NCBI RefSeq assembly: GCF_001484045.1
Contig: NZ_CP013128.1
Coordinates: forward strand, 595,320-647,830
DNA from: Mycoplasma sp. (ex Biomphalaria glabrata)
GTDB taxonomy: Bacteria > Bacillota_I > Bacilli_A > Mycoplasmatales > GCF-1484045
DNA: 52,511 nt
Direction: 5' to 3'
Part shown: positions 1-52,511 of the stretch, piece after piece
How the letters are laid out: each line of letters starts with the position of its first letter
Position numbering within the stretch: the stretch's first letter is position 1
The notes under the pieces: model-generated
Seen by the model: the letters and a program-made list of their open reading frames with translations, nothing else
Database searches by the model: none
What the model was told of the DNA's origin: nothing
Program-made: the position numbers and the translations under genes

Positions 1-1
1 A

Positions 2-3000
2 GAATTTTTACAACAGTATGGTCTATATAGTTATGAAGAATTAGGAATTGAAGATTTCTTAAAAGATAATTTAACAAAAATAATTATTTCAAAAGACGGT
101 GTTATTGAAACGTTCTCAAATGTTAACCGAATTTTCATTAATACAATGATAAACAAATTCTTTGATGCATATTATCCATTAGCTGCAAAAGTAAGTCATT
201 TATCAAACGATTTACGAATCGCTCAAAAAGAAATTTTAGAAATGAAAGTTGACATTCGTTTTTCAGTTCTAGGAAAACTAGAGGGTGAGTATTTTGATCA
301 AGTGAAAAATAAGGTTTCATCAATTTATACACTAGCGGCATTTTTTAACAAGGTTATGAAATTCCATAAAGAGTTTCTTAGTATTACAGAAGCAGAATTT
401 ACAAGAGAAGGTAAAGCAGTAAAATCTTTAATGGTTTCACACATCGGTTATGAAACTCATTTGAATGGCGAAAAATTAAAATATAAGCCATTATCTCCAC
501 GTGAGATTATGGCTGAGTACGACCGAACAAAAAAATTAGTAGATATTTTTAAAGTTGTTAAAGATTACAATGATGAACAATCAGAAATTTTAATGGAAGA
601 CATTGCTAGTTTGCCATTGGTTAAATACTATGGTTATAGCGTTATTAACGGTGTACATGTAGAAATACCAACAACTAAACCTCGTGATTTAAAGAATCAC
701 CGCGAAGTTATTGAATATCGCAAAATCGTTAAATCATTTAATGAAGCTCAAGAAAAATCTTGAACAGATGATGTAAAATCTTTACCAGCTATTAATGATT
801 TAAAATTTAGAAAAACTTATAATAACATTGATTTATTAGCAAAAATCCCGACTCGTGAAGATTATAAAATTAAACACGCTGAAACCATCAAAAAACTACG
901 TGCTATTATTGAATCATTTAATTTAGAACAAGAAAAACAATTAATTGATCATGTTAAACACTTGCCAGTTTTAATTGACTATAACTTTAAATTACGTGCC
1001 AATGGTAAAAAAACAGAATTTGGGGTAAAACCGTTTACAACAATTGAACGAATTAAAAATCAAAAGGATTGAAAAGAATCTTTAAAAACTATTATTAAGT
1101 GAAATGAAATTCAAGAAAAATATTTGCAAGAATATATTGACTCAATTCCACCAATCATTGATCTTGGTTTCTCAAAAGGGGAAACAAATTGTTCAGCAAA
1201 AAATCCAAAACCATTAATTACAAAAGCTCGTTTAGAATCACTTGAAGGAATTAATGATTTAACAAAAGAAATTAATATTTATAATCGTGAACAATTAAAC
1301 TTGTTAGAACAAGAAATTGCTCGTTTACCAAAAATATTTAACTTAGGTTTTACAATAACTGGTTCAAACACTAAACTAAAACACAAACGCCCTGATGCAT
1401 TGGACAAAATGCGTGTTAAATTAATAAATTTCCCGGCTGTTCGCAAATATGCTAAATTAATCAACAATTTTAACCGTGAACAACAACGAATCTTAGAAGA
1501 TTTCTTAAAACTAATTCCTAAAATACATGATTTAGGATATGACGTAAAAACAGATGGAACAAACTTAGAAAATCCAAAACCAAGTTTTAATTATTCTGAA
1601 ATTACAAATAAATCCTCACTAGAAAATCTTGTTATTAAAATTAATCTTTTCAACGAAGAACAAAAAGGTTTACACTCTATTTATAAAAAATCTGCTATTC
1701 CTGGCATTGTAGATTTAGGTTTTAGAAAAACTACTTCAGGATTAGCAATTGCTCATGAACTTCCAAAAGGCAATCAAAAACACTTAATTAATAAAGAATC
1801 AGTTGATAAATTTGCAAAAGAAGTTATTACTTTTAACATGGAACAAAAAAACTTATTGGAATCATATCGTTTAGCTTTACCTGAAATTAGTGATAAATTC
1901 TATAAAGCAGCAGATGGAGCTTTAAATAATAAGTTTCCAAGCAATTATCGTCGTGAAGTTACTGATTGAAAATCATATGATAAATTGAATTCAGAAATTA
2001 TAAAATTTAATGAATCACAGGAAAAAACGCACACAAGAAGACTAACATCATTACCTAAATTAGCGGAATACCATTTCATGTCACATGTTAATGGTCGTGC
2101 TATTGAACATCAACGTGTTGCTTACTCAATGGAACAAGTTTCAGATAAACGCGCGCTAATTAATATCGAAGATATGATTTACGCCTATAACATGGAACAA
2201 GAATCTATTTATCATGAAAAAGAAAAATTATGTCCTATTATAGAAGATTTAGGATTTAGAACATACCCAAGTGGGTCATCTATTAAATGTCAGTATCCAA
2301 AAATTACTAAATTATCACCTGATATGAATGCTCTACAAATTAATGAAGTAATTAATAATATTATTGCTTTTAATCATGAACAACGTTCATTATTGGAAGA
2401 ATTTAGAATTCATGTTCCAGCGATAATTGATTATGGGTTTGGTGTGGAAGACGGTATTACATTACCGCACCCAACTTTACCTGAACATTATGAAAATTTA
2501 AATCGTGATAAATTGGATAATATTCGCAAAGTGATCGAACAATGAAATGCTACACAAAAAGCATATTTGCAAAAATATATTGAATCAATTCCTAAAATCA
2601 TTAGTCTTGATCAGTTACATGAAAAATTTGTTGATATTCACTTTATTTCAAAGCCAAATGTTCAAGAAGTGTTGAATTCACTAATTTTGAATAAAAATGA
2701 AATTGTTCGTTTAGTTCAGGAAATTAATAACTACAATGCAGAAATGCTAGGGATAGCTCGTGATTTCTTATATGATTTCATCACACATAATTTAGTTGAT
2801 TGTGGTTTTGAAAAACGCATTGATGGCTCACCATTAAAACATCATCGCCCAAAATATGATCTTGAAAAAGATATAGAACTAATTATTCGTACAAATCAAA
2901 TTGGTAAATTTTTAGATGATATATCAAGTTTTTCAAAAGAACAAACTCAATTGTTAAATGATTACTTTTCAAGAACAGTTCCTGAATTAAGTACAACATA

Positions 3001-4548
3001 TTTCTACGATGATGATGGATTAATTAATGTTGATAATGAAGAGTTAGAAATTATTAATAAAAAAATTACTAGTCGTCGCGATATTGACTTACTAGCTTCT
3101 GAAATTCAAATGCATAATAAAAGACAACATATTATTCTTCGTGATTTACAAAGCAAATTAGAAATTGTTGATTTAGGTTTTAAAAAACGTGCTAATGGTT
3201 TACCTTTATATCATTCTCGCCCAAATGTTAAAGTTAATGAAATTACAAGTATGACAGAAATGTTATATTGAGAAGAAAAAATCAAATTATTTAATAGAGA
3301 ACAACGCGAAATTCTAGAATCTTATATTTTAAGAATGCCAAAAGTTGAAGACTATGGGGTTCATGTTCCAGGAATGTCAAAACCAAAAAACATTCATCAC
3401 ATAGTTGACCATTTAAAAAATAATAATGACGTTGCAACATATATTAATGAAGTTGAAAAATGAAATAAAGCTCAAAAAGAAGAATTACTAAAAAAGTAAA
3501 GACGATACCGAGCCTTATAAAAGACCGCGGCTTTACTAATTACCCAAATGGCGAGCCTTTAAGACATCAGTTACCAGGATTAACTAAAGAAACTATTCGG
3601 GAACTTGGTATCGACACAATAATTAAAGCCGTTGAAGAATTTAACCAGGAACAAACTAACATTTTAAATCAGGTTATTCAAAACGAGGAAATTTCACGAG
3701 ACAAAGAAACACAAGTTTTATTCAAATCGTATAAGCATAAAAATTTAACTGAAGAATTGTTTACAAAAACACAAGTGGAAGAGTATTATACAAAACTAAG
3801 AGATGAGGAGAATATCTTGAAAGAAAAAATGCATGAATGATTTAAAACTACTATCAGTGCAGATGATATTAAAGTTATCACAACAGCAACAAATAACTTA
3901 CATCAAAAAGTTATTGATAATTCAAGTAATATTCGCTACGTTTGCAAAATGGCAGTTCAAAACGAAGATGCTGTTTACCGTTTCTTTCATGTAGATAATT
4001 TACTAAAAGAAACTCTGTTTCAAGAAGTAATTTATTTCCCATACGGAATTGCTTTATGTATTAACTACGAAGCAATGGAAAATAGTTTTTTAATGGATGA
4101 GGATGGGAAATTAAGATGCATTGATATTGTTGAAAAAGTTAGTGCCAATTCTTATCGATGTGTGTTTAATGACAATGTATCTTTGTTAATTAAATATACA
4201 CAAGAATGCTTAATTATGGAATATAGTGAAGACAAAAAAATGTCAACTCGCCGTGTGGAAATATTTGTTTTTGAAGAAACAGAAAATTATGCCAAAATTT
4301 TACAACGCATTCATCAAAAAAATTTAGAAGATATTTCGATGATGATCGATCAAGAAACTTTTGAAGAACAAGTTTATTTTAATTATTGAATTCATTCAGA
4401 TAATGTTGCTACATTTGTTCGTGTACAATATGATAAAAATCCTAATTCTGCACACGAAGTATTTGGATTTTCGGTCATTGGTGGAATTTCTAAGCCCGGT
4501 ATTTTTACAAGAGATAAAATTAATCAGGAATTTGGTTCTAAAGACTAA
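2..4548 (+). CDS. Giant repeat protein, 3' part, with a -1 frame break at 3490-3496
   Basis: The frame is open from base 2, so the start lies outside the window. It reads in one frame to a TAA at 3497-3499 and continues in the -1 frame from GTA at 3496 to the TAA at 4546-4548. The join is supported by the repeats: the unit interrupted at the stop resumes in the other frame with the expected pattern (VKTIPSLIKDRGFTNYPNG). The repeat body has at least 18 copies of an aromatic-N-x-E-Q helix motif, each followed by a P-x-I-x-D-L-G-F segment and G-x-x-L-x-H-x-x-P. The last 200 or so residues form a non-repetitive domain. No signal peptide or membrane segment is visible in the part present. I do not recognise the family. 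The size and regular helical repeats suggest a structural, cytoskeletal or adhesion-related role, but this is inference only. Only one extra A in the A6 run would restore the frame. Confidence 0.8.
565..3654 (+). repeat. 18 divergent protein-level tandem repeats of about 58-66 codons
   Basis: The anchor motifs are YNDEQ, FNEAQ, FNLEQ, WNEIQ, YNREQ, FNREQ, FNEEQ, FNMEQ, FNESQ, YNMEQ, FNHEQ, WNATQ, YNAEM, FSKEQ, HNKRQ, FNREQ, WNKAQ and FNQEQ. They recur roughly every 175-200 bases. Between them lie LP-x-I-x-D-x-G-F and G-x-x-L-x-H-x-x-P segments. The copies are diverged at the DNA level, so this is an old protein repeat and not a recent DNA duplication. Confidence 0.85.
3490..3536 (+). other. 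Slippery heptamer A AAA AAG before an in-frame TAA, with nearby hairpin
   Basis: In the upstream reading frame the codons are CTA AAA AAG TAA, which form the canonical -1 slippery heptamer A AAA AAG at 3490-3496. GTAAAG at 3496-3501 can pair with CTTTAC at 3531-3536, and AGCC at 3511-3514 with GGCT at 3529-3532. The first stem begins too close to the heptamer for a classical stimulator. This is either programmed frameshifting or a one-base loss in the A6 run. Confidence 0.5.
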
Positions 4549-4572
4549 AAAAGTTTAAAAATGATGGAAAAG

Positions 4573-4599
4573 TAGTAGACGTTGTCTACTATTTTTTTT
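4573..4599 (+). terminator. Rho-independent terminator after the repeat protein
   Basis: TAGTAGAC (4573-4580), loop GTT, GTCTACTA (4584-4591), followed by eight T. The 8-bp stem plus T-run sits 25 bases after the repeat-protein stop codon. Confidence 0.9.
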
Positions 4600-4613
4600 G
4601 TTAAAATATGAAT

Positions 4614-6530
4614 ATGTTTAACAAAATTTTTAAATTATTAGCAGCCATTATTGTTATGCCATTGATGACTCTCATAACAATTTCAACTCAATCTAATTCT
4701 TTTTCATCAGTTAATAATCATCAAAATTCAGTTGGAAAAATTCAGGACTCATGAACGCAAGTGCGTGGTTTAGAAGAAAAATACATTACACAAGCTAATG
4801 AATTTACTGTCAATCAAAATCGTGCTTTAGAAATGATTAAAAGTTTATTCGTTGATTCAACATTGCAAGCAAACTATGATCAAGTTAAAAATTTAATAAT
4901 TGGGACGACAAATAATGCAGATTTATTTAAAATTATTGACAATGAAATTACTTCCTTTAGAAATGAGTCATGAAAAATTATTCAAAACGATACTTTAACT
5001 TATTTAAACGATGCTCACTTGATTTCTTCAGCTAGTGATTTGGAAAATAACAAAACAGATATCACTAAATCGAATTTAACATACTATGGTTCATATTTTA
5101 ATGTGGAAACAATTAAAGTACCAGGTTTTTTTGCATGAAATGATATTAATAATAATTTACCAATTACATGAATTCCACAATCTATAGTTAATCCGTGAAA
5201 TAAATTATTTGCCACAAATGTTTGAATAAGTTATGTCGATAGTAAAGATTCTTTTTTCAATAACGGCACTGAAAGTATGGGGAATTATTTATCAATAAAT
5301 AATTGATCATCTGTACTAAGTGACCTTAAAACCAATCAAATAATTTCATACAATAATTCAATCAATACAATTGCCAATAATTTTCGTTCAATGGCAACAT
5401 TATACTATTTTAATCCTGATGGTAGTTTAATGAATGATGACTTTAGTGAATTCCAAAACGCAAAGATAAATAATTTTTTCAGTGATTGGGGAGCGAAGAT
5501 TGTTGATGGATTATTGCAATTAGATCAATCTAAAATTACTGCTTCTTTGACAACATGAATGATTGATGATCAAACTAAAAATGCAAGTTACGTTATTCCA
5601 ACAAACTATACTAATAGTGTATTTAACATTTTAGAGAAACTGCGCGAATCTATTTTAATTGCTAATAAATTAGATTATTTACAAAATCAAAATTCCTTTT
5701 TCAATAATCAAAAATTATTTAATTTTTTAAATAGTAATAATGAAAATATTACAAATATTATTGTTAATCAAACATCAACAATTGCAGGTAACGTTTTCTC
5801 ATCATTGCCATCTTTATCATTTACACAGTCTGGTAAGAACTACACTTTATCTTTATATGAATATGGTGTTATTTTATTAAATAATGGGACAACTTACACT
5901 TACATTGATTTAGATGGTAATGTTCACAATAACGCACAGGTTACCACTACTTCAACCTCAATTACAATTGATGGCGATCTTTTTACATTAAATAGTGACA
6001 GCAAGTCGTATTTACCGGATTTATCATTTACATATGACAATAAAAACGTCACTGCAAAACCAATTTCTTCTTCTAATTCATTATTCCAAACTAATAATAA
6101 TCAATATAGCTCAACTGATAGCGTAAGTATTAAAATGACTGATATTAATGATAAAAGTTTTAACTATGAAATTGCTAACAAGTTTATAGTTAATTCGCAA
6201 AATTTTGATTTCATTAAATTACATCACGATTTTGCAAACTCTACTACTTTACCAAACAATACAGATTTAGCGTTCAGCTGAAATTTTGATCAAGATAAGT
6301 TTGCTTCTTTTACCCAGGGCGCTGATTTTTATAAAAATTATTATGTACCAGGAACTTTACCAAATAAATCAATTCCAATTACAACTATTGAAAAAATTTT
6401 CTTTGCGTTATTTGTATGCTTAGTAGCTAGTTTAATTATTTTCATCGGTTATTTTGTATCTCGTTATTACCATGAGCGCAAACAAAATTATACAAATGAA
6501 CACGAACGTTTGCATCCGTCAAAGAAATAA
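4614..6530 (+). CDS. Secreted/membrane-anchored surface-type protein of unknown function
   Basis: About 638 residues. The N-terminus has a short basic stretch followed by a hydrophobic core (LLAAIIVMPLMTLITIS) and a polar region, which looks like a signal peptide without a lipobox cysteine. A strong hydrophobic segment near the C-terminus (FFALFVCLVASLIIFIGYFV) is followed by a basic cytoplasmic tail (SRYYHERKQ). The expected topology is a large Asn/Ser/Thr-rich extracellular domain anchored by one C-terminal helix. UGA encodes Trp at many places. The start was chosen at 4614 because a TAAAAT box at 4602-4607 leaves 6 bases to this ATG and no Shine-Dalgarno is present. An in-frame ATG at 4608 is the alternative. 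I do not recognise the family. It could be an adhesin or a substrate-binding surface protein, but nothing seen here decides that. Confidence 0.85.
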
Positions 6531-6570
6531 TTGAAAAAAAACGCATTTTTTTATATTATTAATTAGGTAT

Positions 6571-6647
6571 GTCTACGTAGCTCAGCTGGATAGAGCATAT
6601 GCCTTCTAAGCATATGGCCGGGAGTTCGAATCTCTCCGTAGACGCCA
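6571..6647 (+). tRNA. tRNA-Arg (anticodon TCT)
   Basis: Complete cloverleaf of 77 bases. Acceptor GTCTACG pairs with CGTAGAC. The D arm is GCTC/GAGC. The anticodon stem TATGC/GCATA encloses loop CTTCTAA, giving anticodon TCT, which reads AGA/AGG. The T arm GGGAG TTCGAAT CTCTC has one G-U pair. The discriminator G is followed by an encoded CCA. AGA is a common arginine codon in this AT-rich genome. Confidence 0.97.
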
Positions 6648-6691
6648 TTTTTTATTTTTATGCAATTTTATTTAAAATGATTGCAAAAAAT

Positions 6692-6697
6692 TATAAT
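6692..6697 (+). promoter_or_regulatory. -10 box for the DUF3196 protein gene
   Basis: A perfect TATAAT lies 30 bases before the ATG at 6728, leaving a short leader that carries the GGGAAATC ribosome binding site. No convincing -35 is visible. Confidence 0.6.
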
Positions 6698-6727
6698 AAG
6701 AATACATAAAAATAAAAAAGGGAAATC

Positions 6728-7495
6728 ATGCAACCAACTAAAAATTATCATGACGATATAATTCAACAGATTAAAGAACTTATTGCACAAAGTAAGTTCG
6801 AGGAAGCATATCGTATTTTAAAAGAAGAATTAAATGCGCCATATATCCCAAGCGATAAAAAAGAACAATTTTCAGAATTATTTCGTGTTGTAAATCACGA
6901 AATGTATTTAAAAACTACTTCTAAAAAAGATTTTTCATTAATTTCTATTGATGCAGTCCGCCGAATATTAAATCAAGAAAAATCAACCGATTTAGAGTGT
7001 CACATTCTTTATAATTTAAAAGATGTTAACTTACGCTTATTAATGCCAGAAATTAAAGCTTTCCTTGTTAACCCAAATAAAGATAATATTTTAAAAACAG
7101 TTATTATTGAAGCAATGCATTCTCAGTCTATTGATGATGATTTTAAAATAATGAAAAACGGAATTGAATATGTAATCAATCCAACTTCCACAATCCCAAT
7201 TTTTTTAACTACTCAATATAAAAATACAGTTGACGTCTTGAAAAATTATTTAGGTGTTCATTGATTAAATATTTTCCAAATGAATCTTTTAATTTTGGAA
7301 TGATTTACTTATTATACTTATCCAGTTTTATTTGATGAACGCGACTGCTCATGTGTTGCATGTGCTGTAGCTTTTTATTGTTTTAAAATTAATAAGCAAA
7401 TTATGAATCTAGATCAATTAGTTGAACTATTTCAGGTTGATAAAATAAAAACTCTTGAATATATTAATAAAATTGAAAGTATTTGAGAAAATTAG
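6728..7495 (+). CDS. DUF3196-type conserved mycoplasma protein (MG237-like)
   Basis: 255 residues, soluble, mostly helical, with no signal peptide. The N-terminus (IIQQIKELIAQSKFEEAYRILKEEL) looks like a TPR-type helical hairpin. The start is supported by GGGAAATC just before the ATG and a TATAAT at 6692-6697. It lies directly upstream of tig and lon. From memory, M. genitalium has the same order MG237-MG238(tig)-MG239(lon), where MG237 belongs to DUF3196, a family with a solved structure but no known function. The assignment rests on this synteny and the helical-repeat look of the sequence, not on a diagnostic motif. Co-location with a chaperone and a protease suggests, but does not show, a role in protein quality control. 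The reading frame contains internal UGA-Trp codons, including one at 7262-7264. Confidence 0.75.
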
Positions 7496-7555
7496 GTTTT
7501 TAAAAAAATAAAAAATATTATACAATCTATTTGTAATAAATGTGAAGGGGAAATC

Positions 7556-8854
7556 ATGAAATTTACAATATCAGAAAAACACATTTCTGCAACAGAGGGA
7601 CAATATCAAGTAGAAACGTCTTCAGCTAATTGAGAGGGTTACGTTAAAAAAGCCCAAACTAAATTATTTAACAAGGTAGAAGTGCCAGGATTCCGCAAAG
7701 GAAAAGCGCCAATTGAATTAATTAAAAAACAAGTTAGTTCAAAACAAATATACGAAGAAGCAATGCATTATTTATTTGATGATGTTTGAAAACACATTTG
7801 AACATCTAATGACATAAATAAACGTCCAATTGATATGAACGATATTGATTTATCAATTAAAAATGTATCAGCAAAAAAATGTGAAATTGATATTAATTTT
7901 ACAATCATTCCTGAAGTAAATGTGGAAAATTGAAAAAAACATACAATTAAACGCCAAGAACCTGTTATCTCAGAAGAAGAAGTTGAACATTTAATTAAGG
8001 AAGAATTAGATAAACACAGTTCAATCGTAGTGAGTCAAAAAAAGCATAAACTTGAAAAAGGTAATATTGCTAGCATCAACTTCACTGGTTACTTAAATGG
8101 AGAAAAATTTGATGGCGGCCATGCTGAAGATTTTGATCTAGAAATTGGATCAGGACAATTTATTCCAGGGTTTGAAACCCAATTAATTGGTATGAAAAAA
8201 GGGGAAACAAAAACTATTACCGTTACTTTCCCTGAAAATTATCAAGCTAAGGAATTGGCTGGTAAAGAAACTAATTTCGAAGTAGTATTAAACGAAATAA
8301 AAGAAAAAAATATACCAACATTAAATGATGAATGAGTAGCGCAAACTCATAATAAAGAAAGTGTAACGCACTTTGTTGATTATGTTAAACAAAACGCTTT
8401 AGAGAAAAAAAGATTAGCAGCGGCAGAATCGTTAGATGAAGAAATTTTAGATGTGTTAGTTGCCAATTTAGATATTCCTCTTCCAGAAAAATTAGTTCGC
8501 AAAGAACAAGCTGTTATTGAAAAAGATTTCTTTAATCGTTTAAAAGAACGTAAAATTGATAAAAATTTATATTTAAAAATGATTAACAAATCAGAAACAG
8601 AATTATTGGAAACTTTTAAAGACGACGCAGTTAATCGTTTAAAAATTGCTTTATTATTACAATCAATTGCTCGTGCTGAAAAAATTGAAGCTAATGATGA
8701 AGATTACAATAACTTCCTTCAATTAATGTCACAAAAATACAACAAAGAAGTAGATGAGTTGAAAAAATTAGCTCCATTCAATGATGATATTCGTTTTCGA
8801 TTAACAAATGAAAAAGTTTGAGATTTAATCAGAAAAACACTAATTATTGACTAA
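7556..8854 (+). CDS. tig: Trigger factor, ribosome-associated chaperone and prolyl isomerase
   Basis: 432 residues, close to the usual family length. The N-terminal ribosome-binding domain carries the signature loop VPGFRKGKAP, which docks at ribosomal protein L23. The middle FKBP-type peptidyl-prolyl isomerase domain is clear (NFTGYLNGEKFDGG, then GSGQFIPGFETQLIGMKKGE). The C-terminal helical arms follow. The start is set by a GAAGGGGAAATC Shine-Dalgarno. A TACAAT box at 7521-7526 is a candidate promoter in the 60-base gap to the preceding gene. The protein binds nascent chains at the exit tunnel. Mollicutes lack a large chaperone set, so it is probably a main cotranslational folding factor. 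The gene ends at a good intrinsic terminator, so it is transcribed separately from lon. Confidence 0.96.
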
Positions 8855-8889
8855 CAATATTTGGCGAAGAAAAATGAACAACATTAAAA

Positions 8890-8916
8890 AATAACTACTT
8901 CGCTAGTTATTTTTTA
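8890..8916 (+). terminator. Terminator after tig
   Basis: AATAACTA (8890-8897), loop CTTCGC, TAGTTATT (8904-8911), running into a T-rich tract TTTTTTATTTT. It separates tig from lon. Confidence 0.85.
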
Positions 8917-9001
8917 TTTTAAAAAGTTTAAAAAGTTTAAACACATGTTTTGAACTTAGATAAGTTAAAATTTAATTACTTAGAGAGAAAGGGGTCTATT
9001 T

Positions 9002-11443
9002 ATGACTAAAAATCCAAATAAACTACTAACATTACCATTATTAGCGATGCGTAATTTAATTGTGTTTCCAGGGCACAGAGTTTACACAGAAATTGCTCGC
9101 AAGATGTCAATTAATGCATGTAATATCGCGCAAAATGATTACGAGGCGAGAATTGTTGCTTTATCGCAAAAAAATTCACAAGTAGAAACACCAACTGCAT
9201 CAGATTTTTATAATTATGGAACATTATGTAATGTTCGCATTAAGAAAGCTTATCCAGATGGTACAATCTCGGTGGAATTAGAAGGTGTGGAACGTTTTAA
9301 AGTAACTAACATTATTGAAGCTGCTGATTTATGTTATGTTGAAGGGGAAATGATCTACTCAGTGATTGGTGACGAAAAAGAAGAATTAGCTTTGATGCGT
9401 CAATTGCAAAAAACATTTCAAAAAATTCTTGAAAACTTGCAACCTAATCCATCAGCGCAAAAGGTGGTTAATGACTTTCAAAAAGGAGTTGAGCCGGGTG
9501 AAGCTGCTGATTTTATAGCTCAGAACATGGCTGAATTAAAGTTTAATGTTAAACAACAAATTCTAGAGGCATTAAATGTTAATGAACGTTTACAGTTATT
9601 AATTAATGAAATTGAAAAAGAACGTGAAATTGTTAATTTAGAACAAAATATCCAACAAAAGGTGAAATCAAAATTTGATGAATCGCAACGTGAATATATT
9701 CTTCGTGAAAAATTAAAAGCTATTAAAGAAGAACTTGGTGATATTACAGGAAAAGAAGATGATGCATCAAAAATGCATGAACGTTTAGCTAATAATCCTT
9801 ATCCAGAAGAAGCTGCTAAAAAAATCAAAGAAGAATTAGTTCGTTACGAAATGACACCTCCTTCAAGTAGTGAAGGTAATATTATTCATACTTATTTGGA
9901 ATGATTATTAGATCTACCATGATGACAAAAAACAACTGATAATAATGATCTGTCAAAAGCTGAAACAATTTTAAATGAACACCATTATGGTCTTGAAAAA
10001 GCTAAAGAAAGAATTATTGAACACTTAGCCGTTCAACAAAAAACTAATAAACAATCAGGACCAATTATTTGTTTCGTTGGCCCCCCTGGAGTTGGAAAAA
10101 CTTCGCTTGGAAAATCGATTTCTGAAGCTTTAGAGCGTAAGTTTGTTCGTGTCGCATTAGGTGGAGTAAAAGATGAATCTGAAATTCGTGGACACCGTCG
10201 TACATACATTGGTTCAATGCCTGGAAGAATTATTCAAGGAATGAAAAAAGCTGAAACAATTAACCCTGTTTTCTTGTTAGATGAAGTTGATAAATTAAGT
10301 AACGATTTCCGCGGAGACCCATCTAGTGCTTTGTTGGAAGTTTTAGATCCAGAACAAAATAAATTTTTCTCTGATAATTATTTAGAAATTAACTATGACT
10401 TAAGTAATGTAATGTTTATTGCAACAGCTAACTATTTACAAAATATTCCAGAAGCGCTAATGGATCGTATGGAAATTATTGAATTAAGTTCATATACTGA
10501 AATTGAAAAAGAAAAAATTGCTCACGAACATTTAATTCCTAAAATTTACAAAACAAATAACATTACCGAAGAAGAATTAACTATCGCTAACGATGTTCCT
10601 TTAGAAATCATTAAATACTACACAAAAGAAGCTGGAGTTCGCCAATTAGAACGTTTGTTATCTAAAATTGTTCGTAAAGCAGTTGTACAATTACTAAAAA
10701 AACCTGGTAAAAAAGTAAAAGTTACTTTAGAAAATTTAACTGATTTCTTAGGTAATCAAATTTATGACTATTCAAAGAAAGAATCAAAAGAACATGTTGG
10801 TGTTGTTGTTGGATTAGCTTGAACTCAATATGGAGGAGATATTTTACCAATTGAAGCAACATATTATGGTGGAAAAGGGAACTTAGTTTTAACTGGAAAA
10901 TTAGGGGATGTAATGAAGGAAAGCGCTAACATTGCTTTAAGTTTTATTAAAGCCAATAAGTATTTATTTGGTGTTCAAGATTTTGACTTCTCAGCCCACG
11001 ATATCCATATTCATTGTCCAGAAGGAGCTGTACCAAAAGATGGTCCTTCAGCTGGAATTACTTTAACAACAGCTATGGTTTCATTGCTATCAAAAACGAA
11101 AGTATCGCAAGATATCGCTATGACAGGAGAAATTACACTTCGTGGGAATGTACTAGCTATTGGTGGATTGAAAGAAAAATTAATTTCTGCTAAACGTAGC
11201 AAAATTAAAAAAGTATTAATTCCAGCTGAAAATAAAAAATCTTTAATAGATGTACCGAAGGAAATTTTAGATTCACTAGAAATTGTTTTAGTTAGTCATT
11301 ACCGTGATGTGTTTCGTGAGGTTTTTGGTAAAAATATTGACGCTGAAACTTTTGAATTAAGAGAACAAGGTATCTTAAAAAAAATAGAACAAGAAAAAAA
11401 ATTAATGGAATCAAAACAAATAAACGCTAGTTTGCAAGTATAA
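9002..11443 (+). CDS. lon: ATP-dependent protease Lon
   Basis: 813 residues, full length. Order of domains: N-terminal substrate-binding LON domain ([18 protein letters not shown]), coiled-coil linker, AAA+ module with Walker A GPPGVGKT at residues 360-367 and Walker [11 protein letters not shown], then the serine-lysine protease domain. The catalytic Ser is S683 in KDGPSAG and the catalytic Lys is K726 in GGLKEKL, exactly 43 residues apart as in E. coli Lon. It degrades misfolded and regulatory proteins in the cytoplasm. The ribosome binding site GAGAGAAAGGGG precedes the ATG. No CIRCE-type heat-shock operator is visible upstream. The stop is 2 bases before the engB ATG, so the two genes are almost certainly cotranscribed. 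Confidence 0.97.
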
Positions 11444-11445
11444 TA

Positions 11446-12036
11446 ATGGCAAATAAATATTTACAATTAACCTTTCTTGGTTCATATGTTAAACCTATAA
11501 CAGCTTCTAACAAGGAAATTGTAGTTGTTGGGCGTAGTAATGCTGGTAAATCAACATTTATTAATAGTATTGGGAACAATGGTAAATTAGCAAGAGTCAG
11601 TTCTACACCAGGTAAAACATTAACGTTAAATTACTATCATATTAATTCTGCCAAACCCGATCTTTATTTAGTTGATACCCCAGGTTATGGATACCATGCA
11701 AAAGGTTTAGAAATTACTAAAGAATTAAATAGAATGATGGATTATTATTTAATTGATAATCGTAAATTGCGAGCATGTTTTTGAATTTTTGATATTCGTC
11801 GTGATTTTGTTGAAGATGATATTTTATTATTAGATTTTCTAAAAAAAATAAACATTCCAGTTTATGTTTTATTATCAAAAAGCGATAAATTAAGTAATCA
11901 ACAAATTATTAAACGTAAAACTTCTATTCGCGCTCAAATTGATGTACCAGAGGAAAATATTATTCCTTTCTCATCGATGTCAAACTTAAACATTGTTAAA
12001 ATAGCCACAAAGGCATATGAAATCTTATTAAAATAA
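11446..12036 (+). CDS. engB: Ribosome biogenesis GTP-binding protein EngB (YsxC/YihA)
   Basis: 196 residues, a typical length. G1 is GRSNAGKST (residues 29-37), G3 is DTPGYGY, and G4 is SKSDK in place of the usual TKxDK. The family helps assemble the large ribosomal subunit and is essential in most bacteria. The start ATG lies 2 bases after the lon stop, with no separate promoter. A lon-engB neighbourhood is common in Firmicutes and supports the identification. The valS ATG is 17 bases downstream in the same direction. Confidence 0.95.
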
Positions 12037-12052
12037 TTTAATATTAAAAAGT

Positions 12053-14638
12053 ATGAAAGATCTTGAAAAATACGATCACAAAAAGATAGAAAATATTGTT
12101 TCTAAATTGTGAAATGATAATAAAATGTGAAAATTTAATCCTAGTAAAGCAACAAAGGGTAACACTTTTTCTATCATATTACCACCACCTAATGTAACAG
12201 GAAGATTACATTTGGGACATGCTTGAGATTCCTATATTCAAGATACTTTGATTCGTTATCACCAATTACAAGGGAAAGAAATTTTGTTCATAGGTGGTAT
12301 GGACCATGCAGGAATTGCCACACAAGCAAAACTAGAAGAACGTTTGTGAAAAGAAGAACATTTAACTCGTAATGATTTAGGAAGAGAAAAATTTCTTGAA
12401 AAAATGCATGACTGAAAAGAAGAACATGCAAAGATTATTCGTGAACAATGAGAAAAACTTGGATTATTATTAAATCCAGAGCAAGAAAGATTTACTTTAG
12501 ATAAAAGTTTTAATGAAGCAGTTTTAAATGTATTTATTGATTATTATAACCAAGGATTAATTTATCGCGCTAATCGTTTAATTCATTGAGATATAAAATT
12601 ACAAACAGCTATTAGTGATATTGAAATTGAATATAAGCAAAATAACGGAGAAATGTATTATATTCGTTATTACTTAGAAGATAATAACGATTATTTAGTT
12701 GTGGCGACAACTCGTCCAGAGACGATATTTTGTGATGAAGCTATCCTTTATAATCCACATGATGAACGTTATTTAGGTTTAAAAAATAAACGCGTTATTA
12801 ACCCTCTAACTAAAAAACTAATTCCCATTCTTGAAGATACATCAATTGATATTGAATTTGGAACAGGATTAATGAAAATTACCCCAGGACACGATTTTGT
12901 AGATTATGAACTTAATAAAAATCATCATTTACCAATTGAATCTTGTATCGATAAAAATGGGAAATTAAATTCATTGGCTGGCGAATTTCAAGGACAAGAT
13001 CGTTTCGACGCAAGGAAAAATATTAAATGATTTTTAGAACAAAATAATTTACTAGAAAAAGCGGTTCAACATTCAAATAATATAGCTTATAGCCAAAGAA
13101 GTGGTACTATTGTTGAACCAATTTTGAGTGAACAATGATTTTTAAAAACATCTGAAATTATTAAAAAAACAAACATAATTGAGATTCAAAAACAAAAAAA
13201 ATCTGAAGGTAAAATTGATTTTTTTCCAGAAAGATTTAACGACGTTCTAATTAAATGATTGGAAAATACACAAGATTGATGTATTTCACGTCAACTTTGA
13301 TGAGGGCATCAAATTCCCATTTGATATAAAGAAGGAGAAAAACCGGTTGCTTCCAAAAACGCACCATCAAAAGAATGACAACAAGATTCGGATGTTTTAG
13401 ATACTTGATTTTCTAGTGCACTTTGACCATTTGCTCTTTTTGGTTGACAATCTGCAGAAGATAACAAAAAAGTATGTAATAATCCGTTTTTTCCAGCATC
13501 TGTGTTAGTAACTGGCTATGATATCATTTTCTTTTGAGTTTCGAGAATGATTTTTCAAACACATCACATTATTGACCATAAACCTTTTGAACAAGTTTTA
13601 ATTCATGGTTTAATTCGTGATAGTCAAGGACGCAAAATGTCAAAATCATTAGGGAATGGTGTTGATCCTATGGATATTATTGACAAGCACGGAAGCGACG
13701 CATTACGATTTTATTTACTAACAAACTCAACACCGGGTTTAGATATTAAATTTAACGAAAAAGAAGTTGAAGAAAGTGCAAAAATTTGTAAAAAAATTTT
13801 TGAATTTAATAATTTTTTACTTTTGAATAAAAATGATGTTTTAAATGATAAAAAATTTGACTTAATTGAAAAATATAAGAATGATTCTTTTTATATTTAT
13901 ATTAATATCAGTACTCGCGAATTTGAAAAAGAAATTAATAGTTATATAGAAAATTATCGTTTTTCTTTAGTTAAAGAAAAAATTTTAGACTTTATTTTTT
14001 CATTTTGTAATAAATCGTCTGTATATTTGCGTTTCTTAAAAGAAGAAAATAGTGATGCATACAAATATTATTTAACTCTAATAGAAAAAACATTTTATTT
14101 TTTAATTAGTGTGATTATGCCGTTTTTACCTTTCACTATAAGCTATATTTTACAAAAACATTTAAATAATATTAGTGACTTGAAAAAAATAAATGATAAT
14201 GATATTAATAATTTAAAACTTAATAAATATACATTCATCGCGTTGGATCTTATCATCAAAGAAATTATGATTATTGAAAAAACCATTGATAGAAGAATTT
14301 CTTGAAATCAAATATTTGAACAAAATGAAACTATTTCTAGTTTAGGCGATTATATAAATTCTCAATCATGATATTCAGATCCTTTTATAAAAAAATTAAA
14401 TAAATTATCGCATCAAGATAGAAATAAATTTGATCAGATGCTTACGATGTTTAATGAAAATTTTCAAAAAATTCTAATGCATTTTGAAAGCGAGATAAAG
14501 CGTTCTGGAAAAATTTTGTGTAACGAAAATTTCCGTATAAATAATCCTCAAAATTATGAAAAAGAAGCAATTAAGCGATCAAATTACGAAATTACTTATT
14601 ATCAACTAAAAGATATTTATTCAATTTTTAAAAAATAA
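12053..14638 (+). CDS. valS: Valyl-tRNA synthetase
   Basis: 861 residues. Class I synthetase with the HIGH motif as HLGH (residues 53-56) after PPPNVTGRL, and the KMSKS loop starting at K528. The editing domain is present ([13 protein letters not shown]), as is the ValRS-specific DWCISRQLWWGH segment. UGA-Trp codons are frequent in this gene, including several inside these conserved tryptophan-rich motifs, which is direct evidence for genetic code 4. It charges tRNA-Val and hydrolyses misactivated threonine. The C-terminal anticodon-binding domain is AT-biased and Asn/Lys-rich. No T-box leader precedes it; the 16-base gap from engB leaves no room for one. Confidence 0.97.
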
Positions 14639-14639
14639 C

Positions 14640-14660
14640 TAATAACTTTAGTGTTATTAA
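14640..14660 (+). terminator. Weak hairpin after valS
   Basis: TAATAAC (14640-14646), loop TTTAGT, GTTATTA (14653-14659), followed by TTTTCATC. The 7-bp stem is A/T-rich and overlaps the presumed GTG start of the next reading frame at 14651, so it may attenuate, and not fully terminate, transcription. Confidence 0.4.
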
Positions 14661-15699
14661 TTTTCATCTTTTATTTAATTATTATTTTTTTATTTTCATT
14701 CATTAAGTGATACGCATTCTTAGTATGTATATTTTCACTTTTGTTTCTAAGTAAAAAAATAATCAATAAAAAAATTATTTTTTTATCACTATTGGTGTTT
14801 TTACCAATTATCATATATTTTAATGTTAACGTTATTAGTTTATTTAATATAAATTTCATTAATTTATCTAAAATGTATATTTTTCAATATTGATACACAA
14901 ATAATCACAAGTATATAAATAATAATTATTTTCACACAATTATTAATTTCAATTTACTGCCAGTTTTTATTGTTAGTTTAATTCACGTAAGGTTTATTGA
15001 ACAACTATTGAAAATTTTTTTTAAAAATCCAACACATATTTTTATATTATTGCTATTATTCTCATTCTTATTTTGTTTTCTTACTTCTTTTAGTTTTATT
15101 ACAATTAAAACTTTATTAACAGTAATTTTTCTTTTTCTTTTTCGAAATAAAAATAAACTAAATACCCACGCATTAATTGGCATAATTTGTATTTTTTATT
15201 TTCACCAAACATTATTTTTTCATTAGGGTTTATATACTCTTTTTTGATAACTTTTGCTATTGAACTATATGTAGTAAAAAGAGAAGTTGTTAAATCGGAA
15301 ACAAAAATTACTTTTTTGGAGTGACAAGTGTTTATTTTTTTATCCTCAATTCCGATTTCCATATACATTAATCATCTTTTCTCATTTTTCCAATTAGTTT
15401 ATCCAGTTGCATTTTTTTACCCGCTATTATTTATTTGATTTATGTCATTGTTTATAGTTTGAATACCGGACATAAATCATATTCTTTGACTATTTAATTA
15501 TTCTTTCGAAAAATTTATGGATTGATCTGGTAAACAATTTTCTTTTATTAAAATTAATATTAATGTTTATTGAATTTTTGGTTATTATTTTATTTTTATA
15601 AATATTCTAATATGTGATAAAATTATTTATTTTCATAAAATATTATATAATTACTTAATGAAAAGAGGTAAAAGTGTCAAAAAACTATTCAGTATATAG
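14651..15699 (+). pseudogene. ComEC-like DNA-uptake channel, short and frameshifted
   Basis: The first frame (GTG at 14651 is the best available start, without a Shine-Dalgarno) runs to TAG at 15224-15226. The -1 frame then continues from about 15190 to TAG at 15697-15699. One extra T in the T6 run at 15192-15197 would join them smoothly as IICIFLFSPNIIFSLGF. About 350 very hydrophobic residues result. Matches to the Competence (ComEC/Rec2) domain are VSLIHVRFI for the family's VSGLHV, a P-x-I-x-x-x-G-F stretch before a long helix, and a late segment resembling SLAAQLATLPLLLYFF. The N-terminal OB-like part and C-terminal metallo-beta-lactamase domain of full ComEC are absent. The 3' end overlaps the next gene by 26 bases. 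It is either a decayed gene or one with a sequencing error. Confidence 0.65.
15646..15651 (+). promoter_or_regulatory. -10 box for the 4-TM membrane protein gene
   Basis: TATAAT lies 22 bases before the GTG start at 15674, inside the end of the ComEC-like frame. The short leader contains AAAAGAGGT as ribosome binding site. Confidence 0.5.
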
Positions 15700-16870
15700 T
15701 GTTGTGTTTACTTTTTCTCAAATGCGCGTTTTGAAGAAATTAGTAAAAACTAGTTCTATCTTTAAAGATAGTATAGAAAAACTAATTAGTATTCAATATG
15801 CTATTGAGGAAAATGTTAATACTGCAGAAGGCTTAGCACAAATTGAAAAAATAGCAGACTTATATTGTTCTAAAACCGGAAGTAATTTAGAAATTCTAGA
15901 AATAGATCCGAGCGAATTAACGCAAAATAATATTGATACATTAATGAACTCTTTAAAAGTTTTTACTTATAACTTGCTAAAAATAAGTGTTGACTACTTA
16001 ACTATCGAAAATGAAGAACAATTTAATATTCAATACGAAACGTCACTGCAAGCCATCCAAGATGAACCGATTGAACCCAATAAACTTCAAAATCCAACCA
16101 CTTCTGAATCAGTTCAACCATCAATGTCACAACAAAGCGTTGTGGATTTGCGTGAAAAAATTAAAAACTTTAATCCTTTTGATAATGTTTGAAAACATAT
16201 TATTAGAGTAAAAAAATCAATTGGTTGATTATATATTGCTTTTATTTTGACCGGATTTCTTTTTCAAGGATTCTTAATTGCTTATTATAGCTGTTTACAT
16301 GTTCAAGCTAAAGATCAAAGTAATAATTGGGTTACTCCAACAGTTTGACAGTGAATTGAAATGCTTTTAATTAGTCAAGTATTATGAGCTGTAGCGATTA
16401 AAGGTGTAATTTCGTGAATTTATTTGAAAAAACCGAAAACTGTTAAAGAAAAATTTGAATTTAGTCTTCTTTGAGGTGGATTATCGATAATTTATGTGGC
16501 ATTTGTTATTTTTGATAGTGCTTCTACAATGAATTCATTGTTATACCCATCAACTGGTCAAACAGCCCCATTAATAAGAACTAATTTAACAAACATTTTA
16601 GAAATATGTTCTTTAATTTCATTAATTATGGGTTGAGTGGTAGGAGGAATCATTGTAATTCTTTCTATCATTGGGATTGTTAATCGTCCAAAAATTAATC
16701 AAGAAAAATTTCAAAAATTTATAAATGAACAATCTCATCTCGCTCAAATGAATCAGGTTTCAAATCAAAGCAATGAACAAGGAACTTTTAATAGAAATAT
16801 GCCTGATAAAAATGATGATGAATCAACAAGCAATGTTGAAAATAATCCTGAATCAGTGAATAACGAATAA
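15674..16870 (+). CDS. Four-helix membrane protein of unknown function
   Basis: 398 residues. The start is a GTG chosen because AAAAGAGGT lies right before it and upstream ATGs are in another frame. Residues 1-170 are soluble and acidic/Asn-rich. Four membrane segments follow (WLYIAFILTGFLFQGFLI; IEMLLISQVLWAVAIKGVIS; LLWGGLSIIYVAFVIFD; ISLIMGWVVGGIIVILSIIG). The tail is Asn/Ser/Glu-rich and disordered. I recognise no family. A strong bidirectional terminator follows. The gene's start lies within the 3' end of the ComEC-like frame, so the two may be transcriptionally linked, although a TATAAT at 15646-15651 could start an independent transcript. Confidence 0.8.
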
Positions 16871-16873
16871 TAA

Positions 16874-16899
16874 AAAACTCACCATAATTGGTGAGTTTT
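16874..16899. terminator. Bidirectional terminator between the membrane protein gene and rpsT
   Basis: AAAACTCACCA (16874-16884), loop TAAT, TGGTGAGTTTT (16889-16899), an 11-bp perfect stem. T-rich tracts follow on both strands, so it can end transcripts of the plus-strand membrane protein gene and of minus-strand rpsT. Confidence 0.92.
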
Positions 16900-16918
16900 A
16901 TTTTCTAATTAATTTATA

Positions 16919-17182
16919 TTATTGAGAAGATTTAGCTTGGTAAGTCATTATTTGTGATTTTTTACGAGCTGCGTTATTTTGTTTAATTAAACCTTTAGAT
17001 GCACAATTATCAATATATGAAATAACTTCGTTTTTTAATTCAGTAGCATTTGGATTTGCAGTGTCAACAGATGCTTTGTATTTTTTAATTAAAGTACGTA
17101 GTTTTGAAATTTTTTGTCTATTTGCACTATTAGTTGTTTCATTTTGTTTATTTCTTTTTATTTGTGATTTAATGTTTGCCAT
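16919..17182 (-). CDS. rpsT: 30S ribosomal protein S20
   Basis: 87 residues, the usual length. It begins MANIKSQIKRNKQN, the S20 N-terminus, and ends with the NNAARKKS segment typical of the family. It binds 16S rRNA early in 30S assembly. The Shine-Dalgarno AAGGAG lies 6 bases before the ATG on the minus strand, one of the clearest in the window. The gene stands alone and is convergent with the upstream membrane protein gene, sharing its bidirectional terminator. TATTATATT-like sequence upstream on the minus strand (about 17200-17215) could be the promoter. Confidence 0.97.
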   Translation of the reverse strand: MANIKSQIKRNKQNETTNSANRQKISKLRTLIKKYKASVDTANPNATELKNEVISYIDNCASKGLIKQNNAARKKSQIMTYQAKSSQ

Positions 17183-17308
17183 TCGTTCTCCTTAATTTAC
17201 TAATATAATATAGCAAAATGTATTATACTATTAATTAAAATGTATGTAAATATCTAAATAGCGGAATGTCAAAACAAGTCCAAATAGTTTATGATGGTTT
17301 GATTTAGT

Positions 17309-17314
17309 TATAAT
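17309..17314 (+). promoter_or_regulatory. -10 box for the four-ORF nuclease operon
   Basis: TATAAT lies 31 bases before the ATG at 17346. The leader contains the GAGAGAAGAGGA ribosome binding site. The 160-base gap between rpsT and this operon is otherwise only divergent promoter sequence. Confidence 0.55.
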
Positions 17315-17345
17315 AAATACATAACAATAGAGAGAAGAGGATTTT

Positions 17346-17567
17346 ATGGATGCATTCGCATCACTATTGGGAGTAATTCAAACTTTAGCAATTATTTTAA
17401 TAATAGCTTTGGTTATATTAACTTTTTTCCTTCCATTTAAATTTAGAATCTTTGTAATTATTATTTTCGGTATTCTACTACTAGTTCAAGCTCTATTGCC
17501 TATTACAGGTCACTTTAAGGATTCATTTTTATTCTTTATATTACATGGATTGCATATCGTTAGTTAA
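17346..17567 (+). CDS. Small two-helix membrane protein
   Basis: 73 residues with two hydrophobic segments (VIQTLAIILIIALVILTFF and FRIFVIIIFGILLLVQALL) joined by a short basic loop, and a weaker third hydrophobic stretch at the end. GAGAGAAGAGGA provides a good ribosome binding site and a TATAAT lies at 17309-17314. It is the first of four tightly packed ORFs leading to the DUF2779 nuclease, with 1 base separating it from the next. I recognise no family. Its position suggests a membrane partner for the operon, but this is inference. Confidence 0.75.
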   Translation: MDAFASLLGVIQTLAIILIIALVILTFFLPFKFRIFVIIIFGILLLVQALLPITGHFKDSFLFFILHGLHIVS

Positions 17568-17568
17568 A

Positions 17569-17727
17569 ATGAATTTTTTATTTGAAGAAACAAAGAAAAA
17601 CAAAGTAGTAGAACAAGAAACCGTCGTGATCACTATTCCTAGTGGGAAAAAGAAATCATTCTTTTCTCGTTTGATACCGAAATGATTAAGATCTAAAGGG
17701 GGCAAAGATGCTAAAAAACAATACTAA
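17569..17727 (+). CDS. Small basic protein, operon with DUF2779 nuclease
   Basis: 52 residues. The first half is acidic/polar and the second half strongly basic (SGKKKSFFSRLIPKW, then RSKGGKDAKKQY), with one UGA-Trp. There is no Shine-Dalgarno. The ATG comes 1 base after the stop of the upstream membrane protein, so translation is probably coupled. The 3' end overlaps the next ORF by 20 bases. The basic tail would suit nucleic-acid or membrane-surface binding. The function is unknown, and its reality rests on the tight packing and intact frame. Confidence 0.55.
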
Positions 17728-17920
17728 CATTATTATCAAAACAACAAACGCCAATAAACGTTATAAATGTAGTAAAGTAGTCGTTCACGAAAGTAGTTCT
17801 AAGAACGGTAATTACTTATACTCATTTGATATAAAAAGAGTAAGCAAGCGTCCGTTATCAGAAATCGAAAAATTAATTAAATCAGTAGAACGAAGTTTAA
17901 TGAATGAATTCGAAAATTAA
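17708..17920 (+). CDS. Conserved-looking small protein, operon with DUF2779 nuclease
   Basis: 70 residues, soluble, with a probable beta-rich first half (NIIIKTTNANKRYKCSKVVV, YLYSFDIKRV) and a C-terminal amphipathic helix (LSEIEKLIKSVERSLMNEF). A strong AAAGGGGG ribosome binding site lies 5 bases before the ATG. It overlaps the preceding ORF by 20 bases and the nuclease ORF by 17 bases, which implies translational coupling and cotranscription. I recognise no family. Confidence 0.7.
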   Translation: MLKNNTNIIIKTTNANKRYKCSKVVVHESSSKNGNYLYSFDIKRVSKRPLSEIEKLIKSVERSLMNEFEN

Positions 17921-19724
17921 AACTACCATCATTACTAAATCAGATTTTTTAAATTATATAAAGTGCCATCGCAGGTGCTTTTTATTTTTTACAAAGGGTC
18001 AAAAATCTAATTATCAAAATTTACCAAACCAAGACGCAGAATTAATTACGAAATTAATTGACGAACAAAATATTGACGAATTATTTGTGGATGAAAATGA
18101 AAATGAAGGAGTAATGGTTGGGAAGTATGCTCATAATTATTTTCGTGATGTGTATCAAAACACTAAATCCATTAATATAGACGACTATTCTAACGAACTT
18201 AAGGAAAGTAAAACATTAATGGCGATAAATGATCCAGAAATTGGAATAATTTTTGAGGCAACATTTTATTACAATAATGCCATCTGTAAAATTGATGCCT
18301 TGGTTAAGGCTGAAAATGGGCAGTTATTGATTTATGAAGTGAAAGCTTCCTCAAAACCAAAAACTAAATATGCTTATGATGTTTTATACCAAAAAATAAT
18401 ATTACAAAAATTGGGACATCAAATAGCACAATGTTATTTAGTTCATCTAAATAAAAATTATATTCTAAAAGACAAACTTGAATTAAGTGAATTATTTGTG
18501 CCAGCGATAAAATATTATGATAATGAAACTGGAAAAAACGCAGAAGAAATAGCGAACTACGAAGGTCATTTGTTTAATGATTTTGAAGTAATTATTGATG
18601 AAATTATTAAAATTAAAAATCAATGAAATCAAATAGAGAATGTTGATAATTCGAGTGAAATATATAGTGAAAAAAATACAGAACTAAAACAAGGATGTGA
18701 AATATTTTCATATTATAATGGCGGGGTACGAAATGGTTGTTCACTATTTGGTGCAAAATGCGAAGCATTTAATTATTGTTTAAAAAAGTACAACGATGTT
18801 GATTTTCTTAATAGTGTTTTTTCTTTTAATGGCCTAAAGTTTCCAAAAAAAATGTACATGTATAGCACTGGTTATAAATATGTTACTGACTTAAGTGATT
18901 ATAAGTTAATAGAATTCGAATTAAATGATAATGCGAAAAATTATTGAGAAGCATGTCATTCACCAAACGGGATTTTTGTTAAAAAAGAAGAATTAAAACA
19001 TTATTTATCAACAAATTATATTTATCCTATCTATATGTTGGATTTTGAAGGCGTAATGTTTGGAATTCCGATTTTAAAAGGGACATCCTCTTTTAATACA
19101 TTAACATTCCAATATAGTATTCATATAATAATAAAACCAGATAATACATATCAATCTTACGATGAACGCCGCGATAGTGATTTAATACATTGCGAATACA
19201 TTGCGGATTTATCGAAAGAAGATTTTAGAATTGAGCTAATTGATAAATTAATTTTTGATCTAAATAGGGAAGGTCACGGCCCTATTGTAGCTTTTTTCAA
19301 AGCTTATGAAGAAGCAAGGATTAACGATTTAATTAAATATCTAGAACTCGACAAAAATAAAAACAGAGAGCAAATAGATGCACTAAGATCAATAAAATCT
19401 CGCATTATTGATTTACAAGATATTTTTAAGAAAGAAAAATTATTTGATTGCAAATTATTCAATGGGAGCTATAGTATTAAAAAAGTTTTACCAGCTTTAG
19501 ATCCAAAATTTTCATATAAAGGCCTAGAAATACAAAATGGTTTAGCAGCAACAGAAGCATTTAGATATTATTATACTGAAAAGTTTTTTTTGAAAAATCC
19601 TTCTTTTAAAGAAGAGGAGTGGAAAAAAACGCAAAAAAATTTACTAAAATATTGCTATTTAGACACTTTAGCGATGGTTGTTATTTATGAAAAAATGAAA
19701 AAAATAGTAAATTTAAATACCTAA
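17904..19724 (+). CDS. Two-domain nuclease: Cas4-like PD-(D/E)XK plus DUF2779 (DEDD exonuclease-like)
   Basis: 606 residues. The N-terminal half has the RecB/Cas4-type nuclease pattern: KCHRRC (C21, C25), GKYAH (H77), D131 in KIDALVK, E145-V-K147 in IYEVKASS, and Q163. A late cysteine group C279-x6-C286-x5-C292, together with the early cysteines, resembles the 4Fe-4S site of Cas4/AddB nucleases. The C-terminal half is DUF2779: it opens with the D-x-E pair D380-F-E382 (YMLDFEG) and ends with Y583-x3-D587 (YCYLD), the motif III spacing of DEDDy exonucleases. The TM0106-type putative nucleases have a similar RecB-plus-RNase-H-like layout. The likely role is DNA processing (repair, salvage of foreign DNA, or defence). 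The function is not established. It is the last gene of a four-ORF overlapping operon. Confidence 0.85.
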
Positions 19725-19749
19725 TATTTTTTTAGATAAAATTAAATAT

Positions 19750-20577
19750 ATGTTAAGAAAAATTGCCAGTTTATCTGAGTTTCGCGGATGAAATTTTCGC
19801 AAAAAACAAAATTTTCCTCAAACAATTTATACAATAGTAATTATTGTTACTTGCTTAACATCAATTATTGTTACAATAGCGTCCTTTAATAAGGATAGTA
19901 GTCATTCAACAATGTATTTTCAAGACATTGTTTTCTTGGTAATTTTTAGTTTTGACTGAATTGCTAACGCTTTAAAAAATTATTATAAAAATGAAGATAA
20001 AAAAATTCGCTATTTAATATTGTTTTTTCCTAGTTCATTATTTATTTTAGCTTCAATACTGCCATCAATAATCGGTCTACTAATAGCTTTTGATTGTATA
20101 AAACCAACTAGAGGTTTGGATGGCATTTCTTTATTAAGAGTTTTGCGTTTAATTTACATTATGAAATATTTAGAATTAATAGGTTTATTTGTAATGATCT
20201 TTAAAATGAAATTAAAATTATTTCTTGGTTGAGGAGTATTTTTACTAATTATTTTAACTACATTTGCAATTTCTATTTATGTTTCTGAACCGCAATTATC
20301 GTTTTGAAATTCAATGTACTATAGCATTATTGTAATGTCAACAATTGGGCTTGGCGATATAGCTCCAACAAATACAATTAGTCAAGTTTTAACTGCAGCT
20401 TTTGGTTTTGTTGGTGGATTAATGTATACATCATTTGGAGCGTTAATTATTACTAGTATTTTGGAAATCGGGGCAGGTTCGTTTGAGGAGATTAACAAAC
20501 TAACAAAAGGATCTAAAAAATTCGAAGTTGAAGACAGTTCTTGAGAAGAAAAAAAACATGAACAAAAAGATAAATAA
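19750..20577 (+). CDS. Voltage-gated-type potassium channel protein
   Basis: 275 residues, six predicted membrane segments. The pore loop carries the selectivity filter as T198-I-G-L-G-D203, a variant of TVGYGD. An S4-like helix with periodic basic residues (RGLDGISLLRVLRLIYIM) precedes S5. The tail is short and charged, with no RCK/TrkA domain. It probably conducts K+ across the cell membrane. No Shine-Dalgarno is present; a TAAAAT at 19737-19742 leaves 7 bases before the ATG, so the transcript may be leaderless. The final 20 bases overlap the start of the LtrA-like gene, so the two are translationally linked. Confidence 0.9.
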
Positions 20578-22012
20578 ACAAAATATTAATCATGATTCAA
20601 AAAAAGAAAGTTGATATCTATTAGATAGCATAATTAGTTCTTTTTCAAGACCAAAAATTCTTGTCAAAAATTTATTAAAACGCCCTCATATTTCTGTTGT
20701 AGAAATTATTTTTGATGTTTTTATTATTGCCAGTTTTCGACATATTTCAAGTAATTTATCATTTGACTTTTTTACTAATAATATTTATGGGAAAAACAAC
20801 CCACCTATTCCAGAGCAAGTTTATGTAACAATATTTTTTATTATGCAATTTTTATTGTTATGAATAGCATGATTTTTTATGATTTACTTTGTTCAATGAT
20901 TTGAAAATTATGGTATTAAATCAAAAGTTTTGTTCATTATTGTATTTTTAGCAGCATCATTTTTCCTAGCAACACAGTATATGTTTAATTCACATGAAGT
21001 TTTGTTATTTTTCAAGAGTAATTTTTATGATCTTATGATATTAAATTTGTTTGGAATTTTATTTTTATTTATTTCCTTGCTTATCATGTTCATTTCTAGT
21101 TTTCACGAATTAGGTGAACATCAAGAAAATGTTTTAAAGTATTTCTTGAAAATTATTCAGAATGGATTTATTGTAGTTATTTCTTTAGCAGCTATTGGAA
21201 TTATTTTATTATTTACTATTCAAAATATTGTTATGTTGTGAATAACATTATTCATTATTGCCCTAATAATAGGGGTAATGTTTTTTACATTTGAACGTAT
21301 TTTACATTATCAAAAAAGACCTAATATATTAATGTTGCCGTTTAAAACTAATCACCTAATTGAACGTTGTACATTAATGTTTTGTGTTGCGATCGGGGAA
21401 AGTATTATTAACTTTTATGAGGCGGTAGGTCAAAATATTATATCTACTAATATGAACACTGATTACTTCAAGATCATTTTATTAATAGTTGCGACAACAT
21501 TATTGGTTTTGGCATTGTGATGAATATACATTGATCGTGTTTGAACAATTAGATTTCATGAACAAATTATTGATAGTAGAACTTATTTAATTTCAAATTT
21601 ACTAGTTATTACTGGTGTAGTTTTAATGGCTGGAGGATTGGCAAATATAGCAGAAAACTTTTTGGATGATAGTAATATTGGAGATTCATCTATATTTTGT
21701 TTAGGTTTTGCGTTATTTTTTGTTGCCATTTCTTGGGTTTCAGCGACAAAAAATCTTATTCACCAACGCGGAAATGTAATTTTAAAATCATCTTGATCGA
21801 TGTTATTTGCTGTTGACTCAATCGTTATTTCAACATTATCTTTATTAGCAATTAAATTAGATACAACTATTAATAACTCGTTTTTTATTTTGATTATTTT
21901 GACAGGTTTATCATTTATTTCTGTCTTTATTGGAACGTGAGGTTGATACAAATCAACATGAATGCGTGCTCTAAATAAAATTCATTTAAATATAAAACAG
22001 ATTGAAGAATAG
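20558..22012 (+). CDS. LtrA-like (low temperature requirement A) membrane protein
   Basis: 484 residues, about 12 hydrophobic segments. Two family landmarks are visible: RPHISVVEIIFDVFIIAS near the N-terminus, matching the family's HVSWLELFFDLVFV, and HLIERCTLMFCVAIGES, matching HFAERFGLFVIIALGES. LtrA proteins were named from Listeria cold-growth mutants and their biochemical activity is unknown. The ATG lies within the K+ channel gene and no Shine-Dalgarno is obvious, so coupled translation is likely. Many UGA-Trp codons occur. The identification is by motif only and moderately firm. Confidence 0.8.
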
Positions 22013-22061
22013 AAATAATTTACTATTATAATTTATTCTATTATAATTATCCTTGATATAT

Positions 22062-22151
22062 ATGCCACCAATTTGACATTTCATGGCTGTAGCAGCCTTT
22101 ATCGGACCGCTAATATTTGCCATTATTATTTTTTTAGCAGAAAATGAATAA
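22062..22151 (+). CDS. Possible 29-residue membrane peptide upstream of fmt
   Basis: The frame MPPIWHFMAVAAFIGPLIFA continues for nine more residues to TAA. It has one hydrophobic segment and overlaps the fmt ATG by 8 bases. A TATAAT lies at 22042-22047. No good Shine-Dalgarno is seen. The hydrophobic, Trp-containing composition and the stop-start overlap favour a real small gene, but short AT-rich frames can arise by chance. Confidence 0.4.
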
Positions 22152-23091
22152 TATTATGAATATTGCTTTTTTGGGCACCACTTTTTACGCATCAGAAGTT
22201 CTTCAAACAATTTTAAAAAACCCATTAATTAATGTAATCTTAGTTGTTACACCAACTGATAAAAGATGCGATCGAAAAGGACAAGTAATTTTAGGAGAAG
22301 TTGCCATTCTTGCAAAACAAGCTAATATCTCGCTTTTACAAACAGAAAACATTAACGATCATTTAGAATACTTAAAAAGTATGAATATTCAGTATATCCT
22401 AACTTGTGCTTTTGGGCAATTTATTAAGAAACCAATTTTAGATTCATTCACATGTATTAATATTCATCCTTCGTTATTACCAAAATACCGTGGTGGAGCA
22501 CCAATTAATTGAGCATTAATTAATGGAGAAGTAAGAACAGGAGTTTCAATTATTGAAATGACACCAAAAATGGATGCAGGGTTAGTTTTTTTTCAAGAAG
22601 TAATTCCAATTGAATCAACAGACAATTTTTATTCCTTAGAAAAAAAGTTGATTTTTTTAACATGCGTAAAAATTAACAGTTGATTGATCAACATTCATGA
22701 ATTAAATTATCAACCAAAATTGCAAAACGATACCAAAGCAACTTTTGGTTTAAATATTAAAAAAGAAGATTTACAAATTAATTGAAGCAAAACTTCCGAA
22801 GAAATTTATAATCAAATTCGCGGATTAAATAACATAGGAGCATTCACTTACTATTTACGAGATGGGCAAAGATATTTATTGAAAATTTTTACTTCTAAAA
22901 TTTGCGACACAAAGGAAAGTAATGCAAATTATGGTGAAGTATTGCAATTTAGTAATGGAATGTTTATTATAAAAACTGGAGACTCAGCGCTAATGGCGTT
23001 GGAGATTCAAGTCGAAAACAAAACCAAACAAGAAGCAAAAACTTTTTTAAATGGATTTCGTGGTATTAAAGTAGGAGATGTCCTTGTTTAA
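22144..23091 (+). CDS. fmt: Methionyl-tRNA formyltransferase
   Basis: 315 residues, normal length. The formyltransferase core has the signature NIHPSLLPKYRGGAPINWAL, containing the catalytic Asn and His, and MTPKMDAGLVFF, containing the catalytic Asp. The C-terminal OB-like domain follows. It formylates Met-tRNAi for initiation, with formyl-tetrahydrofolate as donor. Two ATGs are possible: 22144 and 22159 (MNIAFLG, matching the family N-terminus better). The first overlaps the end of the small ORF upstream. The 3' end overlaps or abuts the S-component-like gene, so these genes are likely cotranscribed. Confidence 0.95.
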
Positions 23092-23095
23092 AAGA

Positions 23096-23701
23096 ATGAA
23101 TACATTAGATATTGCTGTTTATTCGATACTAGCTGCAGTTTACTTTGTTGCAACTGCATTTTTAAAATTCGCTCCAAGTGGAACATTTTATTGAGATTTC
23201 ACTGATTCAATCTTAATTTTGACAATTTTTCTATATCCAAGAAGAAATTATTTATTATGCGTTATTTCTGCTTTTATAGGATACGGTATGGCTGATTTAT
23301 ACGCTGGAGAACCAATTTATATTCCGGCTACATTTTTTACGCGATTTATCACAATTACCTTATTTTTTATATTTTTTGAAAAAATAATTGAAAAACCATA
23401 TTTTAAGAAACACAATCAATTTGTTCCTCTTTATGCTTTTGTTGTGGTCTTAATTACTCAAATTATTATGGTTTTAACTTATTTTATTTGAGATTTGATT
23501 TGTTTTAATATGTCTTTAGCTATTGAAGACCTAATTATTAATATTGTTCAGTTAGCAACTGTTGCTATTATTATTTCAGTAGTTTTTATTTTAAAAGCAT
23601 CATTATTCAAAAGTATTGCCAATTGCAATGAAAATACCATTTTTACAATTGATTTAACGTCAGATGATTCTGAAATTAAAAACAAAACTTACAAAAATTA
23701 A
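23096..23701 (+). CDS. ECF transporter substrate-binding (S) component, substrate unknown
   Basis: About 201 residues with five or six membrane helices. The pattern is that of energy-coupling-factor S components: N-terminal TLDIAVYSILAAVYFVAT (the A-A-x-Y region contacts EcfT), a G-T-F-Y-W-D-F-T-D loop, and DLYAGEPIYIPATFFTRF in the middle. Such proteins bind a vitamin or metal and work with shared EcfA/EcfA'/EcfT, none of which is in this window. An in-frame ATG at 23078, immediately after AGGAG and inside fmt, is an alternative start. Neither has an ideal Shine-Dalgarno. The substrate cannot be read from the sequence. Confidence 0.75.
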
Positions 23702-23765
23702 TAATTTTTTAATAAATTAGAAAAATGAATTATCATAATAATAATTGAAAAGTTAGGACTGATAA

Positions 23766-24392
23766 ATGAAAAATAAGAAAATCAATAAATGAATTGTGAT
23801 GTTTTTACTTTATTTTGGTGTAGGAACAATATTATTTTTATCATCAATTTTATTCAAATTAGGATTAGGCACAGGAGATTCATGATACATTAATTTATCT
23901 GATGTAGTGTTAATTATTTTTTTATTATATATTTCCAAAACTTATTATAATGTTTGAATGTTTTACGGGATGGCAATTATAGCTTCTTTTTTTACCTTCT
24001 TATATCAATGAATATTGAATGATTGATTTTTACCAGAAAGTTTTTTAGGATTCATTCCGATGATTTTATCGACACTAATATTGATTACACTAGTGAATAT
24101 CGCTGTTAACAATAAATATAAAGTTCTAAAAAAATTTAATTTAACAACAAACATTATTTCAGCTATTTTTATTGGTGAACTTATTAAAGTATTAATAATG
24201 ACAATATTTTTACTTATTGCGACAACCGACGTTAAAGAACGTTTAGAATCAATTTTTTCCACTGTTGTATTGGCGACGATTTCGTTTATGATTTCTTCAA
24301 CTGTGATAATTTTATCAAGTAAAAGAAATTCCATTTTTCATCTTACAATGAAGAAAAATAAGTCTTTAGATAAACAAAACAGTAAATTTTAG
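23766..24392 (+). CDS. Six-helix membrane protein, possibly a second S-component-like protein
   Basis: 208 residues, six hydrophobic segments. The overall layout (short N-terminal helix, LGLGTGDSWYINLSDVVLI, later INLSD-type loop, about 200 residues) resembles the preceding ECF S component, but no diagnostic motif is present. It lies 64 bases after it. The start ATG has no evident Shine-Dalgarno. It could be a divergent paralogue or an unrelated small transporter. The C-terminal tail is basic (KKNKSLDKQNSKF). Confidence 0.65.
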
Positions 24393-24433
24393 AACTATCG
24401 TTAAAAATAATAAATAACCAATTAAGTTAAAAA

Positions 24434-24456
24434 AACCTTATAATAATAATAAGGTT
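24434..24456 (+). other. Hairpin overlapping a -10 box upstream of the TTG-start gene
   Basis: AACCTTAT (24434-24441) pairs with ATAAGGTT (24449-24456). The left arm contains TATAAT at 24439-24444. It could be the end of the upstream transcript or the promoter of the next gene. The T-run after the stem is poor, so a promoter reading is slightly preferred. Confidence 0.35.
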
Positions 24457-24480
24457 ATTTAAAACTTAAAGGAGGCTACA

Positions 24481-25059
24481 TTGTTAGCAATTTTAAGATT
24501 AGTTGGAAAAATTTCATCATTTATCGCTGGTATAGGAGCTTTGACATTATCGGGTTTATTTATTTATTTAGCTGTAGATTACAGCAAAATAGATTCAATG
24601 AGTTCGGGTAGTTCGATTGTGAAAGATATTCATAAAATTGTGATGGATATTTTTAATGGGGTATTAGCTTTTATTCCTGTTATTAAAAACTGAATATCAG
24701 AAAACCAAACTGCATTTATTGTTTTTGCCGTTGTTTTTGCCTTATTAGGACTATGAGTATTTTTTATTTCTATTTCAAATAAAAAAATCAATAATTTATT
24801 GGAGATCGGAATTGGGGTAGTTACATTATTATTTGTAAGTTGAATTATTGCCATTTTCTTCTTAGTGGGAGGAGTTTTAAAATTATTTACACCAAAAACT
24901 AAAACTATTAATGAATTATTGAAATCGATTAGTCAAAAAAGAAATAAACCACAATCAACTAATACGATAAATTCAAACCAAGCCAATACTAATCCAAACA
25001 ACACCATCAATACTCAAACAAATAATTTTCGTAATGATAGTAACAACAACATTATTTAA
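24481..25059 (+). CDS. Small membrane protein with Asn/Thr-rich tail
   Basis: 192 residues. The start is TTG, selected by a near-perfect AAAGGAGG Shine-Dalgarno 5 bases upstream, one of the best in the window. Three hydrophobic segments (about residues 8-32, 78-102 and 108-130) are followed by a basic stretch and a low-complexity tail of Asn, Thr and Gln. I recognise no family. The strong ribosome binding site suggests good expression. It ends just before an intrinsic terminator. Confidence 0.75.
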
Positions 25060-25082
25060 TTGTTTTCGGAAAAGATTTTTAT

Positions 25083-25110
25083 AAAAGCACTTGTATTGGT
25101 GCTTTTTTTA
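25083..25110 (+). terminator. Terminator before lepA
   Basis: AAAAGCAC (25083-25090), loop TTGTATTG, GTGCTTTT (25099-25106), followed by more T. It closes the transcript that includes the TTG-start membrane protein. Confidence 0.85.
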
Positions 25111-25144
25111 TTTTCTTTAATGTTATAAACTTATATAAGTATTT

Positions 25145-26956
25145 ATGAATAAGAAAAACATTCGAAATTTTTGCATCATTGCTCATATTGATCACGGGAA
25201 AAGCACATTAGCTGATCGTATTTTAGAACACACTAAAAAAATCAAAGTAAAAAGTGCTCAATTACTTGATGACATGGAATTAGAAAAAGAACGTGGTATT
25301 ACAATTAAATTAAACACAGTTACTTTAAACTATATCGATCCAAGAACTGATATTCCGTATAAATTACATCTTATCGACACACCTGGTCATGTTGATTTTA
25401 ATTATGAAGTAAGTCGTAGTTTAGCTGCTTGTGAAGGTGCAATATTAGTTGTTGATAGTTCACAAGGTGTTCAAGCGCAAACAATTTCTAATGTTTACTT
25501 GGCGATTGATAATAATTTGGAAATTATTCCAGTTTTAAATAAGATAGATTTGCCACAAGCACGACCAGATGACATTAAACGGGAAATTGAAAACATTATC
25601 GGCATAGATTGTACGGATGCTCCTTTAATCTCAGCAAAAACTGGTTTAAACATTGAAGATGTTTTTAATGCAATTATTGATCGCATTCCGTCGCCAAATG
25701 GAGACGAAAATAAACCACTACAAGCTCTAATTTTTGATAGTTACTATGATAACCACCGCGGTGTTGTCATTTTGATTTGTGTAAAAGAGGGAAATATTAA
25801 GATCGGTGATGAATTAAAGTTTATTCATTCGAAACATACTTTTAAAATAACTAATATTACTATTAAAACACCTGAGATTCGTGAGATTCGTTCTTTAGAA
25901 GCTGGTGATATTGGAATGGTTTCTGGAAACATTAAAGATGTTTCTTATGTGAAAATCGGAGATACACTAGTTCATGCAAGCAACAAGAACCCGCAATCGT
26001 TACCCGGGTACAAAGTTTTAAAACCAATGGTCTTTATGGGAATATTTCCTGTTGAAAGAGAAGATTATGAACAACTTCGTGATGCTCTAGCAAAAATTAG
26101 TTTAAGTGATTCAAGTTTAACTTATGAACAAGATTCATCTGATGCTTTGGGATTTGGATACCGTTGTGGATTTTTAGGTTTATTACATGCTGAAATTATT
26201 CAAGAACGTTTAGAACGCGAATATAATTTAAAATTAATTGCCACAGCCCCTTCAGTTCAATATCACATTACAACTAAAAAGGGAGAACAATTTTCATTAG
26301 ATAACCCTAAAAATCTCCCTCCTTTACAAAACATTAGTTCAATCTCTGAACCATACGTTAATGCTCGTATAATTACTCCTATTGATTTCATCGGTAATGT
26401 TTTAACTTTAGCAGCAGATGCTCGTGGTATCTATATTACAACTAATATCATCGATGATACTCGTCATGAATTGGTTTACGAATTTCCACTTTCGGAAATT
26501 ATTTTTGATTTTTTCAATAATTTAAAATCAGCATCAAAAGGATATGCATCTTTTGATTATGAATTTAAAGAATATAAGATTAGTGATTTGGCGAAAATGG
26601 AAATTTTAATTAATGGGGAAGTTGTTGATCCTCTAAGTATGATTACACATAAAGAAAAAGCTTATTATCGCGGGAAACATATTTGCGAACGTTTAAAAGA
26701 ATTAATTCCAAAAAAACAATTTGAAATTCCTATTCAAGCAGCAATTAATAATAAAGTTATTGCTCGTGAAACTATCAAAGCTTATAGAAAAAATGTTTTG
26801 GCTAAATGTTATGGAGGAGATATTTCTCGTAAAAGAAAACTTCTAGAAAAACAAAAAGAGGGAAAAAAACGTATGAAAATGGTGGGAAGCGTTGAGATTC
26901 CACAAACAGCATTTTTATCTGTTTTAAACATTGGGGATAAAAATAACAAAAAATAA
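25145..26956 (+). CDS. lepA: Elongation factor 4 (LepA), ribosome-associated GTPase
   Basis: 603 residues, complete. G1 is AHIDHGKST, the switch I region contains ERGITIK, G3 is DTPGHVDF and G4 is NKIDLPQA. The LepA-specific C-terminal domain is present (GGDISRKRKLLEKQKEGKK). It acts on the ribosome as a back-translocase or initiation-related factor. No Shine-Dalgarno is seen, and TATATAAG lies about 5-7 bases before the ATG, so the mRNA may be leaderless. An intrinsic terminator lies just upstream, so lepA has its own promoter. Unusually, the whole gene has no UGA-Trp codon. Confidence 0.97.
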   Translation: MNKKNIRNFCIIAHIDHGKSTLADRILEHTKKIKVKSAQLLDDMELEKERGITIKLNTVTLNYIDPRTDIPYKLHLIDTPGHVDFNYEVSRSLAACEGAILVVDSSQGVQAQTISNVYLAIDNNLEIIPVLNKIDLPQARPDDIKREIENIIGIDCTDAPLISAKTGLNIEDVFNAIIDRIPSPNGDENKPLQALIFDSYYDNHRGVVILICVKEGNIKIGDELKFIHSKHTFKITNITIKTPEIREIRSLEAGDIGMVSGNIKDVSYVKIGDTLVHASNKNPQSLPGYKVLKPMVFMGIFPVEREDYEQLRDALAKISLSDSSLTYEQDSSDALGFGYRCGFLGLLHAEIIQERLEREYNLKLIATAPSVQYHITTKKGEQFSLDNPKNLPPLQNISSISEPYVNARIITPIDFIGNVLTLAADARGIYITTNIIDDTRHELVYEFPLSEIIFDFFNNLKSASKGYASFDYEFKEYKISDLAKMEILINGEVVDPLSMITHKEKAYYRGKHICERLKELIPKKQFEIPIQAAINNKVIARETIKAYRKNVLAKCYGGDISRKRKLLEKQKEGKKRMKMVGSVEIPQTAFLSVLNIGDKNNKK

Positions 26957-27008
26957 AGTATTCTTTTTACAAAATAATTTTTAGTAAGTTAGTATTAAAT
27001 TAGTAATT

Positions 27009-28238
27009 ATGGAAAACACATTTCTAAACGATATATTTGCCGAGAAAATTGAAGAAAAATTTACAGACAAAGAATACTTAAGTAAGCAAGAGATAATGCA
27101 ATACCTTGGGCATGATTATAATGAAAATGTATGGAAAAATATTACTAATTATCGTTTAAAATTACGACGCCACACAGATTTAAGTCATTTAATTCGTGGA
27201 GTTAAAGTGACGTTTTTTTATACATATAGTCATTTTCTAATTAAAAAAATGGATGAAGTTAGTCATTTGCTCGGAAATGCTAACGCTAAAGTATTGGAAA
27301 TGAAAATTAATAATATCGTTCAGGGAACTAATGATTATGCTCAATTGATTGAGGAATATCAAAATTCTGAATGAAATCTTTTAGTTAACACCACTATTAA
27401 TGAAAATGATTTAATTAGTTCCAAAAATCGATTAAATGATCAAAAAGAGATTTTTGCAAATTTATTTTCAGCTGAATATTTTCAAAGTCCTGAAAAATAT
27501 GATGCTAAATTAATTCATAAATGATTATCCGCTTTTAATATTTATCATGGCTATACTTTTCGTAAAAAAAATTATATTGACTCTAATTTTTATACTACAC
27601 ATGTTCGTTGTAACGATATTCCTAGCCATTTTCAAGAATTAATTAGTTATGTTAACGAAAATTCCAAAGAACCGTTATTAATAAAAGCATCATTAGTATT
27701 TTTATATGTTCGTTTGGGAATAATTTTCGAAGAAGGAAACGATATTGCAGCTCTTTTATCTTTTTATTATGTAATTGCCAAAGAATATCCTAATTTAACG
27801 CCGTTTATTTTATCAGCGCAAACAATTATTAATAATTTTGCTTCAAAAATTTCATTAAGTTTGAAACATGTAAACACACATGATTATGATGCAACATTCA
27901 TCATTATTGCTTTACTGAATATGTTAGAAACTCATTTGAAAGGATTAATTGCTAGAACTCATATCAATAAAGATAACATTCAAGATATTATTCCAATCGA
28001 AAAACAAATTAGCAATTTACATGAGAATTTTCCTTTGTTAACTCAAAAAGAATTAGAATTTTACGTTAAATATGCTCAAGAAAATAAATATTATGATGTG
28101 AAAGATTATCAAAAATTTGCTAGTTGCTCATATGAGACAGCAAGAACATCAATGCAAAGCATGAACGAACAAAATTTATTAGAAAAAATTAAAATTTCAA
28201 AAAAATTTGTTTATAAAAAAATTTCTAAACAAAAGTAG
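27009..28238 (+). CDS. Degenerate Fic-domain-like protein
   Basis: 409 residues, soluble. The segment PLLIKASLVFLYVRLG-IIFEEGNDIAALLSFYYV aligns by eye with the Fic core (P-L-I-x-A-A-L-x-H...HPFxDGNGRxxRLL). The catalytic histidine becomes I238 and the two motif arginines become I246 and L249, so AMPylation activity is unlikely. The last 60 residues look like a winged helix (YDVKDYQKFASCSYETARTS), as at the C-terminus of many Fic proteins. The assignment is an inference from a single motif and domain order. The protein may instead bind DNA or act as a scaffold. No Shine-Dalgarno is visible. It stands between lepA and an envelope protein pair. Confidence 0.55.
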
Positions 28239-28252
28239 AAAATTTATTTATT

Positions 28253-28258
28253 TATAAT
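28253..28258 (+). promoter_or_regulatory. -10 box for the coiled-coil membrane protein
   Basis: TATAAT lies 17 bases before the GTG start at 28276. The short leader contains the AAAGAGG ribosome binding site. Confidence 0.5.
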
Positions 28259-28275
28259 AAAACAAAGAGGAAAAT

Positions 28276-29427
28276 GTGAATTTTTTAGAGATTAATATAT
28301 TTGGAAAAACAGGCGACCCACTAGTAATATTACTGGTTTCAATATTAGGCGGAGTCGTCCTTTATAATTTATTTTTAGTAGGGTGTTTATTTTTTACATC
28401 AGTAAAAATTAAAAAATTAAAAGCAAACAGAAACTATGAAGATGAAGTTAAATTAGAAAAATTACAATCAAAATTAGTTCAACAAGAAGAAGCGATTAAA
28501 AAACGTGAAGAAGAATTTGAAAACCATGTAGATGAGTGAAATTCTAAAGAAATGGAATTAGGTACTAACGAAGCAAAATTTGAAATCGAAAATTTAAAAG
28601 AAAAAGACTGAAAAAAAGTTGAACAATATATTGAAGAACATCCGGAAGATTGAGTGAATTTTGCATTAAAAATAAACCCAAAATCACGTTTTTGATTAGG
28701 GATAAAAGCGCAATTAGAAGGAAAAACTGTTTCTCAAGAAATTAAATTAGAAAAAAAATCTATTCCACTAACTCGTGACGAAACTGATATGCAGGAACAA
28801 CAACTAGAATCCGATGTTGTCAAAACCATTCCGACACCAACAATTAAAAAAGGGTGATTTAAAAGTAGACCACAAGCAGAAACACCTTTTGAATCTACAC
28901 CTGTTGCGCAACCTGATGAACAATCACCAGATCCAATTCCAGTTGTTGAAGAAAAAAGAGGATGATTTGGTAGAAGAAAACAACAACAATCACTGAATAC
29001 TTCTCAAGAAGTGGTCACTCCTCCGATTCAACAACAATCATCACCTTCAGCACAAAATATTAGTTCAAACGAACAATCGTTCATCGCCAGTTGTGAAAAT
29101 TTAACAAAAGAAATTGATACAAATGATAATTTTCACGAAGATAAAATGATTTTTAAGCAAGATTTTGAAGTTGAGTCTGATATCTATAAAAAACCATTAG
29201 ATGATGATTTATTTGTTAATATGGATGATATCATCGGAGCAAAAGAAGAAGAGAAAAAAAATAAGTCTCAATCAACTCGTTTTAGTTTATTTAAAGGTCG
29301 ACCAGATCGCATTATACCGTCAGTGAAGAAAAATATTTTCACCAACGCTTCTCCAAAAAAATTTGGAAATCGGAAAGAACAAGTTGAAGAGGATATAAAA
29401 ACTCTTGAATTAGAATTAGAAAAGTAG
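28276..29427 (+). CDS. Single-helix membrane protein with coiled coil and repeated GWF motifs
   Basis: 383 residues. The start is GTG: the overlapping ATG two bases earlier hits a stop at once, and AAAGAGG is well placed. One N-terminal membrane helix (LVILLVSILGGVVLYNLFLVG) is followed by a charged coiled coil (residues 40-95), then a Pro/Gln-rich disordered region containing KKGWFKSRPQAE and KRGWFGRRKQQQ, a short internal repeat of K-x-G-W-F. The tryptophans are UGA-coded. The family is unknown. The layout of an anchored coiled coil with short linear motifs suggests a scaffold or cytoskeletal attachment protein. The next membrane protein begins 13 bases downstream. Confidence 0.75.
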
Positions 29428-29440
29428 AAAGGTAAAAAAT

Positions 29441-30277
29441 ATGGGGAATATTATTAACAATCCAAACAATCAAAACCCAACTGAAGAAAAACCAATTTCA
29501 ACTTCCTTGGAAAGACCTGAACGTGGTTTTTTTGGACAGCATCGTCAATACCATGAAGATGAGAGAGAATACTTAATCACTAAGAGTGGTGTTAAAATTG
29601 ATAACACTGATCCGTATTACTATATTCTTCTACAAATTTACCATTACAAAAATTATCTAAAATTTTATGCAGTAAGTAGCTTACTTGTTGGTTTAATATT
29701 AATTATTGTTGGAATGGTATTTGTAGCTATTGCTAATATCTCATTCATTGTAGCTATCATTGTGGGAGCAGTATTCCTAATTAATTCATTTCGTTACAAT
29801 CACATTAAATATAAATTTATACGTAGTTTAAGATTATATTCAAGTACAGCTCCTAAATTCAAACAAGAAAAAACACCATTACCTAAATTTTTAAGTCAAG
29901 TGTATCGTTCATTAAGAAAACGTTTAATCACAACAAATATTGCTTGTGGAATTATTTATTTATTAAGTTTAAGTTATATTATTGTTTATCTAATTTTAGA
30001 TAAACATAATATTCCGTCATCATTCTTTGTGAGCAGATTTTATGTAATAAGTGTTATTATTTTTGTTGCAACAATTCTTTATCATACTACAAATTTATAT
30101 ATTATTTACAAGCGTAAAACAGAAATTGAAATCATTTTTAATAAGGGTGATCAAATTCCGATTTGAAATATGAAGCATTATCTAAAAAGAAAAATGCAAA
30201 AAAAAGCTGAGGAACAAAATTTAAAAATGGATGTTGTTCAAAAAACAAGTCCAGTTTACGTTGAAGATGAAGATTAA
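29441..30277 (+). CDS. Four-helix membrane protein paired with the coiled-coil protein
   Basis: 278 residues. An N-terminal disordered region (NNPNNQNPTEEKP) contains RPERGFFGQHRQYHED, reminiscent of the G-W-F motifs in the preceding protein. It is followed by two helix pairs (FYAVSSLLVGLILIIVGMVF, ISFIVAIIVGAVFLINSF; IACGIIYLLSLSYIIVYLI, VISVIIFVATILYHTT) and a basic, then acidic tail. The GTAAAAAATATGG start lacks a strong Shine-Dalgarno but lies 13 bases after the upstream stop. The gene overlaps hemW by 11 bases. The family is unknown. The pair is probably one envelope operon. Confidence 0.75.
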
Positions 30278-31361
30278 AAATAATTTTCAACATTTATATA
30301 TTCACGTTCCATTTTGTAAAAAAATTTGTGATTATTGTGATTTTTACAAAACAATTGATACCACAAAAACAGATCCTTACTTTCTAAGATTGGAAGAAGA
30401 ATTAATTAAGTTCCAATCTAATCTTCAAAGTATAAAAACTATTTTTATTGGTGGCGGAACTCCAAATGTTTTTTCAAATGATGATCTAGAAAACTTTTTT
30501 TCAATATTAGAAAAGTATCTTGATACAAAAGTTAGTGAATTCACAACCGAATCAAATCCTGAATTTATTAATCTAGATCAAATTAAAATTTGGAAAAAAT
30601 ATCATATTAATCGAATAAGTATTGGAATTCAAAGTACTAATAGCAATTTGCTTGCTAATTACAACCGTTATCAAGATCAAGAATTAGAAAATAAGATAAT
30701 GTTAATAAAAGAATATTTTACAAATGTTTCTTTCGATTTTATTTATAATTTCCCTGGTCAAACGTTAGAAGATATTAAGAATGATCTAGCATTTATTGCA
30801 AAACATAATCCTGATCATATTTCATGATATAGTTTAATTCTCAAAGATAAAACAATGCTAAAACATAAAAATATTAAATTAGATGAGGATAATGAAATTC
30901 TGTTTGCTGATTTTATTAAGCGAGAATTAAAAAAATTAGGATATGAAAATTATGAAGTAAGTAATTTTGCCAAGAACAAAAAATATGCTTGACACAATCT
31001 CGCTTATTGAACTTCCAAAGATTGATTAGGTGTTGGACCATCAGCTGCCACATTTTTTTACGATAATGAAGAAAAATGTTATGTCGAGGGTAGAAATACC
31101 GAAAGTATTGATAATTGAGTTTGTGAATATGAAAACTTATCTTCTCAAACGGCTGCTGCGCAAATTATTTATATGAATTTACGACTTCAAAAAGGTTGTG
31201 AATTAACAAATGAACGTATTCAAGAATCAATAAACATTCTATGAAATAAAATTGTGACTTTAGAAGAGACTAAATTGATTGAAAAAGAGGGGAATTATAT
31301 GAAAGTAACTAAAAAAGGTAAAAATCTTCTTAATGATATTTTTGAATTTATGTTGGAATAA
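30267..31361 (+). CDS. hemW: HemW-type radical SAM protein
   Basis: 364 residues. The start is the ATG at 30267 overlapping the upstream gene; upstream in-frame codons do not resemble the family. The radical SAM cluster site is C17-x3-C21-x2-C24 in HVPFCKKICDYCDFYK, the PFC-C-YCDF pattern of HemW (formerly coproporphyrinogen oxidase-like YggW). FIGGGTPNVF and SIGIQSTN are further family motifs. HemW is a heme chaperone in heme-using bacteria. Mollicutes generally lack heme proteins, so its role here is unclear. A weak A/T-only hairpin follows the stop. Confidence 0.92.
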
Positions 31362-31386
31362 TTTAAAAAGTTTTTAAATTATTTTT
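31360..31386 (+). terminator. A/T-only hairpin after hemW
   Basis: AATTTAAA pairs with TTTAAATT around a short AAGTT loop, followed by ATTTTTAA. The stem lacks G-C pairs, so termination would be weak. Confidence 0.35.
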
Positions 31387-31430
31387 AATACAAAAATTGT
31401 TTATTATAAAAACAAAGAAATATAGGAACC

Positions 31431-32426
31431 ATGGATTATTTTAAATTTACATTAGAAGATAATATTGAAGATATTACAAACATTTTAGGACCAAACAGTG
31501 AAAACGTGAAGGATTTAGAAAGAACTTGAAATTGCGAGATTGAGGTACAACCTCCTAATGTTTTCATTAAAATTCCTTCAAAAACTGATGCAATTAAAAT
31601 TTTTGAAGTAGTAAAAAATTTAGTACAAATTTCAAAATCTAATAACGGAAAAGAAAACATTAAAAATTGAGATATTAAGTATGTTTCAAAAAAAATTAAA
31701 AACAATGAAGAAATTACTGCGTTAAGTGATAATGCAATTACTTCCAATTCAGAAGGACAAAAATTTTTCCCAAAAACTGCTGGGCAACAAGAATATTTAA
31801 AAGCTTTAAGAGAATCATCAGTTGTTATTGCAACTGGACCAGCCGGAACTGGAAAAACATTCATGGCAGTTATGTATGCTTATGAGTTATTAAGAACTAA
31901 CCAAATTAAACGCATCGTTATTACTCGACCAATTGTGGAAGCTGGAGAATCGATTGGATTTTTACCTGGTGATATGCGTATGAAAGTAGATCCATATTTA
32001 ATGCCATTATATGACTCTTTTCATATCCTAATGGGAAAAGAAAAAACAGAGGCATTAATTACAAAAGGAGTAATTGAAATCGCTCCTTTAGCTTACATGC
32101 GTGGACGAACATTTAATGACGCTTTTGTAATATTAGATGAGGCTCAAAATACTACTCAAAACCAAATTAAAATGTTTTTAACCAGATTAGGATTCAACTC
32201 GAAGATGGTTATCACAGGGGACATTTCACAAATCGATCTAAAAATGAACCAGCAAAGTGCTTTAATTCAAGCATTACATGTTTTAAAAAATGTTGAACAA
32301 ATTAAAAAAATTCGTTTAACTGTTGATGACATCGTTAGAAACCCACTTGTTAATGAAATTGTTAAAGCATATGAACATTTTGATGCTAACTCAGGAAGTT
32401 TGTTTAACAGTCGTCGTAACCGTTAA
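31431..32426 (+). CDS. phoH: PhoH-family ATPase
   Basis: 331 residues. An N-terminal KH-like domain precedes the ATPase core: Walker A GPAGTGKT at residues 136-143, RPIVEAGESIGFLPGD, Walker B VILDEAQNTT, and TGDISQIDL. In Firmicutes and Mollicutes phoH is usually just upstream of ybeY; here one gene, the C39-like membrane protein, sits between them. The family is tied to RNA metabolism and ribosome maturation by its gene neighbours; its direct activity is debated. A TATAAA at 31405-31410 is a candidate -10 and TAGGAACC a weak ribosome binding site. Confidence 0.95.
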
Positions 32427-32434
32427 AAAGACGA

Positions 32435-32462
32435 TTTTTCACTAATTACATATAGTGAAAAA
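32435..32462 (+). other. Hairpin enclosing the start codon of the C39-like gene
   Basis: TTTTTCACTA (32435-32444) pairs with TAGTGAAAAA (32453-32462), a 10-bp stem with loop ATTACATA. The GTG at 32455-32457 lies inside the right arm, so it would be hidden in the folded RNA. The downstream T-tract is poor for a plus-strand terminator, although it could still help end the phoH transcript. Confidence 0.5.
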
Positions 32463-33504
32463 AACTTATTTTTATCCGATTAAGGAAAATTATCAATTAA
32501 CATATAATGATTGCGGACTATCTTGTCTATATATTTTATATAGATATTTTTATAACAATCATCAGAGTTATTTTATTTGATTACAAAATTACTATTGTTC
32601 TAAAAATTTATCTCTTAAAGATTTAAAAGAAATAGGGTCAAAGCATGGTTTAGTTTGTAATTTTTATTATATTGATATTGAAGAATTAGAAACAATAAAA
32701 ATTATTTCCCCAATTATCATAATTATTAAAAATAATTTTGAACATGCAATAATTTTGTATGGGAGAAGAAATGATAAATTTTATTGTTTTTGCCCGCAAA
32801 AAGGGAGAATATGTTACTCACTATTTGAGTTAAATTATTTATTCTCTGGTTATATCGGGATAGTAAGTAAGAGTGATAATTTAAGTTGTAAACTGACTTT
32901 CAAAAATAATATCAAAAAAACTTTTCCAGCAATTTTATATGGAATATTAATATTTTTAACTCAATTTAATTGAGTATTGTTGTTTTTAATTATCAAAGCT
33001 ATTTATGGGCACCCTGAAATGGTAAGTAAACTATGAATATTTTTGATAATTTTTATTATTTATTGAATATTGTTCAATATTTTTTTATTTTTTATTTTTA
33101 ATAAATTAAACGATAAATATCGCATAAGCGATGAGATAGGGTATAGTTATTCTCAATTAATAAATACAATCGGGAGTTTCTTAGTTTTATTGATGTTATG
33201 TGTATCAATTCAGATTGATAATAATTTTATAGAATTTTTGTTTATATCAACAGTTGTTAATTTTATTATTAGTATTTTCAAAATTTTTAAATTAGCCGAT
33301 AAAATTGCTAATATATTTTTAAGTTTTTTAATTTCATCAATTATTTTTTACTTATTTTTTAATCCGCAAATTAATGGATTAAATATCACCTGATGATGGG
33401 TTATTAACATGTTAATATTTAATTTTAGCAAGATAATTCATGTTAAAAAAATTATCTTGTGCTACAATAAAATTTTCTTTTGGGTTTTAAATCACAAAAT
33501 GTAA
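32455..33504 (+). CDS. C39-peptidase-like membrane protein without ABC domain
   Basis: 349 residues. Residues 1-150 resemble peptidase C39 of bacteriocin ABC exporters: NYQLTYNDCGLSCLYILY gives the N-D-C-G-x-x-C pattern with the catalytic Cys, and FEHAIILYGRR the catalytic His region. At the third site the usual D-P is replaced by C-P (FCPQKGR). Five or six hydrophobic segments follow, but no ATPase domain, and the next gene is ybeY. The start is inferred: no ATG or Shine-Dalgarno is available and the GTG at 32455 is the only start that keeps the motif. It is possibly a remnant or reduced form of a peptide exporter. UGA-Trp codons and strong AT bias occur throughout. Confidence 0.65.
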
Positions 33505-33507
33505 AAT
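33480..33507 (+). promoter_or_regulatory. Promoter of ybeY, probably leaderless
   Basis: TTGGGT (33480-33485), 16-base spacer, TAAAAT (33502-33507), then 6 bases to the ATG at 33514. The start point would fall at or next to the A of the ATG. Confidence 0.55.
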
Positions 33508-33513
33508 ATATTT

Positions 33514-33957
33514 ATGATTAAGGCGAACTTTTATAATTTAACTAATAATAATGTTTCTGGCTTTAAAAAAATTATTAATAATGTTGCAAAAGTGATCTCA
33601 GAGGATATGCCATTAATTAATGGATTTATGTCGATAATTTTAGTAGATTCGGATAAAATACAAGAATTAAATCACACTTATCGTGATAAAAATAAACCAA
33701 CCGATGTTTTATCGTTTCCACAAGAAAGTAAAAATAATAAATGTATTAGTGAAGAATTAGGAGATATCTTCATATGTTATGAAGAAATTATTAATAATTG
33801 TAAAAATATTGGTAATACTTTACATGAAGAATTTCGTTTTCTTGTAGTTCATGGAGCTTTGCATTTATTAGGTTATGATCATATGACTCACGATGAAGAA
33901 GAATTAATGACTCATTATCAGCGAAAATTTATTGATAAATTGAAATTAATCAAATAA
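33514..33957 (+). CDS. ybeY: Endoribonuclease YbeY, rRNA maturation factor
   Basis: 147 residues, normal length. The zinc site H113-x3-H117-x5-H123 (HGALHLLGYDH) is intact, and PTDVLSFP, the other family hallmark, is present. It takes part in 16S rRNA 3' maturation and ribosome quality control. A TTGGGT-N16-TAAAAT promoter ends 6 bases before the ATG, and no Shine-Dalgarno exists, so the mRNA is probably leaderless. Era usually follows ybeY closely; here about 2.3 kb of accessory DNA intervenes. Confidence 0.96.
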   Translation: MIKANFYNLTNNNVSGFKKIINNVAKVISEDMPLINGFMSIILVDSDKIQELNHTYRDKNKPTDVLSFPQESKNNKCISEELGDIFICYEEIINNCKNIGNTLHEEFRFLVVHGALHLLGYDHMTHDEEELMTHYQRKFIDKLKLIK

Positions 33958-33964
33958 TGTTATT

Positions 33965-34039
33965 ATGAAATTATTGTTTTTAGGAGCTGGTTTTGTTCCA
34001 CTATGAGATGAACTTGCAAAATCGTTAAAAAATATGTAA
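33965..34039 (+). pseudogene. 24-codon ORF, likely remnant of a truncated gene
   Basis: ATG to TAA with UGA as Trp gives MKLLFLGAGFVPLWDELAKS and four more residues. The start looks like a Rossmann-type N-terminus (LLFLGAGF) that stops abruptly. It lies 7 bases after the ybeY stop at the left edge of the accessory island. A cut-off gene at an insertion edge would look like this, but a chance ORF cannot be excluded. Confidence 0.3.
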
Positions 34040-34102
34040 TTGAGTTTGATAATGAGAATATTTTATTTTCTAAATAATTAACTTCTTGAAAGGATTTATA
34101 AA

Positions 34103-35806
34103 ATGTCAATTAATTTTATTTATGGTAAAAATGGTGTAGGAAAATCAAAACTAAAGGATGAAAAACTTTCAGATGGGAATATTGTTTTAAATTCAAATGG
34201 TTATGACTGAATGGAAGATAGAATCGATCGAACAATCAAAAATGTTAAACTTTCAAGATTTGCTAACAAAATTACGGAGTTAAAAGAGGAATTAGATGAT
34301 GTAAAGAAAAAACTTGCAACAGCTGATGGGCCAATTGGTTGAAGTGGTGTGTCAAACATCAAACAACATATTGAAAATGTTTTAGAATTTAATTTTTTTG
34401 ATTTAAATTTTTGAAATGGGACTTTCCCTTATGATGAAGAGTTTGAAATTAATTCAATTACAAAAATACAAAAACAATATACTGTTTACAAAGAATTTTT
34501 ATCTTCTTTGACAGAAGGTGAATTTTCAGAATTATTAAGCATTTCAAGTGTTTCGCAAAATATTAAGAAAATTTATACAATTGTTGGCAATAATGAAATA
34601 AATCGTTTACACAATGACTTAATAAATTATATTCGAACATACATGCAAAAACATGAAAATAATGTTGGCATTATTGATTTATTAAAAGAAAAACCAGATA
34701 TTTTAAAATTAATTAGAAATAATAATAGTGATGTTACGATGGAAATTATTAATAATTTTATAAAATACAAGCTTTCACAATATCAAGATAAAAGTAAGTT
34801 GATTGAAAAAATTACAAAATATAATAGTTTTGTAGATAAACGAGAAAGTTTTTTTAAGTTCCCACAAAACTATATACCTTTATTTGGTGAAAATATTACA
34901 GTTGAAAAAGGTGTGGCAACAGTAACTTCGGATAAAGGATTATCCTCTGGTCAATTGACAGTTATCTTGTCGAAATTAATTGTAAATAGTGCCCCAAATA
35001 ATGAGGAAATATGATTTGATGATGTTTTTGAAACACTTGATAATGAAAATCAAGTGGAACTTTTGAAGTTTTTGGCAAACGATACAAAAACAATATATGT
35101 TTTAACTCACATGACAAATGTCTTGGAAATTAAAGATATTTTAGTTGATTCAGGTGATGTACAAATAAATGCAATCACAACAAAATCAATTTATGAGGAT
35201 GGTTCACAAATATCCACAACAAAATCTTGATCAGAAATATTATGCAAATTAAGAAGTATAAACTCGGGTGACAAGTTAATAAAAAAACAAGTGAGGTCAA
35301 TTATAAAATTATTAACTAGATACTATGCTAAAAATTCTTCCATTCATAGTTATAGATCAAGTCAAAACTCAGATACAATAAAGTGTACAGAGATATTTTC
35401 ACATTGGAACGCTTGATGATTTTTCCATTATCACCCATGAGTTGAAGAGCAAAAATATAGAGACTTTTTTGAGTGATTAGATCCATCATTTTCAGGGCAA
35501 AAAAACTCAATTGAAATTTTCGATTTTTTAATAAGTGCTTTAAAATTGAATATAGTAAATGATAAAGAATGATTAGAAAATAATTTCAGAATAAATATTG
35601 ATAAATTGATTGATTTTTTAAAAATTATCAAGAGTGAACTGGAGATAGAGAAAAAATTATATGATTCTAATCCTAATTCAATTACTTTGGATGGGCATAA
35701 TCAATTTATAGAATACAAGAACTTAAGAATTTCAGGAAAAATACAGGAAAGAAATAATAGCAAAATTCATTTAATAGATATTTCACCAGAAATAATAACT
35801 TCTTAG
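34103..35806 (+). CDS. ABC-type ATPase with unknown C-terminal domain, candidate defence protein
   Basis: 567 residues, soluble. Walker A is at the extreme N-terminus, G8-K-N-G-V-G-K14-S15. A helical insert with a short coiled coil (ITELKEELDDVKKKL) follows. The ABC signature L280-S-S-G-Q284, a Walker B with D306-D307 (IWFDDVFETLD), a D-loop and H336 in VLTHM complete one ATPase head. This matches the RecF/SMC/AAA_13 type that includes the PrrC anticodon nuclease ATPase. Residues 345-567 form a Trp/His-rich domain (IFSHWNAWWFFHYHPWVEE) that I do not recognise. GAAAGGA precedes the ATG. The gene has its own terminator and lies beside an IS remnant, between core genes. A defence or toxin role is inference from architecture and context. 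Confidence 0.75.
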
Positions 35807-35808
35807 GT

Positions 35809-35853
35809 AGTTTAGTTGGCATTAAGCGGTATTTTTCGCAACTAAACTTTTTT
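35809..35853 (+). terminator. Terminator after the ABC ATPase gene
   Basis: AGTTTAGTTG (35809-35818) pairs with CAACTAAACT (35839-35848), followed by a T6 run. The loop is 20 bases. The stem begins 2 bases after the stop codon. The minus-strand IS-like frame ends inside it. Confidence 0.8.
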
Positions 35854-36069
35854 CTTAGTGATCTTTTTTACTCTACCTACATCGCGAGACAGCTTTTTGA
35901 GCTCGCCGCCTTGATAAGCACTAACTCATTTTCGAATATGAACATCCTTAGCTTTTTTGTTCGCTGAAGAAAAATACTCTAAGACAAGTTTTTTGAGTCT
36001 TTACCATTTAAAACTCTTTTCACAATTCCTAGTTTGATTTTTTAGTTTTAATTTAATATTTTTTGACAT
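35842..36069 (-). pseudogene. IS3-type OrfA-like remnant with in-frame TAA
   Basis: On the minus strand a 76-codon frame runs from ATG (36067-36069), preceded by TTAGGAGTT as a good ribosome binding site, to TAG. It is interrupted after 22 codons by TAA at 36001-36003. The second part contains LVLEYFSSANKKAKDVHIRK followed by WVSAYQGGELKKL and RDVGR. This resembles the helix-turn-helix of IS3-family OrfA, where IRxWVxAY and a terminal G-R are typical. No OrfB or terminal inverted repeats were found nearby. The base composition is visibly less AT-rich than its surroundings (for example around 35915-35935). It is probably the relic of an insertion that helped bring in the neighbouring ATPase gene. 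Confidence 0.45.
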
Positions 36070-36099
36070 CTAACTCCTAAAGTTTATTTGTCAAGAAAA

Positions 36100-36127
36100 T
36101 TGGTTATGGGTCTATTTTTTATATAAT
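36100..36127 (+). promoter_or_regulatory. Promoter of the era operon, probably leaderless
   Basis: TTGGTT (36100-36105), 16-base spacer, TATAAT (36122-36127), then 6 bases to the ATG at 36134. This is the best matched promoter in the window. It places the start point at the first codon of the small membrane protein. Confidence 0.65.
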
Positions 36128-36133
36128 TAAAGT

Positions 36134-36280
36134 ATGAACCGCAAAACACGTAAGATTATTATTTGAATCGCACTTATTCTAACTATCGCTGGTTTAATTT
36201 TAGGTTTAGCTCAAGGTATTTGAGTTATTACTGGTAATGAACCAAAAGTTCCATGATGAAAAGGCCTTTTCGGTAAGTAG
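36134..36280 (+). CDS. Small single-helix membrane protein preceding era
   Basis: 48 residues: basic N-terminus (MNRKTRKII), one hydrophobic helix (IWIALILTIAGLILGLAQGI), then GNEPKVPWWKGLFGK with two adjacent UGA-Trp. Its TAG stop is immediately followed by the era ATG with no gap. A TTGGTT-N16-TATAAT promoter ends 6 bases before the ATG, and there is no Shine-Dalgarno, so translation is probably leaderless. It has the shape of small DUF-type membrane proteins found upstream of GTPases in some Mollicutes, but I cannot name a family. Confidence 0.7.
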
Positions 36281-37159
36281 ATGAAGTCGGGATTTGTATC
36301 AATTATTGGAAGACCAAACGTGGGCAAAAGTACCATGTTGAATACTTTAATCAATAAAAAAGTCAGCATTACTTCTCATGTTCCAAATACAACAAGGGAT
36401 CAAATCCAAGGAATTTATAATTCTCCAAATTCACAAATTATCTTTATTGATACACCAGGTATCACTAAGAATAGTAACTTGTTAGGGAAGAACATGCTAG
36501 CAAGATCACTTTCTTCATTGCAAAATGTTGATCTAGTATTGTTATTAATCGATGGGTCAAAACCATTACAACAAGACGATGACGAGATTATTGAAAAAGT
36601 GAAAGATTTAAAAACAAAAATTATTTTAGTAATTACTAAAATTGATTTAATGCCAAAAGAACGTCTAATAAAAAAATTGCAAGAGTTAGGTTCAAAAACA
36701 GATTTCTTTGCTTATATCCCGATCTCTTCAATTAAAAATAATAACTTAAATACCCTAATTAAGGAAATTGAAAATAATTTACCAGAGGGACCACAATACT
36801 ACCATGAAGATGATGTCACTAATGTATCAAATGCTTTTATGGCAAAAGAAGTAATTCGCGAAAAAGCTATTTTCAATTTACATGAAGAACTACCACACTC
36901 AATAGCTGTTGAAATTACTAAATTTAAAAACAAAGAAAACAAAATTGATATTACTGCTAATTTAATTGTCGAAAGAGAATCTCATAAACCAATTGTCATC
37001 GGTGATAATGGAGAAAAGATCAATAAAATTACTCATGATACTGTAAGAGACTTGAGTAAGTACTGAGATAAAAAGGTTTATTTACAACTTCATGTAGTTG
37101 TTAAACCTGATTGAAAAAATTCTGCTTCAGAACTTCATAAATTACAATACAATAATTAA
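36281..37159 (+). CDS. era: GTPase Era
   Basis: 292 residues. G1 is GRPNVGKST (residues 10-18), G3 is DTPGI, G4 is TKIDL. The C-terminal KH domain is present (IVIGDNGEKINKI), which binds the 3' end of 16S rRNA. It is an essential 30S assembly factor. The ATG abuts the stop of the small membrane ORF, and its own stop abuts the recO ATG, so the three form an operon with no intergenic bases. The KH motif reads IGDNGEKI where many homologues have IGKxGxxI. Confidence 0.97.
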
Positions 37160-37900
37160 ATGAGAACATTTGGTATTGTCATTAAAAAAACTCATTATTT
37201 AAATGATGATTTAATTTGTAATATAGTAACTCCAGAATTTGGAATTATTACTTTTCTAGCAAAATCAGGGATGCTTCCAAAGAATAAAAATTTTGCTGGA
37301 CTACAGCAATTTTCAATTAATGAATACTTTTTATTTAACAAAACTACAACTAATATTGGAAAATTGCAAAAGTGTTATCCGATTAAGGAATATTATTCAT
37401 TATTTTCAGATATTAATAAAGCAATTTATTATCGTGAAATTTTAGATATTATTTGACAAGTTCGAGATTACTTAAAAAATAGTTCAAATTTATTCGATAA
37501 TCTAACTTGGTATTTAGATAATTTAAATAACGAAACCGGATTAGAAAAATTTGTCACCTTAATAATGATTCAAAAAATATATGTTCTTGTTAATAAAAAA
37601 AGTTTGGTAGTCGATAAATGTGTCCGTTGTGGTAGCAAGTGAAGAATTAAGTCAGTAAACTATTATGATGGTGGTTTTATTTGTCATAATTGTTTTAATC
37701 TAGAAAGTGATGCTATTTTTTCATTAAGTTTTCTTAAAAACTTAAAAATTTTTATTGAAGACCCAATGAAAACTTACCGATTTTCACATGAAACTATTTT
37801 TGCTTTATATAATTTTTATGGTAATTATTTTGAAACAACAATTGGGGTTTTCAATAATTTAAATAGTTTATCGAAAGGAAATACTAGTTTTAATGATTAG
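37160..37900 (+). CDS. recO: DNA repair protein RecO
   Basis: 246 residues. An N-terminal OB-fold begins MRTFGIVIKKTHYLNDD, matching the family's x-G-I-V-L-x-x-x-x-x-x-E/D. A four-cysteine zinc site is present: C154-x2-C157 (CVRCGSK) and C175-x2-C178 (ICHNC). RecO loads RecA onto SSB-coated DNA with RecR. The ATG follows the era stop directly, the usual era-recO order in Gram-positive relatives. The next gene, glyS, starts 68 bases later behind its own TATAAT. Confidence 0.93.
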
Positions 37901-37911
37901 TAAAATGATAT

Positions 37912-37917
37912 TATAAT
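37912..37917 (+). promoter_or_regulatory. -10 box for glyS
   Basis: TATAAT lies 51 bases before the glyS ATG, followed by a T-rich leader and GAGGCAC as ribosome binding site. No T-box features (specifier hairpin, antiterminator consensus) fit in this short leader. Confidence 0.5.
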
Positions 37918-37968
37918 TTTGTATAAATTACATTTGATTTTTTTATATTTCAAATTTATCGAGGCACA

Positions 37969-39312
37969 ATGACAAAACAAATTGATTTTCAAGAATTAGT
38001 TACATACTTACGCGAAAAGGGATTCTTTTTCCCTAGTAGTCAAATATATGGCGGTATTGCCAATACTTGAGATTATGGTCCGCTAGGTGTTGAAATTAAA
38101 AATAAATTAAAGGCACTTTGATGAAAAGAATTTGTTACTAAAGAACCAAATAATATTGGATTAGATACAGCTATTTTTATGAACCCAAAAGTCTGAGAAG
38201 CTTCAGGACATACAAGTAACTTTTCTGACCCAATTGCTACTTGCCCAAATTGTAATAAGAGCTTTCGCGGTAACCATTTAGAATTGTTCTATGATGAAGT
38301 TGATTATACTTCACGCAAATGATTTTGCCCTAGTTGTCATGAGGAAAATGATTATTACAGCACCACACAAGCTTTGAATTTAATGTTTAAAGTAAATATG
38401 AATTTAGTTAAGAATGATCCTTTAAACTTCACTTATTTACGTCCAGAAACTGCCCAAGGTATTTTTGTTCAATTTGCAAATATTCATCGCACTTGTCGTA
38501 AAAAATTACCATTTGGGGTGGGTCAAATTGGAAAAGCTTTTCGTAACGAAGTTACTCCTAAGGATTTTATTTTTAGAACAAAAGAGTTTGAACAAATGGA
38601 ATTAGAATTTTTCTTTGAAAAAGATTTTGAAAATCATTGAAATCATTACATAACAAAAATTGAAAAATTTCTAACAGAAAAATTAGAAATTAACAAAGAT
38701 AACTTAAAACAATTCAATCATCCTAAAGAGGATTTAGCACATTATTCGAAACAGACAATTGATTTTGAATTTAATTTCCCATTTGGATGACAAGAATTAT
38801 GAGGAGTTGCTCATCGTGGTAATTTTGATTTATCAATTCACCAACAGGAGAGTGGTGAATCAATGGAAATTATGAATGATGAAAATAGAAAAATTATTCC
38901 TGAAGTAATTGAACCAAGTGTTGGAGTCGATCGTTTAATATTAGCTATTATTTGTAATTCTTTTGTTTCAGAAAAAGATGAAAATAGTGATCGCGAATGA
39001 TCTTATTTAGCTTTACCAGCTTGTGTTGCACCATACATTGCATGTATTCTTCCTTTATCAAAACAATTGGTTGATCAAGCAAAAAAAATTCACTTGGATT
39101 TACTAGATAGAGATTTAAGTGTTACTTATGATGAAACTGCAAGCATTGGAAAAAGATATGCTCGTCAAGATGCAATTGGAACACCTTACTGTATAACAAT
39201 TGATTTTGAGACAGTAAATGATGAAAGTGTAACGATCCGCAATCGTGATACAACGAAACAAGAGCGAATTAAAATAGAAGATATATATAAATATTTATCT
39301 AATAGTAAATAG
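37969..39312 (+). CDS. glyS: Glycyl-tRNA synthetase, class II dimeric type
   Basis: 447 residues, the alpha2 type found in Mollicutes and eukaryotes. Motifs: [20 protein letters not shown] near the N-terminus, a four-cysteine segment (CPNCNKSF and CPSCHEE), motif 2 [17 protein letters not shown], and motif 3 GVDRLILAI, followed by the anticodon-binding domain. It charges tRNA-Gly. GAGGC before the ATG is the ribosome binding site. The GlyRS-RpoD neighbourhood (glyS, dnaG, rpoD) is conserved in many Mollicutes. Confidence 0.97.
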
Positions 39313-39319
39313 ATGTTGT

Positions 39320-41059
39320 ATGGTAAATAAAAAAATTAGTGAAATAAGCATTGTTGATATTATTAATAAATATGTTCCATTAAAAAAGAACGGTAATAAT
39401 TATGTAGGATTGTGTCCCTTTCACCAGGATTCTAATCCATCAATGGTTGTTAGCCCGCAAAAAAACATTTATAAATGTTTTAGTTGTGGTGCTTCAGGCA
39501 ATGCAATTAAATTTGTTATGAATATTGAAAAAATAAGTTATAACCAAGCTGTTAAAAAAATTAGTGATGAATTTAATTTAGGTATTGATATTCGCGATGT
39601 TTATTCATCAAAAAATTGAAGTGATGAACAAAAATTAATTCTAGAAATTAATCAAAAAGTAGTTGATTTTGCAAAGTATTCCTTATCAACTAATCAGGAA
39701 GTGCAAAAATACATTGAAAATCGTAACTATAACGATACAACGATCGAAGATTTTGATGTTGGGTATTTAGACGGAGAAGATGTAATTAACTTCTTAAAAA
39801 AGAATGGTTATGAAGATATTCATATTTTACTTTCTGGCATTGCAGTGGAAAAAAGTAATCACTTAGTACCATTTTTTAACAAACGTTTAATGATTCCAAT
39901 TTTTGACGAATTAAATAATCCTGTTGCTTTTGGTGGAAGAATTATTCAAACACCATCAGAGGAACCGAAATATTTAAATATTTCTGAAACGATTGTTTTT
40001 AATAAATCAGATGTTTTATTTAATTTAAATAATGCAAAGGATTTCATTCAATCAAAAAAAAGCTGCATCGTTGTAGAAGGTTATATGGATGCAATGACTT
40101 TATGACAAAATGATTTTAAAAACGTTATTGGTTTAATGGGTACAAATTTTTCTGCTAATCATTTACGAAAAATTCAAAGAATTGCTAAACGTGTTACTTT
40201 GGCTTTGGATAAAGATGAAGCTGGAATAAATGCTACAAAAAAGATTGGTTTAGAATTAATCAGTAATAATTTACAAGTTGATGTTTTGAAAATTGAAAAT
40301 GCAAAAGACATCGATGAGTGATTAAATAAATATCCAAAGGAAGAACTTCGAAATAATGTTATTAGTTTCTTAGATTTTTATTTACAAAATACTAAGTTTG
40401 TTTCCCAAGAAGAAACATTAATTCCTTGTATTAACGTTTTCAAAAGATTTGTTGGGAATCAAGATTATAGTAATCGAATTTTATCATTAAATAAAATAGC
40501 TATATGAGCTGACACAAATGTTGATTTATTAGATAGTCTAATTGGTAAGGTTAATACCTTCATTAATCCGAAAAAGACCGTCGAAATAGAAGCTGGTATC
40601 AATGAAGTAAACGCTTTTGCTAATTTAAAAAGATTATATATTGCGATGATGACAAAAGATTATGAATGATTTTTAACATTAAATAATAATTTCACGCTAT
40701 TTTTTGATGCATACGAGGTTGAAGATTATAAAATGATTCAAGAAATTTTTAATCAAGGAGAAGCAACTTTTAATAGTTTTAAATGATCATCAAATCATAA
40801 CTTAGATAAATTAAATTTTTTGATGAAAAAAAATATTCATTACTACAAAATTTCAACAGAATTTTTATTTAAATTTCAAAAAGAATTTATTAAACTTGCT
40901 CGAAACAAAACAATAACAACAATAAGGCAGTCCGAGGAATTAGATCGCGATTTAAATAACCTTCTAAAACAATTAAATAATTATGAATCTAACTTCATGA
41001 ATACCGATGAATGAAATAAAATTTGCGATGTTATTGCAAAAAGTAAAATATTGAATTAA
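39320..41059 (+). CDS. dnaG: DNA primase
   Basis: 579 residues. The N-terminal CHC2 zinc finger uses C32, H35, C53 and C56 (CPFHQDSNPSM, KCFSCG). The central RNA polymerase/TOPRIM domain has E253-G-Y-M-D257 (VVEGYMDAM) and LALDKDEAG. The C-terminal helicase-binding domain is divergent and Asn/Lys-rich. It makes RNA primers for replication. The start is 8 bases after the glyS stop; an in-frame upstream region is absent. It is followed by rpoD, reproducing the dnaG-rpoD part of the macromolecular synthesis operon. Confidence 0.97.
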
Positions 41060-41089
41060 AATAAACAACGCAATTTAATGACAATTTGT

Positions 41090-41095
41090 TATAAT
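41090..41095 (+). promoter_or_regulatory. -10 box for rpoD
   Basis: TATAAT lies 30 bases before the rpoD ATG, with a leader carrying AAGAGG. It would allow rpoD to be transcribed independently of dnaG. Confidence 0.55.
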
Positions 41096-41124
41096 GACAT
41101 TTGTACTTAATGGCAAGAGGTTAA

Positions 41125-42399
41125 ATGAGCAACAAAGAAAAAAAAGCGCATGTAGTTGAAGATAATAAAAAAACAACTGCATCAAAAAAACCATCTAAAA
41201 AAAACCAATCATTAGAAAAATTACGTAGTGTTGATGATTCATTATTTGAAAATGATTTAATGGAAACTCAAGCAATTGAAAAAGAAGCCGAAGAAACTGC
41301 TAAATCATTAACATCAAAAAGTCATAAATCAAGTTACAATTTTTTATCTAATGACGATAAATTAGCTGATGGAATTAAAAACTACTTAAATGAAGTTGGT
41401 AAAATCCAATTATTAAACAAAGATGAAGAACAAGAATTAGGGCAAATTTTAGTGGAAAACCGTGTTAAGGTTGTAATAAAACAAGATGAGAATGGTAATG
41501 ACTATGAAATTCGTTATTCTTTCGAAGAAGAATGCGCCTTAAAACTAGAACAAGAAGAAAAAGAACTTCAAGCTGAAGAAGAATATGATGGAGAGGGTGA
41601 ATACATTCGTAAAAATTTACGTCCCCGTATTAACTATTACTACGAATATTCAGCTGAAGGAAAATATGCTCGCGATCGCCTAATTAGTTCTAATTTACGT
41701 CTAGTTATTAGTATTGCAAAAAAATTTATGAACCGTGGGTTAGATTTTTGAGATTTATTAGCGGAAGGTAACGTTGGGTTAATGCGTGCTACTGAAAAAT
41801 TTAATTACAAATTAGGATTTAAATTTTCAACATATGCAACTTGATGAATTCGTCAAGCGATTAGTCGTGCCATTGCAGATCAAGCGAGAGTTATTCGTAT
41901 TCCAGTTCACATGGTTGAAACAATGAATAAACTTGTAAAAATTGAAAGAGAATTAAATCAAGAATTAGGTCGTGATGCAACTGAAGAAGAAATCATGAAA
42001 AAATTAGGTGGGAAAATTACCGCTAAAAGAATTCATGATATTCGTCGTTTGTATAATGAACCAATTAGTTTAGAAAAACCTATCGTATCAGACGAGGAAT
42101 CAAGTTTTGGTGATTTTGTTGAAGATAAAGATATTAGATCACCAATTGAAGCTGCTGAAAAACGTGCTTTAAGAGAAGAGATGGAAAAAATCTTCAATGA
42201 AGTTTTTACAGATAAAGAAATTAAAGTTATGAAAATGCGTTGTGGAATGCATCCCTATAATCGCGAACACACACTAGAAGAAGTTGGAAATGCATTTAAA
42301 GTTACCCGCGAAAGAATTCGACAAATCGAATCAAAAGCTCGTAATAAGTTGAATCACAAAAAATACAAAAATAGATTACAAAAATTCTATAAAAATTAA
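41125..42399 (+). CDS. rpoD: RNA polymerase primary sigma factor
   Basis: 424 residues. A Lys/Glu/Ser-rich N-terminal extension of about 75 residues precedes region 1.2 ([16 protein letters not shown]). Region 2 is highly conserved ([20 protein letters not shown], then [20 protein letters not shown]) and region 4.2 has [17 protein letters not shown]. It directs core polymerase to TATAAT-type promoters like those listed here. It is probably the only housekeeping sigma factor. Between regions 1.2 and 2 there is an acidic insert (EEYDGEGEY). A TATAAT at 41090-41095 and AAGAGG before the ATG provide expression signals. Confidence 0.97.
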
Positions 42400-42402
42400 T
42401 TT

Positions 42403-43068
42403 ATGGCACTTTCTTATCGTTTATTATCAATCGCAAATTTAATTGCGAAAAAAAAAGTAGTAGTAGATATTGGCTTTGATCATGCTAAATTATTGATTTA
42501 TCTATCTGAAAAAAAACAAATGCTAAAAGGTTATGGTATTGAAAAGGCTCATGGTCCTTATTTGCATGGTTTGCAGAATGCCCAAAACGCTAATTTAGAA
42601 AAGAAAATTAAATTATATTTTTTAAACGATGTTAAAAATTTTAAATTTCTATACAAAGCAAACTATATTGTTGTTAGCGGATTAGGTTGCTCAACAACTA
42701 TCGATATACTTGAAAAGTACAAAAAATATTTATTGAAGAAGAAAATTATTATTCAATTAAGTGAAGTAACGCAAACATGAAAACTTCGAGAATTTATGTT
42801 AAATAATAAATTTAAGATTGTAGATGAAGAATTTTTTCAGGATGGTGAAGAATTTTATATTAACATTGTTTGCAAAAAAACATTATTTAATCAAAAATTT
42901 AATGATTTCGATTTAGTTATTGGGCCTATTCTTAAAAACGAAAATAATGTAATTTATCAAACTTATCTAAATAAATACTTAAAATTACGAGAAGAACAAC
43001 ATTACGATTCTTCACTAAAACAACGAGATTTAGTAATAATTCGTGAGTGAATTTTTCAAAAATTTTAA
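42403..43068 (+). CDS. trmK: tRNA (adenine-22-N1)-methyltransferase, TrmK-like
   Basis: 221 residues. The N-terminal Rossmann motif I reads VVVDIGFDHAKLLIYLSE where TrmK has D-I-G-S-D-H-A. GLGCSTTIDIL corresponds to the family's GMGGxLI region but is altered, and IIIQLSEVTQTWKLREFM matches the L-Q-P-x-x-x-x-x-x-L-R-x-x-L segment. The gene comes 3 bases after rpoD, the usual rpoD-trmK order of Firmicutes and Mollicutes. It would methylate A22 in the D-loop of tRNA. Divergence at the catalytic N/G-P-P-like region lowers certainty about activity. Confidence 0.82.
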
Positions 43069-43112
43069 TTTAATTAATAATTATCTCAATCTAATTAAAA
43101 AAAATTAATTGT

Positions 43113-43118
43113 TAAAAT
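43113..43118 (+). promoter_or_regulatory. -10 box positioned for a leaderless transcript
   Basis: TAAAAT with 6 bases to the ATG at 43125, and no Shine-Dalgarno. It belongs to the same spacing class as the ispG, era-operon and ybeY promoters. Confidence 0.5.
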
Positions 43119-43124
43119 AAAAGT

Positions 43125-44249
43125 ATGTTAGATATGAGTTTTGGAACAATAATAGTAATAGTAATAATCACAATCGCAGGAATCACAATTTTAATACCAC
43201 TTTCGTTGGTAGGGAAAACAATTTGAAATAGTAAAAAGAACTTGTTTCAACGTGAAGGAGTTAAAGAACCATTAAATTATTTCGCAAATAATAAAGGTCC
43301 ATTAGATAATCCACCAACTATTGTTTCTAAAAATTCTTCTGAAAAATTTTCTTCTCAACCAAAATCAACTCAAATTATCACGCCAGAGCAAAAACCAATG
43401 ACTACTAATTCATTAGAAGAGAGTGATAAAAATACAAATTTTGGCGCGATTGAACCTAATTTAGATAATAGTTTTAAATCTAAATCGAATCCAAATATGC
43501 AACCTAAAATGACAAAGGAAAACATTAATTTACATTACCATCACGATTCTGACGCATTAATTGAATCTAATAAAATTAAAGCTATTCCACAACCAAAGCC
43601 AAAAAAATACAAAGTTAAAACAAAAAAATATCCATTGCATAATCGTTTAGCATGATGAAAATTTGATGATATGGAAACTGGTAAAAATGAAGGTGTAGAT
43701 GATGTAAATCTAGATTTTTCTAATAAAAAGATTGATGATTATCAATTAAATGATTTTCAATTTACTAAATTTGATAACGTAAAAGGTAGTTCAATCAAAG
43801 ATAATGAATCCATCAAAACAATTAAACCAAAGAGAGTGAAAAAAAATCGCATTAAAAAATTAAAAGTGCAAATTTTACAACATCACCCAACTGAACAACC
43901 AATGGAAGATATGAATAAAATTAATTCAATCAAAGATATAAGTAATCAAGAAATGATTAAAATTAATTTGATTTCTAAAATTATCAAAAATGCTATTAAT
44001 AACCGTCCAAAAAGAGCAGCTGTCAAAAAACATGCTAAAAAAGTAGTTAAAACAACTAAAAAAGCGACAAAAAAACAAGTAGAAAAACTATCACTTGTTA
44101 AAAAACCAAAATTAGTAAATAAAAAACCAAAAATTACAATTACTAAATCAAAACCTACTGCTAAAAAAACAAAACCAACTTCAAAAAAACTAAAACGCAC
44201 GCCAAAGAAAGTTTCAATACCTGGTTCTAAAGGAAAAAAAGTTTTTTAA
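43125..44249 (+). CDS. Membrane-anchored protein with histone-H1-like lysine-rich tail
   Basis: 374 residues. One N-terminal helix ([20 protein letters not shown]) is followed by a long disordered Asn/Ser/Pro region. The last 80 or so residues are Lys/Thr/Pro-rich with [30 protein letters not shown] and TPKKVSIPG patterns, like histone H1 or bacterial HU-type tails. It would be expected to bind nucleic acid electrostatically at the cytoplasmic membrane face. The family is unknown. TAAAAT at 43113-43118 ends 6 bases before the ATG, suggesting a leaderless mRNA. The stop overlaps the nfo ATG by one base (TAATG). Confidence 0.8.
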
Positions 44250-45126
44250 TGAAAAATCACCATTTATTAATTGGTAGTCATGTTGGTTTTAAAGCACCTA
44301 ATTATTTACTAGGAAGTGTTCAAGAGGCACTATCTTATGGTGCTAACACTTTTATGATTTATACAGGTGCACCGCAAAACAGAAATAGAGTAGCGATTGA
44401 TATCGATAATGTCCGCGAAGCACATGATCTAGCAAAAAAAATGGAATTAATTTTGCAAATGTAGTTGGTCATGGGCCATACATTATAAATTTAGCTTCTA
44501 TTGATAAAGCAAAATTAAGTTTTGCACGTCATTTTTTAATTTCTGAATTAGAAAGAGCAAACCAATTAGGAATTTCTATTTTTGTTGTACATCCCGGTTC
44601 TGCTCTTGATAATCCAAGACAAAATGCTCTTAATAATGCAGCTGAAACAATATCCATCGCTTTAAAAGCGGTTTCAAATATTAAGATAGCGGTCGAAACG
44701 ATGGCTGGTAAAAGTTCTGAAATCGGAAGTAATTTTTCTGAAATTAAAGAAATTTTGGACAAAATTGATATTAGCGTTCGCGATCGTGTTGGAGTGTGCT
44801 TGGATACGTGTCATATTCATGATGCTGGTTATGACTTAACCAATAATTTTGATCATGTAATTAATGAATTTGATAAGGTGATTGGATTAAAAAATATCTT
44901 AGTTGTTCATTTAAATGATTCTAAAAATGATATTAATGCTAAAAAAGATCGACACGAGAATATCGGAAAAGGAAAAATTGGAATCGATGCACTTATGAAA
45001 ATTGTTTATTCTGAACAATTAGCAAATGTTCCAAAAATTTTAGAAACACCTTACATTGATAATAAAGCACCATACAAAGAAGAAATAGATTTGATCAAAT
45101 CATGCGGAATTAACAAAAAGATTTAG
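44249..45126 (+). pseudogene. nfo: Endonuclease IV, frameshifted near codon 62
   Basis: The first frame, starting at the overlapping ATG, gives [20 protein letters not shown] and [14 protein letters not shown] and then reaches TAG at 44462-44464. The -1 frame carries the rest: GHGPYIINLAS, FVVHPGS, VCLDTCHIHDAGYD, HLNDSKND, RHENIGKGKIG and ETPYID, which hold the zinc ligands of AP endonuclease IV. One extra A in the A8 run at 44434-44441 restores [18 protein letters not shown], close to the family consensus. The full product would be about 292 residues. It repairs abasic sites in DNA. It is either inactivated, phase-variable, or a sequencing error; all downstream motifs are intact, which argues against old decay. 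Confidence 0.85.
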
Positions 45127-45211
45127 TAAATTATTTTTACCAAAAAAAGTAGTTTTATAGTTTTAAAAATAATAAAATAATAGATGTATTAATTAATTTT
45201 TAGGGGGATTA

Positions 45212-47251
45212 ATGTTAAAAACGCACGTCATTAGAATTGATGTTTCATCGCAAAATGAGTTGTTTGAAAAAATTGCTGATAATTTACATGAACATCAAGT
45301 TTTTAGTTGTGACAAAAACATAATTATTAACGCTTACAAAGAGAGAGAAGAACAAGGAACAACAAACCTTGGTGAAGGATTTGCATTTCCACATATTTTA
45401 ATAAATAAAATTAAAGTACCAACTATTTTAATCGTTCAGTTGGAAAATGAAATCATGTATGGTGATTCAAATATTGATTTAGCAATTGTTTTAGCATTTC
45501 CAAAAACAATGGAAGGCGGTGAACATTTAAGAGTAATTTCTAAATATTCAGAAAAATTGCTAGATGAAAAATTTTTAAAAAATCTAAGAAAAGCAAAACC
45601 TGCACAATTAAAAAAAGAATTAACAGATTTCAATAAACATATTTTATCAACCAATGAAGAAAAAATAACTCATCATGAATCAACATTAGCTGATAAAAAT
45701 GCTGAATATAAAGTTGTTGCAATTTCAAGTTGCCCAACTGGTATTGCTCATACGCATTTAGCTGCGGATGCTTTAACAAAGGCAGCTAAGGAATTGGGAA
45801 TTGGATTTAAAATTGAACGCCAAGCTGCAGGAGGAACACAAGATCATTTGTCTAGTAAAGAAATTGATGAAGCTGATTATGTTTTATTTGCAGTTGGAAA
45901 AGATATTGATAAATCTCGTTTTATTGGCAAAAAAACCATGGAAATTGGGATAGGTGAATCAATTAAAAATCCAAAGAAAACACTTAAAGACTTACCTGAA
46001 AAAGCAACAGTTTATGCGGCAAAAAAAGGCGAAAAAGCAAATGATAACTCAAATCTTGTAAAACCGGGGGTTAAATTACGCCACCGTAACCCAGTGATGA
46101 ATGCCTTAATGAATGGGTTAAGTTATATGATTCCTATCGTTATTACTGGTGGATTATTATTAGCAATTGGTATTGGACTTGGATTATTAACTTCAGGTCA
46201 ATCTGATCCAACTAAAATTCCACACACTAACTTTTTCTGAGTTGTGCAAAGTGTTGGTGGTGCTGCCTTTACCATCATGATTCCAGTTCTTGGAGCATAT
46301 ATTGCTTATGCAATCGGTGATAGACCAGCTTTAACTCCTGGTTTTATTCTTTCTTTCCTATTAAATATTGGTCCAGATAGCACGGGACACAATTATGCTT
46401 TGTGAAATTGAGAAAGTTTATCTTTTGGTGTCACAGGGCAATCAGCATTAGGATTTTTTGGAGCGATAGCGGCAGGATTACTTTGTGGATATTCTGCTAA
46501 ATTTTTATCTTCTTTAAAATATCCAAAGGCGGTTCGTAATTTAGTACCATTGATGTTTATCCCGTTAGTAACAACATTCGGAATTTGATTGTTGTTCTCA
46601 TTTGGAGGATATTTGCCTTTATACTATTTATCAGTTGGTTTACAAGATTTAATAAATACATTAGTATCTCATAATTTATTTTGAATTATGGGAGTGGTTT
46701 TAGGATTAATGATTACTTTTGATATGGGGGGTCCTGTTAATAAAATTGCGATGTTTATTGCGATTGGAGAACTTGGTCATCAGCAATATCTATTAATGGG
46801 AGCAAACGGTGTTGCAATTGCCACACCACCTATTGGAATGGCATTTGGTGTATTAATGTCAAACTTAATTCGTAGAAATCAACCCGAAACCGAAAAAGAA
46901 CTAGCTAAAACTGCTGCTATTTTAGGAACGTTTGGAATAACAGAAGGAGCAATACCATTTGTTATTAAAAATCCTCGCTTGATTATCGCAAATCTTGCAG
47001 GAGGAGCTGTTGGCGGCGGAATAGCTGGTTTAGCGAAAATTGGAAATCTTGTTGGTCACGGAGGAATAATCGTTTGATTATTAGGAGCCGTAGGGCATCA
47101 ACCAGATGGAGCAACTGCTCTAAGTGATAATTATACTTATGGATTAATTTACATTCTTGCTTTGTTGGCTGGTTCTTTAACAACTGGATTAATCTACATG
47201 TTTATGTATAAACCATCAGAAGATAAAAACTTAGCAACAGTACTGGATTAA
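45212..47251 (+). CDS. fruA: PTS fructose-type transporter, fused EIIABC
   Basis: 679 residues. EIIA with active-site H61 (GEGFAFPHIL), EIIB with phospho-accepting C174 (SSCPTGIAHTHLAAD), and EIIC with eight or more membrane helices (LSYMIPIVITGGLLLAIGIG; FDMGGPVNKIA; FGITEGAIPF). It imports and phosphorylates fructose or a related hexose such as mannose. A strong AGGGGGAT lies 6 bases before the ATG. ManA follows 4 bases after the stop, which makes mannose a plausible substrate or shared pathway. Substrate assignment beyond the fructose/mannitol class is an inference. Confidence 0.93.
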
Positions 47252-47255
47252 TAAC

Positions 47256-48212
47256 ATGATTAAAATAATGCCATATATTGTCGAAAAACCATGGGGAGGA
47301 ACTATTCTTCGTGATAAACTCAAATTGCCAACAACTTCTGAGCAAGTTGGAGAGTTATGAATTACGTCAGCAATTGATGGTTTTGAATCAATTTGTCAAG
47401 GGCACAAGAATGTCATAAATAAGAAAAAACTAAGTCTTGTTTGAGAAAAGTATCCTAATTTATTTGGTAATTATCCATCTGAACAATTCCCATTTTTAAT
47501 TAAACTTCTGGATGTTTGTGAAGATTTAAGTGTGCAAGTACACCCTAATGATCAAAAAGCTCAATTACTTGAAAACGAACAAAATGGGAAAAATGAAGCA
47601 TGATATATTTTGTCATGTGCTAAAAATAGCAAACTAATTTTAGGAACTAATGCTAAAAATAGGGAAGAATTAGCAATCGCTTTAAGTAATCAGAAATTAG
47701 AACAAAAACTAGTTTACGTTCCAATAAAGCATGGAAATTGTTTTTTTATTGAAGCTGGCACTGTGCACGCATTATTAAAACCATGTACTGTTTATGAAAT
47801 TCAACAAACTTCTACGATTACATATCGCTTATATGATTTTGATAGATTATTTGATGGAATTCCTCGTGAACTACATGTTAATAAATCATTAGAATGCGTT
47901 AAATTTGATCATGTTGCAAAAAAATCTAGAGCCACAAAATTAAGTGGAGGGGTGAAACAAATATTTGATACACCTTATTTTTCATTATTTGAATTAACAA
48001 ATACATTAGATAAACCTAAAAAAATTCCTTTACTTAGTAACTATTTCTTAGTTATTACAAATATTAGCGAAAGTGCAGCAATAATTAACGGGATACAGCT
48101 AGCCCCTGGTGAAACTTGTATCATTACAAAAGATAGTTTAAAAAATACAAAAATCGAATCGAAATGCAAATTATTAATAGCCGCTCCCGCGAATCCTGTT
48201 GTTTCTAAATAA
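47256..48212 (+). CDS. manA: Mannose-6-phosphate isomerase, class I
   Basis: 318 residues. It begins [11 protein letters not shown] after a short extension. Metal ligands are visible in VQVHPNDQ (Q94, H96), KNEAWYIL and [14 protein letters not shown] and FDTPYFS are typical of the short Firmicute type. It interconverts mannose-6-phosphate and fructose-6-phosphate, linking the upstream PTS transporter to glycolysis. The gene is 4 bases after the PTS gene, in one operon, and ends at a strong bidirectional terminator. Confidence 0.94.
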
Positions 48213-48238
48213 AAAAGATGTTTATAAAACATCTTTTT
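48212..48238. terminator. Bidirectional terminator between manA and ispG
   Basis: AAAAAGATGTTT (48212-48223), loop ATA, AAACATCTTTTT (48227-48238). The 12-bp stem begins right at the manA stop and is flanked by T-rich sequence on both strands. Confidence 0.9.
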
Positions 48239-49294
48239 ATTTTTTAAGTAATTATTAACGATTATTTTTAATTCTTTTAGGATATTTTTTTCTTCAACGA
48301 TTTTTACAATCTTTTTGTTAACGTAGATCATTCCTTTTTGATTATTTCCAACTACTGCAATATCTGCATCTTGAGCTTCACCAAGTCCATTAACAGCACA
48401 ACCCATTACAGCAATTTTTACTTTCCCTTTTAGTGTTTCTAAGTATTTATCTAAGTCATTAACCACTTTAAACATATTTTTATATTGGACTCTACCACAC
48501 GTTGGGCAAGAAATTAATTTAGGGATGTTGTTTAGTTCAAAAATGTTTAAGATTTCTTTCGCGACTTTTACTTCTTTTCATGGATCATCACTTAAGGAAA
48601 CGCGAATCGTATCGCCTAATCCATCTTCAATTAATCGACCCAAGGCGTATGCTGATATAGTAGTGCCGCGAATTAAAGGACCAGCTTCAGTTATTCCGAG
48701 GTGAAGTGGGTAAGAAATTTTTTTAGCAAGTTCACGATATGATTCTATTGATAAAATTGGGTCTGTCGATTTAACTGATACAGCGATATTTGTAAAATTT
48801 TCCTTTTCCAAAATTTCAATATGTCTTAATGCAGCTTCAACCATTGCTTCTTTTGTCATGCCATATTTTTGCATTAAATCTTTTGGTAAACTACCTGAAT
48901 TAACACCTATTCTAATTGGAATATTTTTTTCTTTACATGCTGTAATAATTTTTTTAACTTCCTCGGGATTTGTTATATTTCCAGGGTTTATTCTAATTTT
49001 GTGAACACCATGTTCAATTACTATTAATGCTAATGAGTGCATGTAATGAATATCTGCAATAACTGGAATTTTTACTTTTGGAATAATGTGCTTAAAAGCA
49101 TGCGCATCTTCTTCATCAAGAACAGCAATACGAATCAATTCGCATCCTAAATCAGCAAGATTGTTTACTAGCTTAATGGTTTCATCAACTCTTTTAGCCG
49201 GAATATTAGTCATTGACTGAATAATCACTCGGTTTTGTCCACCGATTTGAACGTCCTTTATAAAAATTGGTTTTGTACTTGTTCTTTTTGTCAT
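48237..49294 (-). CDS. ispG: 4-hydroxy-3-methylbut-2-enyl-diphosphate synthase (IspG/GcpE)
   Basis: About 352 residues if it ends at the expected TAA. Motifs: GGQNRVIIQSMTN at the N-terminus, HKIRINPGN, and GITEAGP in the TIM barrel; the 4Fe-4S site is C263-P-T-C266 and C299 (GCAVNG), with E306 as the further ligand. It performs the penultimate step of the MEP isoprenoid pathway and needs flavodoxin or ferredoxin. As the bases stand, the frame misses the TAA by one position at an A6 run (plus-strand T6, 48240-48245) and would run antisense through manA to about 48041. I annotate the likely end. TATAAT at 49301-49306 (minus) lies 6 bases before the ATG, so the mRNA may be leaderless. Confidence 0.88.
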
Positions 49295-49300
49295 GTTTAA

Positions 49301-49306
49301 ATTATA
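49301..49306 (-). promoter_or_regulatory. -10 box of ispG, positioned for a leaderless transcript
   Basis: On the minus strand TATAAT is followed by 6 bases (TTAAAC) and then the ispG ATG. No Shine-Dalgarno is possible in this space. Confidence 0.55.
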
Positions 49307-49363
49307 TAAACATATTTATAGTTAAATACATATTTTCTTTATACATAAAAGTAAAAGTAGGTT

Positions 49364-50118
49364 TTAATTAGAATTATCATTATCATTATTTGTTATTTTT
49401 ATAAATTGTTGAATTGATATTAATTGTTCAATTGAAAGTTTGCAAATTGCTCTCTGTTCAAAGGGTTCCATGTTTTCAAATCCTATATGTTTGGCAAATC
49501 GATTTCTAATTTCTGATATTGAATATAATAATTTATCTATTAATTTTGATAAATCGTCAGATTTTTTAGCAAAATGCTTGATGCTTGAATTGAAGTCATT
49601 ATTTAAAGTATCTTGAAAAATGTCTCTTGCTTTTCTAAAAGCTTCCGAATAATAACCTTCATTATATAGATTAATAGCATCTTGATATTTATCAATAATT
49701 TTTAAGTTAGGTTCTTTTTCAATTATTTCAATTTTTATTTCGTAAAGATTTTTTTCAATTAATTCAATTAGTTCTAATTTAAATCAATAGTCTCACATTT
49801 TTAATTCTTTTTCATTTTTTCATCCAGTAAAACTGTCTTCAAATTTGATAAGTGCAGAAAATCTTTCATAACGTGCTCTAAAAGCTTCTGTTAAATTTTT
49901 TGTTTTTTAATAGGTTCTAGAGAAACATAATTATATTTTTTACTTTTATTAATATTTCCTGTTTTTTCAATTAAAATATCGATATATCCCCTTAATTCTA
50001 AGTAAATATTTTGATAATTTTCGTTTGACTCCTTGAATGCATTAAGTTTAGAACTTCATAGATCATTTTGATGATCAATTTCTGTATATATATTTAGTAA
50101 TTCAATTATTTTTTCCAT
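49364..50118 (-). pseudogene. HEPN/Abi-like protein, frameshifted
   Basis: The minus-strand ATG at 50116-50118 opens a frame of about 75 codons that stops at TAA near 49893. The adjacent frame carries on to TAA at 49364-49366. One extra A in either A6 run (plus-strand T6 at 49896-49901 or 49903-49908) gives one protein of about 251 residues. It is helical and charged. Near the C-terminus SISEIRNRFAKHIGFENM contains R-N-x4-H (codons 49487-49507), the R-x4-6-H RNase motif of HEPN domains as found in abortive-infection (Abi) C-terminal families. A role as RNase toxin or phage defence is inferred. The identification is by one motif and helical context. There is no terminator between it and ispG. 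Confidence 0.6.
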
Positions 50119-50268
50119 ATTTTATCCAATGTGAATTTAATATATATATATTTTATATGCTATTCTCAATTTATTTAAAATATATTTTATTTTAATACGG
50201 ATTTATGGTATATTTAGTCAATATTATTAGAAAATAAAATAATAATTTTTCTTATTTAATGATAATGG

Positions 50269-50274
50269 TATAAT
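50269..50274 (+). promoter_or_regulatory. Extended -10 promoter of rpmG
   Basis: TGGTATAAT, a TATAAT with an upstream TG, lies 43 bases before the rpmG ATG. The 198-base gap from 50119 holds this promoter, AT-rich filler, and presumably the divergent promoter of the HEPN-like gene. I see no RNA gene in it. Confidence 0.6.
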
Positions 50275-50316
50275 TTAATTTGTTTAATACAAAAAATTTT
50301 AATGAAAGGAATTAAA

Positions 50317-50469
50317 ATGCGTGTAGGAATCACCCTAAGATGTACAAAATGTAACGAAGAAAATTATAGAGTAATGAAAAATAAAAAAACTCACCCAGAC
50401 CGTATTGAAGTTCAAAAATATTGTCCAAAATGTAATGCTAAAACTCTTCACAAAGAAAAAAATAATTAA
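50317..50469 (+). CDS. rpmG: 50S ribosomal protein L33, zinc-binding form
   Basis: 50 residues. MRVGITLRCTKC is the L33 start, and C-x2-C pairs (CTKC, CPKC) make the zinc ribbon of the C+ form. GAAAGGA lies 7 bases before this ATG. An in-frame ATG at 50302 would add five residues that are not part of the family. An extended -10 is at 50269-50274. The peptidase gene begins 1 base after the stop. Confidence 0.95.
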   Translation: MRVGITLRCTKCNEENYRVMKNKKTHPDRIEVQKYCPKCNAKTLHKEKNN

Positions 50470-50470
50470 T

Positions 50471-51553
50471 ATGAAATTACAAATTATTAGAAATTACTTA
50501 AGCGAAAATAATATCGATGCTTTGTTGATTTCTAGTTCTATTTCGCGTTATTGATTAACAAATTTATCCACATCTGCTGGTTATGTATTTGTTACAGCAA
50601 CGGATAGTTATTATATTTGTGATTCAAGGTATGGTCTATACTTGAAAGAAAACAATAAAGTTGTAGATCATATTATTATCATTGAACGAAGTACAAAAGC
50701 TTATTTAGAGGAAATTAATAAGTTAGTTGAACAATGAAATATAAAATCAATCGCTTTTGAAGGTGAATATTTAATATTTAATGAATATGATGTTTTTGAA
50801 AAAGGATTAAATAATGTAAATTTAGTTTCAGTTAATTCATCTAATTTTAGAATTATTAAAGATGATTACGAAATTAAAAATATTGGTGATGGAGCAAAAG
50901 TTCTTGCATCAGCATATGAGCATATTAAAAATTTTATTCAAATCGGAATGACAGAAATTCAAGTTCGTAATGAGTTAGAAAAATTTATTCAAGAAATTAC
51001 TTATGAAGAACTATCATTTAAAAGTATTGTTGCTTTTGGGCCAAATTCAGCCAAACCACACGCATCACCTTCTAATAATAAATTGAAAGAAAATGACATT
51101 ATTTTAATTGATTTTGGATGCAAAATAAAGGGTTATTGTTGTGATATGACACGAGTTTTCTTTATAAATGAACCGAACCCGAAATTAGTTGAAATTTTTA
51201 ATATAGTTTTAGAAGCAAATAAATTAGGTATTTCAATTGCTAATAAAGGAACTAGAGCTTGTGATGTTTATCAACATGTTTTTGATTTTATTGCTTCAAA
51301 AGGGTATGGTGATAATTTCACTCACGGATTAGGACATGGTCTTGGAGTTGAAATTCACGAAAATCCAAGATTTACGTCAGCTGATCCAACATTCCTTGAT
51401 AACAAAATGGTCGGAACAATCGAACCCGGTATTTATTTAGAAGGAATTGGTGGTGTTCGCATTGAAGATGATATTGTAATTAATAATTGTAATGCAATCG
51501 TTTTAACAAGTGATGCATCAAAAGAATTAACAATATTGAAGAAGGAAATTTAA
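50471..51553 (+). CDS. pepP: Xaa-Pro aminopeptidase, M24B family
   Basis: 360 residues. The N-terminal creatinase-like domain is followed by the pita-bread catalytic domain. Metal ligands are in LIDFGCKIKGYCCDMTR (two Asp), HGLGHGLGVEIHE (His) and GTIEPGIYLEGIGGVRIEDD (two Glu). It removes N-terminal residues before proline from peptides, useful for an organism that lives on host peptides. It starts 1 base after the rpmG stop, without its own Shine-Dalgarno. The pepP-efp order is common in Gram-positive relatives. Confidence 0.95.
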
Positions 51554-51591
51554 AATCTATAATAATATAGATTAAATGAATAGAGGAAAAT

Positions 51592-52149
51592 ATGATAAAC
51601 GTAAATGATTTTAAACCTGGGATAACATTTGAAATGGATGGAGGAATCTTTATGGTTCTTGAATCTCAACATTCTCAATCAGGTAGAGGACAAGCTCACG
51701 TAAAAGCTAAATTAAAAAATTTAAGAACTGGATCTAATATTTCTTATACCTTTACAGGTGGAGATAAAGTTAAACCAGCTTTCATTGATCGTAAAAAAAT
51801 GAATTACCTATATAATGATGGTCAAATTTATTACTTCATGGATAATGAAACATACGAACAAATTGAAATCGATGCAAAACGTATGGAATGAAATAAAAAT
51901 TTCTTAAAAGAAGGAAACAACGTTGAAATAACAACATATAACTCTGAAATTTTAGGAGTTGTTTTACCATTGCGTGTTGAATTAACAGTAGCAGAAGCAG
52001 AAGATGCTGTAAAAGGAAACTCAACAAGTAATCCTCAAAAATCTGCAGTTCTAGAAACTGGTTATAAAATTCAAGTTCCTATTTTTATTAAATCTGGCGA
52101 GAAAGTAATTGTAGACACTGTTGATGGCGTTTACGTGTCTCGTGCTTAG
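51592..52149 (+). CDS. efp: Translation elongation factor P
   Basis: 185 residues, three-domain KOW/OB protein. NLRTGSNISYTFTGGDKV is the conserved domain I end. The functional loop reads SGR32GQAH, so the tip residue is arginine where Bacillus has lysine. EF-P relieves ribosome stalling at consecutive prolines. AGAGGAAAAT precedes the ATG. The gene lies 38 bases after pepP, probably in the same transcript. Ends SRA, short of the usual acidic tail. Confidence 0.96.
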
Positions 52150-52166
52150 TAAGTTAGTTACTATAT

Positions 52167-52511
52167 ATGGCAAACTTATTAATTAGTAATGCGCGCATTG
52201 TAACATTACATAGCGTTATTCATGGTTCTATTTTTGTTAAAGATGGAATTATTCAAGAGATTTCTCAAGAACCGATTCGTGTTGATCACTGCCACGAAAT
52301 TGATGCTAAAAATAATTTAGTTTTTCCTGGTTTTATCGATATTCAAAATAACGGAATGTTAGGACATGATTTTTTGTATGCGACAATAGAAGAATTAGAG
52401 GAAATTTGCAAATTTAATTTAAAAGCTGGTGTAACGATGGTTGTTCCAACCATTATTACAGACTCATACAAAAATCACATTAAAGCTTTAAAAAGAATTG
52501 CAAATTATTAT
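52167..52511 (+). CDS. nagA: N-acetylglucosamine-6-phosphate deacetylase, N-terminal part
   Basis: 115 codons are present before the window ends. ANLLISNARIVTLHSVIHGS and the amidohydrolase motif VFPGFIDIQNNGMLGHDF match NagA. The Q-x-N-G at the first metal site, where many amidohydrolases have HxH, is also seen in E. coli-type NagA, so it is not a defect. The enzyme makes glucosamine-6-phosphate from GlcNAc-6-phosphate. The ATG is 17 bases after the efp stop and lacks a strong Shine-Dalgarno. Confidence 0.88.
   Translation, partial: MANLLISNARIVTLHSVIHGSIFVKDGIIQEISQEPIRVDHCHEIDAKNNLVFPGFIDIQNNGMLGHDFLYATIEELEEICKFNLKAGVTMVVPTIITDSYKNHIKALKRIANYY

Follow-up and report, generated by a model that had tools for sequence, protein, structure and literature searches.

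Introduction

Proteins with the domain DUF2779 were assigned in 2014 to family F.17 of the 3'-5' exonuclease clade within the RNase H-like superfamily, and were described as containing DUF83, which resembles PD-(D/E)XK nucleases (PMC3985635). In a search of the literature on DUF2779 function, the sole functional datum found came from M. bovis, where a transposon mutant of its DUF2779 gene (Mbov_0804) shows normal axenic growth but stays below the wild-type titre with host cells (PMC7373297). The two halves of such proteins can be compared with Cas4/AddB-type PD-(D/E)XK Fe-S nucleases, including the Argonaute-associated ACE1, and with DEDD 3'-5' exonucleases of the RNase T/TREX1 type.

Here, we analyze a DUF2779 gene of Mycoplasma sp. 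(ex Biomphalaria glabrata), located in a stretch of 52,511 nucleotides (the window; contig NZ_CP013128.1). A reading made from the sequence alone had proposed that three small ORFs and the nuclease gene form an operon, the products of which assemble into a complex. Based on the results below, we consider it likely that the locus is a chromosomally fixed, stand-alone DUF2779 nuclease preceded by lineage-specific small ORFs, and that the latter are not conserved subunits.

Gene Layout of the Locus

ORFs in the window were called with genetic code 4 (TGA = Trp). Under this code, the four ORFs were confirmed in position and packing (Table 1): a single base separates A from B (stop at 17567, ATG at 17569), B and C overlap by 20 bases, and C overlaps the nuclease gene by 17 bases. 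An end of the operon at the nuclease, as assumed in the sequence-only reading, was not confirmed. Its boundaries are arbitrary, as genes for a K+-channel-like protein, LtrA and fmt come directly after on the same strand, the first of them beginning 25 bases past the nuclease stop (19724).

Table 1. Features of the DUF2779 locus (window coordinates).
Feature	Position	Strand	Description
rpsT (ribosomal protein S20)	16922-17182	-	Pfam Ribosomal_S20p, 75.9 bits; divergent flank, synteny anchor
Small ORF A	17346-17567	+	73 aa; two predicted transmembrane (hydrophobic) helices
Small ORF B	17569-17727	+	52 aa, basic; 60 aa if the start is at 17545
Small ORF C	17708-17920	+	70 aa; Shine-Dalgarno AAAGGGGG
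DUF2779 nuclease	17904-19724	+	606 aa; N-terminal PD-(D/E)XK domain (Cas4/AddB-like), C-terminal 3'-5' exonuclease domain (predicted DEDDy)
Terminator-like hairpin and T-rich tail	17960-17992	+	stem 17960-17981; within the first 30 codons of the nuclease
K+-channel-like gene	19750-20577	+	Pfam Ion_trans; TIGLGD filter
LtrA gene	about 20561-22012	+	Pfam LtrA
fmt (methionyl-tRNA formyltransferase)	22144-23091	+	named from recognisable sequence; tblastn synteny

Domains and Active Sites of the Nuclease

The full Pfam profile of DUF2779 (PF11074) matches residues 377-524 of the nuclease with 84.9 bits, passing the gathering cutoff of 23.3. In an alignment of 40 homologues spanning Spiroplasma, Mesoplasma, Hepatoplasma, Endomicrobium, Nitrospirae, Bacteroidota and proteobacteria, D131, E145 and K147 of the PD-(D/E)XK domain are invariant, as are D380, E382, D503, D587 and Y583 of the DEDD domain. 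The nuclease claim of the sequence-only reading, which named D131/E145/K147 and D380/E382/D587, therefore stands, although D503 and Y583 had been overlooked. An AlphaFold model of the protein reached a pTM of 0.86. Using Foldseek, one half of it resembles ACE1/Cas4/AdnA and the other half RNase T/TREX1, with weak E-values of about 0.02-0.16; no solved structure was matched by sequence. Thus, the proposed fusion of a Cas4/AddB-like PD-(D/E)XK domain to a DEDD domain (DUF2779) is borne out by Pfam, by the conserved residues and by the predicted fold. It is not a new one, since it was already described in 2014 (PMC3985635).

Like the Cas4/AddB-type enzymes, the protein has the catalytic D/E/K residues and a matching cysteine pattern, but it is additionally fused to a DEDD exonuclease. 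Cas4 models of PADLOC match it with an E-value of 1.7e-6, the Pfam model Cas4 (PF01930) remains at 11.6 bits below its gathering cutoff of 22.7, and no cas gene was noticed among the neighbouring ORFs examined. With RNase T/TREX1-type exonucleases, it shares D380, E382, D503, D587 and the overall fold at an identity of about 7-12%. In contrast to DEDDh enzymes, however, it has a YxxxD motif, and because of the spacing Y583-x3-D587 its exonuclease domain is predicted to be of the DEDDy subtype. Compared to family F.17, the exonuclease domain is the same and we see no essential difference. The closest mollicute homologues are approximately 30% identical. The UU173 family (NCBIfam NF045869) is matched over the full length (residues 44-603 to model positions 60-649 of 650), but since the score is 99 bits against a curated cutoff of 225, the nuclease is a divergent relative of UU173 and not a member by the cutoff rule. 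Judged by its sequence, the large ORF is a real PD-(D/E)XK and DEDD nuclease, and an ordinary, divergent member of the DUF2779 family.

One upstream cysteine (C21) and three downstream ones (C279, C286, C292) form the sequence pattern of the Cas4/AddB [4Fe-4S] cluster. This fits the likely Fe-S site proposed earlier, and a cluster at this place probably braces the PD-(D/E)XK domain. C21 is kept in at least 90% of the aligned homologues; all of those outside Mollicutes have at least three downstream cysteines, and most of those in Spiroplasma and Mesoplasma have two. In four Hepatoplasma-type homologues (L135, L139, L141, L144), every catalytic residue is retained, but none of the four putative Fe-S cysteines is left.

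Synteny of the Nuclease Gene

Of 59 genomes from the same taxonomic order, 40 encode a homologue of the nuclease, and the gene arrangement rpsT(-)/DUF2779(+)/fmt(+) is conserved over several families. rpsT is the adjacent, divergent upstream gene in this genome, in the Spiroplasma ixodetis-type and Hepatoplasma-type groups, in Mycoplasma sp. SG1 and in others, and fmt follows the nuclease in 20 of the 22 named mollicute loci (tblastn). The window keeps this frame with two insertions: ORFs A-C lie between rpsT and the nuclease, and the genes for the K+ channel and LtrA between the nuclease and fmt. For the latter two, no counterpart at this place was detected in the compared relatives.

The order of the four genes was checked in other Mollicutes and is not conserved, as the small ORFs are not found beside the nuclease in the relatives searched, save for a look-alike of ORF A in Mycoplasma sp. 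SG1 (see below). In the Hepatoplasma-type loci L139, L141 and L144, rpsT and the nuclease gene are 55-470 bp apart, with no ORF of at least 50 aa between them. Other families have unrelated small genes at the position of ORFs A-C, belonging to a 93-aa family and a 202-aa transmembrane family. The former gives only a weak match elsewhere in this genome. The latter is a conserved family of 200-202 aa, Lys-rich and with a single transmembrane helix, encoded directly 5' of the nuclease in Spiroplasma and Mesoplasma (L069 9197-9805, L102 8778-9395, and similar). Judged by gene order, MMSYN1_0388 of the minimal cell may belong to this family; in the literature on minimal-cell genes, no paper was found that assigns a DUF2779 gene to this cell. 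A descent of ORFs A-C from the 202-aa family by decay was considered and rejected, as the profile of this family finds nothing in this genome.

Outside Mollicutes, the neighbours of DUF2779 genes vary and include WYL regulators, PHP proteins and AAA ATPases (Arcobacter and Helicobacter plasmids). No constant small partner occurs there, and ORFs A-C were not seen in the neighbourhoods examined.

Some further observations were made in these comparisons. At four non-mollicute loci, two of them on Aliarcobacter plasmids (L163, L165; also L083, L086), DUF2779 is found beside AAA ATPases, another nuclease of the PD-(D/E)XK type or WYL-type regulators (annotated in L165 and named by look in L083 and L086), a setting which resembles a defence island. 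In another family, the nuclease is directly 3' of a folD-like gene, also named by look (L155 3200-5809 in genome G014; L154 2830-5440 in genome G007), and in G014 both form a single open frame of 869 aa. Finally, a frame for a microprotein of 27-29 aa with a single transmembrane helix is present just 5' of fmt in the window (22062-22151; MPPIWHFMAVAAFIGPLIFAIIIFLAENE), and a similar-looking frame in Mycoplasma sp. SG1 (L147 11867-11950; MHILFVHLGAVISVVVFVIIVYLAEDE), though the two genomes are of different families.

The Small ORFs

ORFs B and C might be spurious, as chance frames of AT-rich intergenic DNA. Codon usage does not help here, because the small ORFs score 0.05-0.12 bits/codon, a range shared by real and spurious ORFs. 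In agreement with spurious frames, no homologue of B was found in 58 other genomes of the same order, and none of C in 319. However, a chain of three ATG-initiated ORFs with such spacing and at least 45 aa each occurred in only 1 of 2000 random 600-bp Markov sequences. Plausible ribosome binding sites precede ORFs A and C, the Shine-Dalgarno sequence of C being strong, and a single-sequence AlphaFold prediction of C yielded a coherent beta-beta-beta-alpha fold, albeit of low confidence (pLDDT 69). We therefore regard spurious frames as unlikely; since the chain is rare by chance, all three small ORFs are probably real genes and translated.

The sequence-only reading had called the three small proteins unfamiliar, and our searches likewise placed them in no family and gave no convincing homologue (320 genomes for A and C, 59 for B). 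ORF A has no match above cutoff in Pfam or NCBIfam. For ORF C, phage records contained no match, viral contigs no confirmed relative, and a structure comparison gave no useful hit. Sub-threshold matches of the small ORFs to SpoIIP (E 0.009), TrbC (E 0.5) and phrog_30307 (E 0.0095) in searches of Pfam, NCBIfam, PHROGs and PADLOC were taken as chance.

One candidate relative was detected for ORF A. Mycoplasma sp. SG1 has an ORF with two transmembrane helices at the same place (L147 9542-9838), which aligns to ORF A with an E-value of 0.005 for this single comparison; 27 of 2000 segment-preserving shuffles equalled the alignment. Taken together, alignment, shuffle test and shared position suggest that both ORFs are homologous. 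When the 320 genomes were searched with ORF A, with ORF C and with a profile of A combined with the SG1 sequence, no further match survived correction for genome number. In SG1, the two-transmembrane ORF is followed by merely 138 bp, which contain no ORF matching B or C and offer no room for them, and an intrinsic terminator with a perfect 9-bp stem is found between this ORF and the nuclease. Since the terminator separates them, the two genes do not form one operon in SG1. The DUF2779 gene of SG1 is itself split over two frames of 466 aa and 134 aa (L147 11350-11380), by a frameshift, a sequencing error or decay.

These data bear on the proposed complex, in which stoichiometric membrane and small partners would accompany the nuclease, perhaps to process incoming or damaged DNA. 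Spelled out, ORF A would be the membrane anchor and B and C accessory or regulatory proteins, so that the nuclease would act on this DNA at the membrane. The tight overlapping packing, which is improbable by chance, the plausible ribosome sites 5' of A and C and the SG1 look-alike of A agree with this idea. On the other hand, B and C have no homologues in the other Mollicutes searched, a terminator stands between the SG1 look-alike and the nuclease and no matching ORFs follow the look-alike, other families have different small genes 5' of the nuclease, and a terminator-like hairpin is present at the 5' end of the nuclease gene in the window itself. The sequence-only reading had named the absence of the small ORFs from relatives that keep the nuclease as grounds for dropping the complex, and precisely this was found. 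The comparative evidence thus does not support the complex, and we consider it very unlikely.

Instead, ORFs A-C were probably inserted in this lineage between the nuclease gene and the divergent rpsT, judged by a comparison which covers genomes of the same order, with this genome the sole member of its own family among them.

A Hairpin in the 5' End of the Nuclease Gene

A stem at 17960-17981, 56 bases inside the nuclease ORF and coinciding with rare codons, is followed by TTATTTTTTA. ORFs A-C could thus be an independent transcription unit, for example of a membrane protein with small partners, which ends at a terminator within the 5' end of the nuclease gene. The nuclease would then depend mainly on a promoter of its own or on read-through, with the hairpin as an attenuator. 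In support of this, just 72 of 20000 synonymous versions fold as stably as the hairpin, which exceeds 99.6% of them in stability, and SG1 has its perfect terminator between the two-transmembrane ORF and the nuclease. However, the stem contains two G-U pairs and reaches only about -9 kcal/mol, compared to -15 for a terminator at 16874-16899, and its z-scores (-3.0 against shuffles; -3.9 at most) are not decisive, as about 150 windows were scanned. Owing to the number of windows and the G-U pairs, it is suggestive only that the hairpin ends the transcript of ORFs A-C and attenuates the nuclease, and we regard the independent transcription unit as rather unlikely.

For a stand-alone nuclease preceded by lineage-specific ORFs, the following picture would emerge. 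After their insertion between rpsT and the nuclease, ORFs A-C are probably translated, and their transcription may read through into the nuclease gene at a level reduced by the hairpin. Since the small ORFs run up to and into the nuclease gene, they may be translationally coupled to it in this one lineage. A further step, in which the small ORFs constitute a newly evolved regulatory module of a membrane anchor and small proteins, translationally coupled to the nuclease, with an attenuator in the first codons setting the nuclease level, has in our opinion a slim probability.

Implications

Judging from the folds, the PD-(D/E)XK and DEDDy domains would most likely act in DNA end trimming or DNA degradation, like Cas4/AddB and the RNase T/TREX exonucleases; DNA as the substrate, the polarity, the Fe-S cluster and the cellular role are all putative in this respect. 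The M. bovis mutant suggests that the DUF2779 gene has a role in growth with host cells. With the present results, the proposed membrane-nuclease complex drops off the list of new systems, and the DUF2779 nuclease gains a place beside rpsT and fmt that is conserved in many Mollicutes.
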